A DNA stretch of 64,000 nt from Xylophilus ampelinus (lineage in GTDB: Bacteria; Pseudomonadota; Gammaproteobacteria; Burkholderiales; Burkholderiaceae_C): positions 1-64,000 of the forward strand of contig NZ_CABFMN010000022.1 in NCBI RefSeq assembly GCF_901875635.1. The letters run 5' to 3'. The position numbers and the translations under genes are program-made. Shown here in pieces: positions 1-64,000 of this stretch. Position 1 is the first letter of the stretch, and every line of letters starts with the position of its first letter. Under the pieces are notes generated by a model. That model did no database searches. It was not told the DNA's origin and saw only the letters and a program-made list of their open reading frames with translations.

Positions 1-464
1 ACCATCGCAAAGTCGGCTTCCACCCCTGGCTCACTTCTCAATCGGCCCGGTGGCTCACTTCTACTTCGGCGCGGACAGTCCGGGTGCAGAACGCCATCGA
101 AATCCAGGAAAAGGACCCGCCTCAACGTCGCGCGGTAGCAGGCGATGGCAGTCTCGTAGTGCTCGGTGCGCTCGCTGTACGCGGTAATGTGATGCTTCCT
201 GCACCAGTCTCGCCAGGCTAGCCGAACCGGCAATGTCGCGAGTCCGAAGTCGGAGACCTCGTAGGACTCGCCGTCGCTGGAACTGAAGGCTTGGCGCGTT
301 GCGTCGAAGTCGCGGATGAGTATTGGTGGAAGCGGTACGCCGCTGCCGTCGTCACGCCCGATGAGGAAGCGGTCGCCGCTCACAAGCTCCACGACGGACC
401 ATGCGGAGACAGTCCGTCTCGAGCCGCGACCGAACGGATTGGCCCGAGCATCCAATATGAACTC
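1..464 (-). pseudogene. Open-ended frame with a HAD motif, disrupted by an IS end
   Basis: On the minus strand a frame without stops runs from just after a TAG at 465 to the left edge. I see no convincing start codon in its upper part. At 116-78 it encodes VLFLDFDGVLHPD, the DxD motif I of the HAD superfamily, as in the HAD domains of small phosphatase/RNA-repair-type proteins. About a dozen codons later the sequence becomes the IS21-like end, so the HAD protein is cut after its first motif. The roughly 110 codons before the motif resemble no family I know; they contain a stretch reading AWSVVELVSGDRFLIGRDD. It may be an upstream small gene fused in frame, or the gene may start at the TTG just before the motif. 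Treated as a broken gene. Confidence 0.4.
27..62. mobile_element. IS21-type terminal repeats (remnant)
   Basis: The 12-mer TGGCTCACTTCT occurs twice as a direct repeat, at 27-38 and 51-62, 24 bp apart. Multiple short terminal repeats of this kind are typical of IS21-family element ends. The transposase (istA/istB) would lie left of the window and is not seen. The repeats abut the HAD-type reading frame on the minus strand. IS assignment is from memory of the family, not from a search. Confidence 0.45.
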
Positions 465-759
465 CTAGGCAGGGCATGGCTCACCCACGTTGTTTCCCAC
501 CACGGGGAGGCTGGAGACCGAGATGACCTTCGCCAGTGCGAGCTGTTCGGCTTTATGGAAACAAGCCTGCGCAAGTCGCGGTCGACGTTCGACTCGTCCA
601 TGCCCGGAAATTATGACGACAAAATCGTCGCGCGAACGGTGATAGAGGCACTCCAGAAGACAGAATACATTGCTCATGCTTGCACGTTCGGTGCCCGCAC
701 GATGATGTCGCGCGCCGTCTGGGGACGCACAGCACACCCTCGAAGTCGATGAAGAGCAA
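465..759 (-). pseudogene. Frameshifted small HAD-like phosphatase gene
   Basis: The minus strand starts with MLFIDFEGVL, a HAD motif I in which the second acidic residue is Glu instead of Asp. The reading then makes sense only in another frame, where CLYHRSRDDFVVIISGHGRV matches the motif II region of small HAD proteins (usually VVISSSWR). That second frame ends at a TAG at 465. So the gene carries a frameshift shortly after motif I, and its C-terminal part with motifs III and IV is not recognisable. With the neighbouring broken HAD frame at the left edge this suggests decayed, possibly duplicated, HAD genes inside the integrated element. The family call rests on two short motifs. Confidence 0.4.
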
Positions 760-816
760 TGGCGCAGCTTGCCCGTCGCGACTTGGGCGGTGGCCACTGC
801 CGTTGGCGCGTCGACG

Positions 817-1755
817 CTAGTCATGTAGAACTAGGATGGCGGTGAACTCATGACCGGCGCCTTGCGCGCCCCTTCGGACCTGAAGCTTTCTTGGCAGGGG
901 CCCGTAGGAAGAGCTCCCGCTCAAGCTCTCCACGCGCTTGCGCGACGAGTTCGCCGATAGGAGCAGCTTGGTGACGTCGCGCCAGTACGAGAACCCCAAA
1001 TCGCCGTCCGCGAGCCCTAGCTCATGCAGTTTCCGAACAGCGATGCCAAGGTCCGGCCAACTACTACCAGGTCCGCCGAACGTAGGCTCATCGTCGAAGT
1101 GACTCCGTACCAGCGCGTTGTCGCGTCCGAGGGACAACAAGAATCTGGCGACATCTGATGCAAAGAACGCGTCCGGTACCCCATCAATCACTGGTTGAGG
1201 TGCCAGGCAGTGCTGCTGCGCAAAGAGAGGTCTCAGCGATTTTGGAAGGTCGGCGGCGCGGCAATACCCGACGTCGTCCACACTCGACGTCGCCGATGGC
1301 ATTTCCAGCAGAGCGCTGCTCGGCCACACGGTTGCGGCGCGCTCGAGCATCCGTTGGCCCAGGCGCCACGGGGTCATTGTTGCGCGGCCCCATGCCGGCA
1401 ACATACCAACCTCGTCTTCCAGTTCCTCGTACATCCGCCAAAGCACAAAGTCGAGTCGCTCGCCCCCGCCAACGAAGAGCTTGATGCAAGCGCGTTCAAG
1501 CGTCTTGCGCAAGTCCGACTGTGACCCAGGCTTCATGTTTGCGGCGCTCTGAATGGCCTGTGCGATGCACAGTGGCAGTGGAACAGTTGGGAACTGCTTC
1601 AACCTCAATCGGCTCGCAAAGTGGAACGCCAAGTCGTCAGCATCCAGTTCGCATAGAAGCGTCGGCGCAGCAGCGCGCCCGACATTGCGCACACGCCCCT
1701 TCAGCAGGAAGGTTTCACCGGATTGGATGCTGTACTCAAGTTCGATTTTGACCAT
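817..1755 (-). CDS. Uncharacterised protein, 312 aa
   Basis: I do not recognise this protein. It starts MVKIELEYSIQSGETF and looks soluble: no signal peptide or membrane segment is visible. The first 60 residues read like a beta-rich domain (alternating hydrophobics, a GRVRNVGRAAAP turn), followed by a helical, charge-rich middle (roughly residues 75-150) and a C-terminal part ending in AGHEFTAILVLHD. It is transcribed away from the HTH gene at 1921, leaving a 165-bp divergent interval. It lies in the integrated element and its codon use is less GC-biased than that of the core genes to the right. Given the neighbours it could be island cargo, but nothing in the sequence fixes a function. Confidence 0.6.
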   Translation of the reverse strand: MVKIELEYSIQSGETFLLKGRVRNVGRAAAPTLLCELDADDLAFHFASRLRLKQFPTVPLPLCIAQAIQSAANMKPGSQSDLRKTLERACIKLFVGGGERLDFVLWRMYEELEDEVGMLPAWGRATMTPWRLGQRMLERAATVWPSSALLEMPSATSSVDDVGYCRAADLPKSLRPLFAQQHCLAPQPVIDGVPDAFFASDVARFLLSLGRDNALVRSHFDDEPTFGGPGSSWPDLGIAVRKLHELGLADGDLGFSYWRDVTKLLLSANSSRKRVESLSGSSSYGPLPRKLQVRRGAQGAGHEFTAILVLHD

Positions 1756-1920
1756 GTGCGTAGTTCAGGAAGGCGGCGCATCGGCCGTCGTTTTGCGCGA
1801 CTTTGTTGCAGGTCGATGTGAAGCCGCAATGCAGACGAAGCGCCTTCGATTCCATGCGGCATTCGGCGCCTCGCTACACGTCACGACAGCGCCTTGCTGT
1901 CGCAGACATCTGAACAACTT

Positions 1921-2481
1921 ATGAGTATCCAAGGAAAGAAGAAGCGGGCCATCCGTACTGGGCCCCCACCGGTCTTGGTCGACGAGGACCCTCTGCTGAG
2001 AGTCCTTATCGCGAAGGCAGCAACGCAGGGAAAGCCGCTCAACGCCCTTGCCAAAGAGCTGGGCGTGACGTACAGCCGCCTTGCGCAGTGGCGCCGCGCA
2101 AAGACGGCAATGAGGTCAGTGAACCGCTCGGTTCATATGCGCGCCGCGAGCTATCTGGGCATTCCTACCGTCCTGGCGCTTGCACTGGCGGGCGTGGTTC
2201 GTCTTGAGGACTTCGTCTTGCCTGCAGCCGAGTCATTGGACGAACGCCTCGGCAAGGACATCGAAGAAATGCGGCACGACCCACTTTTCGCGCCGTTCGT
2301 TCCGAGGTCACTCGATTTGGCAGCTTCGGAACTGAAGCTCTTCATCGTGTTCCTGTACCGTCAAGCAAGGGGAACCCCCAGCGCGCCACCTCGCGGGCAG
2401 CCCTGGTTGACGGAGTTGCATCAAGCCGCCCTCACACTGCAGGAGTTCAAGTCCGGCGGCTCCAGAACTGCAGGGCCATAG
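1921..2481 (+). CDS. HTH-domain protein, probable element regulator
   Basis: A 186-residue protein. Residues roughly 30-75 contain an XRE/Cro-like helix-turn-helix: the stretch NALAKELGVTYSRLAQWRRA has the usual A-x3-G spacing and a recognition helix ending in W-R-R. A basic N-terminus (GKKKRAIRTG) precedes it. The C-terminal half is helical with no known domain. I chose the ATG at 1921 (MSIQGKKK) over an in-frame upstream start at 1894, because homologous-looking sequence begins there and the upstream codons are unremarkable. It is divergent from the 817-1755 gene and is followed by a 272-bp interval with paired direct repeats. It probably regulates genes of the element; its target is unknown. 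Confidence 0.55.
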   Translation: MSIQGKKKRAIRTGPPPVLVDEDPLLRVLIAKAATQGKPLNALAKELGVTYSRLAQWRRAKTAMRSVNRSVHMRAASYLGIPTVLALALAGVVRLEDFVLPAAESLDERLGKDIEEMRHDPLFAPFVPRSLDLAASELKLFIVFLYRQARGTPSAPPRGQPWLTELHQAALTLQEFKSGGSRTAGP

Positions 2482-2556
2482 GGCATCCTCTGACGCAGTA
2501 GTCCTGATTCGGCGCCCCACTACGGGGCGTCTTTCCCTGGGGCTACATAAAGCCGC

Positions 2557-2590
2557 ACTTCATGTTTGGGCCGCGCGACTTCATGCTTGG
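2557..2590. repeat. Paired direct repeats, possible operator
   Basis: ACTTCATG(T/C)TTGG occurs at 2557-2569 and 2578-2590, 21 bp apart, which is two helical turns and places both copies on one face of the DNA. They lie in the otherwise empty interval 2482-2753 between the HTH gene and the AlpA-like gene. A related CTTCATGTTTG occurs near 1530. This arrangement suits a regulator site, but no binding protein is shown. Confidence 0.35.
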
Positions 2591-2753
2591 ACGAACGGAC
2601 CTCTGTACCCACCACTACGGAGGACCTCGACGCGGCCGCAGGGCCAGGTCGCTGACGTTCTCCATGTCCTTCTAAAGCACTGGCGCGCATCTAAAGCCGC
2701 TGATTTGCACCACCGTGCACTACACGTGACATCACCAACTTTGTACCGATGTC

Positions 2754-3143
2754 ATGCCTACGTCCCTGACCGACACCATTCCCTGTGAGCAGCGCGACTG
2801 CACCATCCAGCACCCTGGCATCGTTCAACCGCTGACACGGCTCGAGGTCTCGAAAATCCTCAAGGTCAGCATCCGAACGCTTGAGAACTGGCAGAAGACC
2901 GGAGAGATGCCGAAGTCGGTCACCATCGGAGGCCGCGCCTTCTGGCATTCGGCCATCTTCTATGACTGGTTGGACCGAAAGCTTCGTGCGCCCGTTGACG
3001 ACAGTGCCAGTACTGACGACCTCAGGAATCGCTCCAGCGCGCAGGCCAAGACGTCTCGGCCCCCCAAACACTTGTCCAGCACCGACCGCGCGATGCAACG
3101 AAACCAAGAGCGCCTTAAGAGGATGGCTGCCGGCAACGTGTGA
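2754..3143 (+). CDS. AlpA/MerR-like HTH protein, 129 aa
   Basis: Residues about 27-78 form a winged-helix/excisionase-type DNA-binding domain: LTRLEVSKILKVSIRTLENW is the HTH with the typical 'E-x5-V-S-x2-T-L' pattern, followed by GEMPKSVTIGGRAFW, which matches the wing of AlpA-type proteins (P-x-x-x-x-I-G-x-R-x-x-W). The C-terminal 45 residues are charged and look disordered. AlpA-like proteins act as transcription factors or excisionases in prophages and integrative elements, which fits the position within 2.4 kb of the att scar. It ends 49 bp before the convergent hipA stop. The start ATG follows a weak Shine-Dalgarno. Whether it acts in excision or only as a regulator cannot be told; no integrase is in the window. 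Confidence 0.7.
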   Translation: MPTSLTDTIPCEQRDCTIQHPGIVQPLTRLEVSKILKVSIRTLENWQKTGEMPKSVTIGGRAFWHSAIFYDWLDRKLRAPVDDSASTDDLRNRSSAQAKTSRPPKHLSSTDRAMQRNQERLKRMAAGNV

Positions 3144-3191
3144 AGCACGCGTCCATGCGCCGCAGCCGAGAAACCGGTCGGCGCTGTTCGG

Positions 3192-4423
3192 TCATCGCGC
3201 GTGCGCGCGCCCTTCTTCCCAGGCCTGCGCCATCTGCTCCCACAGCGCCGCGGTGACACGGGCGTCTCCCTTAGCCTCATCCAGAGTCTCGCCCATGGCA
3301 TCCGCTATCCGGCCAATCACATCGGCGGGTTGGGCGACACCACATACGCGGCGGCCGAAATCCGCCAGTTCCTCTGTCGTCGGATAGGCCTTCGTCTGGT
3401 GCTTGCCGGCGAACAACTTCAGCGCAAGTGTGCGGTCTTCAAGCTCCGGCCCACCCGGCGACTGGGTGTACTTGTAGATGGAGGTCGTCACGACATCGAA
3501 CATCGGAGCCAGCCAAACCTCCTCGCGCGAGCGGTAGAGCAACCCGAAGTTTTTGAGGTGCGCATCACCGTTGCGGACCATGATGGAAAAGGCAACCTGC
3601 TCGAAGAAGCGATGCAGGTTGCTGCTGTGAAGCTGGAACTGGCGCAGCAACTCGGCGACACGCTGGTAGAGCCCTGGTACTTGCGGTCCGACAGGATGTC
3701 ACGCACCCGCAGGCCCGCCAGCGCCGCGATGTCTTCGAAGCCGAGCCGCTCGACCCGACCATCGTCATGAACGACCAGGTCAAAGCGGTCCAAGACCAGC
3801 ATCTGGCCATCGTCCGACAACGCGAACGACGGCACATCGATGCCTGCATGCCTGGCGGCCGTCAGACACAGAAATTCATTGGCGGCCAGCCCAGGGTAAG
3901 CTGGGCTGGCCGCCTTGACGATGAGTGAGGGAATGGGCACCGTCGGCCGGTCCGGGACCATGATTTTGGGCTGCATGCCTGCGATGCCCGCGCCCGTGCT
4001 CAAGTAGGCAGCCACCAGCTCACTGAACACCTCGGGCGTGTACTTCGTGCTCAGCAATTCGCCCTTGCTCAACGTCCGCGGCAAGGAAGGCCCAGGCTGG
4101 TCGGGCAGGTTGTATCTCAGCCGACCAATCCCATTGCGCCCAACCAAGGCAAGCATGTGCATCGGCGTCATCGGCTGCTTCGGGAACAGCTCGCGAATCC
4201 TCATGAACAGGTCGCCTTCGGGAAGGTTCTGGTCCATCGGCGGAAACAGGTCGCCGTCCTGCCAGGTGAGGCTCTCGCTGGGCGGCATCAGCAGCGCCAC
4301 CGTCGGCTGGTCAGGTTCCGGCGCCAGGTACCGAAATTCGTAGGTCGATGCCCGGAGCAGTTGACCCGCCTTGACAGCGTCTCCGATGGAGACGTTCAGA
4401 AGACGAATCTTTTCAGGGAGCAT
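3192..4423 (-). pseudogene. hipA: HipA-type toxin kinase, frameshifted
   Basis: HipA proteins are Ser/Thr kinases that arrest growth, for example by phosphorylating glutamyl-tRNA synthetase, and are held inactive by HipB. The reading starts at the ATG at 4423 (MLPEKIRLLN), overlapping the hipB stop by 11 bp. The first frame gives the N-terminal subdomain (MPPSESLTW; GRNGIGRLRY) and the core with PKIMVPDR and LDRFDLVVHDDG. After LSDRKYQG, near 3673, the sense continues in another frame: LYQRVAELLRQFQLHSSN, then MVRNGDAHLKNFGLLYR, which is the catalytic N-G-D-x-H-x-K-N loop, and FDVV (DFG-like). The shift equals one missing base, so it is either a real inactivating mutation or a sequencing error. 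All catalytic motifs are otherwise intact. Confidence 0.85.
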
Positions 4424-4682
4424 CGTCGTCGTCCTGGAACCGAGCAGCGACTTCGCTCGCGGACGGCAAGCCAGCCCGCTCCAGCCGCAGCGCCAGCCCG
4501 AGAGCTCCCAGCACAGCAAGCAATGAAGACACTGTGGAGTCTTCCCCCGCTTCGAGCCGGTAGATGACCTCCCGAACTTTGCCCGCCTTCACGGCAAGCT
4601 CGGACTTGCTCATTCCCAGGGCTTCACGTTGCTCTCGCAACTGGCGGCCTAGTTCGTCCGGCAATCTCACCTTGTCAGTCAT
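4413..4682 (-). CDS. hipB: HipB-like antitoxin, XRE family
   Basis: An 89-residue XRE-type helix-turn-helix protein. The HTH spans about residues 10-60: REALGMSKSELAVKAGKV followed by REVIYRLEAGED. In hipBA loci HipB binds operators upstream of its own gene as a dimer and binds HipA, neutralising it and co-repressing the operon. The gene directly precedes hipA with overlapping ends (hipA ATG inside the last codons). Palindromic sites just upstream support autoregulation. The acidic tail (FQDDDDAP) is unusual but short. It is intact even though hipA is frameshifted, so it could still act as a solitary regulator or antitoxin. Confidence 0.85.
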   Translation of the reverse strand: MTDKVRLPDELGRQLREQREALGMSKSELAVKAGKVREVIYRLEAGEDSTVSSLLAVLGALGLALRLERAGLPSASEVAARFQDDDDAP

Positions 4683-4713
4683 AACTTACATCATACGGTC
4701 TGATTGGCGATTT

Positions 4714-4731
4714 TGTCAGCCATAGCTGACA
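4714..4731. promoter_or_regulatory. Palindrome at hipB promoter, likely HipB operator
   Basis: TGTCAGC-CATA-GCTGACA is a perfect inverted repeat with 7-bp arms and a 4-bp spacer, starting 32 bp upstream of the hipB start codon on the minus strand. HipB proteins bind short palindromes in this position, so operator function is a reasonable inference; binding is not shown. Confidence 0.6.
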
Positions 4732-4759
4732 CAATTCACCTAAGACTGCAAGTGCAAGC

Positions 4760-4804
4760 TATGCCTTGCAATCGATTCTCTTATCAGAATTTTTGCAAGG
4801 CATA
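4760..4804. promoter_or_regulatory. Second, longer inverted repeat upstream of hipB
   Basis: TATGCCTTGCAA (4760-4771) and TTGCAAGGCATA (4793-4804) are perfect 12-bp inverted arms separated by 21 bp. In addition CATAACTT(A/G)CATCA occurs at 4680-4693 and again at 4801-4814. The spacing suits either a two-site operator with looping or a short hairpin. The roughly 270 bp from here to the att scar (4815-5087) hold no convincing gene; a tandem TTGTTCCAAA-TTTGTTCCAA lies near 4959-4980. Confidence 0.45.
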
Positions 4805-5087
4805 ACTTGCATCAGTGGAGCTGCACCGAACCTCAATCTCACACGCCTGCATGAGACTATGGCGAGCAGAGATGCCGCCGAATGAGAAGAACAAAGCGCT
4901 CGGACACCCCTATCGACTACGTCCCATCGGCACAAACCCGCCAAGCTGGACGTAGAGAATTTGTTCCAAATTTGTTCCAACGCCCTCTTCACCCGCTTTC
5001 GTTCTTCTGCGCTCAAATGAAGGTTATGATGGCCGCTTCCAGAGGGAAAGCCTCAGGAAATGGACCCGCTGGGCGTGTGAAATGGCC

Positions 5088-5132
5088 TTCGGGACGTAGA
5101 GGCCGGAGGTTCGAATCCTCTCACCCCGACCA
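5088..5132 (+). other. 3' half of tRNA-Pro(CGG): integration (att) scar
   Basis: The sequence from the anticodon loop TTCGGGA (anticodon CGG) through the 3' anticodon stem CGTAG, the T-arm GGAGG-TTCGAAT-CCTCT, the acceptor strand CACCCCG and an encoded ACCA end is a perfect 3' half of a proline tRNA. The 5' half is missing: the bases before 5088 cannot pair with CGTAG and contain no D-arm. Tyrosine integrases that target tRNA genes leave exactly this, a duplicated 3' part at the far end of the element. The intact tRNA should therefore lie beyond the left edge. This marks the border between the integrated element (left) and the chromosome (right, pilB). Confidence 0.8.
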
Positions 5133-5248
5133 GTCTTGGTCATGTAATGCGGAATGCTGCGCAGAACTGTTGCGGCCTTGCGATTTACAGCACCAAGTCG
5201 ATCAGCGATGATCGTGAATCACTTTTTCACGTCTTTTACATCTGCTGA

Positions 5249-6982
5249 ATGGCTGCTGCCGACCCCCTTGCCAAAGAAAGTGCTTCCGTCGCCCTGCCGG
5301 GGCTGGCGCGCGCACTGATTTCGGCTGGCAAGCTGCAGGCCAAGGCGGCTGAAGACATCTATCAGAAGTCGCGGACGTCACGCAGCAGCTTCATCGCCGA
5401 ATTGACCGGCAGCGGCGCCGTTTCGGCATCCGATCTCGCACACACCCTGTCCAGCGCTTTCGGCGCGCCATTGCTAGACCTCGACGCCATCGACCCTCAG
5501 CGGCTGCCCAAGGATCTGCTGGACAGCAAGTTGTGCCAGTCCTACCGCATCGTCGTCCTTGGCAAGCGGAACAACCGCCTCATCGTCGCCACGGCCGACC
5601 CATCGGACCAGCAGGCTGTGGAGAAGATCAAGTTTGCCTCACAGATGGGGGTGGACTGGGTCATCGCCGAATACGACAAGTTGTCGCGCATGGTCGAGGC
5701 CGCCGCCGTGAGTGCGGCCGAGACCATCGACAACATCATCGGCGGCGAGTTCGAGTTCGACGAGGCGTCGCCAGAGGCCTCGGACGCGCCGGACCAAGCC
5801 GCTGCCGAAGTCGAGGACGCGCCGATCGTGCGCTTCCTGCACAAGATGCTGCTCGACGCGTTCAGCATGCGCGCGTCCGACATCCACTTCGAGCCTTACG
5901 AGCACAACTACCGCGTGCGCTTCCGCGTCGACGGCGAACTGCGCGAGATCGCGAGTCCGCCGGTGGTGATCAAGGACAAGTTGTCCTCCCGCATCAAGGT
6001 CATCTCCAAGCTGGATATTTCCGAGAAGCGCGTGCCGCAGGATGGCCGCATGAAGCTCAAGGTCGGGCCGGACCGGGTCATCGATTTCCGCGTGAGCACC
6101 TTGCCGACCCTGTTCGGCGAGAAGATCGTGATCCGTATCCTCGACCCGAGCAGCGCGCGCCTGGGCATCGACGCGCTCGGCTACGACCCCGAGGAAAAGC
6201 AGCGGCTGCTCGACGCCATCGGCCGGCCCTACGGCATGATCCTGGTAACCGGCCCCACCGGATCCGGCAAGACGGTGTCGCTGTACACCTGCCTCAACCT
6301 GCTCAACAAGCCGGGCGTCAACATCGCCACGGCCGAAGACCCGTCGGAAATCAACCTGCCGGGCGTCAACCAGGTCAACGTCAACGAGCGTGCCGGCCTC
6401 ACCTTCGCCACGGCGCTGCGGGCCTTCCTGCGCCAGGATCCCGACATCATCATGGTCGGCGAAATCCGCGACCTCGAAACGGCCGACATTTCCATCAAGG
6501 CCGCGCAGACCGGTCACCTGGTGCTGTCGACGCTACACACCAACGACGCGCCGACCACGCTCACGCGGATGCGCAACATGGGCATCGCGCCCTTCAACAT
6601 CGCATCCAGCGTGATCCTGATCACCGCGCAGCGCCTGGCGCGGCGACTGTGCGTGAACTGCAAGGCGCCGGCCCCCGAGATTCCCCGGCAGGCATTGCTC
6701 GACGCGGGCTTCAAGGAGGCCGAACTCGACGGCTCCTGGAAGCCCTACAAGCCGGTCGGCTGCTCCGCATGCAACGGCGGCTACAAGGGGCGTGTCGGCA
6801 TCTACCAGGTGATGCCGATCAGCGAGGAGATCCAGAAGATCATCCTGCGCGACGGCAGCGCGCTGGACATCGCCGCCCAGGCGGAACGCGAAGGCGTGCG
6901 ATCCCTGCGCCGCTCTGGCCTGCACAAGGTCATGCAGGGGTTGACCTCCCTCGAGGAAGTGGTCGGCGTCACCAACGAGTGA
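5249..6982 (+). CDS. pilB: Type IV pilus assembly ATPase PilB
   Basis: PilB is the cytoplasmic hexameric ATPase that drives pilus extension at the inner membrane. The 577-residue length is normal. The N-terminal MshEN/GSPII_E domain (residues about 1-150) is followed by the ATPase core: Walker A GPTGSGKT at about residue 335, Asp box and Walker B DPDIIMVGEIRD around 399, and a His box with HLVLSTLHTNDAPTT. A zinc-binding tetracysteine motif is present (CVNC near 467, CSAC near 507). It begins a tight cluster pilB-pilC-pilD and is the first chromosomal gene after the tRNA-Pro scar; the 116 bp before it must hold its promoter. The insertion upstream may have separated it from its original promoter context. 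Confidence 0.97.
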   Translation: MAAADPLAKESASVALPGLARALISAGKLQAKAAEDIYQKSRTSRSSFIAELTGSGAVSASDLAHTLSSAFGAPLLDLDAIDPQRLPKDLLDSKLCQSYRIVVLGKRNNRLIVATADPSDQQAVEKIKFASQMGVDWVIAEYDKLSRMVEAAAVSAAETIDNIIGGEFEFDEASPEASDAPDQAAAEVEDAPIVRFLHKMLLDAFSMRASDIHFEPYEHNYRVRFRVDGELREIASPPVVIKDKLSSRIKVISKLDISEKRVPQDGRMKLKVGPDRVIDFRVSTLPTLFGEKIVIRILDPSSARLGIDALGYDPEEKQRLLDAIGRPYGMILVTGPTGSGKTVSLYTCLNLLNKPGVNIATAEDPSEINLPGVNQVNVNERAGLTFATALRAFLRQDPDIIMVGEIRDLETADISIKAAQTGHLVLSTLHTNDAPTTLTRMRNMGIAPFNIASSVILITAQRLARRLCVNCKAPAPEIPRQALLDAGFKEAELDGSWKPYKPVGCSACNGGYKGRVGIYQVMPISEEIQKIILRDGSALDIAAQAEREGVRSLRRSGLHKVMQGLTSLEEVVGVTNE

Positions 6983-7001
6983 CGCGACATTGGAGATTCG
7001 C

Positions 7002-8225
7002 ATGGCAACCGCCGTCCAGACCAGCAGAAACGCCAAGGAAACCATCTACGAGTGGGAAGGCCGCGACCGCAACGGCAAGGCCGTGCGCGGCGAGATGCGC
7101 GCGTCCGGCGAGAACCAGGTGCAGGCCAGCCTGCGCCGCCAGGGCGTGCTGGCATCGAAGATCAAGAAGCGCCGCATGCGCTCGGGCAAGACCATCAAGC
7201 CCAAGGACATCGCGATCTTCACCCGGCAGCTCGCCACCATGATGAAGGCCGGCGTGCCGCTGCTGCAGGCCTTCGACATCGTGGGCCGCGGTAACGCCAA
7301 CGCCAACGTCACCCGGTTGCTGAACGACATCCGCACGGACGTCGAGACCGGCACCTCACTGTCCTCGGCCTTCCGCAAGTTTCCCAAGTACTTCGACAAC
7401 CTGTACTGCAACCTGGTCGAGGCCGGCGAGGCGGCCGGTATCCTGGAAGACCTGCTGGACCGTCTCGCCACCTACATGGAAAAGACGGAAGCCATCAAGT
7501 CGAAGATCAAGTCGGCCTTGATGTACCCCACCGCCGTCATCGTGGTGGCCTTCGTGGTCGTGGCCATCATCATGATCTTCGTGATCCCGGCCTTCAAGCA
7601 GGTGTTCACCTCCTTCGGTGCCGACCTGCCCGCGCCCACGCTGTTCGTGATGGCGATCAGCGAGTTCTTCGTCTCCTACTGGTGGCTGATCTTCGGCATC
7701 ATCGGCGGCGGCCTCTACTTCTTCATCCAGGCCTGGAAGCGCAACGAGCGCGTGCAGCGCTTCATGGACCGGGTGCTGCTCAAGCTGCCGATCTTCGGCG
7801 CGCTGATCGACAAGTCCTGCGTGGCGCGCTGGACGCGCACCCTGGCGACGATGTTCGCCGCCGGCGTGCCCCTGGTCGAGGCCCTCGACTCGGTGGGCGG
7901 CGCCTCGGGCAACACGGTGTATGGCGACGCGACCGTGAAGATCCAGCAGGAGGTGTCGACCGGCACCAGCCTGACTGCGGCCATGACCAACGCCAACATC
8001 TTTCCGTCCATGGTGCTGCAGATGACGGCCATCGGCGAGGAATCCGGCTCCATCGACCACATGCTCGGCAAGGCAGCGGATTTCTACGAATCCGAGGTTG
8101 ACGACATGGTGGCCGGCCTGTCGAGCCTGATGGAGCCGATCATCATCGTGATCCTCGGCACGCTCATCGGCGGGATCGTCGTGTCGATGTACCTGCCCAT
8201 CTTCAAGCTCGGCCAAGTCGTCTGA
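7002..8225 (+). CDS. pilC: Type IV pilus inner-membrane platform protein PilC
   Basis: PilC is the inner-membrane platform that couples PilB and PilT to the growing pilus. The 407-residue protein has the two T2SSF domains (about residues 72-196 and 275-397), each beginning with a similar motif: FTRQLATMMKAGVPLLQAFD and TRTLATMFAAGVPLVEALD. Hydrophobic segments occur near 175-200 (AVIVVAFVVVAIIMIFVIP), 220-245 and at the C-terminus. I chose the ATG at 7002 because GGAG lies 6 bases upstream; an in-frame TTG at 6990 has no Shine-Dalgarno. Its stop overlaps the pilD start (TGATG), which suggests translational coupling. Confidence 0.97.
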   Translation: MATAVQTSRNAKETIYEWEGRDRNGKAVRGEMRASGENQVQASLRRQGVLASKIKKRRMRSGKTIKPKDIAIFTRQLATMMKAGVPLLQAFDIVGRGNANANVTRLLNDIRTDVETGTSLSSAFRKFPKYFDNLYCNLVEAGEAAGILEDLLDRLATYMEKTEAIKSKIKSALMYPTAVIVVAFVVVAIIMIFVIPAFKQVFTSFGADLPAPTLFVMAISEFFVSYWWLIFGIIGGGLYFFIQAWKRNERVQRFMDRVLLKLPIFGALIDKSCVARWTRTLATMFAAGVPLVEALDSVGGASGNTVYGDATVKIQQEVSTGTSLTAAMTNANIFPSMVLQMTAIGEESGSIDHMLGKAADFYESEVDDMVAGLSSLMEPIIIVILGTLIGGIVVSMYLPIFKLGQVV

Positions 8226-9190
8226 TGCGCGACACGGTGCTGCTCGACGCCATCGTCGGCGGCGTCCTGGGCCTGCTCATCGGAAGCTTTCTCAACGTCG
8301 TCATCCACCGCCTGCCGAAGATGCTTTACCGGGGCTGGCTCACCGACGCGGTGGCCAACCTCTCCTCAAGTCAGCAGGTGCCGAGCCTCTGGCAACTGGT
8401 GTTCGGTACGGCATCTGCGGCACCGCCCCCCCTGGTGGCCCATGCCGACGAGGCGCTCAAGCAGATCGATGCGTTGCCGCCATTGGGCCTGGCGCGACCG
8501 GCATCGCGCTGCGGGCACTGCGGCCATGGCATCCGCTGGTACGAGAACATCCCGGTTCTGAGCTTCCTGGTGCTGCGCGCCCGCTGCTCGGCCTGCGGCA
8601 CGCCGATCGGCTGGCGCTACCCGGCGGTCGAGCTGGTGACCGGCGCCCTGTTCGCCCTGTGCGCGTGGCGTTTCGGGCTCACCCTCACCGGAGCCGCTTG
8701 GGCAGCGTTCTGCGCCCTGCTCGTTTGCCAGTTCATGATCGACCTCGACACGCAGTTGCTGCCCGACTCGCTCAACTACCTTCTTCTCTGGCTCGGGCTG
8801 GTCGCCTCTGCCAGCGGCCTCACGGGCGTCCCGCTGACCAGCGCCGTCTGGGGTGCCGTGGCAGGCTACCTCAGCCTGTGGGTGATCTTCCATCTCTACC
8901 GGCTGGCGACCGGCAAGGAAGGGATGGGGTTCGGCGATTTCAAGCTTCTGGCAGCCCTGGGCGCCTGGCTCGGTGCTGACTACCTGATCGCGATCGTCCT
9001 GGTCTCCTCGCTGGTGGGTGCCGTGCTGGGCGGCCTGCTGCTCATGGCCGGGCGGCTCGCCCACAAGGACATCCCGATCTCCTTCGGCCCCTTCCTCGCC
9101 GGAGCCGGCCTGGTCTGCCTGGCCATCGGTCCCGACACCGTACGGGCCTGGGCGCCTTTCGCCTTCCCGTTCAACGCACTGATCGGCTGA
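8225..9190 (+). CDS. pilD: Prepilin peptidase / N-methyltransferase PilD
   Basis: PilD cleaves the leader of type IV prepilins and N-methylates the new N-terminal residue; it is an inner-membrane aspartyl protease. Seen here: the N-terminal GSFLNVVIHRLP motif, a cytoplasmic tetracysteine zinc site (CGHCGHGI and CSACGTPI), and the two catalytic aspartates in DLDTQLLPD and in GFGDFKLL (GxGD). Multiple hydrophobic helices follow. At 321 residues it is longer than usual: about 45 extra residues (roughly 40-85, WLTDAVANLSSSQQV onward) sit between the first motif and the zinc site. The start codon overlaps the pilC stop. Confidence 0.97.
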   Translation: MRDTVLLDAIVGGVLGLLIGSFLNVVIHRLPKMLYRGWLTDAVANLSSSQQVPSLWQLVFGTASAAPPPLVAHADEALKQIDALPPLGLARPASRCGHCGHGIRWYENIPVLSFLVLRARCSACGTPIGWRYPAVELVTGALFALCAWRFGLTLTGAAWAAFCALLVCQFMIDLDTQLLPDSLNYLLLWLGLVASASGLTGVPLTSAVWGAVAGYLSLWVIFHLYRLATGKEGMGFGDFKLLAALGAWLGADYLIAIVLVSSLVGAVLGGLLLMAGRLAHKDIPISFGPFLAGAGLVCLAIGPDTVRAWAPFAFPFNALIG

Positions 9191-9201
9191 CGGGACGCGG
9201 C

Positions 9202-9804
9202 ATGCGGCGCATCGGCCTGACCGGAGGCATCGGGAGCGGAAAGAGCACCGTGTCTGTCCTGTTGCAGGCACTGGGCGCCGCCATCGTCGACACAGACGCC
9301 ATCGCAAGATCGCTGACGCTGGCGGGCGGCCCCGCCATGCCGGCGCTGGTTCAGGCCTTCGGTCCCGACATGGCCGACGCGACCGGCGCTCTCGACCGGG
9401 TCCGAATGAGAGAGCGGGTCTTCGCCGACGCCGCAGCCAAACGGGTGCTCGAAAGCATCCTTCACCCGCTCATCGGCGCCGAGTGCGAACGCCAGGCCGG
9501 CCTGGCCGAAGCTCCAGCGGTGGTCTTCGACGTCCCGCTGCTGGTCGAGTCCGGGCGCTGGCGGCGCCTCGTCGACAAGGTGCTGGTCGTCGATACCAGC
9601 ACGCAGACGCAGCGTGAACGCGTCAAGGCCCGGTCCGGATGGAGCGACGATGCGATCCAGGCTGTCATCGCACAGCAGGCCACGCGCGCCGCGCGCCGCG
9701 CCGCCGCCGACGCCGTGCTCTTCAACGACGGCGTCACGGTGCAGGAACTCGCCGGACAGGTGCAGAGTCTTTGGGACAGGTGGCTGGGCGCCGCCTTGCG
9801 ATAA
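9202..9804 (+). CDS. coaE: Dephospho-CoA kinase
   Basis: CoaE catalyses the last step of coenzyme A synthesis, ATP-dependent phosphorylation of the ribose 3'-OH of dephospho-CoA. The 200-residue protein opens with MRRIGLTGGIGSGKSTV, carrying the P-loop GGIGSGKS, and has DTDAIARSL (the CoA-domain Asp) and the lid-region FDVPLLVESG typical of CoaE. It starts 11 bp after pilD, and pilD-coaE is a common conserved neighbourhood in beta- and gammaproteobacteria, where zapD and yacG usually follow directly; here two extra genes intervene. Confidence 0.97.
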   Translation: MRRIGLTGGIGSGKSTVSVLLQALGAAIVDTDAIARSLTLAGGPAMPALVQAFGPDMADATGALDRVRMRERVFADAAAKRVLESILHPLIGAECERQAGLAEAPAVVFDVPLLVESGRWRRLVDKVLVVDTSTQTQRERVKARSGWSDDAIQAVIAQQATRAARRAAADAVLFNDGVTVQELAGQVQSLWDRWLGAALR

Positions 9805-9901
9805 TCGCGCGTTCGCCGCACGCGCACCGCCACCTTGGGCGGACCCCGCCAACAAGAAGACAGCGCAGGCACGCAGACCCCCGCGACTCGCGCTTCCCAA
9901 G

Positions 9902-11404
9902 ATGCTGTTCAACTCCTACGCGTTCATCTTCGCCTACTTTCCGATCGTCCTGGTCGGCTTCTTCCTGATCGGATGGCGCAACACAAGAGCAGCAGCAGGC
10001 TTTCTTGCACTTGCCTCCCTGTTCTTCTACGGATGGTGGAGCGTCGAGGCCTTGCCGCTCTTGCTGGCGTCGATCTGCATGAACTACTGGTTCGGCCTTC
10101 GTCTTACGCCGCAGCCAGAACGCTCGGACGCGGGTCGAAAGCGGATGCTGATCATTGCCCTGACCATCAACCTGGTGGTGCTGGGCGTCTTCAAGTACGC
10201 CGACTTCTTCATCGGCAATGTCAATGAAGGCCTGTCCGCGGCCGGCATCAAGCCCCTGCCTCTCCTGCATGTGGTGCTGCCCATTGGCATTTCCTTCTAC
10301 ACCTTCACGCAGATCGCGTTCCTGGTCGACTGCTGGCAGGGCAAGGTTCGGGAGCGCAGCTTTGTCCACTACGTCCTGTTCGTCACCTACTTCCCGCACC
10401 TGATCGCCGGGCCGGTGCTGCATCACGCGCAGATGATGCCGCAGTTCGCCAACAACGCGACGTACCGGATCAACGGCAACCACCTGGCGCAGGGCCTGGC
10501 CATCTTCAGCTTCGGCCTTGCCAAGAAACTGCTCATCGCCGATCCGATCGGCCAGTATGCAGACCTGGTCTTCCATGGTGCCCATCAGGGCATTGCGCCG
10601 GGCCTCTACACCGCATGGTTCGGTGTGCTTGCCTACACGCTGCAGATCTATTTCGACTTCTCGGGCTATTCGGACATGGCGATCGGGCTGTCGCTGTGCT
10701 TTGGCATCCGCTTGCCGTTGAACTTCAACTCGCCGTACAAGTCCACAAACATCATCGAATTCTGGCGGCGCTGGCACATCTCGCTGTCCACCTTCCTGCG
10801 CGATTACCTCTACATCCCGCTCGGGGGAAACCGCAAGGGACCTGCTCGCCGCCACATCAACCTGTTCCTCACGATGGTTCTGGGCGGCCTCTGGCATGGC
10901 GCGGCATGGACATTCGTCATCTGGGGTGCGCTGCATGGCGCCTTCCTCATCGTCAACCATTTCTGGATTTCATTGGTGCGGCGCGGCAGCAGCGCCAAGC
11001 CAGGGCGTCTCGGCAAGGTGCTGGGCTGGCTGCTCACCTTCGTCTGCGTCATGGTGGCGTGGGTGGTCTTCCGGGCCGAGAGCACAGGCGCGGCGATGCG
11101 GATCTACGAAGGCATGCTTGGCATGAATGGCACTGCGCTCACCACGTTCAAGGAATACGCGACGATGCCGACGCTGCGCAAGAACGACTTCTTCCACACC
11201 CTCATCGCAGGCCTTTTCATCGCCCTGGCATTGCCGCCCACGATCTCTCTGGTCCGTTGGGTGCCCGAGGCAGAAGCCCTCAAGGGCCGTCCCATGCTGT
11301 CGCGCATCTTCACCGTTGTGATGGCGCTGGTCGCCGTGCTGCTGTTCGGTTTCAGCGTCTCCAAGCTGGGCAATTTCAGCCCCTTCCTGTACTTCCAGTT
11401 CTGA
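9902..11404 (+). CDS. MBOAT-family O-acyltransferase (AlgI-like)
   Basis: A 500-residue multi-spanning membrane protein of the MBOAT superfamily. The start MLFNSYAFIFAYFPIVLV and the next helices match AlgI/DltB-type proteins. The conserved core is present: YFDFSGYSDMAIGLS, NFNSPYKSTNIIEFWRRWH, FLRDYLYIPLGGNRKG and LWHGAAWTFVIWG, whose His (about residue 331) is the catalytic residue of the family. Such proteins move acetyl groups across the inner membrane to modify an exported polysaccharide. The next gene encodes an SGNH protein that would complete the transfer. I placed the start at the ATG at 9902; an upstream in-frame start would overlap coaE. The acceptor polymer is not known because no polysaccharide genes lie here. 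Confidence 0.9.
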   Translation: MLFNSYAFIFAYFPIVLVGFFLIGWRNTRAAAGFLALASLFFYGWWSVEALPLLLASICMNYWFGLRLTPQPERSDAGRKRMLIIALTINLVVLGVFKYADFFIGNVNEGLSAAGIKPLPLLHVVLPIGISFYTFTQIAFLVDCWQGKVRERSFVHYVLFVTYFPHLIAGPVLHHAQMMPQFANNATYRINGNHLAQGLAIFSFGLAKKLLIADPIGQYADLVFHGAHQGIAPGLYTAWFGVLAYTLQIYFDFSGYSDMAIGLSLCFGIRLPLNFNSPYKSTNIIEFWRRWHISLSTFLRDYLYIPLGGNRKGPARRHINLFLTMVLGGLWHGAAWTFVIWGALHGAFLIVNHFWISLVRRGSSAKPGRLGKVLGWLLTFVCVMVAWVVFRAESTGAAMRIYEGMLGMNGTALTTFKEYATMPTLRKNDFFHTLIAGLFIALALPPTISLVRWVPEAEALKGRPMLSRIFTVVMALVAVLLFGFSVSKLGNFSPFLYFQF

Positions 11405-11410
11405 GCCGAC

Positions 11411-12436
11411 ATGCCGTCCCGCACAAGTCCTGCCTCTGCCTGGCTCATCACCTACTTCGCCGGGTTCGTCGTCGTCTGCGGCATGCTGCTGCTCACGCTC
11501 TTCACACAGCGGCCCTATGGCGACCTTTCGCGCCTGGGCCACGTGTCCGAAGCCGAGTTCGGATGGCGGAAGCCGCCGCCGAAAGTACCGCCCGAGCAAC
11601 TCCAGGGCACGCCGATCGACCAGGCCGACATCCTCGTGATCGGCGACAGCTTCTCGATGACGCACCGCTGGCAGTCCGTGCTGATCCGCAACGGCTACAC
11701 CGTAGCCACTACGTTCTGGGGCCAGTACAACGATGCGCTGTGCGCCGATTTCGACGCGTGGCTCCAGCGGGCCGGCTTTCGCGGCCGCCTGGTGATCATC
11801 GAGAGCGTCGAGCGCCTGCTGTCCGAGCGCATGAAGAAATCCTCGGAATGCCAGGTGACTGCCGGCAAGCTGGAAGCGCACAACCGGCCCTTCCTGCCCC
11901 CGCTCGAGCACCTGCCGACGTTCGAATGGAACACGGGCGTGCCGCTCACGACCGGTTTCGCCACCTTTCGCAACACGCAGAAGATCAAGCGGACACCCGA
12001 TGCGGTCACCGCCGATTTCCGCACCATCGCGCGCCCGGTGAAGGACGGATGCCAGTACTTCAGCAATCGGCTGTGCGAAAAAGCGCTCTTCTTCGGAGAG
12101 GACGATGACAACGGCCCCCTCGCACGCATCGACGCGGAACGCATGGCGAGCTTCGACCGGCAGCACGGGAAAGTCCCGCTGCTGTGGATGGTGATTCCCA
12201 ACAAGACCACGGTCTACATCGACCCGGCGCACTCCGCCGACTTCGTGTCCGCCTTCAACGGGAGCGGCTTGGGGCCCGATCTCTTCGCATTCGCGGCGCG
12301 GGAAAAAGGCCGCATCATGGACTTCTATTTTCCCAATGACACGCACCTGTCGATGCATGGGCAGCTGGCGCTCGGGGACCTGATGCTGGGCGAGGTGCGC
12401 AAGCGCCTGCCCGAACCTCGACCCAAGGGGCCTTGA
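11411..12436 (+). CDS. SGNH hydrolase-like, AlgJ/AlgX-type acetyltransferase partner
   Basis: A 341-residue protein with one N-terminal membrane anchor (SAWLITYFAGFVVVCGMLLL) and a periplasmic domain. The SGNH signature is visible: ILVIGDSFSMTHR (block I Ser, about residue 79) and, near the C-terminus, FPNDTHLSMHG, which supplies the catalytic Asp-His pair. The same arrangement occurs in AlgJ/AlgX and in PatB-type O-acetyltransferases, which take acetyl groups from an MBOAT partner and place them on a polysaccharide. It follows the MBOAT gene by 6 bp, so the two form a unit. Cysteines at CQV, DGCQ and LCEK could form a disulfide. Substrate unknown. Confidence 0.8.
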   Translation: MPSRTSPASAWLITYFAGFVVVCGMLLLTLFTQRPYGDLSRLGHVSEAEFGWRKPPPKVPPEQLQGTPIDQADILVIGDSFSMTHRWQSVLIRNGYTVATTFWGQYNDALCADFDAWLQRAGFRGRLVIIESVERLLSERMKKSSECQVTAGKLEAHNRPFLPPLEHLPTFEWNTGVPLTTGFATFRNTQKIKRTPDAVTADFRTIARPVKDGCQYFSNRLCEKALFFGEDDDNGPLARIDAERMASFDRQHGKVPLLWMVIPNKTTVYIDPAHSADFVSAFNGSGLGPDLFAFAAREKGRIMDFYFPNDTHLSMHGQLALGDLMLGEVRKRLPEPRPKGP

Positions 12437-12472
12437 CGCTATGATGGTTGTACCGGCTTCTCCGGTTCACGC

Positions 12473-13228
12473 GTGATCCTCTACGAGTACCCCTTCAACG
12501 AGCGCATCCGGACCTATCTGCGGCTGGAGCACCTCTTTCGCCGGCTCGGCGAGCTGGTGGCGGCCGACTCGGCGCTGAGCCACCACTACGCGGTGGTCAC
12601 CATCTTCGAGATCATGGACGTCGCGGCGCGCGCCGACCTCAAGGCAGACGTCCTGCGCGACCTCGACAAGCACAAGGCCGTGTTCAACGGCTACCGCGGC
12701 AACCCGGCCATCCAGGAGTCGGTGCTCGACCAGGTCATCGGTCAGCTCGAGCGCAACTTCGCCACCCTCAATGCGATGCCGGGCAAGGCCGGGCAGGCGC
12801 TCACCGAGAACGAGTGGCTCATGGGCGTTCGCAGCCGCGTCGGCATTCCCGCCGGCACCTGCGAGTTCGACCTGCCCGCGTACTACGCCTGGCAGCACCG
12901 CAGCAGCGCCAGCCGCCGCCAGGACCTGGAACGCTGGGCATCCACGCTGGCACCCCTTGCCGAAGCGGTCTTCCTGCTGCTCAAGCTGCTGCGCGACGCC
13001 GACGTGCCCTACAAGGTCATGGCCGCCGGCGGCCAGTTCCAGCAGACCCTGCCGCAGGGCCGCAGCTTCCAGCTGCTGCGCCTGCGCATCGACCCGGCCC
13101 TCGGCCTGGTGCCCGAGATCAGCGGCAACCGCCTCATGGTCTCGGTGCGCCTGATGCGCCACGAGGCCGACGACAAACTGCATCCCAGCACGGAGGATGC
13201 ACCGTTCGAGCTGACGCTGTGCGCATGA
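12473..13228 (+). CDS. zapD: Cell division factor ZapD
   Basis: ZapD (formerly YacF/DUF1342) crosslinks FtsZ protofilaments at the division ring. The 251-residue protein is helical in its N-terminal half ([18 protein letters not shown] matches the conserved start of the family) with a beta-rich C-terminal half ([30 protein letters not shown]). The start is GTG at 12473; no ATG gives the expected N-terminus. It belongs to the conserved coaE-zapD-yacG group, from which coaE is here displaced by the MBOAT/SGNH pair. Confidence 0.95.
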
Positions 13229-13289
13229 GCGCCGCTCGGCCGCTCCGGCGGCGCTCGCGCCCGCAGTGCGCAGCACGGAGGGGCATCCA

Positions 13290-13496
13290 ATGAGCCCCGT
13301 GCCCGGCACCGTGCGCACCGTCCCCTGCCCGGCCTGCGGCGAAGACGCCCGCTACGCGGCCGACAACCCCTACCGCCCTTTCTGCAGCGCGCGCTGCAAG
13401 GGCATCGACCTGGGCGCCTGGGCCAGCGAGCAGTTCCGCATGCCGACCGAGGCACCGCCGGAAGACAGCCCTTTCGGCGATCCCAAGGCGCAATAG
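13290..13496 (+). CDS. yacG: DNA gyrase inhibitor YacG
   Basis: YacG is a small zinc protein that binds GyrB and inhibits gyrase. The 68-residue product has the family's zinc site CPAC-x15-CSARC and the following [13 protein letters not shown], and a disordered acidic tail. I chose the ATG at 13290, which has GGAGGGG 6-12 bases upstream; an upstream GTG at 13266 lacks such a site. It ends the core cluster, and a dispersed repeat lies just beyond it. Confidence 0.93.
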
Positions 13497-13510
13497 TCCG
13501 ACCCTCCAGG

Positions 13511-13574
13511 CTTCAGGCCAGATCGGCCGCCAGCGCCCGCCCAGCTTGCGCAGGGCGCTACGAATTTCATAGCA
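13511..13574 (-). repeat. Dispersed repeat family A, copy 1
   Basis: Read on the minus strand, this segment begins with the near-palindrome GCTATGAAATTCGTAGC and continues GGGCGGGCGCTGGCGGCCGAT and CTGGCCTGAAG. The same order of blocks recurs at about five other places in the window (15446, 18881, 26015, 36631, 57486). This copy lies immediately downstream of the PCC-domain gene and also 3' of yacG, between convergent genes. Confidence 0.75.
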
Positions 13575-13589
13575 ACCGCCGAAATTCGC

Positions 13590-14027
13590 TCAAGGCAGGC
13601 GCCGAACCTGCAGCTCGGCATAGCCCGTCGCCGCGTCGGGGCCGCGCCCCAGCACCCAGCCCGCGGGCCGGCACAGCAGCACCTCGGCCGTGGTGCGCAC
13701 CCGGTTGCCGTGCACGAGGTGGCCGCCCACCACCTGCCCCTGCGCGCCCGACAGCGCGATGTGCAGGTGCGCGCCGTCGCGCGTGAGCGTGCCGGCCAGA
13801 CCGAGGATCTCCCACGGCCCGTCGAATCGCGTCGTGGCATCGAGGCCGGCCAGGCGCAGCTGGGCATCCTGCAGACTGCCGATGCCGCTCACGACGAAGC
13901 AGCCGTCGGGCGCGAAGCCGGCTGCCGCCTCCTCCAGCGCGCGGCGCAGGTCCGCGCCCGGCGGCAGTCGCAGCGGCAGGAAGGCCGTGTCGGGCGTCGT
14001 GGGCGATCCGGTGGGCGCTGGCTGCAT
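13590..14027 (-). CDS. PCC/DUF296-domain protein
   Basis: A 145-residue soluble protein matching the plant-and-prokaryote-conserved (PCC, DUF296) domain: LRLPPGADLRRALEEAA, a FVVSGIGSLQDAQLRL block, a glycine-rich GLAGTLTRDGAHLHIALSG block and GGHLVHGNRVRTTAEVLL. In plants the domain accompanies AT-hooks; stand-alone bacterial versions form trimers and have no settled function. It lies 21 bp downstream of the PLP-enzyme gene on the same strand and is probably in its operon. No AT-hook is present here. Confidence 0.8.
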   Translation of the reverse strand: MQPAPTGSPTTPDTAFLPLRLPPGADLRRALEEAAAGFAPDGCFVVSGIGSLQDAQLRLAGLDATTRFDGPWEILGLAGTLTRDGAHLHIALSGAQGQVVGGHLVHGNRVRTTAEVLLCRPAGWVLGRGPDAATGYAELQVRRLP

Positions 14028-14048
14028 CGGTGACCTCTGCTGGCAGAT

Positions 14049-15386
14049 TCAGAACTGCATCGTCACCGCGTCGCACACCCGGTAGGCCTCGTCGACGATC
14101 GGCATCCAGTGCCATTTGTCGAAGGTGGTACAGGGGTGCGAGATGCCCAGGCCGATGCGCTCGCCGACCACCGGTGCCTGCGCCGCGAGCGCCGCATCGC
14201 CGGCGTCCCAGCGCAGGTACGCATGCTGGTCGTTGAGCGCATCGATGCGCCAACCGGCCGGCACCGGCTGCGCCGTGCGCTGCCCGGCCGCCGCGCGTGC
14301 GATGGGCACCGGCATCCCCATGTCGAAGGACAGGTCGCGCTTGCCGGCGCCGACGATGGCCAGCCCCGGCTCGGGACAGGACTGCACCAGCGCCCACACC
14401 TCGAGCGCGGGCCGCAGCGCATCGGCGCAGCCGCAACCCAGGCGTGGCGCCATCGCCTCCATCATGCGGGTGTAGGTGCCATGGTCGTGCGTGACGTAGC
14501 AGCCCGAACGCAGCAATCCACGCACCGGACGGCCCAGCGCAGGCCTGAGCCGCGCCGCCACCAGGTCGAACACGGCCGAGCCGCCGGCCGAGACGATGAC
14601 CTCCTCGCCCTCGAACAGGCCCTCGCGCACGCACGCGGCCGCCACCGCATCGACGCGGTCCATCAGCGTGTCGACCCAGGCACGGTCGGCACCGCTCTCG
14701 CCCTTGGCCCACAGGCCTTCGTAGCACTCGATGCCGGCCAGGTGCACGGCCGGGCTGGCGTGCAGCGCCTGCGCCAGGGCCAGTGCCTCGGCTTCGCTGC
14801 GCACGCCGGTGCGGCCGCCGCCAAAGCCGATCTCCAACAGCACCTCGAAGGGTGGCACGGCCTCTTCCTGACGCGCATGCCAGGCCTCGATCAGCGCGAG
14901 CTGGGCCGCCGAATCGACCAGGAAGATCACGCGCAGGTCCGCATGCCGGCGGCGCAGTACGGCCAGGTGCGCCAGGTCGGCCGCGTCCATCACCTCGTTC
15001 GCGATCAGGGCTCGCCGCACGCCCGCCGCCACGCCCACGGCCACCTGCATCACGGTCGCGAAGGTGATGCCCCAGGCGCCCGCCTCCAGCTGGCGGCGAA
15101 AGAGCTGCGGCGACATCGTGGTCTTGCCATGCGGCACCAGTTCCACGCCCCAGGCGCGCGTGCGCTCGGCCATCCAGGCGATGTTGTGGGCCAGCGCCTC
15201 GCGCTTGAGCACGGCGACGGGCAGCGGCAGGTCGCCGGCCAACACGTTCCAGCCCTGCGCACCGACCGCCGAGGCGGCGAGCGCCGGTGCGTTGTGCGGC
15301 CAGCCCTTGAGCGGCGGGGCGAGGACGGGATCGTGCGCCGGCGAAGCGGAGGTCGCGGAGGAGACCGCGGAGGGCGTCGAAGACAT
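14049..15386 (-). CDS. D-serine dehydratase/D-threonine aldolase-type PLP enzyme
   Basis: A 445-residue fold-type III PLP enzyme with an alanine-racemase-like N-terminal barrel. The PLP lysine is in VELVPHGKTTMSP (about residue 86), and the C-terminal metal site of the D-serine dehydratase / D-threonine aldolase family is in GLGISHPCTTFDKW (His and Cys, about residue 415), which binds zinc or another divalent metal. Members deaminate D-serine or cleave D-threonine or related D-3-hydroxyamino acids; the sequence alone does not decide. I chose the ATG at 15386; an in-frame upstream ATG at 15431 adds 15 low-complexity residues. A PCC-domain gene follows 21 bp downstream. Confidence 0.85.
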   Translation of the reverse strand: MSSTPSAVSSATSASPAHDPVLAPPLKGWPHNAPALAASAVGAQGWNVLAGDLPLPVAVLKREALAHNIAWMAERTRAWGVELVPHGKTTMSPQLFRRQLEAGAWGITFATVMQVAVGVAAGVRRALIANEVMDAADLAHLAVLRRRHADLRVIFLVDSAAQLALIEAWHARQEEAVPPFEVLLEIGFGGGRTGVRSEAEALALAQALHASPAVHLAGIECYEGLWAKGESGADRAWVDTLMDRVDAVAAACVREGLFEGEEVIVSAGGSAVFDLVAARLRPALGRPVRGLLRSGCYVTHDHGTYTRMMEAMAPRLGCGCADALRPALEVWALVQSCPEPGLAIVGAGKRDLSFDMGMPVPIARAAAGQRTAQPVPAGWRIDALNDQHAYLRWDAGDAALAAQAPVVGERIGLGISHPCTTFDKWHWMPIVDEAYRVCDAVTMQF

Positions 15387-15445
15387 CGGGCCATCGTAGG
15401 TGCTGGCACCGGTGGGCGGCACACACGCCAAGAGAATTCGAAAGT

Positions 15446-15478
15446 GCTATCGGCCGCCAGCGCCCGCCCAGCCTGCGT
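15446..15478 (-). repeat. Dispersed repeat family A, partial copy 2
   Basis: On the minus strand this reads CGCAGGCTGGGCGGGCGCTG followed by GCGGCCGATAGC, the middle block of repeat family A without the full GCTAT palindrome. It lies between the PLP-enzyme gene and the frameshifted small gene. Confidence 0.55.
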
Positions 15479-15514
15479 TGGCGCCGAATTCGTCACATTC
15501 GTGACGATCTCGAT

Positions 15515-15741
15515 TCAGCGCCTGGCGGCGATCAGGTGCGCCTGGATCTTCTCAGCCACGGGCGCATCGCGCGCGCCACGCGCGATCGCGTCCGTTGCGC
15601 GCTCGATGGCCTGCGGCATCCGCGCCCCATCGCGCGCCTCGATCTCGCCGCGCAGCGGCGTGCCCTGGCAATACGCGGTGGCGGCAGCCTGCGCCGACAC
15701 CGCCCGGTCGCGCCCGCGAACACCGTGTCGTTGTGTGCCAT
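15515..15741 (-). pseudogene. Small gene with a one-base frameshift
   Basis: A well-placed ATG at 15741 with AAGAGG upstream starts MAHNDTVFAGATGR, but that frame then turns into arginine/proline-rich nonsense. From about 15700 the adjacent frame reads sensibly: AVSAQAAATAYCQGTPLRGE, then IEARDGARMPQAIERATDAI and VAEKIQAHLIAARR before a stop at 15515. The total length is one base short of 76 codons, so a single-base deletion (or sequencing error) splits what would be a roughly 75-residue soluble protein. I do not recognise the family. It follows lolD on the same strand. Confidence 0.5.
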
Positions 15742-15818
15742 GCGACCTCTTGCTGAGCGGCGGGAGCGCGATGGTGAACCTGCGCCCCGCGGCCGTCAAC
15801 GCCGCAGGCGACGTGCGA

Positions 15819-16505
15819 TCAGCCGGCCAGGCGCCCCTCGACCAGCCGCAGTTGCCGGTCGCAGCGCGCCGCCAGCGCATCGTCGTGCGTGACCATCACG
15901 AAGGCGGTGCCGCGCTCGCGGGCCAGCTGCAGCATCAGCGCGAAGACGCCGTCGGCCGTGCCCCGATCGAGGTTGCCGGTGGGCTCGTCGGCCAGCACGC
16001 AGGCCGGCTGCGTGACCAGCGCGCGCGCGATGGCCACCCGCTGGCGCTCGCCGCCCGACAGTTCGGCCGGGCGGTGCTGCACGCGCTGGCCCAGGCCGAC
16101 CGCCGTCAGGATCGCGCGGGCCGCCTCATGGGCTTCCTGTGTGGTCTGGCGGCGGATGCGCAGCGGCATGGCGACGTTGTCGAGCGCGCTGAACTCCGGC
16201 AACAGGTGATGGAACTGGTAGACGAAGCCCAGGTGCCGGTTGCGCAGCCGGCCCTGCGCGGCCGGGTCGAGCCGCGCGAAGGCCTGGCCCATCAGCGTGA
16301 GCGAGCCGGCCGTGGGCGCGTCCAGCCCGCCCATGAGGTGCAACAGCGTGCTCTTGCCCGAGCCCGAGGCGCCGACGATGGCCAGCGTCTCGCCGGCGCG
16401 CACATCCAGGTCGATGCCGTGCAGCACCGTGAGGTCGATGCGGCCTTCGTGGAAGCGCTTGGTGAGGCCTCGGGCTTCGAGAACCACCTGCCTGGGATCA
16501 CTCAT
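15819..16505 (-). CDS. lolD: Lipoprotein-releasing ABC transporter ATPase LolD
   Basis: LolD powers the LolCDE complex that extracts outer-membrane lipoproteins from the inner membrane and hands them to LolA. The 228-residue protein has Walker A GASGSGKS, the Q-loop, the signature [15 protein letters not shown], Walker [13 protein letters not shown] and the switch MVTHDDALA. The [12 protein letters not shown] segment is characteristic of LolD. Its start overlaps the end of the permease gene by 8 bp, so the two are translationally coupled. Confidence 0.95.
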
Positions 16506-17754
16506 AGCGCAGGGCCTCGGCGGGATTCACGCGGCTGGCGCGCCAGCTCGGGTACAGCGTGGCCGCGAAGGCGAGCACGAGCGAGATGATGGTGATGGGC
16601 ATGATGTCCCCGCGCTGCGGGTCGCTGGGCATGCGGCTGATGAGGTAGATGTCCTGCGGCAGGAAGCTGGTGTGCAGCAGCCGCTCGATGAAGGGCACGA
16701 TGACGTCGATGTTGTAGGCGATGAGCAGCCCCAGGCCGAGCCCGCCCAGCGTCCCGATCACGCCCACCATCGCGCCCTGCACCACGAACACGCCCATGAT
16801 GCTCTTGGGGCTGGCGCCCAGCGTGCGCAGGATGGCGATGTCGGCGCGCTTGTCGGTCACGGTCATCACCAGCGTCGACACCAGGTTGAAGGCTGCCACC
16901 GCGACGATGAGCGTGAGGATGATGAACATCATCCGCTTCTCGACCTGCACGGCCGCGAACCAGGTCTTGTTCTGGCGCGTCCAGTCGCGGATGAGGAACT
17001 GGCCCGGCAGCGTGGTCGCGAGCTGGTCGGCCACCTCGCGGGCGATGTTCAGGTCCCTGAGCTTCAGGCGGATGCCGGTCGGCCCCTCGAGGCGGAAGAC
17101 CTTGGCCGCGTCCTGCTCGTGGATCATCGCCAGCGCCGAGTCGTACTCGTAGTGGCCGGATTCGAAGGTGCCCACCACCGTGAACTGTTTCAGGCGCGGC
17201 ACCACGCCCGCCGGCGTGACCTGGCCGCCCGGCGCGATCAGCGTGACCTGGTCGCCCGGCCGCACGAAGAGCGAGCGCGCCAGCTCGCCGCCCAGCACGA
17301 TGCCGAACTCCCCGGGCACCAGCTTGTCGAGCGCGCCGTTGGTGGCCGAATTGCTGAACTCGGTGACTTCGGGCTCCAGCTTGGGCTCGATGCCGCGCAC
17401 CAGCACGCCCTTCATGTCCTCGCCGCGCGCCACCAGGGCCTGCGAGGCGATGTAGGGCGCCGCGCCCACCACCTCGGGGTTCTTGCGCGCGGCGGCCATG
17501 ATGGCGTCCAGGTCCTGCAGGGCCTGGCCGTCGCGCGAGAAGATCTCGATGTGCGACACCACGCCCAGCATGCGGTCGCGCACTTCCTTCTGGAAGCCGT
17601 TCATCACCGACAGCACGATGATCAGCGCTGCCACGCCCAGGCCGATGCCGAGCATCGACACGCCGGAAATGAAGGAGATGAAGCCGTTGCGCCGCGTCGT
17701 CCGGCCGGCCCGGGTGTAGCGCCAGCCGAGCTGGAGTTCGTAGGGGAGTTGCAT
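16498..17754 (-). CDS. lolC: Lipoprotein-releasing permease LolC/LolE
   Basis: A 418-residue MacB/FtsX-type permease with one N-terminal membrane helix ([20 protein letters not shown]), a large periplasmic domain (about residues 50-265) and three C-terminal helices. The N-terminus [13 protein letters not shown] matches LolC/LolE proteins. It precedes lolD with overlap. Only one such permease gene lies here, so it either forms a homodimer with LolD or pairs with a permease encoded elsewhere; C versus E is not decided by sequence inspection. Confidence 0.9.
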
Positions 17755-17763
17755 GTCAGTGAT

Positions 17764-17834
17764 GCCCGGCCGCCCGAAGGCACTGACGCGCCCCCTCGGG
17801 GGGAAGCGATACGCGCAGCGATGAGCGTGGGGGC
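17764..17834 (-). repeat. Dispersed repeat family B, copy 1 (intergenic)
   Basis: Read on the minus strand: CCCCCACGCTCATCGCTGCG, then TTCCCCCCGAGGGGGCGCG, then GCCTTCGGGCGGCCGGGC. The same three blocks occur at 20755-20827 and 28243-28314. This copy sits in the divergent interval between lolC (start 17754) and the gene at 17952, close to where promoters should be. Confidence 0.75.
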
Positions 17835-17951
17835 ATATTCATGTCGTTGGCACCCGGCCGGGCCGCAACGCCCGCCGGCCACCGCAGTGGAGGTGGCGGG
17901 GATTGTGGCATCGCCCCCGGGTGTCCCCATGGCGGGCGCGACAATAGGGGC

Positions 17952-18929
17952 ATGTCCCTTTCCCCCGGTGACGCGAGCCCGCCCGACGCCCTGATCCTTC
18001 CCTTCGCCGGCCGCCTGACGGTGGCGTGCCGCGCCGCGCTGCCCACGCTGCAGCTGCCGCAGCTCGAAGCCCTGCTGGCCCTCCTCGCCGTGCAGGACGA
18101 GGACGCGCAGGACGACGACACCCTCTCCCCCCCGCACGAGCGCGCCTTGGCCCGCGCATGGGGCGTGCGCGGCGGCGACGGCATGCTGCCGTGGGCCGCG
18201 CTGGAGGCGCAGCGCGCCGACCTGCCCGGGGCAAGGGACGCGGCCTGGGGCCAGGTCACGCTGTGCCACTGGCAGGTCGGCATGAGCGAGGTGGTGCTGG
18301 GCGACCCTGCGCGCATGGCCATCGAATCGGCGGAAGCCGACGCCCTGCTGGCCGCCGCCCGGCCCTTTTTCGAGGAGGACGGCATCGCGCTCTTCGCCAC
18401 CGCGCGACCCGGCCACTGGCTGGCGCGCAGCGCGCTGTTCGATGGGCTGGCCACCGCCTCGCCGGACCGCGCCATCGGCCAGCCCCTGGCGCAGTGGCTG
18501 CCCATGTCCGACGCGGCGCGGCCGCTGCGCCGCCTGCAGAACGAGATGCAGATGCTGCTGTACACCACGCGCGTGAACGACGAGCGCACGGCGCGTGGCC
18601 TGCTGCCGATCAATTCCTTCTGGCTGAGCGGCACCGGCCGGCTGCCTTCCACGCCGCCGGCCCCCGCCGTGGTGCCGACCGTGGACGGATCGCTGCGCGA
18701 TGCCGCCCTGCAGGACGACGGCGAGGCCTGGGCGCGGGCCTGGCAGGCGCTCGATGCCGGACCCATCGCCGACCTGCTGGCGCGCAGCCGGCGCGGCGAG
18801 GCCGTCGTCCTCACGCTCTGCGGCGACCGCGTCGCGCAGCGGTGGGCGCCCGTGCGGCGCGGACCGGTGCAGCGTTTTCTGAGCCGTTTCGGCCGCCAGC
18901 GCCCATCGAGCGTGCTCGAGCAGCTATGA
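17952..18929 (+). CDS. Uncharacterised protein upstream of recJ, 325 aa
   Basis: A 325-residue acidic protein without membrane segments. It resembles the conserved proteins found next to recJ in related bacteria and sometimes labelled phosphoglycerate-mutase-like, an assignment I cannot support from motifs. Recognisable stretches are LTVACRAALPTLQLPQLEAL, a CHWQVGMSEVVLGDP block, LFATARPGHWLAR and LPINSFWLSGTG. The ATG at 17952 was chosen over an upstream in-frame start that would lie in the family B repeat region. Its last codons and its stop are encoded by a copy of repeat family A, and the stop overlaps the recJ start (ATGA). Confidence 0.75.
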   Translation: MSLSPGDASPPDALILPFAGRLTVACRAALPTLQLPQLEALLALLAVQDEDAQDDDTLSPPHERALARAWGVRGGDGMLPWAALEAQRADLPGARDAAWGQVTLCHWQVGMSEVVLGDPARMAIESAEADALLAAARPFFEEDGIALFATARPGHWLARSALFDGLATASPDRAIGQPLAQWLPMSDAARPLRRLQNEMQMLLYTTRVNDERTARGLLPINSFWLSGTGRLPSTPPAPAVVPTVDGSLRDAALQDDGEAWARAWQALDAGPIADLLARSRRGEAVVLTLCGDRVAQRWAPVRRGPVQRFLSRFGRQRPSSVLEQL

Positions 18930-18941
18930 AAATCGTAGCAA
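18881..18941 (-). repeat. Dispersed repeat family A, copy 3, at a gene junction
   Basis: On the minus strand: GCTACGATTTTCATAGCTGC, a variable stretch with CGAGCACGCTCG, then GATGGGCGCTGGCGGCCGA. It covers the last 16 codons of the gene before recJ, that gene's TGA, and the recJ ATG with its first five codons (MKIVA). Thus a mobile-looking repeat supplies both a stop and a start. Confidence 0.8.
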
Positions 18942-20848
18942 GAGAAGTCCCGCCCCGCAGCGCGTGGGCGCTGGAGCAGGCCGGCGTGCATCCCCTGCTG
19001 GCGCGCCTGTATGCGGCGCGCGGCGTGCTGTCGGCCGCCGACCTCGACGACGGCCTGGCGCGCCTGCTGCCGCCCCACACCATGAAAGGCACGCGCGAAG
19101 CCGCCGTGCTGCTGGCCGACGCGATCCGCGATGACCGCCGCCTGTGCGTGGTGGCCGACTACGACTGCGATGGCGCCACCGCCTGCGCGGTCGCGGTGCG
19201 CGGGCTGCGCCTGCTGGGCGCGCGCCAGGTCGGCTACCTGGTGCCCGACCGCGTGGTCGACGGCTATGGCCTGACGCCGCCCATCGCCGAGCGCGTGGCC
19301 GCCACCGGCGCCGAGGTGCTCATCACCGTGGACAACGGCATCGCCAGCGTCGAGGGCGTGGCCAGGGCCAAGGCGCTCGGCCTGACGGTGCTCGTGACCG
19401 ACCACCACCTGCCCGGACCCGTGCTTCCGGGAGCCGACGTGCTGGTGAACCCGAACCAGCCCGGCTGCGAATTCGAGAGCAAGAGCATCGCCGGGGTGGG
19501 CGTGATGTTCTATGTGCTGCTCGCGCTGCGGGCGGAGTTGCGGGCGCGCGGAGCATTCGCGCCGCCACGTCCACCATCCGTTCACGCTGAGCCTGTCGAA
19601 GCGCCGCGCGAGGCTTCGACCCTTCGACAAGCTCAGGACAGGCCAGGCTCAGCCCGAACGGCTGGGGATGCTTGCGCCCCCACGCCGGCACAACCCAAGC
19701 TCGACACCCTGCTCCCCCTCGTCGCCCTCGGCACCGTCGCCGACGTGGTGAAGCTCGACCCCAACAACCGCCGCCTCGTCGCCCAGGGCCTCAAGCGCAT
19801 CCGCGCCGGCGCGCTGCCGCACGGCGTTGCGGCCCTGTTCCAGGCCGCGGGGCGCAAGGCCGACGCGGCGACCACCTTCGACTTCGGCTTCGCCCTCGGC
19901 CCGCGCATCAACGCTGCCGGCCGCCTGGCCGACATGACACTGGGCATCGAATGCCTGCTCAGCGACGATGCCGGCCGCTGCGCCGAGCTGGCGCGCACGC
20001 TCGACGGCATCAACCGCGAGCGGCGCGACATCGAGGGCGGCATGCGCGAGCAGGCCTTGCTGCTGGCCGAGTCGCTGTTCGACGAGAACGAGACGCCACC
20101 CTCGGCGATCAGCGTGTTCGACATGGACTTCCACGAAGGCGTGGTCGGCATCGTCGCCTCGCGCATCAAGGACCTGCACCACCGCCCCACCTTCGTCTTC
20201 GCGGCCAGCGCTGCCGACGGCAAGTCGCACGAGCTCAAGGGCTCGGGCCGCTCGATTCCCGGCTTCCACCTGCGTGATGCGCTCGACCTGGTGGCCAAGC
20301 GCCACCCCGGCGTGCTGCTGCGCTTCGGCGGCCACGCGATGGCGGCCGGCTGCACCGTGGCACGCGACCAGTTCGAGACCTTCGAACGCGCCTTCGCCCA
20401 GGTCGCGCACGAATGGCTGGACGCCGCCACGCTCACCCGCCGGCTCGACACCGACGGGCCGCTGGCGCGCGAGTACCTGCGCATCGACTTGGTCGACACC
20501 CTGCACCGCGAGGTCTGGGGCCAGGGCTTCGCGCCGCCGACTTTCAGCGACGAGGTCGAGGTCGTCTCGCAGCGCCTGGTCGGCGAGAAGCACCTGGCAC
20601 TCAAGCTGCGGCTCCAGGGCCAGCCCATCGACGGCATCTGGTTCGGCCACACCGACCCGCTGCCCGCGCGCGTGAAGCTGGCCTTCCGCCTTGATGCCGA
20701 CGAGTGGCAAGGCACGCGGCGATTGCGCCTGATGGTCGAAGGTGCGGAAACAGAGCCCCCACGCTCCCCCGCTGCGCGCGGTCCGCTGCCCCCCGGGGGG
20801 GCGCTCGCCGCCTTGGGGCGGCCCGGCGGCGGCGAGGACGCTCGGTGA
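18926..20848 (+). CDS. recJ: Single-strand 5'-3' exonuclease RecJ
   Basis: RecJ degrades single-stranded DNA 5' to 3' in RecF-pathway recombination and mismatch and base-excision repair. The 640-residue product has the DHH motifs: VVADYDCDGATA (motif I, about residue 78), VTVDNGIAS-type ITVDNGIAS (motif II) and VTDHHLPG (motif III), then NPNQPGC, a DHHA1 domain with LRFGGHAMAAGC, and an OB-fold near the C-terminus. Two oddities are visible. About 35 residues (roughly 216-251) between DHH and the following FGxALGTVADV-type block are encoded by a REP-like palindrome. The last 30 residues (from PPRSPAARG) are encoded by repeat family B. The start codon lies in repeat family A and overlaps the upstream stop. 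Confidence 0.95.
   Translation: MKIVAREVPPRSAWALEQAGVHPLLARLYAARGVLSAADLDDGLARLLPPHTMKGTREAAVLLADAIRDDRRLCVVADYDCDGATACAVAVRGLRLLGARQVGYLVPDRVVDGYGLTPPIAERVAATGAEVLITVDNGIASVEGVARAKALGLTVLVTDHHLPGPVLPGADVLVNPNQPGCEFESKSIAGVGVMFYVLLALRAELRARGAFAPPRPPSVHAEPVEAPREASTLRQAQDRPGSARTAGDACAPTPAQPKLDTLLPLVALGTVADVVKLDPNNRRLVAQGLKRIRAGALPHGVAALFQAAGRKADAATTFDFGFALGPRINAAGRLADMTLGIECLLSDDAGRCAELARTLDGINRERRDIEGGMREQALLLAESLFDENETPPSAISVFDMDFHEGVVGIVASRIKDLHHRPTFVFAASAADGKSHELKGSGRSIPGFHLRDALDLVAKRHPGVLLRFGGHAMAAGCTVARDQFETFERAFAQVAHEWLDAATLTRRLDTDGPLAREYLRIDLVDTLHREVWGQGFAPPTFSDEVEVVSQRLVGEKHLALKLRLQGQPIDGIWFGHTDPLPARVKLAFRLDADEWQGTRRLRLMVEGAETEPPRSPAARGPLPPGGALAALGRPGGGEDAR
19578..19661. repeat. REP-like palindrome inside recJ
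   Basis: GTTCACGCTGAGCCTGTCGA (from 19580) is matched on the other side by CTTCGACAAGCTCAGGACAG and CAGGCTCAGCCCGAACGG. These are the half-sites of the widespread TTCGACAAGCTCAGG-type REP family. It is in frame with recJ (total insertion keeps the frame) and encodes SVHAEPVEAP and STLRQAQDRPGS, residues with no counterpart in typical RecJ. Confidence 0.8.
20755..20827 (+). repeat. Dispersed repeat family B, copy 2, forms the recJ 3' end
   Basis: CCCCCACGCTCCCCCGCTGC, GTCCGCTGCCCCCCGGGGGG and GCCTTGGGGCGGCCCGGC occur in order. The element supplies the C-terminal residues of RecJ and ends about 20 bp before the recJ stop. Confidence 0.75.
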
Positions 20849-20865
20849 CGCCCCCCGCCAGCGCC

Positions 20866-21561
20866 ATGTGGCGCTGCCTGGTGATCGAGGACGACGAGGC
20901 CAACGCCCGCTACATCGCCGACGGCTTCCGAGGCATGGGGCATGTGGCGGTCGTGTGTCGCGACGGGGCCGATGCGCTCGCGCGTGCCACCGGCGAGGCC
21001 TGGGAGCTGGTCATCCTCGACCGCATGCTGCCCAATGGCGTGGACGGCCTCTCGATCCTCTCGACGCTGCGCAACCTGGGCCTGCGCACGCCCGTGCTGG
21101 TGCTCAGCGCCCTGAGCGCGCTCGACGAGCGCGTGCGCGGCCTCAAGGCCGGCGGCGACGACTACCTGGCCAAGCCCTTCGCCTTCTCCGAGCTGGCCGC
21201 CCGCGCCGAGGCGCTGGTGCGCCGCTCGCGCACCGGCCCCGAAGTGCGCGTGCTGCAGCTGGCCGACCTGCGGCTGGACCTGGGCAGCCGCAAGGTCGAG
21301 CGCGCGGGCCGTGCCATCGCGCTGCAGCCGCGCGAGTTCCGCCTGCTGGCCTGCCTGATGCTCAACGCCGGGCAGGTGATGACGCGCACCATGCTGCTCG
21401 AGGCCGTGTGGGACTACCAGTTCGACCCGCAGACCAACGTGATCGACGTACAGATCAGCCGCCTGCGCACCAAGCTCGATGCGGCGGGCGGCCCTTCGCT
21501 CATCCACACCGAGCGGGGCGTGGGCTACCGCCTGGCTGCACCCGACGCACCGCCGGCCTGA
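20866..21561 (+). CDS. tctD: OmpR-family response regulator (TctD-like)
   Basis: A 231-residue response regulator: receiver domain (residues 1-115) with acidic pair IEDDEAN, phosphoacceptor Asp in VILDRMLPNG (about 52), Thr/Ser in VLVLSALS and Lys in YLAKPFAF; then a winged-helix DNA-binding domain ending in RLRTKLDAAGG and GVGYRLA. An alternative GTG start at 20845 overlaps the recJ stop (GTGA) and would add seven residues. Its stop overlaps the start of the kinase gene. The name TctD is inferred from the tctBA genes that follow; in known systems TctDE activates tricarboxylate uptake. Confidence 0.85.
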   Translation: MWRCLVIEDDEANARYIADGFRGMGHVAVVCRDGADALARATGEAWELVILDRMLPNGVDGLSILSTLRNLGLRTPVLVLSALSALDERVRGLKAGGDDYLAKPFAFSELAARAEALVRRSRTGPEVRVLQLADLRLDLGSRKVERAGRAIALQPREFRLLACLMLNAGQVMTRTMLLEAVWDYQFDPQTNVIDVQISRLRTKLDAAGGPSLIHTERGVGYRLAAPDAPPA

Positions 21562-22922
21562 TGGGCACGCTGCGCCGCCTGTGGGCGTCGGCGGGCTTCC
21601 GGCTCGCCTTCCAGTACGCGGTGCTGGTGGCCATCACGATGATGGCGGCGCTGGCCATCGTCTACCTGCAGACGGTGGGCGTGCTGCACCAGCGCATCGC
21701 GCGCCAGGTGGGCGCCACGGTGCAACAGCTCGCCGCGCGCTTCGACGGCGAAGGCGCCGCCGGCGTCGTGCAGGCGATCGACGCGGCGCTGGCCGACGGC
21801 CGCCAGTCCGACGAGGAGATGTACCTGCTGGCCGCGCCCGACGGCCGGCGCCTGGCCGGCAACCTCGATGCGCTCCCCGAAGGCATCGGCGACAGCGACG
21901 GCCAGCGCCGCGCGCTGCGCCGCGGCGAGCCCGTCACCGGCTACCTGGCGCAGCGGCGGCTGGCCGACGGCCATGTGCTGGTGGTGGGCCACGACCTGCG
22001 CGACCAGGAGGCGCTGGAGTCGCTTGTCGTCAGCGCCAGTGCCGCGGCCGGCGTGGTGGCGCTGCTGCTGCTGGTGGGTGGCGTCTTCGTGTTCCGCCAG
22101 GAGCTGGACCGTGCCGTGGGCGCCGTGCGCCGCACCGCCACGCGCATTGCCGACGGCGACCTGCGCGAGCGCGTGGTAGTGGACGCGCAGGACGACGAGT
22201 TCGCCCGCCTCGGGCAGGAGATCAACGCGATGCTCGACCGCATCGAGTCGCTGATGGCCGGCGTGCGGCATGTGTCCGACACCATCGCCCACAACCTGCG
22301 CACGCCCCTCACGCGCGTGCTGCTGGGCCTGCGCGCCGCCCAGGCCGAGGGGGTATCGCCGAGGGAGTGCGAGCAGGCCGTCGCCACCGCCATCCGCGAA
22401 CTCGAGGCGCTCGGTACCGTGTTCGAGAAGCTGCTGCAGATCGCCGAGGCCGAAACCGGTGCGCGCCGCCGCGACTTCGCCCCCGTGGCGCTGCACACCA
22501 TCGTGGACGACGTGCTGGAGTTGTACGACGCCGTGGCCGAGGCGCAGGGCGCCACGCTGCTGCGTGAAGCGGGCGACGAGGAGGTGATGGTGCCTGGCGA
22601 CCGCGACCTGCTGGCCGGCGTGGTCGCCAACCTGGTGGACAACGCGCTCAAGTACGGCGGCACGGGCTGCACCGTGACGGCCGGCGCGCACTGGGACCAC
22701 GGCCGCGCCGTGCTCACCGTGCGCGACGACGGCCCCGGCGTGCCGCCGGCCGAGCGCGAGCGCATCGGCACGCGCTTCGTGCGCCTGAAACCCGAGCTGC
22801 CCGGCCAGGGCCTGGGCCTGGCCAGCGTGCAGGCGGTGGTCGCGCTGCACGGCGGGCACGTGCACTACGCCGACGCCGCTCCCGGCCTGCAGGTGCGCAT
22901 CGAGCTGCCGCGCCACGGCTGA
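21561..22922 (+). CDS. tctE: Sensor histidine kinase (TctE-like)
   Basis: A 453-residue kinase with two membrane helices (about residues 14-36 and 158-178) around a small periplasmic domain, a HAMP linker (VGAVRRTATRIADGDLRE), an H-box DTIAHNLRTPLTR (His about 243), N-box LVDNALKYGG, DDGPGVP (G1) and GQGLGLASVQ (G2). The H is followed by Asn instead of the common Glu or Asp. It overlaps the response-regulator stop by one base. Ligand is inferred to be a tri- or dicarboxylate because of the adjacent tctBA genes. Confidence 0.88.
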   Translation: MGTLRRLWASAGFRLAFQYAVLVAITMMAALAIVYLQTVGVLHQRIARQVGATVQQLAARFDGEGAAGVVQAIDAALADGRQSDEEMYLLAAPDGRRLAGNLDALPEGIGDSDGQRRALRRGEPVTGYLAQRRLADGHVLVVGHDLRDQEALESLVVSASAAAGVVALLLLVGGVFVFRQELDRAVGAVRRTATRIADGDLRERVVVDAQDDEFARLGQEINAMLDRIESLMAGVRHVSDTIAHNLRTPLTRVLLGLRAAQAEGVSPRECEQAVATAIRELEALGTVFEKLLQIAEAETGARRRDFAPVALHTIVDDVLELYDAVAEAQGATLLREAGDEEVMVPGDRDLLAGVVANLVDNALKYGGTGCTVTAGAHWDHGRAVLTVRDDGPGVPPAERERIGTRFVRLKPELPGQGLGLASVQAVVALHGGHVHYADAAPGLQVRIELPRHG

Positions 22923-22945
22923 CCGCCTCCTCACTGCACCACCCA

Positions 22946-22963
22946 CATTGCCGAATGGCAATG
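22946..22963. promoter_or_regulatory. Palindrome upstream of tctB
   Basis: CATTGCC-GAAT-GGCAATG is a perfect inverted repeat with 7-bp arms and a 4-bp spacer. It lies 23 bp after the kinase stop and about 117 bp before the tctB start, in the only sizeable gap between the regulators and the transporter genes, a good position for a regulator site. Confidence 0.5.
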
Positions 22964-23079
22964 TTCCCGTCATCCACGGCGGCCGCGGCTCTTCCTACGA
23001 TCGTCCTCGCACGTCCCGTGCCTTTCACGGCGGGCGCCTGCGCCCGCACGTTCCGCATCGATACAAGGAGACTTCCAGG

Positions 23080-23565
23080 GTGAAGATCAAGAGTCAGAGA
23101 GACTTCTTTTCCGGCGCGCTGTTCTGCGCCTTCGGCGTGGCCTTCGCCTGGGGCGCCACCACCTACAACGTCGGCACCGGCGCCCGCATGGGGCCCGGCT
23201 ACTTTCCGCTGATCGTCGGCGTGCTCATCGCCATCATGGGCGCGCTCATCACGGCCAAGTCGATGATCGTCGAGACCGAAGACGGCGAGCCCGTGGGCCG
23301 CATCGCCTGGAAGCCCCTGGTCTTCATCATCAGCGCCAACCTCATGTTCGGCGTGCTGCTCGGCGGCCTGCCGAGCATCGGCCTGCCGCCGATGGGGCTG
23401 ATCGTCGCCATCTACGCCCTGACCTTCATCGCCGGCCTGGCCGGCGACAAGTTCAGCCTCAAGGGCTCGGCCGTGCTGGCGACCATCCTCGCCATCGGCA
23501 GCTACCTGGCCTTCGTCGTCGCGCTCAAGCTGCAGTTCCCCGTGTGGCCCACCTTCGTCGCCTGA
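23080..23565 (+). CDS. tctB: Tripartite tricarboxylate transporter small membrane subunit TctB
   Basis: A 161-residue protein with four hydrophobic helices. The N-terminus KIKSQRDFFSGALFCAFGVA and the motif GTGARMGPGYFPLIVGVLI are characteristic of TctB. It forms the small membrane component of TTT importers with TctA. The start is GTG at 23080, supported by AAGGAG ten bases upstream; longer upstream starts are in non-conserved sequence. No gene for the periplasmic binding protein TctC is seen in this window. Confidence 0.92.
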   Translation: MKIKSQRDFFSGALFCAFGVAFAWGATTYNVGTGARMGPGYFPLIVGVLIAIMGALITAKSMIVETEDGEPVGRIAWKPLVFIISANLMFGVLLGGLPSIGLPPMGLIVAIYALTFIAGLAGDKFSLKGSAVLATILAIGSYLAFVVALKLQFPVWPTFVA

Positions 23566-23599
23566 CACCTTCCTACAACGAGACATCCGCTCCGGCCCC

Positions 23600-25111
23600 A
23601 TGGAACTCTTCGACAACCTGGCGATTGGCTTCGGCGTCGCCTTCACTTTCCAGAACCTCGTCTACGCCTTCGTCGGCTGCCTGCTGGGCACGCTGATCGG
23701 CGTGCTGCCGGGCATCGGTCCCGTCGCGACGATCGCGATGCTGCTGCCGGCCACCTACGCGCTGCCGCCCGTGTCGGCGCTGATCATGCTGGCGGGCATC
23801 TACTACGGGGCCCAATACGGCGGGTCGACGACCGCCATCCTGGTCAACCTGCCGGGCGAGTCCTCGTCCGTGGTCACGGTGATCGACGGCTACCAGATGG
23901 CGCGCAAGGGCCGCGCCGGGCCCGCGCTCGCGGCGGCAGGCCTGGGCTCCTTCTTCGCCGGCTGCGTGGGCACCATCATCCTGGCCGCCTTCGCACCGCC
24001 GCTCACCGAACTGGCCTTCAAGTTCGGCCCGGCCGAATACTTCTCGCTCATGATCCTGGGCCTGATCGGCGCGGTGGTGCTGGCCTCGGGCTCGCTGCTC
24101 AAGGCGATCACGATGATCCTGCTGGGCCTCGCGCTGGGCCTGGTCGGCACCGACGTGAACTCCGGCGTGGCGCGTTATTCCTTCGACATCCCCGAACTCA
24201 CCGACGGCATCGGCTTCATCGCCATCGCCATGGGCGTGTTCGGCTACGGCGAGATCATCGGCAACCTGTCGCAGCCCGAGGAGAGCCGCGAGGTCTTCAC
24301 CTCGAAGGTCAAGGGCCTGATGCCGACCAAGGAAGACTTCAAGCGCATGGCGCCCGCGGTGCTGCGCGGCACGGCCCTGGGCTCGGCGCTGGGCATCCTG
24401 CCGGGCGGCGGCGCGCTGCTGTCGTCCTTCGCGTCATACACCATCGAGAAGAAGATCAAGCGCAAGCCCGGCGAAGAGGCCTTCGGCAAGGGCAACATCC
24501 GTGGCGTGGCGGGTCCCGAGTCGGCCAACAACGCCGGCGCGCAGACCTCCTTCATCCCGCTGCTGACGCTGGGCATCCCGCCCAACCCGGTGATGGCGCT
24601 GATGGTCGGTGCGATGACCATCCACAACATCCAGCCCGGCCCGCAGGTGATGACCAGCAACCCCGAGCTGTTCTGGGGCCTGATCGCCTCGATGTGGATC
24701 GGCAACCTGATGCTGATCATCCTGAACCTGCCGATGATCGGCATCTGGATCAAGCTGCTGACCATCCCCTACAAGTGGCTCTTCCCCGCCATCGTGCTGT
24801 TCTGCGCCGTGGGCGTCTATTCGGAGAACAACAACACCTTCGACGTGTGGATGGTGGCGATCTTCGGCATCGTCGGCTACGCCTTCCTCAAGCTCAAGTG
24901 CGAGCCCGCGCCGCTGCTGCTGGGCTTCATCCTGGGGCCGATGATGGAAGAGAACCTGCGGCGCGCCCTGCTGCTCTCGCGCGGCGACTGGTCGGTCCTG
25001 GTCACGCGGCCCATCTCGGCCGGCCTGCTGGTCGTGGCGGCGGCGCTGCTGGTGATCGTGCTGCTGCCGGCCGTGAAGGCCAAGCGCGAGGAAGCCTTCG
25101 TCGAGGAGTGA
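23600..25111 (+). CDS. tctA: Tripartite tricarboxylate transporter large membrane subunit TctA
   Basis: A 503-residue inner-membrane protein with about twelve helices. Typical TctA motifs are present: ALPPVSALIMLAGIYYGAQY, GGSTTAILVNLPGESSSVVT, GILPGGGALLSSF and GPESANNAGAQTSFIPLLTL, the last two forming the paired substrate-site loops. It follows tctB by 34 bp and is closed by a strong terminator 20 bp downstream. Substrate (citrate or a related carboxylate) is inferred from the family. Confidence 0.95.
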   Translation: MELFDNLAIGFGVAFTFQNLVYAFVGCLLGTLIGVLPGIGPVATIAMLLPATYALPPVSALIMLAGIYYGAQYGGSTTAILVNLPGESSSVVTVIDGYQMARKGRAGPALAAAGLGSFFAGCVGTIILAAFAPPLTELAFKFGPAEYFSLMILGLIGAVVLASGSLLKAITMILLGLALGLVGTDVNSGVARYSFDIPELTDGIGFIAIAMGVFGYGEIIGNLSQPEESREVFTSKVKGLMPTKEDFKRMAPAVLRGTALGSALGILPGGGALLSSFASYTIEKKIKRKPGEEAFGKGNIRGVAGPESANNAGAQTSFIPLLTLGIPPNPVMALMVGAMTIHNIQPGPQVMTSNPELFWGLIASMWIGNLMLIILNLPMIGIWIKLLTIPYKWLFPAIVLFCAVGVYSENNNTFDVWMVAIFGIVGYAFLKLKCEPAPLLLGFILGPMMEENLRRALLLSRGDWSVLVTRPISAGLLVVAAALLVIVLLPAVKAKREEAFVEE

Positions 25112-25133
25112 CGGCCGCCCAGGCCCAAGCTGC

Positions 25134-25163
25134 AACGGCGCCTTCGGGCGCCGTTCTTTTTTT
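25134..25163 (+). terminator. Rho-independent terminator after tctA
   Basis: AACGGCGCC-TTCG-GGCGCCGTT is a perfect 9-bp stem with a stable TTCG tetraloop, followed by C and seven Ts. Confidence 0.95.
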
Positions 25164-25246
25164 GTCCCGCAGGAGACCGGCGCAGTGCAACTCGCGCGTG
25201 GGGGTCCTATCCTTGCTCCATCGCCCAAGGCCCGTTGCCGCCGCCC

Positions 25247-26032
25247 ATGCCCACGCCCAAACTCCTCTTTCCCACCGTGGACGGCCCGCTGACGCGGGAG
25301 CGCCTGCACGACGGCAGCCTGCTGGCCACGCTGCGCGCCAGCGCGCCGCCGGGCATGGTGCTGCGCACCGACGAGGAACTGGCGGCATCGCTGGACGAGA
25401 CGCTGGCCACGCACCCGGCCGACGAGCCACTCTGGCTCTTCGGCTACGGCTCGCTGATGTGGAACCCGGCGTTCCACTACCTCGATGCCCTGCCCGCCAC
25501 CGTGCACGGCTGGTCGCGCCGCTTCTGCCTGTGGCTCTACACCGCTCGCGGCACGCCCGAGGTACCCGGCCTGATGCTGGCGCTGGACCGGGGCGGTGGC
25601 TGCCGCGGCATCGGCTTTCGCATCGCGGCGGAACAGTTGCGCACCGAGCTGACGCTGCTGTGGCGCCGCGAGATGCTCGGCGGCACCTACGACGCGCGCT
25701 GGGTGCAGGCCGACATCGGCGGCCAGCGCAGCCGCACCCTCACTTTCGTGGCCAACCGGCGCCACCCGCGCTATGCCGGCGTCCTGCAGCCCGAGGAGGC
25801 CATGCGCCACATCGCGACGGCCGCAGGCAGCCTCGGCTCCTGCCGCGCCTACTTCGACCAGACCGTGGAGACGCTGGAGCGCATGGGCATCCGCGATGCG
25901 GCGATCGAGCGGCTGCGCGCGGCGCTGGCGCAGCTGCCGCCGGCGCCACCGGCCGCCATCGCCACGCGGGATGGCCTGCAGGCCGTGGCGGTCCCGCTGA
26001 CCGCAGCGCCCTCTTTGCTATCGAATTCATAG
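25247..26032 (+). CDS. chaC: ChaC-type gamma-glutamylcyclotransferase
   Basis: A 261-residue protein of the ChaC family, which degrades glutathione to 5-oxoproline and Cys-Gly. The substrate loop LWLFGYGSLMWNPAF (about residue 62) and the following HGWSRRFCLWLYTARGTPE and RREMLGGTYDARW, which holds the catalytic Glu region, are clear. The ATG at 25247 is preferred over an upstream TTG. The last four codons (LSNS) and the TAG stop come from a copy of repeat family A, so the original C-terminus may have been altered. Confidence 0.92.
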   Translation: MPTPKLLFPTVDGPLTRERLHDGSLLATLRASAPPGMVLRTDEELAASLDETLATHPADEPLWLFGYGSLMWNPAFHYLDALPATVHGWSRRFCLWLYTARGTPEVPGLMLALDRGGGCRGIGFRIAAEQLRTELTLLWRREMLGGTYDARWVQADIGGQRSRTLTFVANRRHPRYAGVLQPEEAMRHIATAAGSLGSCRAYFDQTVETLERMGIRDAAIERLRAALAQLPPAPPAAIATRDGLQAVAVPLTAAPSLLSNS

Positions 26033-26079
26033 CTCCTCACGCAAGCGCGGCGGGCGCTGGAGCCCGATTTGGCTTGAAG
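26015..26079 (+). repeat. Dispersed repeat family A, copy 4 (most complete)
   Basis: TTGCTATCGAATTCATAGCT, CCTCACGCAAGCGCGG, GGGCGCTGGAGCCCGATTTG and GCTTGAAGG in order. Its ATAG provides the chaC stop codon. Confidence 0.85.
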
Positions 26080-26090
26080 GCCCCGCGTCT

Positions 26091-26768
26091 TCAGCGCCCG
26101 AACTCTTGGCTCAGCCCCACGGTGTAGACCGTGCCGCCGGGGCGCACCTTGGCGGCGCTGAGGTCCAGCGTCAGCATCGGCGTGAGGCCGAAGCGCAGGC
26201 CGCCGCGTGTGGTCCATGCGCCCTGGGCGCGGTTGCGCTCGACGATGAACGACACCTTCTCGTCCACCGCCCATTCGACGGCCGCGCCGACGCGCCGGGT
26301 GCGCACGCCGCTGCCGGCGGCCCAGTCGGCGCCGAGGTTCGCATGCAGTTGCAGGCTCGGCAGCGGCTGCCAGGTCACCGGCAGCAGCCATTGGCGGCCG
26401 GGCCGGCCGTGGTTGCGCAGGTCCCACGACGCGCCGAACTCGACGGCGGCACGCAGCGGACCGTCGGGTTGGCCGTACCAGGTCCACTTGACGGCCGGGC
26501 CCACGGTGCGGCTGCGCGCGTCCGGCGACGCCGAGCGGTCGAGGTTCAGGCCCAGTTCGACCGCGCCGACGCGGCAGGCCGGGCCGACATGCTGGAAGCC
26601 GGTCGACGTCGCGTCGGCGCGCCCGGCCCAGGACTCGACCTGGCAGCGGCCGGGCGCCAGCGTGTCGGCATCGTCGACGTCAAAGTGGCCGCCTGCGCCC
26701 GCGCTGCCCGCCGCCAGTGCCAGGGCGGCTTGCGGCAGGAGGCGCGGGATGTGAAGGCGAAGCGACAT
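26091..26768 (-). CDS. Probable outer-membrane/exported beta-rich protein
   Basis: A 225-residue protein with a signal peptide (LLPQAALALAAGSAGA, cleavage after about residue 25). The mature part shows amphipathic alternating strands (GAVELGLNLDRS; GPAVKWTWYG; LRAAVEFGASWDLR; LQLHANLGADWAAG; TLDLSAAKV) and ends with a strand and a terminal basic residue, VYTVGLSQEFGR, as small outer-membrane barrels do. I recognise no specific family. It lies 36 bp downstream of the LuxR-type response regulator on the same strand and could be in that operon. Confidence 0.65.
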   Translation of the reverse strand: MSLRLHIPRLLPQAALALAAGSAGAGGHFDVDDADTLAPGRCQVESWAGRADATSTGFQHVGPACRVGAVELGLNLDRSASPDARSRTVGPAVKWTWYGQPDGPLRAAVEFGASWDLRNHGRPGRQWLLPVTWQPLPSLQLHANLGADWAAGSGVRTRRVGAAVEWAVDEKVSFIVERNRAQGAWTTRGGLRFGLTPMLTLDLSAAKVRPGGTVYTVGLSQEFGR

Positions 26769-26804
26769 GGGGGCGCAGCATAGCCGCGTCGCATGGCGCC
26801 TTCG

Positions 26805-27836
26805 CTACACCTCGAAGTGCGGCTGGATCATGCGGATGCGCTTGATGGCCACGCCCGCGGCGGCGGTGCGCGTCTCCACGCCGAGCTTGACGAACACGCG
26901 CTCCAGGTGCTTCTTGGCGGTGGCCGGGCTGCTGCCCAGGATGTCGCCGATGTCCTTGTTGGTCTTGCCCTTGACCACCCAGTACAGCACCTCGGCCTCG
27001 CGCGCGGTGAGCTTCAGCGCCAGGCTCATGGCCTCGATCACGCTGGCGTCGGACACCTCGCGGATGATGAGCAGCCAGTCACCGGCCCAACCCGGCAGGT
27101 TCTGCCCGGGCTCGTCACGGTCGCCGGTCTGCTGGTGCACGCGCAGCTGCAGGTGGCGCGCACCCTGCTCGATGGTCAGCGGCGGCGGCTCCACGCCGCC
27201 CGCCGTGGCCGGCAGGTGCTGCTGCAGCCAGTCGAGCACGGCCGCCGGCGTTTGCGGCGCCATGGTGCCGCAGTAGCGCAGCAGCAGGTCGCGCGCCAGC
27301 GAGGTCTGCCAGATGAGCCGCCCCTCGGGCATGCGTACCGTGATGCTGGCGTAGCCGAAGGCATCGAGGGCGTTGCGCGCCTGGCCGGCCTGCTGGGCCT
27401 GCTGGCGCGCCGCGCGGGCGCCCTGCAGGTGCACGTTCATGCGCGCGAGCACTTCCTTGGGCTTGATCGGCTTGGTCACGTAGTCCACGCCGCCGGCATC
27501 CAGCGCAGCCACCAGGTGCTCGGTCTCGGTCAGCCCCGTCATGAAGACGATGGGAATGTGGACGGTGGCCGGGTCGGCCTTGAGCCGGCGCGCGACCTCG
27601 AAACCGTCCATGCCCGGCATCATGGCGTCGAGCAGCACGATGTCGGGCTGCGCCTGCGCGGCGCGGGCCAGCGCCGCTTCGCCACTGGTGGCCACCAGCA
27701 CCGTGTAGCCCGACTCGTCCAGCGCGTCATGCAGCATGGCAAGGTTGTCGGGCACGTCGTCGACGATGAGCACCAGGTCGCCGCGCGCGGTCTCCTCGCG
27801 CAGGCTCGCGGCCAGGGGCGACGGCGGGGGATTCAT
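26805..27836 (-). CDS. Response regulator with LuxR-type HTH
   Basis: A 343-residue regulator: receiver domain (about residues 20-140) with LIVDDVPDN, phosphoacceptor Asp in [15 protein letters not shown], and [10 protein letters not shown]; a linker (about 150-260) of unknown fold; and a C-terminal LuxR/GerE HTH in [20 protein letters not shown] with [20 protein letters not shown]. The ATG at 27836 overlaps the stop of the fusion kinase (ATGA), so the two are made together and almost certainly form a cognate pair. Divergence of the pair from the urease operon suggests nitrogen-source control. Confidence 0.88.
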
Positions 27837-30800
27837 GCCATGGACTCCGGCGCCGCGCCCGCACGGCGGATGGCTTCGGCCACCGCCTCGAACTGGAACT
27901 GCCTGGCGCGCGTGCGTTGCATCGCAGTCCAGGCGGCGCAGGCCGGCTGCGCCGCGTCGATCTCGTCGAGCTGTTTCATGATGCCGCGAAGGTAACCGAG
28001 CTGGACGGCCTCCTCCAGGGCGAGCAGCCGATCGGGCGAAGGCGCCAGGGGCGGATCCGCCGCGTGCGGCTGCGCCGTGGCCGCTGCGGGCGCCTCGGTC
28101 CAGCGCAGCTGCAGGCGGCGCTCCAGCCAGTCGAGCAGCTCGCTGTGGCGCACCGGCTTGACGAAGAAGTCCTCGGGCGTGATGCCGACGTCGTTCTCCA
28201 GCCGCTTGTCGAAGGCATTGGCCGAAACGATGGCGGTTGCTGGCCCCCACGCCCGGCACTGCGTGTCCTCGCTGTCCCCCGAGGGGGCCGCGTCCGGCTT
28301 GGGGCGGCCCGGCGCCGGCCGGCGCCCCCGCTCTCCTGCCTCCCAGAAGGCGCGCGCCCGGCGCAGCGTCTCCCAGCCGTCGATGCCGGGCATCGCAAGG
28401 TCCACGAACATGGCGTGCGGCCGGAAGCCGGCCGCCAGCAGGTCGAGCGCGTCGTGGCCGCTGGCGGCAGTCCGCAGCTCGAAGCCCAGCGGCGCCAGCA
28501 GGTGCACCAGCAGTTCGCGGTCGGTCTCCTCGTTGTCGACCACCAGCAGGCGGCGGCGCTCGCCCTCGTAGCCACGCCGGGGGCGTGCCGCCATGGCGGG
28601 CGGCGGGGCGGCGTTGGCCGCGCGCGCAGGTGCCTCGTGCACCCGCGGCAGGAACAGGCGCACCCGGAACACCGAGCCCTGCCCCGGCGTGCTCTGCACC
28701 TTCATCTCGCCGCCCATCAGGTCGGTGAGCATCTTGGCCATCGTCAGGCCCAGGCCGGCGCCCGGGGTGGCCGCCGTGCCGGGCGACTCCACGCGCACGA
28801 AGGGCTCGAAGATGCGCGCCAGCGCCTGCGCGTCCATGCCGGGGCCGGTGTCCTCGATCTCGAGCGTGGCGAATTCGCGCGCATAGGCCACGCGCAGGCC
28901 CACCTCGCCGTGGGCGGTGAACTTGATGGCATTGCCCAGCAGGTTGATGAGGATCTGGCGCACGCGCTTCTCGTCGGCGCGCACCACCTCGGGCAGGTTC
29001 CCGGCGGGCTCGAAGCGAAAGCGCAGGCCCTTGTCAGCGGCCTGCGGCTCGAACATCTCGGCCAGCTCGCGCAGCATGTCGACGAAGCGCAGCGGGCGCG
29101 CCTGCAGGGTGAGCTTGCCCGACTCGATGTGGGCCAGGTCCAGCGTGCCCTCGATGAGCGACAGCAGATGCTCGCCGCCGCGCTTGATGACGGCCACGGC
29201 CTGCTGCCGGTGCGGCGGCACGGAGGCGTCCTCGCCCATGAGTTGGGCGTAGCCGAGGATCGAATTGAGCGGCGTGCGCAGCTCGTGGCTGATGGCGCTG
29301 ATGTAGCGGCTCTTGGCCTGGTTGGCGGCGTCTGCCGTCCGCTTGGCTTCCTGCAGGGCGCGGTCGGTCTCGCGGTGCAGTTCGATCTCGCGCATCAGCA
29401 GATGGGTCTGCCGGTTCGACTCCTCCTGCGCCACCTTGCGGCTCTGGTGCGCCAGCACCAGCCACCAGGCGACGATGCCGGCGATCAGCAGCAGTGCCAT
29501 GTAGGCCTTGAAGAAGCCGCCGCGCAGCGCGCTGCCCACCTCGGCGCTCACCGCCTTGCCCACGCCGGGCGCCGCGGCCGCGCCCGCCTGCACCCATTCG
29601 CCGACGCCGCGCAGCTCCTGCTGGTAGAGCACGCCGAACACCGCGGCCAGCAACGGCACGACGATCAGCATGAGCATGATGAAGTGGCCCAGGCCGGTGT
29701 CGAGGTAGGGCCATACGCGGCGCGGCAGCAGCCAGCGCAGGGTCGCCGACCATTGCGCCGAAAGCGAGGCCTGCGGCTTGCACAGGTCGCCGCAGCGCGC
29801 GTCGAGGGTGCAGCACAGCGAGCAGATGGCGCCCTGGTACGCGGGGCAGTGCGCCATGTCGGGGCCTTCGTACTCGCGTTCACAGATGACGCAGCGCTGT
29901 GCGGCAAGGCGGGCATACGCGCCCTCTTGCGTCTCGGCGCGGGCGCGCGCTGCATCCGGCCTGAAGACGAGCGGCCGGGAGCCTGCGTCGCGGGCAAGGT
30001 AATAGCGCCCCCTCGTCGCCCACGCGATCAGCGGCGCCGTCACGAAGGCCGTGCCCAGTGCGATGACGGCCGAGAAGGACTGCGCCAGCGGCCCGAACAC
30101 GCCCAGGTGCGCGGTGATCGACAGCGCCGAGGCCAGCACCATCGCACCGACGCCCACCGGGTTGATGTCCCACAGGTGGGCGCGCTTGAACTCGATGCCC
30201 GGCGGCGACAGGCCCAGCGGCTTGTTCACCACGAGGTCGGCGACGACCGCCATCATCCAGGCGATGGCGATGTTGGCGTACAGGCCCAGCACGTCGCCCA
30301 GGGCCTCGAACACGTTCATCTCCATGAGCATGAACGCGATGAGTGCGTTGAACACCACCCACACCACGCGGCCCGGGTGGCTGTGCGTGACGCGCGAGAA
30401 GAAGTTGCTCCAGGCCAGCGAACCCGCGTAGGCGTTCGTCACGTTGATCTTGAGCTGGGAGATCACGACGAAGAGCGCCGTCGCCGCCACCGCCCAGCCG
30501 TACTGCGGGAACACGTACTCGTAGGCGGCGAGGTACATCTGGTTCGGGTCCACGGCGCGCTCGGTCGGCACCATGTGGGTGATCGCCAGATACGCCAGCA
30601 ACGCACCGCCCAGCATCTTGACCACGCCCAGCACCACCCAGCCCGGCCCGCCGGCCATCACGCCAAGCCACCAGCGGCCGCGGTTGGCACGGGTGCGCGC
30701 GGGCATGAAGCGCAGGTAATCGGCCTGTTCGCCCATTTGCGTGATCAGCGCGATGCCGACCGTCAAAGCCGCACCGAACAGGTGCAGATTGAAGCCGGCG

Positions 30801-31561
30801 GAGCCTTTTTTATCCCCGGCGTAGTGCGTAATTCCTGCGAACGCACCAGGATCGCGCATCAACACGAAACCGAAGGGCACCACCAGCATGAGCAGCCAGA
30901 TCGGCTGCGTCCACAGCTGCAGGCGGCTGATGGCCGAGACGCCGTGCGTGACCAGCGGAATGACGACCAGCGCACACACCAGGTAGCCCCAGGCCGGCGG
31001 GATGCCCAGGGCCAGCTCGAGCGCGTAGGCCATCACGGCCGCCTCGAGCGCGAAGAAGATGAAGGTGAAGCTGGCGTAGATCAGCGAGGTGATGGTCGAC
31101 CCGATGTAGCCGAAGCCCGCCCCGCGCGTGAGCAGGTCCATGTCGACGCCGTAGCGCGCGGCGTACACGCTGATCGGCCAGCCGGCCAGGAAGATGATGA
31201 GCCCCGTCGCCAGGATGGCCCAGAAGGCATTGGCGAAGCCGTACTGCACCAGCAGCGTGGCGCCCACGGCTTCCAGGATCAGGAACGACGCCGCTCCGAA
31301 GGCAGTGTTAGCCACCCGCCATTCCGACCACTTGCGAAAACGCTGCGGCGTGAAGCGCAGCGCGTAGTCCTCCAACGTCTCGCTGCCGACCCAGCTGTTG
31401 TAGTCGCGCCGGACTTTGACGATGCGTTGCGGCGCGTCCTCGCGGCCGGCGTCGGACGTCTCGATGGCAGGGGCGGACTCGGGGGGCACACCATTGCGGT
31501 GCACATTCCATGCCGAAGCCAGCGCGCGGCACGACTGTTGCAAGGACGCGTCGTTGCCCAT
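27833..31561 (-). CDS. NCS1 permease - Cys-rich - histidine kinase - receiver fusion
   Basis: A 1242-residue hybrid. Residues about 50-540 are an NCS1-type nucleobase/allantoin/hydantoin permease: [20 protein letters not shown] is the usual N-terminal signature, followed by about twelve helices. Residues about 552-597 are a cysteine-rich segment ([23 protein letters not shown]) that looks metal-binding. Two more helices follow (about 625-650 and 690-710), then a HisKA domain with [10 protein letters not shown] (His about 759), an HATPase domain with [14 protein letters not shown] and [10 protein letters not shown], and a receiver with [13 protein letters not shown] (Asp about 1052). Within the receiver about 24 codons are repeat family B. 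A helical C-terminal region follows. It overlaps the LuxR-type regulator and starts 42 bp from ureA, divergently. Ligand unknown; urea, allantoin or a pyrimidine are candidates. Another possibility is that it still transports. Confidence 0.9.
28243..28314 (+). repeat. Dispersed repeat family B, copy 3, in frame in a receiver domain
   Basis: GCCCCCACGCCCGGCACTGC, CGCTGTCCCCCGAGGGGGC and GGCTTGGGGCGGCCCGGC in order. On the coding (minus) strand it encodes roughly [20 protein letters not shown], placed between alpha-3 and beta-4 of the receiver of the fusion kinase, and its 72 bp keep the frame. Confidence 0.8.
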
Positions 31562-31603
31562 AATGCTTCGCGATCACAGAGAAGCAACATCGAGCCCAGC
31601 GAT

Positions 31604-31906
31604 ATGGAACTGACTCCCAGAGAGAAAGACAAGCTCCTGATCTTCACCGCCGCCCTGCTGGCGGAGCGGCGCAAGGCCCGGGGCCTGAAGCTGAACTACC
31701 CCGAGGCGGTGGCCTTGATCTCCGCAGCCGTCATGGAAGGTGCGCGCGACGGCAAGACCGTCGCCTCGCTGATGAGCGAGGGCCGCGCCGTCCTGACGCG
31801 CGACGACGTGATGGAAGGGGTGCCGGAGATGATTCCCGACATCCAGGTCGAAGCGACCTTCCCCGACGGCACGAAGCTCGTGACCGTGCACCAGCCGATT
31901 GCCTGA
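31604..31906 (+). CDS. ureA: Urease gamma subunit
   Basis: A 100-residue protein of the usual UreA length with the family start [40 protein letters not shown] and [20 protein letters not shown]. It is the smallest part of the (UreABC)3 nickel enzyme that hydrolyses urea to ammonia and carbamate. It is the first gene of the operon here; the only sequence between it and the divergent fusion kinase is 42 bp. The accessory gene ureD, which often precedes ureA, is absent from this side. Confidence 0.97.
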
Positions 31907-31924
31907 TTTTCCGGAGACCGATCC

Positions 31925-32527
31925 ATGTCCTTCACCCGCCCTGTCCGCGTCGCCGCCGTTGCGCTCGCCTGCCTGATCACCCTGCCTGCCCTCGCCCACA
32001 CGGGCGCCGACGCCGGCCTGCACCACGGCCTGGTCGCCGGCTTCATGCACCCGCTGACCGGTCTCGACCACCTGGCCGCCATGGTGGCGGTGGGCCTGTG
32101 GAGCGCGCTGGTGGCGCGGCGCGGCACCGACCTGCTGTGGGCTCCCCTGGGCTTCGTGGCCATGCTGCTGGTCGGCGCGCTGATGGGCCTGGCCGGCGTG
32201 CAGCTGCCGGCGGTCGAGCCGATGATCGCGGCCTCGCTGCTGGTGCTGGGCCTGCTGGTGCTCACGCAGAAACGCCTGCCGGCGCTGGCCGCCGCCGCGC
32301 TGGTCGGCGTGTTCGCCATCTTCCACGGCATCGCGCACGGCCACGAGTTGGCCGGCGAGCCGGATGCCGCGCTGACGCTGGCCGGCATGGTGGCGGCCAC
32401 GGCGCTGCTGCATGTCGCCGGCATCGGCGTGGGTTACGCGCTGCGCCATGCCAACCGCTGGGTGCCGCGCGTCGCAGGCGCGGCCGTGGCGCTGCTGGGC
32501 GCGGCGCTGCTCGGCGGCTTGGCCTGA
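31925..32527 (+). CDS. ureJ: HupE/UreJ-family nickel permease
   Basis: A 200-residue membrane protein with a signal-like N-terminus ([16 protein letters not shown]) and about six helices. The HupE/UreJ signature [20 protein letters not shown] and the second block [15 protein letters not shown] hold the conserved histidines thought to bind Ni(II). Located between ureA and ureB, 18 bp after ureA, as in many betaproteobacterial urease operons. Role in nickel supply for urease is inferred from family and position. Confidence 0.92.
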
Positions 32528-32540
32528 TTGGAGCGCGGCG

Positions 32541-32849
32541 ATGACCATCCCCGGTGAACTGCTGATCGACGCGGGCGATCACGACCTGAACCCCGGCCGC
32601 CGCACGCTGACGGTGGTGGTGAAGAACACCGCCGACCGCCCGATCCAGGTCGGCTCGCACTACCACTTTGCCGAGACCAACGGCGCGCTCGACTTCGACC
32701 GCGACGCCGCGCGCGGCATGCGGCTGAACATCGCCTCGGGCACGGCCGTGCGCTTCGAGCCCGGGCAGCAGCGCACGGTGGAACTGGTCGACTACGCCGG
32801 GGCGCGCACCGTGTACGGCTTTCGCGGGCTGGTGCAAGGGCCGCTCTGA
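32541..32849 (+). CDS. ureB: Urease beta subunit
   Basis: A 102-residue Ure[21 protein letters not shown], then the typical [20 protein letters not shown] and [18 protein letters not shown] blocks. It joins UreA and UreC in the urease apoenzyme. It begins 13 bp after ureJ. The 149 bp to ureC contain a large palindrome. Confidence 0.97.
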
Positions 32850-32863
32850 CAACCCCATGAATA

Positions 32864-32962
32864 CCGGACGTAGAGGACGCAAAGACTTCGCAGAAGTCGC
32901 AAAAGAGATTCAAAGGCTTTCTTTTTGCGTTCTTGGCGGAACCTTTGCGGCCTCTGCGTTCG
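32864..32962. repeat. About 99-bp imperfect palindrome between ureB and ureC
   Basis: CCGGACGTAGAGGACGCAAA at the left end is complementary to the right end (reverse complement CCGAACGCAGAGGCCGCAAA), and the inner parts (TTCGCAGAAGTCGCAAAAG and CTTTTTGCGTTCTTGGCGGA) also pair. In the ureABC transcript it would fold into a long hairpin that ends 37 bases before the ureC start. Confidence 0.8.
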
Positions 32963-32998
32963 GACGTCCGATTTCTTTGAGCTGAGCAGGAGCCAACA

Positions 32999-34717
32999 GT
33001 GGCATCGATTTCACGCCGCGCCTACGCAGAAATTTTCGGCCCCACCGTGGGCGACCGCGTGCGCCTGGCCGACACGGGCCTGGTGATCGAGGTCGAGGAG
33101 GACTACACCCTGCGCGCCGGCGGCTACGGCGAAGAGGTGAAGTTCGGTGGCGGCAAGACCATCCGCGACGGCATGGCGCAGAGCCAGCGAACGCGCGCCC
33201 AGGGCAGCGTCGACACGGTCCTCACCAACGCGCTCATCCTCGACCACTGGGGCATCGTCAAAGCCGACATCGGCCTCAAGGACGGCCGCATCGCCGCCAT
33301 CGGCAAGGCCGGCAACCCCGACACGCAGCCTGGCGTGGACATCGTCATCGGCCCCGGCACCGAGGTCATCAGCTGCGAAGGCAACATCGTCACGGCCGGC
33401 GGCATCGACAGCCACATCCACTTCATCTGCCCGCAGCAGATCGAGGAGGCGCTGGCCAGCGGCGTGACCACCATGCTCGGCGGCGGCACCGGCCCTGCCA
33501 CGGGCACCTTCGCCACCACCTGCACGCCCGGCCCCTGGCACATCGAGCGCATGCTGCAGGCGGCCGACGCCTTCCCGATGAACCTGGGCTTCCTGGGCAA
33601 GGGCAACGCGAGCCGGCCCGAGGCACTGCACGAGCAGATCGAGGCCGGCGTGATCGGCCTGAAGCTGCACGAGGACTGGGGCACCACGCCCTCGGCCATC
33701 GACCATTGCCTGGACGTGGCCGAGGCCACCGACACGCAGGTGGCGATCCATTCCGACACGCTGAATGAATCGGGCTTCGTCGAGGACACCATCGCCGCCA
33801 CCAAGGGCCGCTCGCTGTGCGCCTTCCACACAGAAGGCGCCGGCGGCGGGCATGCGCCTGACATCCTGCGCGTGGTGGGCGAGGCGAACTTCCTGCCCTC
33901 GTCCACCAACCCCACGATGCCCTACACCGTGAACACGCTCGACGAGCACGTCGACATGCTCATGGTGTGCCACCACCTCGACGCCGCGATCGCAGAAGAC
34001 CTGGCCTTCGCCGAATCGCGCATCCGCAAGGAGACCATCGCGGCCGAGGACATCCTGCACGACCTGGGTGCCATCAGCATGATGAGCAGCGACTCGCAGG
34101 CCATGGGCCGTGTGGGCGAGGTCATCATCCGCACCTGGCAGACGGCGAGCAAGATGAAGGCGCAGCGCGGCGCGTTGCCCGAGGACAGCGAGCGTGCCGA
34201 CAACTTCCGCGCCAGGCGCTACGTCGCGAAATACACGATCAACCCCGCCATCTCGCATGGCATCGCGCACGAGGTCGGCAGCCTCGAAGTGGGCAAGTGG
34301 GCCGACATCGTGGTCTGGAAGCCGGCCTTCTTCGGCGTGAAGCCTTTCTGCATCCTCAAGGGCGGGAGCATCGCCATGGCCGCCATGGGCGATCCCAACG
34401 CAAGCATTCCCACCCCGCAGCCCGTGCACTACCGGCCGATGTTCGGCGCCTTCGGCGGCTCATTGGCCAGGAGTTCGCTGACCTTCGTGTCGCAGGCGGG
34501 CCTGGCGGCCGGCGTGAAGGAACGCTATGGCCTCGCCAAAACAGTAAGCGCGGTGAAGAACATCCGCGGCGTGCAGAAGCAGCACCTGATCCACAACGGC
34601 TACACGCCGAAGATGGAGATCGACCATCAGACCTACGCCGTGCGTGCCGATGGCGTGCTGCTCACCTGCGAGCCGGCGAAGGTGCTGCCGATGGCGCAGC
34701 GGTATTTCCTCTTCTGA
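32999..34717 (+). CDS. ureC: Urease alpha (catalytic) subunit
   Basis: A 572-residue amidohydrolase carrying the dinuclear nickel centre. Visible are the metal ligands in [14 protein letters not shown], the carbamylated lysine in [15 protein letters not shown] (Lys about 222), the flap His region [15 protein letters not shown], and SSDSQAMGR with the ligand Asp. Length is normal. The start is GTG at 32999 with AGGAG upstream; it follows the palindrome. It ends 3 bp before a GNAT gene. Confidence 0.98.
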
Positions 34718-34720
34718 CCG

Positions 34721-35200
34721 ATGGCGGCGGCGCTGCACATTCGCCTGGATGACCTGCGCGACCCGCGCATCGCCGCCTTCCTGGAAGAGCACCTGGCGGA
34801 CATGCGCCGCGTCTCGCCGCCCGAAAGCGTGCATGCGCTGGACCTGGACGGCCTGCGCCGCCCCGAGATCCGCTTCTGGAGCGCCTGGACGGCCGATGCG
34901 GCTGGCGAGGCGCTGGCGGGCACCGTGGCGTTGAAACGGCTGGACGACGGCCATGCGGAGCTCAAGTCCATGCGCACCGCCGTGCACTTGCGCGGCCAGG
35001 GCATCGCGGCACGACTGCTGGCCCACGCGCTGGCTGAGGCCCGCGTCGCCGGCCACACGCGCATGAGCCTGGAGACCGGCAGCCAACCCTTCTTCGCGCC
35101 CGCGAGAGCGCTTTATGCCCGACACGGGTTCGAAGCGTGTGCACCGTTCTCCGACTACGCGAACGACCCGGCCAGCCACTTCATGACGCGGATGCTCTAG
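34721..35200 (+). CDS. GNAT-family N-acetyltransferase
   Basis: A 159-residue GNAT protein. The acetyl-CoA loop is in AELKSMRTAVHLRGQGIAAR, followed by LLAHALAEARVAGHTRMSLE and the C-terminal FFAPARALYARHGFEACAPF. GNATs of this type (PhnO/YsnE-like) acetylate small amines or protein lysines; the substrate is not known. It starts 3 bp after ureC and precedes ureE, so it is co-transcribed with the urease genes. Confidence 0.85.
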   Translation: MAAALHIRLDDLRDPRIAAFLEEHLADMRRVSPPESVHALDLDGLRRPEIRFWSAWTADAAGEALAGTVALKRLDDGHAELKSMRTAVHLRGQGIAARLLAHALAEARVAGHTRMSLETGSQPFFAPARALYARHGFEACAPFSDYANDPASHFMTRML

Positions 35201-35310
35201 GACGCGCCACCCACAGGGCCTTGCCTGGTGCACACCGCTCGGGCCCGGTGTGTCGCGGGACAATAGCGCCCTGCACCGCTCCGCCGATCGCCTGCCGACA
35301 GACATCACAC

Positions 35311-35943
35311 ATGCTGACCGCCAACAAACTCATGCCCCAGGGCCGCGGCCTCGCGCCCGTGCTGCTCAAGCGCGCCGCCACGGTCGAACTCGACTGGGAC
35401 GTGCGGCAGAAGAGCCGCTTCGACCTCACCGATTCACAGGGCCGGCAGGTCGGCGTCTTCCTGCCGCGCGGCACGGCCGTGCGCGGCGGCGACGTGCTGG
35501 TGCTGGAAGACGGCTCGCTGCTGCGCGTGGTCGCCGCGAAGCAGCCGGTGCTGCGCATCACGCACTGCACGACGCACGGCACGCCCTTCGACCTGACGCG
35601 CGCCGCCTACCACCTGGGCAACCGGCATGTGCCCATCGAGCTGCAGCCCGACCACCTGAAGATCGAGCCCGACCATGTGCTGGCCGACATGCTGCGCGCC
35701 ATGCACCTGATCGTGGTGGCGGTCGACGAACCCTTCGAGCCCGAAGGGGGCGCCTATGGCGGCCACGCGGGGCACGGGCACGGGCATGGGCATGGGCATG
35801 GGCATTCGCACGACCACGACCACGGTCATGCGCAGCGCCCGCTGGTGCTCGCACCCGAGCGTCTGCACGACGACGCCGAGACGCACGACCATGGGCATGT
35901 CCACGGCCCGGGCTGCGGCCACTCGCACGGCCATTCGCACTGA
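35311..35943 (+). CDS. ureE: Urease nickel metallochaperone UreE
   Basis: A 210-residue protein. The N-terminal UreE domain is followed by the nickel-binding domain with HLGNRHVPIELQPDHLKIEPDH-type features (the key HVP and the interface DHVLADML). The C-terminal 60 residues form two His/Gly/Asp-rich blocks (GHAGHGHGHGHGHGHSHDHD and HDHGHVHGPGCGHSHGHSH), far longer than needed for the core Ni site and able to store several nickel ions. The ATG at 35311 (MLTANKLMPQGRG) was chosen; upstream in-frame sequence is not UreE-like. Confidence 0.95.
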   Translation: MLTANKLMPQGRGLAPVLLKRAATVELDWDVRQKSRFDLTDSQGRQVGVFLPRGTAVRGGDVLVLEDGSLLRVVAAKQPVLRITHCTTHGTPFDLTRAAYHLGNRHVPIELQPDHLKIEPDHVLADMLRAMHLIVVAVDEPFEPEGGAYGGHAGHGHGHGHGHGHSHDHDHGHAQRPLVLAPERLHDDAETHDHGHVHGPGCGHSHGHSH

Positions 35944-35949
35944 GCCGCC

Positions 35950-36630
35950 GTGGACGAGCCCGTCGCGCCGAGCAGCCTGTTGCAGCTGATCTGGCTGGCC
36001 TCCCCGGCCCTGCCGGTGGGCGGCTTCTCCTACTCGGAAGGACTGGAAGCGGCGGTCGAGTGGGCCGGCGTGCAGAGCGAGGCCACGGGCGCCGACTGGC
36101 TGGTCGACCAGTTGCACCTCACGCTGGCGCGCGGCGACCTCGCCGTGGTGGCCGCTTCCATCGTCGCCTGGCAGGACGGCGACATGGCACGCGTGCGCGC
36201 GTTGAACGACTGGGCGCTGCACACGCGCGAATCGGCCGAATTCCTGCTGCAGACCGAGCAGATGGGCCGCTCGTTTCTCGAATGGCTCAAGCTCCACCAC
36301 GACGACGCGGCCCGCACCTTCGACGGCCTGCCCGTGACCTACCCGGTCGCCTTCGCCTTCGCGGCAGCGCGCAGCGGCGCATCGGTGCGCGACGGCTGCC
36401 TGGCCTTCGCCTTCGGATGGGCCGAGAACATGACGGCCGCCGCCGTGAAGGCCGTACCGCTCGGCCAGAGCGCGGGCCAGCGCATGCTGGCGCGGCTGGC
36501 GCGCGAGATGCCCGCGGCCGTCGATGCCGCCACGCGCCTGGACGACGAGGCGCGGCAAGCCTTCTCGCCCATGCTCGCGATCCTCTCGGCCCGGCACGAG
36601 AGCCAGTATTCAAGGCTCTTTCGCAGCTGA
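35950..36630 (+). CDS. ureF: Urease accessory protein UreF
   Basis: A 226-residue all-helical accessory protein that with UreD and UreG forms the complex which delivers CO2 and nickel to UreC. Typical UreF segments are [20 protein letters not shown], a [13 protein letters not shown] helix and [20 protein letters not shown]. The start is GTG at 35950, 6 bp after ureE. Its stop lies directly before a copy of repeat family A. Confidence 0.95.
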
Positions 36631-36662
36631 TTGCTATGAGTTTTATAGCTGCTCACGCAATG
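36631..36662 (+). repeat. Dispersed repeat family A, partial copy 5
   Basis: TTGCTATGAGTTTTATAGCT and GCTCACGCAATGC follow the ureF stop; the second half of the element has diverged. The 88-bp ureF-ureG gap otherwise holds AT-rich sequence (ATCCATTTTTCATTC). Confidence 0.7.
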
Positions 36663-36718
36663 CCCATGCGGGTTTCATCCATTTTTCATTCAAATTTTCG
36701 CCCTCTGCACTCCCTGCC

Positions 36719-37369
36719 ATGAGCTCTGCCCTGCACCACATTCCGAACCGCACCAAGAAGCTGCCGCCCCTGCGCGTGGGCATCGGCGGGCCCGTCGGCT
36801 CCGGCAAGACCACCTTGCTGGAGATGCTGTGCAAGACGATGCGCGCGCAGTACGACCTCGTCGCCATCACGAACGACATCTACACCAAGGAAGACCAGCG
36901 CCTGCTCACCGTGGCCGGCGCCCTGCCGGCCGAGCGCATCATGGGCGTCGAGACGGGCGGCTGCCCGCACACCGCGATCCGCGAGGACGCATCGATCAAC
37001 CTCGAAGCCATCGACCGCATGCTGGAGGACTTCCCGGATGCGGACGTGGTCTTCGTCGAGAGCGGTGGCGACAACCTGGCCGCTACCTTCAGCCCCGAAC
37101 TCTCCGACCTCACGATCTACGTGATCGATGTCGCCGCCGGCGAAAAGATCCCGCGCAAGGGCGGCCCCGGCATCACCAAGAGCGACCTCTTCGTCATCAA
37201 CAAGACCGACCTCGCGCCCTACGTCGGCGCCGACCTGGGCGTGATGGAGCAGGACACGCAGCGCATGCGCAAGGCCAAGCCCTATGTGATGACCAACCTC
37301 AAGACCCAGGACGGCGTGGCGCAGGTGGTGCGCTTCATCGAGGAGCGCGGCATGCTGCGCGCCGCCTGA
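36719..37369 (+). CDS. ureG: Urease accessory GTPase UreG
   Basis: A 216-residue SIMIBI GTPase. Seen are the P-loop [10 protein letters not shown], the metal-binding [17 protein letters not shown] (Cys-Pro-His that binds nickel), [18 protein letters not shown], and the base-specificity NKTDLAP. UreG hydrolyses GTP to drive nickel insertion. It is the last urease gene; the convergent gene at 37386-38147 ends 17 bp away. Confidence 0.97.
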
Positions 37370-37385
37370 GCGCGGCGCAACGCCG

Positions 37386-38147
37386 TCAGCGGCCGCCGGC
37401 TGCGCGGTGTGCCAGCAGCGCCTTGGCCGCCTCGACGCGCAGCCCGAGCGGCACGCGCTCGTCGCCCATCACCTGCTGAAGAAAAATGAGCGGGTCGTCC
37501 GTCGGGTTCGTCTGCAGCGCGGGCGACACCGCGGGCGCGGGCGCCCCGCTGTCCGCACGATCCGCAGCCATGGGGTCGGCGGCCCCCGATCCTTGATCAC
37601 CCAGCCCTGCCACCGCCGCGTCGAACACGGCGCGCGGAATGGATTCGAGGCCTGCCAGCAACGCCGCCTGACCTTCGTCGCCCGGCGGAATGTCCAGCCA
37701 GGGGGTGTCGCCGAACACCGGCGCCAGGTCCGGCGCGACGAAGGCCGACCAGTCGCCGCTTGCCGCCTGGCATTCCGGCACCGGCCGCACGTGTCCGGAT
37801 GCGGCACTCGGCCACAAGCGCAGGCGGCGGATCGGCACGTCGGGAAGAAAGCGCCGGCGCAACGCATGGAGGAAGGCATGGCCTTCCTGCGCCGTCACCG
37901 CATCTGCGAGGGAGAACCACAGCTGGAGCGCGTCGACGCCCGACACGGCGATGGCCGGAGCGGGCAGGCCCAGTTCGACCTGCACGCCCTGCCAGACCGG
38001 TCGCAGGTTGTCCCAGGCCGGCGGAGCCATGAGTTCCATCACCAGCGCGCGCACTTCGCCACCGAGCCCGACCAGCGCCATGTCGGACGTGTCGCCGCCG
38101 GGGGCGGGCGCGTACAGACGGCGGAACTCGGCGGCCAGGCGTGTCAT
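37386..38147 (-). CDS. Uncharacterised protein, 253 aa
   Basis: A soluble protein that I cannot assign to a family. It starts MTRLAAEFRRLYAPAPGG and has a conserved-looking central block (QLWFSLADAVTAQEGHAFLH; LRRRFLPDVPIRRLRLWPSA) and a helical C-terminus (LGLRVEAAKALLAHRAAG). The ATG at 38147 gives the best start; an in-frame upstream start adds a stretch reading MATPVARREDCYP. Convergent with ureG. No link to urease can be seen. Confidence 0.7.
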   Translation of the reverse strand: MTRLAAEFRRLYAPAPGGDTSDMALVGLGGEVRALVMELMAPPAWDNLRPVWQGVQVELGLPAPAIAVSGVDALQLWFSLADAVTAQEGHAFLHALRRRFLPDVPIRRLRLWPSAASGHVRPVPECQAASGDWSAFVAPDLAPVFGDTPWLDIPPGDEGQAALLAGLESIPRAVFDAAVAGLGDQGSGAADPMAADRADSGAPAPAVSPALQTNPTDDPLIFLQQVMGDERVPLGLRVEAAKALLAHRAAGGR

Positions 38148-38237
38148 CGAGAGAGGATAGCAATCCTCACGGCGCGCGACGGGCGTGGCCATGGACGCAG
38201 ACCACGCGCGCGTGACGCGCGCGCTATCGGCGCGCGG

Positions 38238-39023
38238 TCAGAGCGGGATGTCGCCCGTCGGGCGGCCCAGCCACTTGTTGGACAGCCGATCCGCATCGCC
38301 CGACTTGCGGGCTTCGACCACGATCTCGTTGATCCGGGTGCGCAGCTTGTCCTCGCCCTTCGTGATACCGATGAAGTTCGGGCTCTGGCTCAGCATGAGC
38401 TTGTACTCGAGGCCGAGCTGCGGCTGCGTCTGCATGAGCCTCGACACGGCAGGCTGGCTGCTGCCCACGGCCATGACCTGACCGGAACCCAGCGCCGCGA
38501 TGGTCGAGGCATGGTCCTCGAAGCGCATGAGGTTGGTGCCCGGCGGGACCACCTTGGTCAGCTCCTGGTCCTCGATGGTGCCGCGGGTCACGCCCACCGA
38601 CTTGCCCTGGAGGTCGGCAAAGCCCTTGATCGTGACCGACTTCGGCCCGTAGACCCCGCTGATGAACGGGGAGTACGCCGCCGTCGTGAAGTCCACCACC
38701 TTCTCCCGCTCGGCATTGCGCGCCAGCGTGGAGACGACGATGTCGACCTTGCGGGTCTGGAGGTAGGGAACCCGGTTGGTGCTGGTCACCGGCACGAGTT
38801 CGGCGCGCACGCCCAGCTTGGCCGCGATGTAGTTGGCCATCTCCACGTCCAGGCCCAGCGGCTTCATGTCGACGCCGACGAATCCGTAGGGCGGGTAGTC
38901 GGTCGGCACGGCGATGCGGATCACGCCCGCCTTCATGATGTCGTCCAGGGCGGTCTGGGCGACGGCGCCCAGGCTCGTCAGGACGCAGGCAGCGCAGATC
39001 AGGGTACGGCGAAGAGGGGACAT
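38238..39023 (-). CDS. Family 3 amino-acid-type ABC binding protein (orphan)
   Basis: A 261-residue periplasmic solute-binding protein. A signal peptide (LICAACVLTSLGAVA) precedes the typical start of the mature domain, IMKAGVIRIAVPTDYPPYGF, then GLDVEMANYIAAKLG and KVDIVVSTLARNAEREKVVDF. This is the cystine/glutamine/polar amino acid class. No cognate permease or ATPase lies next to it; the ABC genes nearby belong to a different (polyamine-type) family. Located 41 bp downstream of the isomerase-like gene, same strand. Confidence 0.85.
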   Translation of the reverse strand: MSPLRRTLICAACVLTSLGAVAQTALDDIMKAGVIRIAVPTDYPPYGFVGVDMKPLGLDVEMANYIAAKLGVRAELVPVTSTNRVPYLQTRKVDIVVSTLARNAEREKVVDFTTAAYSPFISGVYGPKSVTIKGFADLQGKSVGVTRGTIEDQELTKVVPPGTNLMRFEDHASTIAALGSGQVMAVGSSQPAVSRLMQTQPQLGLEYKLMLSQSPNFIGITKGEDKLRTRINEIVVEARKSGDADRLSNKWLGRPTGDIPL

Positions 39024-39063
39024 GGGAAGACTCCGGAGCGGTTGAGGAATGGGGTGGCGAGCT

Positions 39064-39858
39064 TCACCGGCCGGGAGCGACGGCCGCAGGGGCGAGCCGC
39101 TTGGCGAAGAGCTGGCCATAGCCCGGCCGCGCACCGGCGACCTCCAGCGTCTCGAGGCAGTGCCAGAACGACGCCTGGACCGCCGAGACGACGGGCTTGC
39201 CCAAGGCCTGCTCGAGGGCCTCGATCGCGCCGACCGAACGGAAGTTGGTGCAGCTGATGAAGATGGCGCTGGCATCGGGATGGTCGACCGAGCGCACCAG
39301 GTCGTACACCTGCTCGAGCGGCACCTCCGCCAGCGCGCGGTCTTCGTCGATGCGCAGGTTGGCGTGCCTGACGACCTGGTGGCCGTTCTCTTCGAGGAAG
39401 CGGATGGCCTTGGCATGCACCGCGTCCACGTAGGGCGATGCCAGCGCCACCTTGCCGGCGCGCACCTCCTTCAGCGCTTCCAGCGTCGCGGTGGAAGCGG
39501 TGTTGACGCGCACGCCGGGCACCCACTGCTGCATCTTCGCGATGAGGGCGTGGTCATAGGCCGTGCCATGCAGGAACGAGGCGCTCGTTCCGCCGAAGCA
39601 CATCATGTCGATCGGCGCGGAACCCACCAGCCGGGCCGCCTGGGCCAGCTCCGGCGAGTTCATCATCTCCTCGATGCCCTCGACCGTGACCTTGGGCAGC
39701 TTGATGCGCGTCGTGTGAACCGAGACGCCGGGCGCCGCCATGGCCGACCATTCCGCATCCATCACGATGCTGGAGGCGATGTAGATCAGGCCGAGCTTGC
39801 AGAGCTCGCCCGAGCCGTCGTAGCGGAAGGTCGGTGGGGAAGGCATTTGCGGGTCCAT
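39064..39858 (-). CDS. Maleate isomerase/Asp-Glu racemase-superfamily enzyme
   Basis: A 264-residue protein of the superfamily that includes maleate cis-trans isomerase, arylmalonate decarboxylase and aspartate/glutamate/hydantoin racemases. Two catalytic cysteines are visible in the expected halves: MMCFGGTSASFLHG and AIFISCTNFRS, and there is an LASPYVDAVHAKAIRFLEEN block as in maleate isomerases. The reaction is either isomerisation of a maleate-like acid or racemisation of a small acidic compound. It lies between the orphan binding protein and the permease genes, all on the minus strand. Confidence 0.8.
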   Translation of the reverse strand: MDPQMPSPPTFRYDGSGELCKLGLIYIASSIVMDAEWSAMAAPGVSVHTTRIKLPKVTVEGIEEMMNSPELAQAARLVGSAPIDMMCFGGTSASFLHGTAYDHALIAKMQQWVPGVRVNTASTATLEALKEVRAGKVALASPYVDAVHAKAIRFLEENGHQVVRHANLRIDEDRALAEVPLEQVYDLVRSVDHPDASAIFISCTNFRSVGAIEALEQALGKPVVSAVQASFWHCLETLEVAGARPGYGQLFAKRLAPAAVAPGR

Positions 39859-39907
39859 GGGTGTCAGGAAATGGGGGATGGCGGGTGGGCACCTGTCGCG
39901 CAGCGGC

Positions 39908-40726
39908 TCAGTGCTCCTCGATGTTCAGGATCTTCCCCAGCCCCAGGAAGTAGTTGGCGAAGGCCAGCAACGTGGCCGTCACCGCGATGTAGACGACCGA
40001 CAGCGCGGCCAGCGTGGGATCGGCGAACTCGCGCACATAGTTGTACATGGCCACCGGCAGCGTCTGCGTGTCCTGCGTGGTCACGAACAGCGAGGCCGTG
40101 AATTCGCTGAACGACATGATGGCCGCGAACAGCCAGCCGCCGAACAGCCCCGGGGCCAGCAGCGGCACCGTCACCGTGAGCAGCACCTTGCGAGGCGACG
40201 CGCCCAGGCTGGCCGCGGCCTGCTCCAGGCGTTCGTCCAGGTTCTCCATCGACACGTAGACGCTGCGCATCACGAAGGGCAGCACCAGCATGACGTGGCA
40301 CAGGATGGCGATGCCGTAGCCGCGCTGAACCGAGGCCTGCGAGACCAGGATCAACAGCCCCAGCCCCAGCGTGAAGTGCGGCACCACCAGCGGCGAATGC
40401 AGGACGGCCAGCAGGGTCTGCTTGCCCTTGAAGTCCAGCCGCTTCACGGCGATCGACAGCAGTGTGCCGACCACCAGAGCCAGGAACGACGACCAGCCCG
40501 TGATGACGAGGCTGGCCTTGAAGCCATGCTGGAAGTCCGGGTAGCTGAACACCCGCGCGAACCACTGCAGCGAGTACGACTCGGGCGGGAACGTGAGGAT
40601 GGCCTTCTCGTTGAAGGCCGCGATGGTGACCACCACCACCGGCAGCAGGATGAAGGCCAGCAGCACGGCGATCAGCACGGGGCCGGCAAGGCGCAGCGGC
40701 AGCGGCAGGGCGTTGCGGATCTTCAT
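39908..40726 (-). CDS. ABC transporter permease, PotC-type
   Basis: A 272-residue inner-membrane protein with six predicted helices and the permease EAA loop (LEQAASLGA-type sequence EQAAASLGASPRKVLLTVTV). It resembles PotC/PhnE2-like permeases of spermidine/putrescine-type importers. It follows the PotB-type gene by 3 bp and pairs with it. Confidence 0.9.
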   Translation of the reverse strand: MKIRNALPLPLRLAGPVLIAVLLAFILLPVVVVTIAAFNEKAILTFPPESYSLQWFARVFSYPDFQHGFKASLVITGWSSFLALVVGTLLSIAVKRLDFKGKQTLLAVLHSPLVVPHFTLGLGLLILVSQASVQRGYGIAILCHVMLVLPFVMRSVYVSMENLDERLEQAAASLGASPRKVLLTVTVPLLAPGLFGGWLFAAIMSFSEFTASLFVTTQDTQTLPVAMYNYVREFADPTLAALSVVYIAVTATLLAFANYFLGLGKILNIEEH

Positions 40727-40729
40727 GGG

Positions 40730-41584
40730 TCAGTGCCCTCCGATCGCCTTGAGGCGCCGGGTGAACTGGCCCAGCGCGAGCAGCGCGGCGGCGGTCAGCA
40801 ACAGGCCCACCACGCTCAGGCTGGCCGCCAGCGGAAAGTTCATGGACGAGAAGCCGAGCTGGTACACCAGGGTCGACACGGTCGGCACGCGGCCGCCGCC
40901 GATCATCTGCGGCGTGGCGAAGGCGCTGAAGGTCCAGGCGAAGGCGGTCGTGATGCTGGCCAGGATGCCGGGCATGGACAGCGGCAGCGTGACCGTCAGG
41001 AAGGTCCTGACCGGGCCGGCGCCCAGGCTCTGCGCGGCCTTCTCGTAGTCGCGGTCGATGTGCGAGATCGCGGTGGCCAGCATGAGGACGACCACCGGCG
41101 TGGTCACATGCACAAGCGCCACGAGCACGCCCAGGTGCGTGAACATGAGTTCCAGCGGCCACTCGATCAGGCCGAGCCGGCGCAGCGTGCCGTTGATGAA
41201 GCCGTTGCTGCCCAGCACCGCGATCCACGAGTAGGTACGCACGATCTCGCCCAGGAACAGCGGCGTGATGGACACCACCAGAATGAAGGACTTCAGCGCG
41301 CGGTTGCGCGTGCGCACGAGCGCATAGGCCAGGGGGTAGCCGACCAGCAGCGAGAACACCGTCGTCTCGATGCTCAGCAGCAGGGTGTTGGCGAAGGCGG
41401 ACAGGTAGATCGACTTGGTCAACCCCCTGAAGTTGTCCAGCGTGAACCCGCCCACGTCCAGCGATCCCGGCACGAAGGCGCGGAAGCTGAACTGCAGCAC
41501 GGCCAGCAGCGAGACGGCAATGCACGCCGCAACAATGACGGCCGGTGACACCAGCCAGGCCCGTAGATCGGAGCGCATTCCCAC
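40730..41584 (-). CDS. ABC transporter permease, PotB-type
   Basis: A 284-residue permease with six helices and the EAA loop in YEKAAQSLGAGPVRTFLTVT. PotB/PotH-like. It lies between the binding protein (41678-42706) and the PotC-type permease. The ATPase for this importer is most likely the gene at 49098, about 6.4 kb away on the other strand. Confidence 0.9.
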   Translation of the reverse strand: MGMRSDLRAWLVSPAVIVAACIAVSLLAVLQFSFRAFVPGSLDVGGFTLDNFRGLTKSIYLSAFANTLLLSIETTVFSLLVGYPLAYALVRTRNRALKSFILVVSITPLFLGEIVRTYSWIAVLGSNGFINGTLRRLGLIEWPLELMFTHLGVLVALVHVTTPVVVLMLATAISHIDRDYEKAAQSLGAGPVRTFLTVTLPLSMPGILASITTAFAWTFSAFATPQMIGGGRVPTVSTLVYQLGFSSMNFPLAASLSVVGLLLTAAALLALGQFTRRLKAIGGH

Positions 41585-41677
41585 CCTTTTCAGATTCCAG
41601 ATGCTCGACCGGGTCTCGGGGGAGCCCGGCGCAGCGCGCGTTGCGCGCTCACGCCCCGGACGTCCCCCGGGAGACGA

Positions 41678-42706
41678 TCAGTTCATGATGTTTTCGGTGA
41701 ACCACTTGCGCCACTCGGCGGTCTTCTCGGCGCGCAGCTTGTTGTCGATCACGATGGTCTGCGTGTCCCACTGCGCCTTGGTCGTGAACACGCCGGGCAG
41801 CTTGGCGTCCTCGGCCGAGACCTTGGCGTTGTCGACGACCGGGCTCGCCTTCTTCGAGGCAACGATCTTGGACTGCACGTCGGCCGAGAGGGCGATGTTC
41901 AGGAACTTGTAGGCCAGGTCGGCCTTGGTCGTACCCTTCATGATGGCCATGGTGTCCACGCCCAGCACGGCGCCTTCCTTGGGCATCACGACCTTGATCG
42001 GCACGCCCTGGCTGGCCATGTGGTACGCGTTCATCGACAGGATCACTTCCACCGGCGTCTCGCCCGTGGCGATCAGCTGCTGGGCATTGGCGTCGTTGGT
42101 GTAGAAGGCCTTGAAGTTCGGCTTCAGCGCCTTGAGCTTGTCCTGGCCCTTCTCCCAGCTGGCCGCGTCGCCGCCGGACAGCATGGCCGATACCGCGATG
42201 ATGTGGCTGGGGTCGAAATCGGGCGCGCTGATCTTGCCTTTGAGCGCGGGGTTCCACAGGTCGTTCCAGCTTTCCAGCTTGACGCTGGCGGGCACCAGGT
42301 CTGGGCGGTAGCCGATGGAATAGACGTAGGCCCAGCTGCCGATGTGGTACGGGCTGATCTTGGCGCGGTCCACCAGGTGGGCGTAGTTCGGGATCTTGGC
42401 GGTATCGATCTGCTCGAACAGGTTGCTGCTCACGTACAGCCAGCCCACGTGCGAGGTCGTGAAGGTGATGTCGCTCTCGGGCTTGCCCGCCAGCTTGGCC
42501 TTGTTCAGGCGGTCGATGGTGCCGCCCGTGACGTACTTCACCGGCACGCCGGTCTGCTTCGTGAACTCCTTGCCGATGTTCTCGTCGATCAGGTCGCGGA
42601 AGCTGCCGCCCCAGGTGCTCACGACGAGCGCGTTGTCCTGTGCCCAGGCGGCGGTGCCGCCCAGCGTGGCCGAGAGCGCACACAGAGTCAGAAGCTTGCG
42701 AATCAT
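41678..42706 (-). CDS. Polyamine-type ABC substrate-binding protein
   Basis: A 342-residue binding protein with a signal peptide (LLTLCALSATLGGTAAWA). The mature start NALVVSTWGGSFRDLIDENI and KEFTKQTGVPVKYVTGG match PotD/PotF-like and related family 1 proteins that bind polyamines or amino-acid-like cations. It is first in the minus-strand transporter operon, with a 284-bp divergent interval to RidA. Ligand unknown. Confidence 0.9.
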   Translation of the reverse strand: MIRKLLTLCALSATLGGTAAWAQDNALVVSTWGGSFRDLIDENIGKEFTKQTGVPVKYVTGGTIDRLNKAKLAGKPESDITFTTSHVGWLYVSSNLFEQIDTAKIPNYAHLVDRAKISPYHIGSWAYVYSIGYRPDLVPASVKLESWNDLWNPALKGKISAPDFDPSHIIAVSAMLSGGDAASWEKGQDKLKALKPNFKAFYTNDANAQQLIATGETPVEVILSMNAYHMASQGVPIKVVMPKEGAVLGVDTMAIMKGTTKADLAYKFLNIALSADVQSKIVASKKASPVVDNAKVSAEDAKLPGVFTTKAQWDTQTIVIDNKLRAEKTAEWRKWFTENIMN

Positions 42707-42885
42707 TGATGGACCTCAATCGTAAAAGTGGAAGATCTGCCGAGACTGGACATGCCGGGGTGCCACATCCGCACCCTGCGCATCACGGACCAAATCATGG
42801 GAATAGCGGCCCCTGCGGCCAAGTCGCCTTTTACGTAGAGGTGCCTCAACTTTTCCGACGCCCCGGCGCGCGCGCCACTCGGAAA

Positions 42886-42909
42886 TTCCTAAACGGTCGC
42901 CCGGAAAAA
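42886..42909 (-). promoter_or_regulatory. Dyad shared with the PotA-type gene, copy 1
   Basis: On the minus strand TTTTTC-N11-TTAGGAA, about 180 bp upstream of the binding-protein gene. The same motif with the same spacing lies at 48940-48963 upstream of the PotA-type ATPase gene. The rest of the 284-bp interval (42707-42990) holds no gene. Confidence 0.45.
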
Positions 42910-42990
42910 ACAAATGGCGCCGACGGCCCGGGCCGCTGACCATGGCGGTCCCGACGCGTCCGCGTTTTCCGCCATCAGCCCGCAGCGACC

Positions 42991-43404
42991 ATGAAGCACA
43001 CCCGCATCCGCCCCTTCAACACCAAGGCCACCTACCCGGAGCAGAAGCTGGACAACGACCTGTGCCAGGCCGTCGTCGCGCGCGGGCGCACGGTGTTCCT
43101 GCGCGGGCAGATCGGCCAGAACCTGGACACCTCCGAAAGCGTGTGCATCGGCGACGTGGCCGGGCAGGCCGAGCAGGCCATGGCCAACATCGCCATGCTG
43201 CTCGAGGAAGCGGGCGGCGAACTGCAGGACATCTGCAAGATCACCATCTACATCATCGACCCGCGCTACCGCGAGGCCGTCTATCTCGTGGTGGGCCGCT
43301 GGCTGAAGGGCGTGTTCCCGGTGTCCACCGGCATCGTGGTTTCGGCCCTGGCGCGCCCCGAGTGGCTGGTGGAGATCGATGCCACCGCCGTCATTCCCGA
43401 CTAG
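42991..43404 (+). CDS. RidA-family protein
   Basis: A 137-residue member of the RidA/YjgF/UK114 family, trimers that hydrolyse reactive enamine/imine intermediates or related compounds. Visible are YPEQKLDNDLCQAVVARGRT, LRGQIGQNLDT and the C-terminal ALARPEWLVEIDATAVIP. The usual catalytic Arg of RidA (in the ...R-x-x-V/A-x-V... region) is not obvious, so it may be one of the Rid subfamilies tied to specific catabolic loci. It starts a plus-strand group with DUF1028 and LysR. Confidence 0.85.
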   Translation: MKHTRIRPFNTKATYPEQKLDNDLCQAVVARGRTVFLRGQIGQNLDTSESVCIGDVAGQAEQAMANIAMLLEEAGGELQDICKITIYIIDPRYREAVYLVVGRWLKGVFPVSTGIVVSALARPEWLVEIDATAVIPD

Positions 43405-43469
43405 GGCGCACCCACGGATTTCTCGTCACGCGCGGCGCGTGCGGCCACGCCATTCACAGCTTCCGAACC

Positions 43470-44141
43470 ATGACCTTCTCCATCATCGCGCGCTGCCCCG
43501 CCACCGGCCAGTTCGGTGCCGCCGTGGCGTCCTCCTCCCCCGCCGTGGCGGCGCGCTGCGTGCGCGGCCGCAAAGGTGTGGGCGCCGCCGCCAGCCAGAA
43601 CATCACCGACCCCGACCTCGGGCCGCTGCTGCTGGACCTCATGGCGGCCGGCAAAACGCCCGAGCAGGCCGTGGCCGAACTGCGGCAACGCCCCTTCATC
43701 GACTACCGGCAGCTCATGGCGATCGACGCGAGCCACCCGCCCGTGGTGTTCACCGGCGCCAACGCGCTGGGCACGCTGGCAAGCAGCGTCGGCGAGCATG
43801 CGGCCTGCGCCGGCAACATGCTGCACAACCGCGGTGTGCCGGCTGCCATGCTGGCGGCCTTCGAGCAGGCCGAGGGCGCACTGGCCGAACGCCTGATGCA
43901 GGCCATGCTGGCCGGCCAGGCGGCCGGTGGCGAGGAAGGGCCGGTGCACTCGGCCGGCCTGCTGGTCTACGGCGCGCAGAACTGGCCCATCGTGGACCTC
44001 CGGCTGGACTGGGTCGAGGCCGATCCGGTGCAGGCACTGTACGCCGCCTGGGGCGTCTTCGCGCCGCAGCTGCAGGCCTACATCACGCGTGCGCTGGACC
44101 CGCGTGCGGCGCCCAGCTTCGGCGTGCCGGGCAACCTGTGA
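43470..44141 (+). CDS. DUF1028-family (Ntn-hydrolase-like) protein
   Basis: A 223-residue protein starting MTFSIIARCPATGQFGAAVA, the hallmark of DUF1028, followed by RCVRGRKGVGAAASQNITDP and a conserved central DYRQLMAID. The fold is related to Ntn hydrolases and members often sit beside RidA and M20 peptidase genes in amine or amide catabolic loci, as here. Activity is unknown. It follows RidA by 65 bp. Confidence 0.88.
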   Translation: MTFSIIARCPATGQFGAAVASSSPAVAARCVRGRKGVGAAASQNITDPDLGPLLLDLMAAGKTPEQAVAELRQRPFIDYRQLMAIDASHPPVVFTGANALGTLASSVGEHAACAGNMLHNRGVPAAMLAAFEQAEGALAERLMQAMLAGQAAGGEEGPVHSAGLLVYGAQNWPIVDLRLDWVEADPVQALYAAWGVFAPQLQAYITRALDPRAAPSFGVPGNL

Positions 44142-44205
44142 AGGGCGCGCCGCTACACTGAGCGGCTGCCCTTCAGCGCCACCCGCGCGCCCTCCTGTAC
44201 CGACA

Positions 44206-45189
44206 ATGCTCAACCGCGTTTCCCTGCGCCAGATGGAGTACTTCGTCGCGACGGCCAAGCACGGCAGCATTGCCGCGGCCTCCGCGCAGATCCACATCTC
44301 CTCGCCCTCGATCTCCGCAGCCATCGCCCACATCGAGAGCGAACTCAACGTCCAGCTGTTCGTGCGCCATCCCTCCAAGGGTCTGGGGCTGACGGCCATC
44401 GGCACCCTGGTGCTGGAGCAGTGCGAGGACGTGCTCGAACGCTCCTCGCGCCTGTACGACATCGCCTCGGACGCCGGCGACGTCATGCAGGGCGCGCTGC
44501 GCGTGGGCAGCTTTCAGTCGCTCACCGCCATGATCGCGCCGGAGGTCATGTACGGCTTCGCGCGCGCGTTCGAGCGGGTCGAGATGCAGATGGCAGAGGG
44601 CGACCAGGAGGTGCTGATGAGCAAGCTGCGCTCGCTCGAGATCGACCTGGCCCTGACCTACGACCTGCGCCTGGACGAAGACATCGCCTTCGAGAGCCTG
44701 GCCACGCTGCCGCCCTACGTGCTGGTGGGCGAGCTGCACCCGCTGGCACAGCAGAAGGCCGTCACCTTCGAGGAACTCGCGCCGCAGCCCTACGTGCTGC
44801 TCGACCTCCCCATGAGCCGCGAGTACTTCACCTCCCTGTTCGCCAGCGCCGGCGTGACGCCCAACATCGTCGCGCGTTCCCGCTCGGAAGAGGTGGTGCG
44901 GTCCATGGCCGCCAACGGCATCGGATACGCGCTGTTCAATGTGCGGCCCAAGTCCAACCTGTCGCTGGACGGCAAGCGCCTGGTGCGCGTGCGCCTGGCC
45001 GGCAAGCACCGGCCCATGCTGCTGGGCCTGGCGACCTACAAGCCGGTGAAGCAATCCCGCCTGGCCCAGGCCTTCATGGACCGCTGCCGCGCCTACATCT
45101 CCGACCAGTACATCCCCGGCATGAGCGCGGCGAGCTTCTTCGACCCCCATCTCGTGGTGCCCGACGCGACGCCCACACCGCCACCATGA
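44206..45189 (+). CDS. LysR-family transcriptional regulator
   Basis: A 327-residue LTTR. The N-terminal winged HTH is MLNRVSLRQMEYFVATAKHG with SIAAASAQIHISSPSISAAI, and a two-lobe effector domain follows (residues about 95-300). It lies between DUF1028 and the ArgE-like gene; its stop overlaps the next start (ATGA). It is the only specific regulator in the 38-53 kb locus and is the natural candidate to control both strands, possibly through the dyad at 42886 and 48940. Confidence 0.93.
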   Translation: MLNRVSLRQMEYFVATAKHGSIAAASAQIHISSPSISAAIAHIESELNVQLFVRHPSKGLGLTAIGTLVLEQCEDVLERSSRLYDIASDAGDVMQGALRVGSFQSLTAMIAPEVMYGFARAFERVEMQMAEGDQEVLMSKLRSLEIDLALTYDLRLDEDIAFESLATLPPYVLVGELHPLAQQKAVTFEELAPQPYVLLDLPMSREYFTSLFASAGVTPNIVARSRSEEVVRSMAANGIGYALFNVRPKSNLSLDGKRLVRVRLAGKHRPMLLGLATYKPVKQSRLAQAFMDRCRAYISDQYIPGMSAASFFDPHLVVPDATPTPPP

Positions 45190-46358
45190 CTGCTGCCCCC
45201 TGTGCCAGCGTCGCCTTGCTGGAGACGCTGATCGCCTTTCCCTCGGTGTCGCTGCAACCCAACGACGGCCTCATCGCCGCGGTGCAGGACATCCTGGCCC
45301 AGGCCGGCATCGCGTCCACCCGCGCGCCCGACCCCGAGGACGCCCGCCGCACCAACCTGTTCGCCTCGGTGGGCCCCGAGGGCGTGCCGGGGGTGCTGCT
45401 GTCGGGCCACACCGACGTCGTGCCCGTGGACGGCCAGCCCTGGACCTCGCCGCCCTTCGAGGCCACGCACCGGGACGGCCGCATCTACGGACGCGGCACG
45501 GCCGACATGAAGGGCTTCGTCGCCTGTGCGGTCACGGCCATGGTGGCGGCGGCCGGACGGCCGCTGCAACGGCCGCTGCAACTCGCGCTGTCCTTCGACG
45601 AGGAGATCGGCTGCGTCGGCGTGCGCCACCTGCTGCGACGGCTCGAGGGCCATTTGCCCGCGCCCCACCTGTGCATCGTCGGCGAGCCCACGCTGATGCG
45701 CATCGGCACCGGCCACAAGGGCAAGGCCGCCTACCGCGCGGTGTGCTGCGGGCAGGCCGGGCACTCGGGCCTGGCGCCGCAGTTCGTCAACGCGATCCAC
45801 ATGGCGAGCGACCTGGTGGCGTCGGCGCGCGAGGTGCAGCGCGAATTGGCCGAGAGCGGCCCGCGCGAGGAAGGCTATGGCGTGCCCTATTCCACCGTGC
45901 ACGTGGGCACCATCCACGGCGGCCGTGCGCTCAACATCGTGCCCAGCGAATGCGAGATCGACTTCGAGATCCGCAACGTGGCGCAGGACCAGCCCGCGCA
46001 GATCCTGCAGCGCATCCTGCAGAACCTGGCCGCGCGCGTGCAGCGCGAGGCCCAGCATCCCGACGCACCGCTGCCCGAGGTCACGCTGCGCAACAGCTAC
46101 CCCAGCCTGTCCACGCCCGAGGACGCGCCCGCCGTCGGCCTGCTGCGCTCGCTCCTGCCCGAGGACACGCCCACGACCAAGGTCGACTACGGCTCCGAAG
46201 GCGGCCTCTTTAGCCAAAGCTGGGCGCAGACCCCGGTGCTGGTCTGCGGACCCGGCAGCATCACGGTGGCGCACAAGGCCGACGAGTACGTGGAGCTGTC
46301 GCAGCTGGCGGCCTGCGACCGCATGCTGGCCGGACTGGTCGATTTCCTCTGCCGCTGA
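45186..46358 (+). CDS. argE: M20 deacylase, ArgE (acetylornithine deacetylase)-like
   Basis: A 390-residue M20-family metallohydrolase. All zinc/cobalt ligands are present: LLSGHTDVVPVDGQPW, GRGTADMKGFVA, SFDEEIGCVGVRH, CIVGEPT and VAHKADEYVE, with the dimerisation domain between about 175 and 285. ArgE removes the acetyl group from N2-acetylornithine. In this locus, next to RidA, DUF1028 and an ABC importer, a catabolic N-acyl amino acid or N-acylamine substrate is at least as likely as arginine synthesis. Start overlaps the LysR stop. Confidence 0.88.
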   Translation: MTAAPCASVALLETLIAFPSVSLQPNDGLIAAVQDILAQAGIASTRAPDPEDARRTNLFASVGPEGVPGVLLSGHTDVVPVDGQPWTSPPFEATHRDGRIYGRGTADMKGFVACAVTAMVAAAGRPLQRPLQLALSFDEEIGCVGVRHLLRRLEGHLPAPHLCIVGEPTLMRIGTGHKGKAAYRAVCCGQAGHSGLAPQFVNAIHMASDLVASAREVQRELAESGPREEGYGVPYSTVHVGTIHGGRALNIVPSECEIDFEIRNVAQDQPAQILQRILQNLAARVQREAQHPDAPLPEVTLRNSYPSLSTPEDAPAVGLLRSLLPEDTPTTKVDYGSEGGLFSQSWAQTPVLVCGPGSITVAHKADEYVELSQLAACDRMLAGLVDFLCR

Positions 46359-47501
46359 TCAGTCCAGCCGCAGGATGCGCCGGTCCACGGCGCGGATGTC
46401 GGTGCGGCCGCAGAAGGCCATGGACAGGTCCAGCTCGGTGTGGATGATCTCCAGCGCCTTGGCGACGCCGGCCTCGCCCAGGGCGCCCAGGCCGTAGAGC
46501 ATGGCCCGGCCGATGTAGGTGCCGCGTGCACCGAGCGCGATCGCCTTGAGCACGTCCTGCCCCGAGCGGATGCCACCATCCATGTGCACCTCCACCTGCG
46601 CGCCGACGGCCTCGACAATCTCCGGGAGCATGGCGATGGACGACGCCGCGCCGTCCAGCTGGCGCCCGCCGTGGTTCGAAACCACGATCGCATCAGCGCC
46701 GGCGGCCACGGCCAGCCGCGCGTCCTCGGGCTCCTGGATGCCCTTGACGATGAGCTTGCCGCCCCAGCGCTGCCTGATCCATTCCACGTCCTGCCACGAC
46801 AGGCGCGGATCGAACTGCTCGCGCGTCCAATCCACCAGCGAACCGATGCCGTCCACGCCCTTGGCATGGCCGACGATGTTGCCGAAGTGCCGGTGCCGCG
46901 TGCCCAGCATGCCCCAGCACCAGCGTGGCTTGCCGGCGAGGTCAACGAGGTTGCGCAGCGTCGGCCGGGGCGGCGTGGAGAGCCCGTTCTTCCTGTCCTT
47001 GTGCCGCTGGCCGAAGACCTGCAGGTCCATGGTCACGACGAGGGCCGAGCAGTTGGCAGCGCGAGCGCGCTCGATCAGGCCTTCGACGAAGCTGCGGTCG
47101 CGCAACACGTAGAGCTGGAACCAGAAGGGGTGGCGACCCGTTGCCTCGGCCACCGCCTCAATCGGGCAGATGCTCATGGTCGACAGCGTGAACGGAATGC
47201 CGAAGCGCTGCGCCGCGCGCGCGGCCAGGATCTCGCCGTCGGCATGCTGCATGCCCGTCAGCCCGGTGGGCGCGATCGCCACGGGCATGCGAACGGCCTG
47301 GCCGGCCATGGTGCTGGCCGTGCTGCGCGTCGTGATGTCGACCGCGACCCGCTGCCGGAACTCGATGCGGCGCAGGTCCTCTTCGTTCTTGCGATAGGTG
47401 TACTCGGTCCACGAACCGGTGTCCACGTAGTCGTAGAACATGCGCGGCACGCGCTTCTTCGCCAGGGCCCGCAGATCTTCGATGCAGGTGATCTCGCTCA
47501 T
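46359..47501 (-). CDS. FMN-dependent alpha-hydroxy-acid oxidase/dehydrogenase (LldD-like)
   Basis: A 380-residue TIM-barrel flavoenzyme: an FMN-binding IAPTGLTGMQHADGEILAAR-like segment (VAIAPTGLTGMQHADGE), the substrate Arg and catalytic His in VVSNHGGRQLDGA (His about 270), and the phosphate-binding GGIRSGQDVLKAIALGA. Members oxidise L-lactate, glycolate, mandelate or similar. I chose MSEITCIEDLRAL at 47501 as the start. It is convergent with the ArgE-like gene with no gap, and downstream of the monooxygenase. Confidence 0.9.
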   Translation of the reverse strand: MSEITCIEDLRALAKKRVPRMFYDYVDTGSWTEYTYRKNEEDLRRIEFRQRVAVDITTRSTASTMAGQAVRMPVAIAPTGLTGMQHADGEILAARAAQRFGIPFTLSTMSICPIEAVAEATGRHPFWFQLYVLRDRSFVEGLIERARAANCSALVVTMDLQVFGQRHKDRKNGLSTPPRPTLRNLVDLAGKPRWCWGMLGTRHRHFGNIVGHAKGVDGIGSLVDWTREQFDPRLSWQDVEWIRQRWGGKLIVKGIQEPEDARLAVAAGADAIVVSNHGGRQLDGAASSIAMLPEIVEAVGAQVEVHMDGGIRSGQDVLKAIALGARGTYIGRAMLYGLGALGEAGVAKALEIIHTELDLSMAFCGRTDIRAVDRRILRLD

Positions 47502-47578
47502 CGAATCCCCCTCGAAGGACGACCGAGGCCGCCGGCCCGCCCACATCCGGCGGCCGTCCATTCAGGCTGTGCCCGCAC

Positions 47579-48829
47579 TCAGCTCTTCTCGTAGGACAGG
47601 TAGCCCTGCTGCAGAAGAATGTGGTCGGCGATGTACTTCGCGTCGTGCCACACGCCATAGATGAACGACGAGGCGCGGTTCACGAGGTTGGGCAGGCCCA
47701 GGAAGTAAATGCCGCCCTCGGCCGAGATGCCGCGCTTGTGATAGGGCTCGCCGTTCTCGTGGAAGGCATTGACCTTGAGCCAGCTGAAGTCGAACCGGAA
47801 GCCCGTGGCCCACAGCACCGTGGTGATGCCGGCCTGTTGCAGGTCCAGGCTCAGGATGGGCTCGGTCAGGCACGGAGGGTCGGGCAGCAGCTCCCACGCA
47901 TCGGGCTCGGGCGGGAAAGGCAGGCCGTTCTGCTCGATGTAGGCATCGGCGTCGCGCAGCACGTCGAAGTAGGCCTGGTCGCCCTCGGCCACGTTCTTCG
48001 CCAGCCCTTCGGCGAATCGCATCACGCCGTTCTCGTAGGTCTGGGTCAGGCCCACCAGTTCGATGCCCGCATGGGCCAGGCGCCGGAAGTCCACCGTCCT
48101 GCCGCCCTCGTAACCGCTCACCGCGAAGGCGACGTGCTTCTTCTTGGGCTTGATGCGCACCTCGTCCCACAGGCCCAGCGCGCCGAGCCACCAGCAGTAG
48201 TCGCGCCCGCGGTAGGAGCGCGGCGGGCGGTAGTGCTCTCCCACCGACAGGTACACCTTGCGGCCGGCCTGGCGCAGTTCCTCGGCGATCTGCGAGCCGG
48301 ACGCGCCGGCCCCCACGACCAGCACCGCGCCGTCGGCCAGCTGGCCCGGGTTCTTGTAGGCCGAGGAATGCAGCTGGGCGATGGGCGCGTCCGCCGGCAC
48401 GATGTCCGGGTAGGCCGGCACCTGGAAGGGGCCGGTAGCGGCCACCACGTTCATCGCCTCGATCACGCCTTCGGAGGTGCTCACCTTGAAGCCCGGGCGG
48501 CCGCTGTGGCGCTCGACCTGGATCACCTCCACACCCGTGCGAACGGGCGCCTTCAGCATGGCGGCATAGTCCTCGAAATACTGCGCCATCCGTTCCTTGG
48601 GCGGAAAGGCCTCGGGCGACACGCCCTCGAAGCGCAGGCCCGGGAAGCGGTCGTGCCAGGCCGGGCCGTTGGCCACCAGCGAGTCCCAGCGCTCGGAGCG
48701 CCAGCGCTCCGCGATGCGCTTGCGCTCCAGCACGATGTGCGGGACGCCCATGGCCGCGAGATGCTCGCTCATCGCAATGCCGGCCTGGCCTGCGCCGACC
48801 ACCAGCGTGTTGATCTTTTCCACTGACAT
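47579..48829 (-). CDS. FAD-dependent monooxygenase (CzcO/FMO-like)
   Basis: A 416-residue flavoprotein with two Rossmann motifs, NTLVVGAGQAGIAMSEHLAA for FAD and AVLVVGAGASGSQIAEEL for NADPH, and the FMO-like RWRSERWDSLVANGPAWHDR and a late LWATGFRFDFSWL block. Such enzymes hydroxylate amines or perform Baeyer-Villiger oxidations. It precedes the hydroxyacid oxidase on the minus strand and is divergent from the PotA-type gene. Confidence 0.85.
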   Translation of the reverse strand: MSVEKINTLVVGAGQAGIAMSEHLAAMGVPHIVLERKRIAERWRSERWDSLVANGPAWHDRFPGLRFEGVSPEAFPPKERMAQYFEDYAAMLKAPVRTGVEVIQVERHSGRPGFKVSTSEGVIEAMNVVAATGPFQVPAYPDIVPADAPIAQLHSSAYKNPGQLADGAVLVVGAGASGSQIAEELRQAGRKVYLSVGEHYRPPRSYRGRDYCWWLGALGLWDEVRIKPKKKHVAFAVSGYEGGRTVDFRRLAHAGIELVGLTQTYENGVMRFAEGLAKNVAEGDQAYFDVLRDADAYIEQNGLPFPPEPDAWELLPDPPCLTEPILSLDLQQAGITTVLWATGFRFDFSWLKVNAFHENGEPYHKRGISAEGGIYFLGLPNLVNRASSFIYGVWHDAKYIADHILLQQGYLSYEKS

Positions 48830-48939
48830 TTGATATTCCTCAGAACAGTCGCCGCGGGTGCCTCCGGCCGGGCAGGCCGGCGATGCCAGGCACCGATGGG
48901 GGCCGAGTCTGATGAAGGGCGCCGCGTTTGAGAACCACG

Positions 48940-48963
48940 TTTTTCAGACGCAAGGCTTAGGAA
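48940..48963 (+). promoter_or_regulatory. Dyad shared with the transporter operon, copy 2
   Basis: TTTTTC-N11-TTAGGAA on the plus strand, about 135 bp upstream of the PotA-type gene; it extends to an inverted repeat TTTTTC...GGAAAAA. It matches the motif at 42886-42909, which faces the other half of the same transporter. The interval 48830-49097 holds no gene. Confidence 0.45.
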
Positions 48964-49097
48964 AAAGTGAAGCGCCGCGCCCGTGGCCGTCGGCACGCCA
49001 CGATCGCAGGTCACCGGCGCTCCTTTCGTTTTTTCCGAGGGGCAGCCTCAATTTCTGCAAATGCCCACGCGGGGCCGATTGACTTATCGTGCCCGGC

Positions 49098-50228
49098 ATG
49101 AATCCTGTCCCTTCCGAGATCGGCCTCGATGCGGCCGACACGGCCGTCAGCATCGAAGGCGTCGTCAAGAAGTACGGCGACCAGACCGTGCTGCGTGAGG
49201 TCTCGCTGAAGATCCGGCGCGGCGAGTTCCTGACACTGCTGGGCCCATCCGGCTGCGGCAAGACCACGCTGCTGAACCTGATCGCCGGCTTCGCCGAGGC
49301 CGACAGCGGCGAGGTCTTCATCGACGGCCAGCCCGTGACCAGCGAGCCGCCGCACCGGCGCCAGATCGGCCTGGTGTTCCAGAACTACGCGCTCTTCCCC
49401 CACATGACGGTGGAGCGCAACATCGGCTATGGCCTGCGCATGCAGGGCGTGGCCAAGGACGAGGCCGCCAGGCGCATCCGGGATGCGATGGCCATGGTCA
49501 AGCTCGACGGCCTGGGGCACCGCAAGCCCCGCGAGCTCTCGGGCGGGCAGCAGCAGCGCGTGGCACTGGCCCGCGCGCTCGTGATCCAGCCCAAGGTGCT
49601 GCTGCTGGACGAACCCTTCTCGGCCCTGGACAAGAGCCTGCGCGGCTCCATGCAAGTCGAGATCCGCGAGATCCAGCGCCGGCTCGGTCTGACCACCGTG
49701 TTCGTCACGCACGACCAGGGCGAGGCGCTGGCCATGTCCGATCGCATCGCGGTGATGTCGGGCGGCGTGATCTGCCAGATCGCGCCGCCGGCCGAGCTCT
49801 ACCAGAACCCGCAGGACCCGTTCGTCGCGTCCTTCGTGGGCGATGTGAACATCCTGCCCGCGCACTACCACGGCAAGGGCGCGGGCGATGTGCAGCTGCG
49901 CCTGGGCTCGGGGCTGATCAGCCTCTCGCAGGACCGGGTCGTGCACGGCTCGGACGAAGGCGCGCGGCTGGACGTCTACGTGCGGCCCGAACACATGCGG
50001 CTGGAGCACCTGCACGGCGGATCGGTGCTCAGCGGCACGGTGATCCACCACGTGTTCCAGGGCGACCACATCAACACTTTCGTCGATGTGGACCTGCCGA
50101 TGACGGCACGCCAGATCGTCACCGTGCGCAGCCCCGGCCTGGCCGCCATGCAGCAATGGCCCGTGGGCTCAGTCGCGGGCCTGGCACTGGTGGACGAAGG
50201 CGTGAGCGTCTTCACTCCCCGGCCATGA
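49098..50228 (+). CDS. ABC transporter ATPase, PotA-type
   Basis: A 376-residue ATPase: Walker A GPSGCGKTT, Q-loop GLVFQNYALFPHMTV, signature LSGGQQQRVALARAL, Walker B VLLLDEPFSALD, switch VFVTHDQGEAL and a C-terminal TOBE domain (about residues 280-370). It matches PotA/UgpC-type ATPases and is the likely engine for the permeases at 39908-41584. Alternative upstream GTG at 49089. Its stop overlaps the next gene (ATGA). Confidence 0.93.
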   Translation: MNPVPSEIGLDAADTAVSIEGVVKKYGDQTVLREVSLKIRRGEFLTLLGPSGCGKTTLLNLIAGFAEADSGEVFIDGQPVTSEPPHRRQIGLVFQNYALFPHMTVERNIGYGLRMQGVAKDEAARRIRDAMAMVKLDGLGHRKPRELSGGQQQRVALARALVIQPKVLLLDEPFSALDKSLRGSMQVEIREIQRRLGLTTVFVTHDQGEALAMSDRIAVMSGGVICQIAPPAELYQNPQDPFVASFVGDVNILPAHYHGKGAGDVQLRLGSGLISLSQDRVVHGSDEGARLDVYVRPEHMRLEHLHGGSVLSGTVIHHVFQGDHINTFVDVDLPMTARQIVTVRSPGLAAMQQWPVGSVAGLALVDEGVSVFTPRP

Positions 50229-51295
50229 GCTCCGCCGTGCCCCACGAAGGCGATCGCATCGCGGACGGTGCAGGAAGCGTTGTGCCGGGCGCCGCAACGG
50301 CATCCCTGCCCGACGTCATGCAGGCCATCGTCGCCCGCCAACCCGGCGACGCCAGCGTGCTGGCGCTGGTCGAGCGGCCGGTGCCCCGGCCGGGCGTCGG
50401 CGAGGTGCTGCTGCGCGTGCTGGGCGCCGGCATCAACCGGCCCGACATCATGCAGCGCCAGGGCATCGCCAAGCCCGCACCCGGCGTCACCGACGTGCTG
50501 GGCCTGGAGGTCTGCGGCGAAGTCGTCGCCTGCGGCCCCGGTGTCGCCCCGACCTTGCTGGGCCAACGGCGCATGGCACTCGTGCCGGGCGGCGGCTACG
50601 CCCCCTGGTGCGCGGCCGCGGTCGACCATTCGTTTGCGGTGCCCGAGCGGCTCACCGACGCCGAGGCCGCAGCGCTGCCCGAAGGCCTGTTCACGGTGTG
50701 GCACAACCTGTTCGAGCTGGGCCGCCTGCGCATGGGCGAGACGGTGCTGATCCACGGCGCCGCAGGCGGCATCGGCACGCTCGCCGTGCAGATCGCGCAC
50801 GCGGCCGGCTGCACCGTGGTGGCCACCGCCGGCAACGAGGCCCGCGCAGGCGAAATCAGGGCCCTGGGTGCGGACTTGGGGATCTGCTGGCGCAGCACCG
50901 ACTTCGTCCAGGCCTGCCTGGACTTCACCGAAGGCCGCGGCGTGGACGTGGTCCTGGACATCGTGGGTGGCGACTACGTGCGCCGCAACCTGCAGGCCAT
51001 GGCTTTCGGCGGCCGACATGTGAGCCTGTCTTTCATGCAGGGCTCGGCCGTCACGGTCGAGTTGCTCACGCTGATGCAGCGCCAGCTGAGCCTGCATTCA
51101 TCCACCATGCGGCCACAGACGCATGCCGAGAAGGCGCGCATGGCGCAAGCGCTCACCCGTCATGTTCTGCCGCTGCTCGCCAGCGGGCGTATCGCGCCAC
51201 GCGTGCACGCCTGCCTGCCGCTGCCTCAGGCCGCGCAAGCCCATGCGCTGCTGGAGAGCGGCCAGGTATTCGGAAAACTCGTCCTGGTGCCTTGA
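50225..51295 (+). CDS. Zinc-independent quinone oxidoreductase (MDR family)
   Basis: A 356-residue medium-chain reductase: GroES-like N-terminus (ALVERPVPRPGVGEVLLRVL; GINRPDIMQRQG) and a Rossmann domain with VLIHGAAGGIGTLAVQIA and GVDVVLDIVGGDYVRRN. It lacks structural zinc cysteines and is closest to NADPH:quinone reductases/enoyl reductases of the PIG3 type. It overlaps the ATPase stop and is followed 5 bp later by a GST. Confidence 0.9.
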   Translation: MSSAVPHEGDRIADGAGSVVPGAATASLPDVMQAIVARQPGDASVLALVERPVPRPGVGEVLLRVLGAGINRPDIMQRQGIAKPAPGVTDVLGLEVCGEVVACGPGVAPTLLGQRRMALVPGGGYAPWCAAAVDHSFAVPERLTDAEAAALPEGLFTVWHNLFELGRLRMGETVLIHGAAGGIGTLAVQIAHAAGCTVVATAGNEARAGEIRALGADLGICWRSTDFVQACLDFTEGRGVDVVLDIVGGDYVRRNLQAMAFGGRHVSLSFMQGSAVTVELLTLMQRQLSLHSSTMRPQTHAEKARMAQALTRHVLPLLASGRIAPRVHACLPLPQAAQAHALLESGQVFGKLVLVP

Positions 51296-51300
51296 ACATC

Positions 51301-51915
51301 ATGCGATTGCTCTACGCCCCCACCTCGCCCTTCGTGCGCAAGGTCATGGTCTGCGCCCACCTGAGCGGCCAGGCCGAACGCATTCAGTGGCTGGACAGCG
51401 CCGCCCACCCGGTGCGCCGCGACGACCGCATTGCCGCACACAACCCGCTGGCCAAGGTTCCAACGCTCATCCTCGACGATGGCCAGTCGCTCTACGACAG
51501 CAGAGTGATCTGCGAGTACGTCGGCAGCCTGGGCAGCGCCGGGATTTTCCCGGTCGCTGGTCCCGCACGCTGGACGGCGTTGACCCGACAGGCCCTGGGC
51601 GACGGCCTGCTCGACGCCGCGCTGCTCGCCCGCTATGAGCTGACGGCACGGCCGCCCGAGGTGCAATGGACGGTCTGGCGCGAAGCGCTCCTGACCAAGA
51701 TCGCGGCCTGCCTGGACGCCGTCGAAGCCATTGGGCCGGGCTTGGCCACGTCCGCCCCGACGATCGGCGAGATCACCCTGGGCTGCGGCCTGGGCTATCT
51801 GGATTTCCGCTTCCCCGAACTCGACTGGCGGTCCAACCATCCCGCTGCGGCGCGCTGGTACGACACCTTCGCGCAGTTGCCCGCCATGCAGGCCACCCTT
51901 CCCCACGACGCTTGA
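51301..51915 (+). CDS. Glutathione S-transferase family protein
   Basis: A 204-residue GST with the thioredoxin-like N-terminal domain (MRLLYAPTSPFVRKVMVCAH, with the likely catalytic Ser; NPLAKVPTLILDDGQSLYDS with the cis-Pro and the SNAIL-like DSRVICEYV) and an all-helical C-terminal domain with LGYLDFRFPELDW. It could act in detoxification or isomerisation in the same pathway as its neighbours. Confidence 0.9.
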   Translation: MRLLYAPTSPFVRKVMVCAHLSGQAERIQWLDSAAHPVRRDDRIAAHNPLAKVPTLILDDGQSLYDSRVICEYVGSLGSAGIFPVAGPARWTALTRQALGDGLLDAALLARYELTARPPEVQWTVWREALLTKIAACLDAVEAIGPGLATSAPTIGEITLGCGLGYLDFRFPELDWRSNHPAAARWYDTFAQLPAMQATLPHDA

Positions 51916-51923
51916 GAGTCGCC

Positions 51924-52397
51924 ATGCCCAATTCCGCCATGCCCCCCGTCACCGTCTGGTTCCTGAACGGCCCCAACGCCAACCTCTATGGCCTGGACGC
52001 CAACAAGACCTACGGGAGCGATAGCTTTCCGGTGCTGCAGTCGCGCTGCGAGCAGAAGGCCGCTTCGCTCGGCGTGCACCTGCGCTTTCTGCAGTCCAAC
52101 CACGAAGGGCAGTTGATCGACTGGATTCAGGAGGCGCGCGGCACAGCCGACGGCATCGTCATCAACGCCGCCGGGCTGACGTACACGTCCATCGCCATCC
52201 TCGACGCGCTGCTGGCCTTTCCGGGCAAAATCATCGAGGCCCATATGAGCAACATCTGGAAGCGCGAGCCGTTTCGCCACAAGTCGTTCATCTCCAAGGC
52301 CGCCGACGGCGTGATCGCGGGCCTGGGCGGCGATGGCTATGAATTCGCCATCGAGGCCCTGGCGCGCCTCGTGCGCAAGAGCCGTCAGGACGCTTGA
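51924..52397 (+). CDS. Type II 3-dehydroquinate dehydratase-like, altered active site
   Basis: A 157-residue member of the AroQ family, whose members dehydrate 3-dehydroquinate. Retained are the first motif N and Tyr (LNGPNANLYG ... KTYGS), the Asn of NAAGLTYTS, Glu and His in IIEAHMSNIWKREPFRHKSF and the Arg of that block. Two positions differ from classical AroQ: the catalytic Arg of the lid (NLNLLGxRxPxxYG) is Asp here (NANLYGLDANKTYG), and the His of the NPGAxTHTS motif is Tyr. It sits in the catabolic group, not with shikimate genes, so a different substrate is likely. Confidence 0.82.
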   Translation: MPNSAMPPVTVWFLNGPNANLYGLDANKTYGSDSFPVLQSRCEQKAASLGVHLRFLQSNHEGQLIDWIQEARGTADGIVINAAGLTYTSIAILDALLAFPGKIIEAHMSNIWKREPFRHKSFISKAADGVIAGLGGDGYEFAIEALARLVRKSRQDA

Positions 52398-52399
52398 CG

Positions 52400-53344
52400 A
52401 TGGCAGCAGCCCTCGGCGCTCTGGTCTTCTACAGCGACTTCGACGACTTCGACACCTGGAAGCACGCGCTGCAGGCGCAGTTGCCGGGGTTGCAGGTGGT
52501 GCATTCCAGCGCCGTCGAGCGACCGCAAGACGTGCACTACGCGATGGCCTGGAAACCACCTGCGGGCTTCTTTCAGCGGATGCCCAACCTGCGGCTGATC
52601 ATCAACCTGGGCGCTGGCGTCGACGCGCTTGTCGCTCGCGACGACCTGCCGTCAGGCATCCCCATCACGCGGATCACCGATCCGCAAATGGCGCGCATGA
52701 TGGCCGGCTACGTGCTGTTCGCCGTGCTGCGCCACGCACGCGACATCCCGTACTTCGAGCAGGCGCAGCGCCGGGGCGAATGGGCCTACCGCCATCCTCG
52801 CGCGCCCCAAGAGATCACGGTCGCAGTGCTGGGCCTGGGCCAGCTCGGCGCCACGGCCGCCTGCGAACTGCAGCGCCAAGGCTTCCGGACGCTGGGCTGG
52901 TCGCGCAGCCCGCGTCAGATCGAAAGTGTGGAATGCTTTGCGGGCCAGCAGACGCTGGACGACGTGCTCGGCCAGGCCGACATCGTGGTACTGATGCTGC
53001 CGCTGACCCCGCAGACCCTCGGCCTGTTCGACCGCACTCGGCTGGAGCGCCTCAAGCCCGGCGCGGCTTTCGTGAACGTGGCCCGTGGTGCGCTGGTCGA
53101 TCAGGCCGCGCTGACGGCATTGCTCGAGAGCGGGCACATCGGCAGTGCCACGCTGGATGTGTTCGAGCGCGAACCTCTGCCGGCAGACGATCCACTGTGG
53201 CGCATGCCGAACGTGCTCATCACACCTCACCTTGCGTCCGTCGCCATTCCCGAGTCGTCATCGCGCCAGATCGCAGCCAACATTCAACGTGTGGCCGCTG
53301 GACTGGAGCCCGAAAATCGGATCGATGCGAGTCGCGGCTACTGA
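52400..53344 (+). CDS. D-2-hydroxyacid dehydrogenase (GhrA-like)
   Basis: A 314-residue NAD(P)-dependent dehydrogenase: Rossmann motif VAVLGLGQLGATAACEL, catalytic Arg in FVNVARGALVDQ, Glu in TLDVFEREPLPADDP and His in VLITPHLASVAIPES. The overall pattern is that of glyoxylate/hydroxypyruvate reductase A. The start is the ATG at 52400, 2 bp after the AroQ-like stop; an in-frame TTG at 52394 is also possible. Last gene of the plus-strand group. Confidence 0.9.
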   Translation: MAAALGALVFYSDFDDFDTWKHALQAQLPGLQVVHSSAVERPQDVHYAMAWKPPAGFFQRMPNLRLIINLGAGVDALVARDDLPSGIPITRITDPQMARMMAGYVLFAVLRHARDIPYFEQAQRRGEWAYRHPRAPQEITVAVLGLGQLGATAACELQRQGFRTLGWSRSPRQIESVECFAGQQTLDDVLGQADIVVLMLPLTPQTLGLFDRTRLERLKPGAAFVNVARGALVDQAALTALLESGHIGSATLDVFEREPLPADDPLWRMPNVLITPHLASVAIPESSSRQIAANIQRVAAGLEPENRIDASRGY

Positions 53345-53420
53345 AAAGGGCACGACCAGCGTCATGATCCTTCGACGGCTGCGCAAGCCGAGGCAGTGCC
53401 GGCGCTGCCACATAGCTTGG

Positions 53421-53651
53421 CTATCCCCTGCTGATCGAATCCTGCCCGCCGCCACCGGCCGTTGCGCGCAGTCGCTTTCGAAAGGCCAAGTACGCAGCAA
53501 TCAGCGCGGCGTCTCTGGACGGGTAGCACTCGTCATCGCCCGGCAGCTCGGCGTAACTATCCAGTTCATCGCTGCTTGCCAGGTACACCCAGCAATACTC
53601 GTCCGATCCGAGGGCGTGCACCGCGATGCCGGTGACGACATACACGCTCAT
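53421..53651 (-). CDS. Small acidic protein, 76 aa, function unknown
   Basis: Starts MSVYVVTGIAVHALGSDEYC and continues WVYLASSDELDSYAELPGDD with a helical end (AALIAAYLAFRKRLRATAGG). Soluble and acidic with a sensible amino-acid profile, but I know no family. It lies alone in the accessory gap after the catabolic locus. The interval 53652-53906 shows nothing I can interpret. Confidence 0.4.
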   Translation of the reverse strand: MSVYVVTGIAVHALGSDEYCWVYLASSDELDSYAELPGDDECYPSRDAALIAAYLAFRKRLRATAGGGGQDSISRG

Positions 53652-53906
53652 GCACCCTCTGCAGAGCTGTAGGAACAAGTGGTGGGCGCAGCGTTCATGA
53701 CTCCATTTTCGGCAGCCTCCCCTTATTCATTGAGGAAAAGTTGCACGAATCGCCGTTAGCGGTTGAGCCGGATCAAGACTGTTTCCAAAGTTCGCGGAAA
53801 AATTACTACTCTGTACCCAATGTTTCGGATTGCGCCCTTGTCCTACAGCGTGATTCGCCACTCTGAGCGATTTTCCAACTCTGGACGCACCTAGACGGAG
53901 AACGAC

Positions 53907-54104
53907 ATGAACCGCTCTCATCCGTTGGGCGACGACTTCGCCCGCTGGGTGGAACTGACTGACGACTACGAAGCGCGAATAGCGCATGCCTCCTCGGCGA
54001 AGGACTTGACCGACCGCGAAGGCCTTGCCGGAATGGCCAGACGCGTTCGCGAGCTCTCTCAAGCGGCGACCGTTTGGCATCGACACGCAGCGCCTCACCA
54101 CTGA
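53907..54104 (+). CDS. Small protein, 65 aa, function unknown
   Basis: MNRSHPLGDDFARWVELTDD and then a helical, charged sequence. GGAG lies 8 bases before the ATG, which supports translation. No family recognised. It is followed 24 bp later by another small gene on the same strand. Confidence 0.45.
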   Translation: MNRSHPLGDDFARWVELTDDYEARIAHASSAKDLTDREGLAGMARRVRELSQAATVWHRHAAPHH

Positions 54105-54128
54105 GCAGCAGCTTCTGCTTGGTCAGCA

Positions 54129-54398
54129 ATGGCCTTTCTCACATTTGGCCCCGGCTTGAGGCTGTCACGTGCGCCGCAGTTCGAGGCGCGATATCGGCCG
54201 GGCCAGTTTGCGCCGGTCACAGGCATTTATCAGTGCACGGCTTGCGGCTTCGAGATCGTTTGCCTCGCAACCAAGCACTTGCAGTCGCGCGAAGACAAAC
54301 GCCTGCCACGCCACCCACGGGACTGCCCGGGAATTTCCTGGCGCCTGCTTGCGCAAGTGAATGAGCGACCATGGCTGCTGGTCGACCAACGCCCATGA
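54129..54398 (+). CDS. Small protein with a Cys2 knuckle, 89 aa
   Basis: Residues about 22-47 read YRPGQFAPVTGIYQCTACGF with EIVCLATKH; the C-x-x-C after 'GIY' and the downstream cysteines (VCLA, DCPG) resemble small zinc-ribbon proteins that end in a short WRLL-type strand (ISWRLLAQV). Function unknown. It lies just before the dead IS element. Confidence 0.5.
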   Translation: MAFLTFGPGLRLSRAPQFEARYRPGQFAPVTGIYQCTACGFEIVCLATKHLQSREDKRLPRHPRDCPGISWRLLAQVNERPWLLVDQRP

Positions 54399-54515
54399 TC
54401 GAGTCGCCCAGAATCGAGCCGCCGTGGCCCGTCACCGCTGCGGACACTGGGCTCGCGCGTGCGGGAGGCAGGCAAGGACCTGGCCGGATGCGTCGTCGGC
54501 GAACGCACGCCTGTT

Positions 54516-55124
54516 TGAATCGCCCCGGCTTCGCTAGACACTTTTGAGCCGTTGGGAATGGCGACGTTCGAACGCTACCGGCGAAGTGTCTCCGGCAGTG
54601 CCATGGCGCCGCTTTGGGTTGTAGAACATCTCGATGCAGTTGAAGGCATCAGCCTTGGCGGCATCGCGCGTCGAATAGAACTGGCGACGGATGCGTTCGC
54701 GCTTGAGCAACTGGAAGAAGCTCTTGGCCACCGCGTTGTCGTGGCAATTGCCGCGTCGGCTCATACTGTGGAGATCGGGTTGTGATCGCGCAGGAAGTCC
54801 TGCCAGTCACGCCCGGTGAACTGACTGCCCTGATCCGAATGCACCGTGACTGGCTGCTTGAGTCGACGACGCCACAAGGCCATCACCAGCGCATCGAGCA
54901 CCAAGCCAGTGTCGATGCGGCTACCCATTGACCGGCCGACCACCTGACGCGAGAACAGGTCGACCACCACGGCCAGGTACAGCCAGCCCTCGTGGGTACG
55001 GATGTACGTGATGTCGGTCTCGTGTTCATGCCGCTCTTCGGGGTATCTCTGCTTGCTCGTGGCAACTCCTATTGGTGCCTCAGGTTTGAGGCTCAGAGGT
55101 GTCTAGAAAACCCGGGGCGATTCA
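54516..55124 (-). mobile_element. Internally deleted, inactive IS3-family element
   Basis: Imperfect terminal inverted repeats of about 35 bp begin TGAATCGCCCCGG and contain CTAGACAC; they lie at 54516 and (reversed) at 55124. Between them only the C-terminal half of OrfB remains: HETDITYIRTHEGWLYLAV with catalytic Asp 1, VTVHSDQGSQFTG with Asp 2, and after a one-base frameshift near 54762 the block GNCHDNAVAKSFFQLLKRER. In active IS3 transposases this block reads DNAVAESFF; the catalytic Glu is Lys here. No orfA and no matching target duplication are seen. The element is dead. Confidence 0.85.
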
Positions 55125-55301
55125 GGACGAGATGCCCTGAAAAGCGTGTTGACTGGGCAAGTCGAATTGAAGGAGCCTCTGTCGATCAGTGAGATTGCCG
55201 CCGCGGCTGAGATGGCTCATGAGGCCGAGCTACGCAGGTCGACCAACTTGGTGCGAGGCCGAGGGCGGCGAGCGACCCGACCCCCGACCAGTTTCACAGC
55301 C

Positions 55302-55340
55302 AAAGAAAAAGCCACTGCCGAAGTGACGACAGCGGCTTTG
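55302..55340 (-). terminator. Rho-independent terminator downstream of tRNA-Ser
   Basis: On the minus strand AAGCCGCTG and CAGTGGCTT pair around a 12-nt loop and are followed by TTTTTCTTT. It lies about 70 bp after the tRNA-Ser 3' end. The stretch 55125-55300 between it and the IS remnant shows no convincing gene. Confidence 0.8.
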
Positions 55341-55408
55341 CTTTATGTGGGTTTCTTTGCGGGACTCAACACAAAAACTTGCGTAACCCTTTGATTCTCT
55401 TGACTTAT

Positions 55409-55496
55409 TGGCGGAGAGTGTGAGATTCGAACTCACGGACGGTTGCCCGTCGGCAGTTTTCAAGACTGCTGGTTTAAACCGCTCACCCAACTCTCC
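55409..55496 (-). tRNA. serT: tRNA-Ser(UGA)
   Basis: An 88-nt class II tRNA. Acceptor GGAGAGT pairs with ACTCTCC; anticodon stem GCAGT/ACTGC closes loop CTTGAAA with anticodon TGA; a long variable arm (CCGACGGGCAACCGTCCG) and the T-arm GTGAGTTCGAATCTCAC follow; CCA is encoded. It separates the accessory region (left) from core genes (right). Confidence 0.97.
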
Positions 55497-55605
55497 GAGC
55501 CGCCGATTCTAGGCCGATGGGCGACGAAGTCGAATTGGTAACGAACGTGACGATTTTGGCCACAGTCCCCGCACCGCCTGGGCCAGCGGCCGATTGCACT
55601 TTCCC

Positions 55606-56853
55606 TCAGCCAGCGGACGGCAGGAAGAGTTCCTGTAGATTGCTCAGGAAATCGAAGCCGCGCTCCGTGGGCCACACGCGGTGCAGGTCGCGCGCCAGCA
55701 GACCGAGGCGCTCGGCCTCTTCGAGCGGGCGCTGGATGGCGCTGATGGCCAGGCCCGTGCGTTCTGCGAACTGCATGAGCGTGAAGCCGTCCTTCAGCCG
55801 AAGGGCATTGAGCATGAACTCGAAGGGCAGATCGGCCAGCGCGACCTCGTCGCTCTGCGCCACAGCCTGCCCCGCCATCGCGTTGGCCATGTAGCGCTGC
55901 GGGTCGCGAAAACGCACCTGCCGCACGATGCGGTGCGCGAAGCTGAGCTTGCCGTGCGCGCCCGCACCCAGCCCCAGGTAGTCGCCGAACTGCCAATAGT
56001 TGAGGTTGTGGGCGCAGGCATGGCCGGCGCGCGCGTAGGCCGAGACCTCGTAGCGCTTCAGGCCCACCGTCGCCGTGCGCTCGGTGATGCGGTCGAGCAT
56101 CGTGTAGGCGATGTCGTCGTCGGGCAGCGCCGGCGGATGCTTGGCGAAGAAAGTGTTGGGCTCGATGGTGAGGTGGTAGATCGACAGGTGCGGCGGCTGC
56201 AGCGCCAGCGCCTGGTCGAGGTCGGCATCCAGACCTTGCAGCGTCTGACCCGGCAACGCGTACATCAGGTCGAGGTTGAAGGTGTCGAAGGCGCTCGCCG
56301 CCTCCTCGACGGCCGCGATGGCCTGGGCATGGTCGTGCACGCGGCCGATGGCCTTCAGGTGCGCATCGTCGAAGCTCTGCACGCCGACCGACAGGCGCGT
56401 GACGCCAGCGGCGCGATAGGCACGGAAGCGGTCGCGCTCGAAGGTGCCGGGGTTGGCCTCGAGCGTGACCTCGCAGTCGGGCTCGACCTTCAGGCGCGCG
56501 CGCACGTCGCCCAGCAGGCGATCGATGGCTTCGGGCGAGAACAGGCTGGGCGTGCCGCCGCCGATGAAGATGGTGTGCACCGGCCGACCCCACACCAGTG
56601 GCAGCGCAGCGTCGAGGTCGGCGATGACGGCGTCGATGTAGGCCTGCTCCGGAACGCGCTCTCCGTGCCGGGATTCGTGCGAGTTGAAGTCGCAGTACGG
56701 GCACTTGCGCAGGCACCACGGCAGGTGGATGTACAGCGACAGCGGCGGCAGCGCGGCCAGCTGCAGCGGGCCGGGCCGCATCAGGTGCAGCACGTCGTTG
56801 GCCTGCGCCGCGCCCTCGGCGGCGGAAGGCACGGGACGGATGGGAATGTTCAC
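55606..56853 (-). CDS. hemW: Radical SAM heme chaperone HemW
   Basis: A 415-residue radical SAM protein. The cluster motif CLRKCPYCDF (CxxxCxxC, about residue 47) is followed by FIGGGTPSLFSPEAID, TLEANPGTFERDRF, LSVGVQSFDDAHLK and the HemW C-terminal domain with LGLGAGAHGKLS and the GFTLMQFAERTGL winged-helix. It was long misnamed a coproporphyrinogen III oxidase; it lacks the HemN-specific extra features and known members bind heme. It overlaps nothing but lies 4 bp downstream of rdgB. Confidence 0.93.
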   Translation of the reverse strand: MNIPIRPVPSAAEGAAQANDVLHLMRPGPLQLAALPPLSLYIHLPWCLRKCPYCDFNSHESRHGERVPEQAYIDAVIADLDAALPLVWGRPVHTIFIGGGTPSLFSPEAIDRLLGDVRARLKVEPDCEVTLEANPGTFERDRFRAYRAAGVTRLSVGVQSFDDAHLKAIGRVHDHAQAIAAVEEAASAFDTFNLDLMYALPGQTLQGLDADLDQALALQPPHLSIYHLTIEPNTFFAKHPPALPDDDIAYTMLDRITERTATVGLKRYEVSAYARAGHACAHNLNYWQFGDYLGLGAGAHGKLSFAHRIVRQVRFRDPQRYMANAMAGQAVAQSDEVALADLPFEFMLNALRLKDGFTLMQFAERTGLAISAIQRPLEEAERLGLLARDLHRVWPTERGFDFLSNLQELFLPSAG

Positions 56854-56857
56854 GGCC

Positions 56858-57475
56858 TCAAGTGCCGGCGCCAGACAGCGCCCAGCGATCGCGCATCAGC
56901 TCGACCATGGCCCGGGCCGCCTGGCCCCGGTGGCTGTTCGCGTTCTTCACCTCGGGCGACAGCTGCGCGACGGTACGGCCGAAGGCGGGCAGGAACATCA
57001 CGGGGTCGAAGCCGAAACCCTGCTCACCGACGGGCTCGCGCGTGATCTCGCCGACCACGCGCCCGACGGCGATGAGTGGCTCCGGATCGTCGTGCCGGAG
57101 CAGCGCGACCAGCGTGCTGACCAGCGCCGCGCGGCGGTTGGCGACACCTTGCATCTGCTCGAGCAGAGCGCGCACGTTGTGGGCGTCGCCCTTGGGGTAG
57201 CCGAACTGCGTGGCGTAGAAGGCGGTGTCGACGCCGGGCAGGCCGCCGAAGGCGTCGACACACAGTCCGGCATCGTCGGCCACGGCGGGCAGGCCGGTGG
57301 CGGCGCTGGCGTGGCGCGCCTTGGCCAGGGCGTTCTCGACGAAGGTGCGAAAAGGTTCGTCGGCCTCGCCCACGCCGAGCTCTGACTGGCGCACCAGTTG
57401 CACGCCCAGCGGCCCGAAGAGCTGCTGCAGTTCGGCGAGCTTGCCGGCATTGTTGGAGGCGAGGACCAGTTTCAT
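56858..57475 (-). CDS. rdgB: XTP/dITP (non-canonical purine NTP) pyrophosphatase
   Basis: A 205-residue HAM1-family enzyme that removes XTP, dITP and ITP from nucleotide pools. MKLVLASNNAGKLAELQQLF at the N-terminus, VADDAGLCVDAFGGLPGVDT and EQGFGFDPVMFLPAFGRTVA, with the metal-binding Asp residues, are all typical. It follows rph on the same strand across a copy of repeat family A. Confidence 0.96.
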   Translation of the reverse strand: MKLVLASNNAGKLAELQQLFGPLGVQLVRQSELGVGEADEPFRTFVENALAKARHASAATGLPAVADDAGLCVDAFGGLPGVDTAFYATQFGYPKGDAHNVRALLEQMQGVANRRAALVSTLVALLRHDDPEPLIAVGRVVGEITREPVGEQGFGFDPVMFLPAFGRTVAQLSPEVKNANSHRGQAARAMVELMRDRWALSGAGT

Positions 57476-57485
57476 GAATAAAAAG

Positions 57486-57540
57486 CGGCTGCAGCGCCCA
57501 CCGGACGGGCGCCGGCAGCTATCAATTCGATAGCGATTGC
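57486..57540 (-). repeat. Dispersed repeat family A, copy 6
   Basis: On the minus strand: TCGCTATCGAATTGATAGCT, GCCGGCGCCCGTCCGG, TGGGCGCTGCAGCC. The TGA inside GAATTGATAG is the rph stop codon, and the last codons of rph (SLSN) are encoded by the repeat. Confidence 0.8.
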
Positions 57541-58250
57541 TTCTGCAGTTCGACCAGCTCGCCGATGCCCTTCTCGGCCAGGGCGAGCAGTTGGTTCATT
57601 TCGTCGCGCGTGAAGGCCACGCCCTCGGCCGTGCCCTGCACCTCGACGAAGTGGCCGGCACCGGTCATCACGACGTTCATGTCGGTGTCGCAGGCCGAGT
57701 CTTCGGTGTACTCGAGGTCGAGCAGCGGCGTGCCGCCGACGATGCCCACCGAGATGGCGGCCACCGGGCCCTTGATCGGCGAGGTGGCGAGGCTGCCTGC
57801 GGCGATCAGCTTGTTCACGGCGTCCTGCGCGGCCACGAAGGCACCGGTGATGGCTGCGGTGCGCGTGCCCCCGTCGGCTTGCAGCACGTCGCAGTCCAGG
57901 TGGATGGTGCGCTCGCCCAGTGCGGCGAGGTCGAACACGGCGCGCATCGATCGGCCGATGAGGCGCTGGATCTCCTGCGTGCGGCCGGTCTGCTTGCCCT
58001 TGGCCGCCTCGCGACTGCTGCGGGTGTGGGTGGCGCGCGGCAACATGCCGTACTCGGCCGTCACCCAGCCTTCGCCGCTGCCCTTCTTGTGCGGCGGCAC
58101 CTTCTCCTCGATCGAGGCGGTGCACAGCACGCGCGTCTGACCGAACTCGATGAGGACCGAGCCCTCGGCATGGATGGTGAAGCCGCGGGTGATGCGCACG
58201 GGCCGCAACTGGTCGGCGGCGCGGCCGCCGCTTCGTGTGAAAGCAGTCAT
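57522..58250 (-). CDS. rph: Ribonuclease PH
   Basis: A 242-residue phosphorolytic 3'-5' exonuclease acting on tRNA 3' ends. [20 protein letters not shown] at the start, [20 protein letters not shown] with the phosphate-binding Arg region, and [20 protein letters not shown] and [20 protein letters not shown] in the catalytic part are all present. The C-terminus ends in LQKQSLSN, the last residues coming from repeat family A. It is downstream of the PP2C gene by 36 bp. Confidence 0.96.
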
Positions 58251-58286
58251 TCGGGAACGGGAAAGAAAAGGGGGAGAAGAAAACGA

Positions 58287-59192
58287 TCAGCTCTTGCGCG
58301 AGGCCGCGGAACGCCGGATGGCCTCGTTGATCTCGGCGATCGAGCGCTCGATGGCGTCGTCGTCCAGGTCATCGATCTCGCCGTCGGCCGGCATGCCGGC
58401 CTGGATGGTGGAGGCGAACACGTCGTCGCTGATGCCGTCGGTCGAGACGCCGGCATCGGCGCCAGGCACGTCGGGGGTTTCCCACTCGATGGCGATCAGG
58501 GTCACGTTGTCGCCATTGGGGCCGCCACGGCGCAACGCCATCTCGACCAGCTCCGGCGCCGCATCGGAGACCTTGCCGGTCGACAGGGAACGCACGAGCA
58601 GCAGGTCGTCCATCACGCCCCATAGCCCATCGGAGCACAGCATGAGCCTGTCGCCCTGCTGCAGCATGAGCGGCGCAGACACCTCGAACAGCGGCGTGCT
58701 GGGCGATCCCAGGCAGGTCAGGAGCAGGTTGCGGTTGACGGGCTCGTTGCCGCCATTGGGACGCGGGCGTTCGGCATGCGAGTGGTCACGCGTGCGCATC
58801 AGCATCTGCCCGTCGCGCACGACGTACAGCCGCGAATCGCCGCAGTGGATCCAGGTGGCGGTGTTGCCCTGCAGGACGGCCGCGACCACGGTGGTGCGCG
58901 GCGTGTCGAGCATGGCCTTGTTGCTCGCGTAACGCATGATCTGCTGGTGCGCAGCCATCACGGCGGAGGCGAGGAAGGTCTTGACATCCTTCAGCGTGGG
59001 CCGTGCCTCCCGCTGGTAGAGCGCCGCGATGGTCTGCATCGCCAGCTGGGCCGCGACCTCGCCTTCAGGATGGCCACCCATGCCGTCGGCGAGCAGGAAC
59101 AGGCCCGACTCCCGCGTGTAGCAATAGCCCATGCGGTCTTCGTTCTTGACGCGGCCGCCCTTGCGGCTGACCTGGAAGACGGAGAACTTCAC
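58287..59192 (-). CDS. PP2C-type Ser/Thr protein phosphatase
   Basis: A 301-residue PPM phosphatase with the metal-binding motifs NEDRMGYC, FLLADGMGGHPEGEVAAQ and MLCSDGLWGVMDDLLL and the late GGPNGDNVTLIAIEW. A 50-residue acidic tail (VPGADAGVSTDGISDDVFAS) follows the catalytic domain. It is downstream of the kinase gene by 67 bp; the two form a matched kinase-phosphatase pair, as in systems regulating secretion or the cell envelope. Targets unknown. Confidence 0.92.
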   Translation of the reverse strand: MKFSVFQVSRKGGRVKNEDRMGYCYTRESGLFLLADGMGGHPEGEVAAQLAMQTIAALYQREARPTLKDVKTFLASAVMAAHQQIMRYASNKAMLDTPRTTVVAAVLQGNTATWIHCGDSRLYVVRDGQMLMRTRDHSHAERPRPNGGNEPVNRNLLLTCLGSPSTPLFEVSAPLMLQQGDRLMLCSDGLWGVMDDLLLVRSLSTGKVSDAAPELVEMALRRGGPNGDNVTLIAIEWETPDVPGADAGVSTDGISDDVFASTIQAGMPADGEIDDLDDDAIERSIAEINEAIRRSAASRKS

Positions 59193-59259
59193 GGCAGGCG
59201 TGCGGCCCGGCGGGCGGCGATCGACGCACGCGCGGTGCGGGACGGGAATGTGGGCGCGT

Positions 59260-60267
59260 TCATGCGGGTCGGGTGGTGGGCGCCACGGCCTTGGGCAGCG
59301 CCTTCTTCTCGTAGGAGCGCATGTTGTCGATCGACAGGCGCATCTTCTCGCCCACCGACAGCTTGGTGTACCGACGTTCGCCCTCGCGGCTGAGCTCTTT
59401 CTGCAGCGCGAAGACCGACTGCGGGCGCGACAGCGGATCGAGCGACATGCACCACTCCACCACCTCGATCAGGTCGTCGGAATACACGCCGCGCAGGCGC
59501 GACAGAGAGAGCCCCAGACGGTCCTTCTCGATGCGCTGGGGCGCGTCGTTGGGTGGGTAGCCGTGCATGCAGGCGTAGATGCACGCGCCGATGGCATAGA
59601 TGTCGGTCCACGGCCCCATCGACGAATCGCGGCGGTACATCTCCGGGGCCGCGAAGCCTGGCGTGTACATGGGGCGGATGAAGTTGCCTTCCTTGCTGAG
59701 CACTTCGCGCGCGGCGCCGAAGTCGATCATCACGGCGCGGTCGTCCTCGGTGACGAAGATGTTGGCCGGCTTGATATCCAGGTGCAGCATCTTGTGCTGG
59801 TGCACCACACGCAGGCCGCGCAGGATTTCGTCGAAGAGCGAGCGGATGGTGGATTCGCGGAAGACCTTGGCCTTCTTCAGGTCGCGGGCGGTGACGATGA
59901 AGTCCTGCAGCGTGGCGCCGTCCAGGAAGTTCATCACCATGTAGACGGTCTCGTTCTCGCGGAAGAAGTTCAGCACGCTCACGACGGAGGCGTGCGAGAT
60001 CTGCGCCAGGGATCGCCCTTCCTCGAAGAAGCTCTTGAGGCCGAGGCGATAAAGCGACAGCTTTTCAGGAGGCACCTGCGGCGCCAGTTCGCCCATGGCA
60101 CGCGTGGCCAGTGACGAGGGCAGGTATTCCTTGATCGCGACCTGCTGCCCCGACGAATCGACGGCCAGGTAGACGACGCCGAACCCCCCCGCCGACAGCC
60201 GCCGCACGACGCGGTAGCCGCCGATGACCGTGTCGGGCAACAGGGGCGACGGTTTGACCTTTGACAT
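59260..60267 (-). CDS. Ser/Thr protein kinase
   Basis: A 335-residue Hanks-type kinase: glycine loop [18 protein letters not shown], Lys in VAIKEYLP, Glu on helix C (about residue 77), catalytic loop [17 protein letters not shown] (the HRD Arg is replaced by Leu), [10 protein letters not shown] (DFG) and the activation-segment APEMYR. No transmembrane segment is seen, so it is cytoplasmic. The start [13 protein letters not shown] at 60267 is preferred over 60288. Divergent from yicC with a 113-bp gap. Confidence 0.92.
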
Positions 60268-60380
60268 AATCCGGGAGTTTCGCCCCAAGGCGACGGAGCG
60301 GCAAGCGAACGCGATGCCGGAACCTCCTGCACAGGCCGATCACACGGGGCGATTCAGCGGACGAACAACAGCGAGGCTCG

Positions 60381-61307
60381 ATGCCAGTTTACAGCATGAC
60401 CGGCTACGCCAGTGGCCAGAGCGGCCCGGCCGGCACCCCCGCGGACAGCGAGGTGCGCACGCTCGCGACGGGCCAGCCCGGCGGGCGCCTGGGCGTGGAA
60501 ATCCGCTCGGTCAACAGCCGATTCCTGGACCTCAGCTTCAAGCTTTCGGAAGAGCTACGGCAGCACGAACCGGCATTGCGCGAGTTGCTGACACAACGGC
60601 TCAAGCGCGGCAAGGTCGAGGTGCGTGCGGGCATCGACCTGCAGGCTGGAGCGTCTCTTGCCGAGCCCTCCGCCCGCCTTCTTCAGCGCCTCAACGGCCT
60701 GCAGGACGCCATCAAGGCCTGGCTGCCACGCGCGAGCGAACTGAGCGTGGCGGATGTGCTGCGGCTGGCGGCCAGCGAGGCCGGCCGGCCGGCCCAGGGC
60801 GATTTCGATGTCGTGGGCACGGTGGCCGGCGTGGTCGACGCGTTGATCGCAGCGCGCGCACGCGAGGGCGAGCGCCTGGCCGTCACGCTGCACGATCGTC
60901 TCGGCAGCCTGCGCGCGCTGGCACAGCAGGCCGGCCCGATCGTGCCGCAGTTGGTCGAACAGCAGCGCGCGCGCTTCCTGGAACGCTGGCAGGACGCGAT
61001 GGGCCTGGCAGGCGGCGTCACGCCCGAGGCGGCGCAGGACCGCGCTCTGAGCGAAGCCACGGCCTTCGCCATCCGCATCGACGTCGCCGAGGAACTCACG
61101 CGGCTGACGGCGCACCTCGACGAGATCGAGCGGCTGCTCGACAAGGGCGGCGAAATCGGCAAGCGGCTGGACTTCCTGATCCAGGAACTGCACCGCGAGG
61201 CCAACACCTTCGGCTCCAAGTCGGCCGCGCTGGAACTGACGCGCATCGGTGTCGACATGAAGGTGCTGATCGAACAGATGCGCGAGCAGGTGCAGAACAT
61301 CGAATGA
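60381..61307 (+). CDS. yicC: YicC-family endoribonuclease
   Basis: A 308-residue protein of the YicC/YloC family, with the conserved N-terminus [12 protein letters not shown] and [20 protein letters not shown], the middle [13 protein letters not shown], and the DUF1732 C-terminus [20 protein letters not shown]. Its E. coli homologue is an RNase linked to RyhB decay. About 20 residues after position 10 ([20 protein letters not shown]) look like an insertion compared with E. coli. Its stop overlaps the gmk start. Confidence 0.93.
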
Positions 61308-61933
61308 CGGCCATGGACTATCCCGGCAATCTCTTCGTGGTGGCCGCGCCCAGTGGCGCCGGCAAATCCAGCCTGGTGAAGGCGCTGATGGAACTGGACT
61401 CGGCCGTGCAGCCCTCGGTGTCTCACACCACGCGGCCGCCGCGCGGACAGGAAAAGCACGGCCGCGAGTACTTCTTCGTGTCGCCGGCCGAGTTCGATGC
61501 CATGGTGGTCGGCGACGCCTTCGTCGAATGGGCGCACGTGCACGGACAGCGCTACGGCACCTCGAAGAAGGCGGTGGAGGACCGCGTGGCGATGGGCGCG
61601 GACGTGATCCTGGAAATCGACTTCCAGGGCGCGCTGCAGATCCGCCAGGTGTTCGCCAACGCGGTCTTGATCTTCATCCTGCCGCCCAGTTGGGAAGAGT
61701 TGCGCTCTCGCCTGGAGCGCCGTGGCGAGGACGCCCCGGACATCATCGAACTGCGCCTGCGCAACGCCGCGGACGAGATGGCCAGGGCCAGCGAATTCGA
61801 CTTCGTTATAATCAATGAGTTATTTGAACGCGCGCTTTTTGACCTCAAGGCGATCGTTCATGCGCAGCGGCTGCGGTATTCGGCCCAGCGCCGCGCCCGT
61901 GCCGACACCTTCGCGGCACTCAACATTCCCTGA
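61304..61933 (+). CDS. gmk: Guanylate kinase
   Basis: A 209-residue GMP kinase: P-loop [14 protein letters not shown], the GMP-binding [20 protein letters not shown] and the lid [21 protein letters not shown] start it at the ATG at 61304 that overlaps the yicC stop (ATGA); the ATG at 61313 is also possible. Order yicC-gmk-rpoZ-spoT is conserved in proteobacteria. Confidence 0.96.
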
Positions 61934-61958
61934 CGCCACCCACCCGAAAGATCAAGTC

Positions 61959-62162
61959 ATGGCCCGCATCACCGTCGAAGACTGCCTGCAACAGATCCCC
62001 AACCGCTTCCAGCTCGTGCTGGCGGCCACCTACCGTGCCCGCATGCTGAGCCAGGGCCACGCCCCCAAGATCGAGAGCAAGAACAAGCCGGCCGTCACTG
62101 CCCTGCGCGAGATCGCCGAAGGCAAGGTCGGCCTGGAGATGCTGAAGAAGGTGCCGGGCTGA
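61959..62162 (+). CDS. rpoZ: RNA polymerase omega subunit
   Basis: A 67-residue Rpo[21 protein letters not shown], then [20 protein letters not shown] and [16 protein letters not shown]. It helps assemble RNA polymerase and forms part of a ppGpp site. It lies 25 bp after gmk and is followed by a terminator, then spoT. Confidence 0.97.
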
Positions 62163-62189
62163 AGCTAAGCCTTTTTGCCGCCAAAGGAA

Positions 62190-62213
62190 GCACCGCACGC
62201 GGTGCTTTTTTTG
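62190..62213 (+). terminator. Rho-independent terminator after rpoZ
   Basis: GCACCG-CACG-CGGTGC forms a 6-bp stem extended by A-T pairing at its base and is followed by seven Ts (62207-62213). It partly separates rpoZ from spoT. Confidence 0.9.
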
Positions 62214-62256
62214 TGCCCGGACGCCTCGTTTCGATGCGCAGGCTAAAGTAGCGTCA

Positions 62257-64000
62257 ATGAGTGCGGTCGTCCAGCCACAGTCCTCGCCCCGCTCCGCCGG
62301 CCCGCGCGCCCCGCACCCGGCGGCCTTGAACGCGGCCGCCGCCAGCTTCGCGGCGCTCACCGACCGGCTGGATTACCTCAGCGCCGAAGATGTGGAACAG
62401 GTGCGCCGCGCATACCGCTTCGCCGACGAAGCGCACCTTGGCCAGTTGCGCAACAGCGGCGAGCCCTACATCACGCACCCCATCGCCGTGGCCGCGCAGT
62501 GCGCGGAATGGAAGCTCGACGCGCAGGCTCTGATGGCGGCCCTGCTGCACGACGCCATCGAGGACTGCGGCGTCACCAAGACCGACCTGATCGAACGCTT
62601 CGGCGCCCCGGTGGCGGAACTGGTCGATGGGCTCACCAAGCTCGACAAGCTCCAGTTCAACACCCGCGAGGAGGGCCAGGCGGAGTCCTTCCGCAAGATG
62701 CTGCTGGCCATGGCGCGCGATGTGCGCGTCATCCTCATCAAGCTGGCCGATCGCACCCACAACATGCGCACGCTGGACGATGCGCCTCGCGAGAAGTGGG
62801 CGCGCATTTCCAGCGAGACGCTGGACATCTACTCGCCGATCGCCTACCGGCTGGGCCTGAACCAGACCTACCGCGAACTGCAGGACCTGGCCTTCCGGCA
62901 CCTGCGGCCCTGGCGCTACGCGATCCTGGCCAAGGCTGTGGCCAAGGCACGCAGCCGGCGCCGAGACCTGATCCAGAAGGTCCAGCGCGACGTCGAGACC
63001 GCCTTCGCCAACGCGCAGATGAGCGTGCGGATGGCGGGCCGTGAGAAGACGCTGTATTCGATCTATCGCAAGATGGAAGAGAAGCACCTGAGCTTCGCCC
63101 AGGTCACCGACATCTACGGCTTCCGGCTCATCGTGCCGAACGTGATCGCCTGCTACACGGGCCTGGGCATCCTGCACCAGATGTACAAGCCGCTGCCAGG
63201 CAAGTTCAAGGACCACATCGCGATCGCCAAGCTCAACGGCTACCAGTCGCTGCACACCACGCTCGTCGGCCCCTCGGGCGTGAGCGTGGAGTTCCAGTTG
63301 CGCACGGAAGCGATGCACGTGGTCGCGGAGTCGGGTGTGGCCGCCCACTGGCTGTACAAGGCCTCTGACGCCGCCGGCAACAACAGCGAGCGCCTCAGCG
63401 CCAAGTGGCTGCAGTCGCTGCTGGACATCCAGGACGAGACGCGCGACGCGACCGAGTTCTGGGATCACGTGAAGGTCGACCTCTTCCCGGACGCCGTCTA
63501 TGTGTTCACGCCGCGCAGCGAGATCATGGCGTTGCCGCGCGGCGCCACGGTGGTGGACTTCGCGTATGCCATCCACACCCGCATCGGCGACCACACCTCG
63601 GCGGCGCGAATCAACGGCGAGCAGGTGCCCCTGCGCACCGAGCTCAAGAACGGCGACGTGGTGGAGGTGATCACCGCGCCGGTGTCCACGCCCAATCCGG
63701 CCTGGCTGGGCTTCGTGCGCACCGGCCGGGCGCGCTCCAAGATCCGCCACTACCTCAAGACCCTGGCGCAGGCCGAGTCCGAACGCCTGGGCGAGAAGCT
63801 GCTGAGCCAGGCCCTGCGCGCCGAAGGCCTAGGCAAGTTGCCCGACGACGATGCCGAGAACCAGCCCACCTGGGAAAGGCTGCTGCGCTTCACCGGCAAC
63901 CGCACGCGTTCCGAGCTGATGACCGACATCGGCCTGGGCAAGCGCATCGCCACCATCGTGGCCAAGCGTCTCATGGGACTGCTGGCAGAGCGCGGCTTGA
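62257..64000 (+). CDS. spoT: Bifunctional (p)ppGpp synthase/hydrolase SpoT (5' part)
   Basis: The reading starts MSAVVQPQSSPRSAGP at the ATG at 62257 and runs 581 codons to the right edge without a stop. An HD hydrolase domain is present with the active HD motif (LLHDAIEDC, near residue 98), then the synthetase domain (YSIYRKMEEKHLSFAQVTDI; LIVPNVIACYTGLG; NGYQSLHTTL), then a TGS domain start. The intact HD motif supports a bifunctional SpoT rather than a RelA. The remaining TGS/ACT parts lie beyond the window. Confidence 0.96.
   Translation, partial: MSAVVQPQSSPRSAGPRAPHPAALNAAAASFAALTDRLDYLSAEDVEQVRRAYRFADEAHLGQLRNSGEPYITHPIAVAAQCAEWKLDAQALMAALLHDAIEDCGVTKTDLIERFGAPVAELVDGLTKLDKLQFNTREEGQAESFRKMLLAMARDVRVILIKLADRTHNMRTLDDAPREKWARISSETLDIYSPIAYRLGLNQTYRELQDLAFRHLRPWRYAILAKAVAKARSRRRDLIQKVQRDVETAFANAQMSVRMAGREKTLYSIYRKMEEKHLSFAQVTDIYGFRLIVPNVIACYTGLGILHQMYKPLPGKFKDHIAIAKLNGYQSLHTTLVGPSGVSVEFQLRTEAMHVVAESGVAAHWLYKASDAAGNNSERLSAKWLQSLLDIQDETRDATEFWDHVKVDLFPDAVYVFTPRSEIMALPRGATVVDFAYAIHTRIGDHTSAARINGEQVPLRTELKNGDVVEVITAPVSTPNPAWLGFVRTGRARSKIRHYLKTLAQAESERLGEKLLSQALRAEGLGKLPDDDAENQPTWERLLRFTGNRTRSELMTDIGLGKRIATIVAKRLMGLLAERGL

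Follow-up and report, generated by a model that had tools for sequence, protein, structure and literature searches.

A hybrid sensor kinase and a LuxR-type regulator, encoded beside urease genes in the window (the whole 64,000-nucleotide stretch of Xylophilus ampelinus DNA analysed here), probably constitute a two-component system in which a transceptor does the sensing: its NCS1-type nucleobase-transporter fold would serve as the receptor for urea or short-chain amides, and the regulator would switch on their uptake and hydrolysis. The family to which they belong probably senses urea or small amides, because its relatives adjoin urea/amide uptake genes and share a common DNA switch. A fuller version, to which we give somewhat less than even odds, is that of a dedicated membrane receptor of Proteobacteria for urea and formamide-type amides, in which an NCS1 fold whose pocket has the acidic or amide residues E97, E173, Q275, E278 and Q279 in place of the ring-stacking ones is coupled to the kinase by an eight-cysteine zinc module that is new and known only from this family, and a TACG-N8-CGTA regulon for uptake and hydrolysis was duplicated for urease in Comamonadaceae.

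The open reading frame of the hybrid kinase (HK; 27833..31561, minus strand) encodes 1242 aa; the true start possibly lies downstream, a candidate being the GTG at 31489-31487 (minus strand). Its stop codon overlaps the start of the regulator gene (26805..27836, minus strand; 343 aa) in an ATGA sequence, and ureA runs in the opposite direction, away from the pair; the first-pass annotation had described both features correctly. The regulator contains a receiver and a GerE helix-turn-helix, identifying it as LuxR/NarL-type. On the plus strand lie ureA (urease gamma; 31604..31906), a gene at 31925..32527 assigned by position to the HupE/UreJ family, as the same-place gene in Mitsuaria sp. 7 is annotated, ureB (urease beta; 32541..32849) and ureC (urease alpha; 32999..34717, assigned by Pfam). 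UreE proved to be the wrong name for the 159-aa ORF at 34721-35200.

The reading of HK as a single chain of permease, cysteine-rich segment, kinase and receiver (27833-31561, minus strand) was confirmed, with two helices added before the kinase. On the minus strand, an NCS1-fold permease domain (29987..31372, about residues 64–525) and an eight-cysteine segment (29780..29893, residues 557–594) are followed by two long helices in the predicted secondary structure (29444..29695, residues about 623–706), which probably cross the membrane as a hairpin and connect to the kinase, and by HisKA (29117..29317, residues 749–815), HATPase_c (28649..28975, residues 863–971) and the Pfam-matched part of the receiver (28349..28546, residues 1006–1071). 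Neither Pfam nor NCBIfam recognized the permease region, PF02133 gave no match to residues 1–735 at E values up to 10, and profile searches of PDB sequences matched no transporter to it. The fold was therefore taken from structure prediction, which revealed an NCS1/LeuT-type fold with CodB and Mhp1 as the closest folds. The nearest standalone relative (L234) matches PF02133 (E 3.6e-9) and aligns to the kinase family with 99.9% probability.

Nearness to CodB and Mhp1 would also suit a permease that still imports hydantoin, allantoin or pyrimidines and signals in addition. Indeed, the Arg, Asn and Tyr conserved in NCS1 proteins are retained, with R284 and Y378 (CodB Arg216 and Tyr285) kept in 183/183 aligned sequences, a set picked by match length to the permease-cysteine region that leaves out relatives missing part of it. 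Against such an importer, the position of CodB Trp108 (residue 169) is F in 172 and L in 11 aligned sequences and that of Phe204 (residue 272) is L, I or M, so that, as far as a distant alignment can be read, both ring-stacking aromatics are replaced. Where this alignment is gapped, the Na2-site hydroxyls (CodB Thr278 and Thr279) correspond to V, L, M or I at 374 and mostly T at 375, and an invariant Lys371 takes the position of CodB Asn275 of the Na+ site. The Na+ site thus looks altered, and transport may therefore be lost, as judged from these residues. In comparison with CodB and Mhp1, then, the family gives no PF02133 match, has the ring-stacking pair and, apparently, the Na+ ligands changed, and is fused to a kinase. 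The recurrent neighbour clusters identified also speak against the importer, as they consist of urea and short-chain-amide genes (genes for hydantoin, allantoin or pyrimidines were not sought by name), leaving it very unlikely. Of the receptor role first proposed, the transporter-like receptor tied to urea metabolism is upheld by these neighbours and by a predicted operator of the partner regulator before urt-fmd and before detached amiE genes; allantoin or pyrimidine products as ligands are disfavoured by the same neighbours and by the replaced aromatics.

The family is common, as at least 8000 candidates, all of those scored, matched, and Sinorhizobium meliloti carries a member on pSymB, with a predicted urtA operator at L327. 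The kinase has a urease, urt or formamidase/amidase gene no more than 8 kb away at 74/82 of the nearest places, 38/48 order-wide and 46/50 phylum-wide, the three sets consisting of different places. Neighbours were identified by Pfam and NCBIfam and, independently, by the annotation of records from Mitsuaria, Rhizobium, Sinorhizobium and Klebsiella. A fusion lying always away from urease, which the first-pass annotation had named as evidence against itself, was not what was found, most places having urease, urt, formamidase or amidase genes within that distance. No urea or amide genes were found near the kinase at L129, L134, L146, L147, L173 and L174 in the order-wide set, nor at L131 (with shorter flanks) and L075. 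A neighbour at L146 taken for urea carboxylase was rejected as a DEAH-type helicase. UrtA scored above the cut-off in 97/290 genomes of the order; urt genes are therefore not ubiquitous. Genome searches scored up to three candidates per genome, and up to nine in one search, so copies may be missed.

The cysteine segment follows the pattern CxxC-x11-C-x7-CxxCC-x5-C-x3-C, and all eight cysteines are invariant in 82/82 representatives. Such invariance would be expected if the segment itself were the sensor, of nickel, zinc or redox state, and the permease an anchor. This arrangement is highly improbable: E173, Q275, E278 and Q279 of the permease are invariant to the same degree, and urt with formamidase/amidase genes but no urease was found within 8 kb at 28/50 phylum-wide and 17/48 order-wide places, so nickel enzymes are often absent near the kinase. 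Furthermore, weak structural matches of the segment are mostly structural zinc fingers, and strong matches all fall inside the permease-kinase fusion (at most nine candidates scored per genome). The segment, a candidate for a binuclear finger of the RING, PHD or B-box kind (paired metal-ligand sites in a treble-clef or cross-brace fold), thus looks more like a zinc finger than the nickel or redox sensor originally suggested, and nothing in favour of nickel sensing by it was found.

The common DNA switch is a TACG-N8-CGTA palindrome present in 45/53 loci where the pair faces urtABCDE (0.12 in shuffles), or 44/52 when a place counted twice (L063 and L097) is taken once; other spacings occurred in 0 or 1 loci of this set. 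The strict palindrome was found in 18/48 genomes with the full fusion, near the fusion in 17 of these, and in 0/2 partial-fusion and 3/250 other genomes; matches in G033, G191, G240 and G270 fall within or next to unrelated genes and were attributed to chance. Second palindromes occur upstream of amiE at L286, L287, L288 and L096, that of L288 on another contig than the kinase. Three of four named records outside the set used to build the matrix also carry sites, with scores of about 23. A −10-like element follows the palindrome at an offset of 21 in 11/45 and 23 in 6/45 loci; a fixed spacing of 23 nt, seen by eye, was dropped after counting gave 21–23 nt in a subset only.

The promoters between ureA and HK present a different picture. 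No recognizable operator was found at the ureA promoter of the window, the best score in the 64 kb being 5.3, and scores of at least 8 were reached in only 18/75 urease-linked loci; operator-like sites precede ureA in some relatives, Acidovorax above all. A sigma54-type element faces ureA at 31527..31541 (plus strand; CGGCACGACTGTTGC, 9/10 letters), and such sites occur in 73/75 urease-linked loci versus 6.5 in shuffles, an expectation that, like the other shuffle-based ones given here, ignores shared descent; the urease-linked loci are mostly from Comamonadaceae. Facing HK is a weaker GG-N10-GC match (31501..31514, minus strand; 7/10 letters); HK-facing sites pass the cut-off of 8 in 61/75 loci versus 6.2 in shuffles, and the 14 that miss it include L001–L003, the loci nearest to the window. 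An NtrC-like dyad, CACACC-N5-GGTGCA (31487..31503), overlaps the −12 element of HK, and dyads with at least 10/12 letters occur in 25/75 loci versus 2.6 in shuffles. LuxR-type regulators without an AAA+ domain are not expected to fire sigma54 promoters. With a sigma54-type site and no palindrome at the ureA promoter, direct control of urease by the pair in the window is no more than a possibility.

The missing operator and the prevalence of sigma54-type sites toward ureA are what would be seen if the family sensed short-chain amides only, urease-linked copies merely sharing nitrogen control, with ureA of the window under NtrC and sigma54 alone and the LuxR-type regulator acting elsewhere. Clade II, with mostly urt and formamidase genes, points the same way. 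We consider this possible but rather unlikely, as the urease-linked clade preserves the divergent order in Comamonadaceae, operator-like sites are kept in the 18 urease loci above, and L243, L249, L250 and L251 combine urt and urease with no formamidase within 8 kb.

We therefore favour a receptor that responds to urea, to short-chain amides (formamide, acetamide) or to both, as the neighbouring genes suggest; ligand binding would shift the permease. The shift would pass through the eight-cysteine, probably zinc-bound, knuckle and the helix pair to the hybrid kinase and, as domain content suggests, the HK receiver would hand a phosphoryl group on to its LuxR-type partner. Across the wider family, this partner would bind TACG-N8-CGTA centred at about −42 to −44, judging from its footprint in the sequence, and would activate the sigma70 promoters that precede urtABCDE-fmdA(-amiE) and detached amiE genes. 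The window copy would be a urease-linked paralogue. Ammonia control through NtrC would be laid over the ureA promoter and the kinase promoter of most relatives, because these carry sigma54-type sites.

UreR is a substrate-specific regulator for urea. The literature searched yielded no description of an NCS1-fused kinase, nor of a membrane-bound sensor of urea and small amides; a paper on a Burkholderia biofilm operon proved unrelated. With this family, there are specific candidates for the sensor, the regulator and the operator that would respond to these compounds, NCS1 joins the transporter folds that have been reused as receptors of kinases, and the eight-cysteine segment is an unstudied candidate coupling module. 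If correct, the proposal would link, in a testable manner, transporter evolution, the control of urease and the use of nitrogen by bacteria that live in soil or with plants.

To our knowledge, CbrB, the partner of CbrA, is not LuxR-type, and the Amt-fused kinase of Kuenenia has no cysteine segment. In the published accounts, CbrA, the histidine transceptor of Pseudomonas, likewise joins a transporter fold and a kinase in a single chain, with an SLC5-STAC-PAS architecture unlike that of HK, and the Kuenenia ammonium sensor kinase likewise uses the fold of a nitrogen-source transporter as receptor, an Amt fold for ammonium unlike the NCS1-type HK. Induction of the fmd genes by formamide/urea was reported long ago, according to a review. 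AmiC/AmiR, a substrate-specific regulator for amides, likewise acts on an amidase of the amiE type along with ABC transporter genes; its ligand sensor, AmiC, is of the periplasmic-binding type, AmiR is an antiterminator that binds RNA, and no kinase is named for it. The acetate switch CrbS/CrbR likewise combines a transporter-hybrid kinase fusion and a LuxR-type partner with a palindrome placed immediately before RpoD promoters of genes for uptake and assimilation; at acs, the CrbR motif spans −52 to −36 of the promoter. The corresponding arrangement here, a LuxR-type partner and a palindrome with a −10-like box 21–23 nt on in a subset, belongs to urt-linked loci and not to ureA of the window. 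HK has no SLC5 transporter domain, and its residues 1–735 gave no Pfam match; the cysteine segment occupies the STAC position. The two systems thus differ in transporter fold (NCS1 here, SLC5 there), probably in linker (eight-cysteine segment versus STAC), in ligand (putatively urea or amides versus acetate) and in the letters and spacing of the palindrome.

The hybrid kinase is a single open reading frame of 1242 residues on the minus strand of the window (27833-31561), and the start ATG of the REC-GerE regulator (26805-27836, minus strand) overlaps its stop. This overlap and the location of ureA on the other strand, across a 42-bp gap, confirm the first-pass annotation, which described one 1242-residue chain translationally coupled to a LuxR-type regulator and divergent from ureA. 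HupE/UreJ, ureB and ureC follow ureA. Among the matches listed, the closest kinase relatives share 94-96% identity across the N-terminal 700 residues (95% for locus L001), and the window is assigned to a Xenophilus-like bacterium of the Comamonadaceae. A 225-aa ORF lying 3' of the regulator (26091-26768, minus strand) has relatives (cluster c14) in 24 fetched loci, for the most part from Variovorax; an NCBIfam search of it assigned no family. Upstream of the kinase, 20704-25111 appears to encode a second two-component pair ahead of TctB- and TctA-like genes, of which TctA was confirmed by Pfam.

All 8000 candidates scored in the search for relatives were matches, and the best 120 of the 8000 were listed. 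Among 300 genomes of the order, 48 matched the fusion over the whole query, 2 over part of it and 3 by a weak match alone (53 in the tally); among 398 genomes of the phylum, the match was strong in 52 and weak or short in 5 (57 in the tally). The permease part retrieved 540 PLSDB records, 505 with at least 80% query coverage, with Klebsiella (342) and Sinorhizobium (78) among the genera. Full-text literature searches, mainly of non-subscription papers, turned up no paper about an NCS1-fused kinase. In two loci, L227 (7346-11156) and L253 (6898-10847), a permease-Cys chain of ~890 aa stands ahead of an independent protein; that of L227 contains receiver and kinase-ATPase domains. Formamidase genes are nearby, and these loci possibly represent a split version of the fusion. 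The closest standalone NCS1 relative found (L234, 9449-12668; 497 aa) lies immediately 5' of a nitrilase-type carbon-nitrogen hydrolase, a possible clue to the ancestral substrate.

Urease, urt, or formamidase/aliphatic-amidase genes lie within 8 kb of the kinase at 74 of 82 kinase places in the 80 nearest loci, at 38/48 in the order (the order-search matches minus five nearest or already fetched) and at 46/50 in 52 further stretches from the phylum; six more order stretches with weak matches contained no kinase. Five of the eight misses among the nearest loci are near a contig end; the others are L054, L063 and L075, and in L054 and L063 an extended cluster reaches urt and ureABC beyond 8 kb. 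The order misses are L129, L134, L146, L147, L173 and L174, together with L131, whose flanks are shorter, and with L143, L175 and L176, which lie at contig ends; a UrtA neighbour of L143 was found by clustering. Those of the phylum are L225 and L254, likewise at contig ends, L255, which lacks the permease, and L261, where the match is partial (31%). Neighbours identified were UrtA, UrtB, UrtC, UrtE, FmdA, FmdB and AmiE. The named record of Mitsuaria sp. 7 has the urease order of the window, while the urt order occurs in Rhizobium T136, S. meliloti pSymB (where three genes intervene) and a Klebsiella plasmid, the one of these with formamidase. In a tree of 83 representatives (quick method, midpoint root), the window falls in a clade whose neighbours are mostly urease or urt genes. 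The other clade mostly has urt-formamidase neighbours, with urt plus urease instead in several of its branches; the genome of L001 (G001) carries both kinase types. Amide carriage was already inferred for a formamidase-linked urt-like cluster of Bradyrhizobium in a urt-annotation paper (PMC3098086).

Several neighbourhoods merit separate mention. On Klebsiella pneumoniae plasmid p1_020098 (L328, 4897-14369), a conjugative IncF plasmid with insertion sequences annotated past the kinase, the kinase is divergent from urtABCDE and a formamidase gene. The kinase of L129 (3625-12160) adjoins draT and nifHDK with no urea or amide genes there, reflecting either another nitrogen context or chance. In L094 (7965-10371) and similar loci, a CbbQ/MoxR-type AAA protein and a ~530-aa partner ORF recur 3' of amiE; an NCBIfam search of the partner gave no match.

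At a cut-off of at least 8 of 10 letters, sigma54-type sites in the gap between kinase and ureA face ureA in 73 of 75 urease-linked loci (6.5 expected from shuffled sequences) and the kinase in 61 (6.2 expected). The window itself has 9/10 letters toward ureA and 7/10 toward the kinase, the latter a miss, as in L001-L003. The corresponding counts for urt-linked loci are 3/53 toward urtA (9.1 expected) and 29/53 toward the kinase (11.7 expected). NtrC-like dyads at 10/12 letters or more occur in 25/75 urease-linked (2.6 expected) and 14/53 urt-linked loci (1.9 expected). The counts for urease-linked loci are not independent events, since most of these loci are from Comamonadaceae and a single strain supplied both L001 and L002.

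The palindrome TACG-N8-CGTA is present in 45 of the 53 loci where the kinase is divergent from urtABCDE (54 sites; 44/52 once L063 and L097, one place counted twice, are merged), against 0.12 loci expected from dinucleotide shuffles; other spacings from 0 to 15 gave 0 or 1. Four of the eight misses have a one-letter change (TGCG...) and four have no clear site. A -10-like box (at least 4/6 letters) follows at offset 21 in 11/45 and at offset 23 in 6/45, with one other case across offsets 14 to 35, so that the operator is centred near -42 to -44. A more stringent form of the palindrome was found in 21/300 order genomes: 18/48 with the full fusion, 0/2 with a partial one and 3/250 others. It is near the fusion in 17 of the 18, the G033 site being in a coding region; a reversed control pattern hit 15 genomes, one with the fusion. 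Additional sites lie immediately 5' of detached amiE genes in L286, L287, L288 and L096; in fetched kinase loci the operator precedes 1 of 33 AmiE genes (L096), the rest being, by eye, mostly inside the urt-fmd cluster. Three of four named records (S. meliloti, Rhizobium T136 and the Klebsiella plasmid) carry the operator, and a search of the urease-linked Mitsuaria record found no site; the matrix contained none of these sites but included a relative of the Rhizobium one. On position and co-occurrence only, we propose that the regulator acts through this predicted operator.

Operator-like sites scoring at least 8 occur in 18/75 urease-linked loci (0.3 expected), chiefly in Acidovorax, Polaromonas, Ramlibacter and some Variovorax. 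Six of these loci, all from Acidovorax, have TATGAT or TAAGAT at offset 23. None was found between kinase and ureA in the window, so the sequence there gives no support for the regulator activating ureA directly. At 31554-31565, TTGCCCATAATG, with a -10-like CATAAT directly after the ureA sigma54 site, is a possible overlapping sigma70 promoter; by eye it is present in Xenophilus and many Variovorax loci.

The pair has the layout of CrbS/CrbR, in which a hybrid kinase fused to a transporter is partnered by a LuxR-type regulator and the palindrome used spans -52 to -36 in the acs promoter (PMC5715377). The pair is not a member of the CrbS/CrbR family: its permease family is different, and the cysteine segment occupies the linker position. 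According to a review (PMC10781810), the fmd genes of Methylophilus are induced by formamide as well as urea and are repressed by ammonia; such a pattern is what the proposed urea and short-chain-amide receptor, combined with nitrogen control, would predict.

The eight cysteines are unchanged in 183/183 aligned sequences (a few places entered twice) and in 82/82 representatives below 85% identity; His571 is not invariant. With at most nine candidates scored per genome, all strong cysteine-module matches (E <1e-30) in the 398 phylum genomes fall within permease fusions also seen in the whole-fusion search; weaker ones are the partial L255, a fragment in G376 and three at E 0.002-0.006. The segment by itself is predicted to form four short strands and one helix. 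No structure match was significant; zinc fingers predominate in the match lists, so that zinc would be the likelier reading. The kinase of L255 (9357-11213) lacks the permease and has just the last part of the cysteine segment; it lies near a regulator resembling that of the window and is possibly a degenerate relative.
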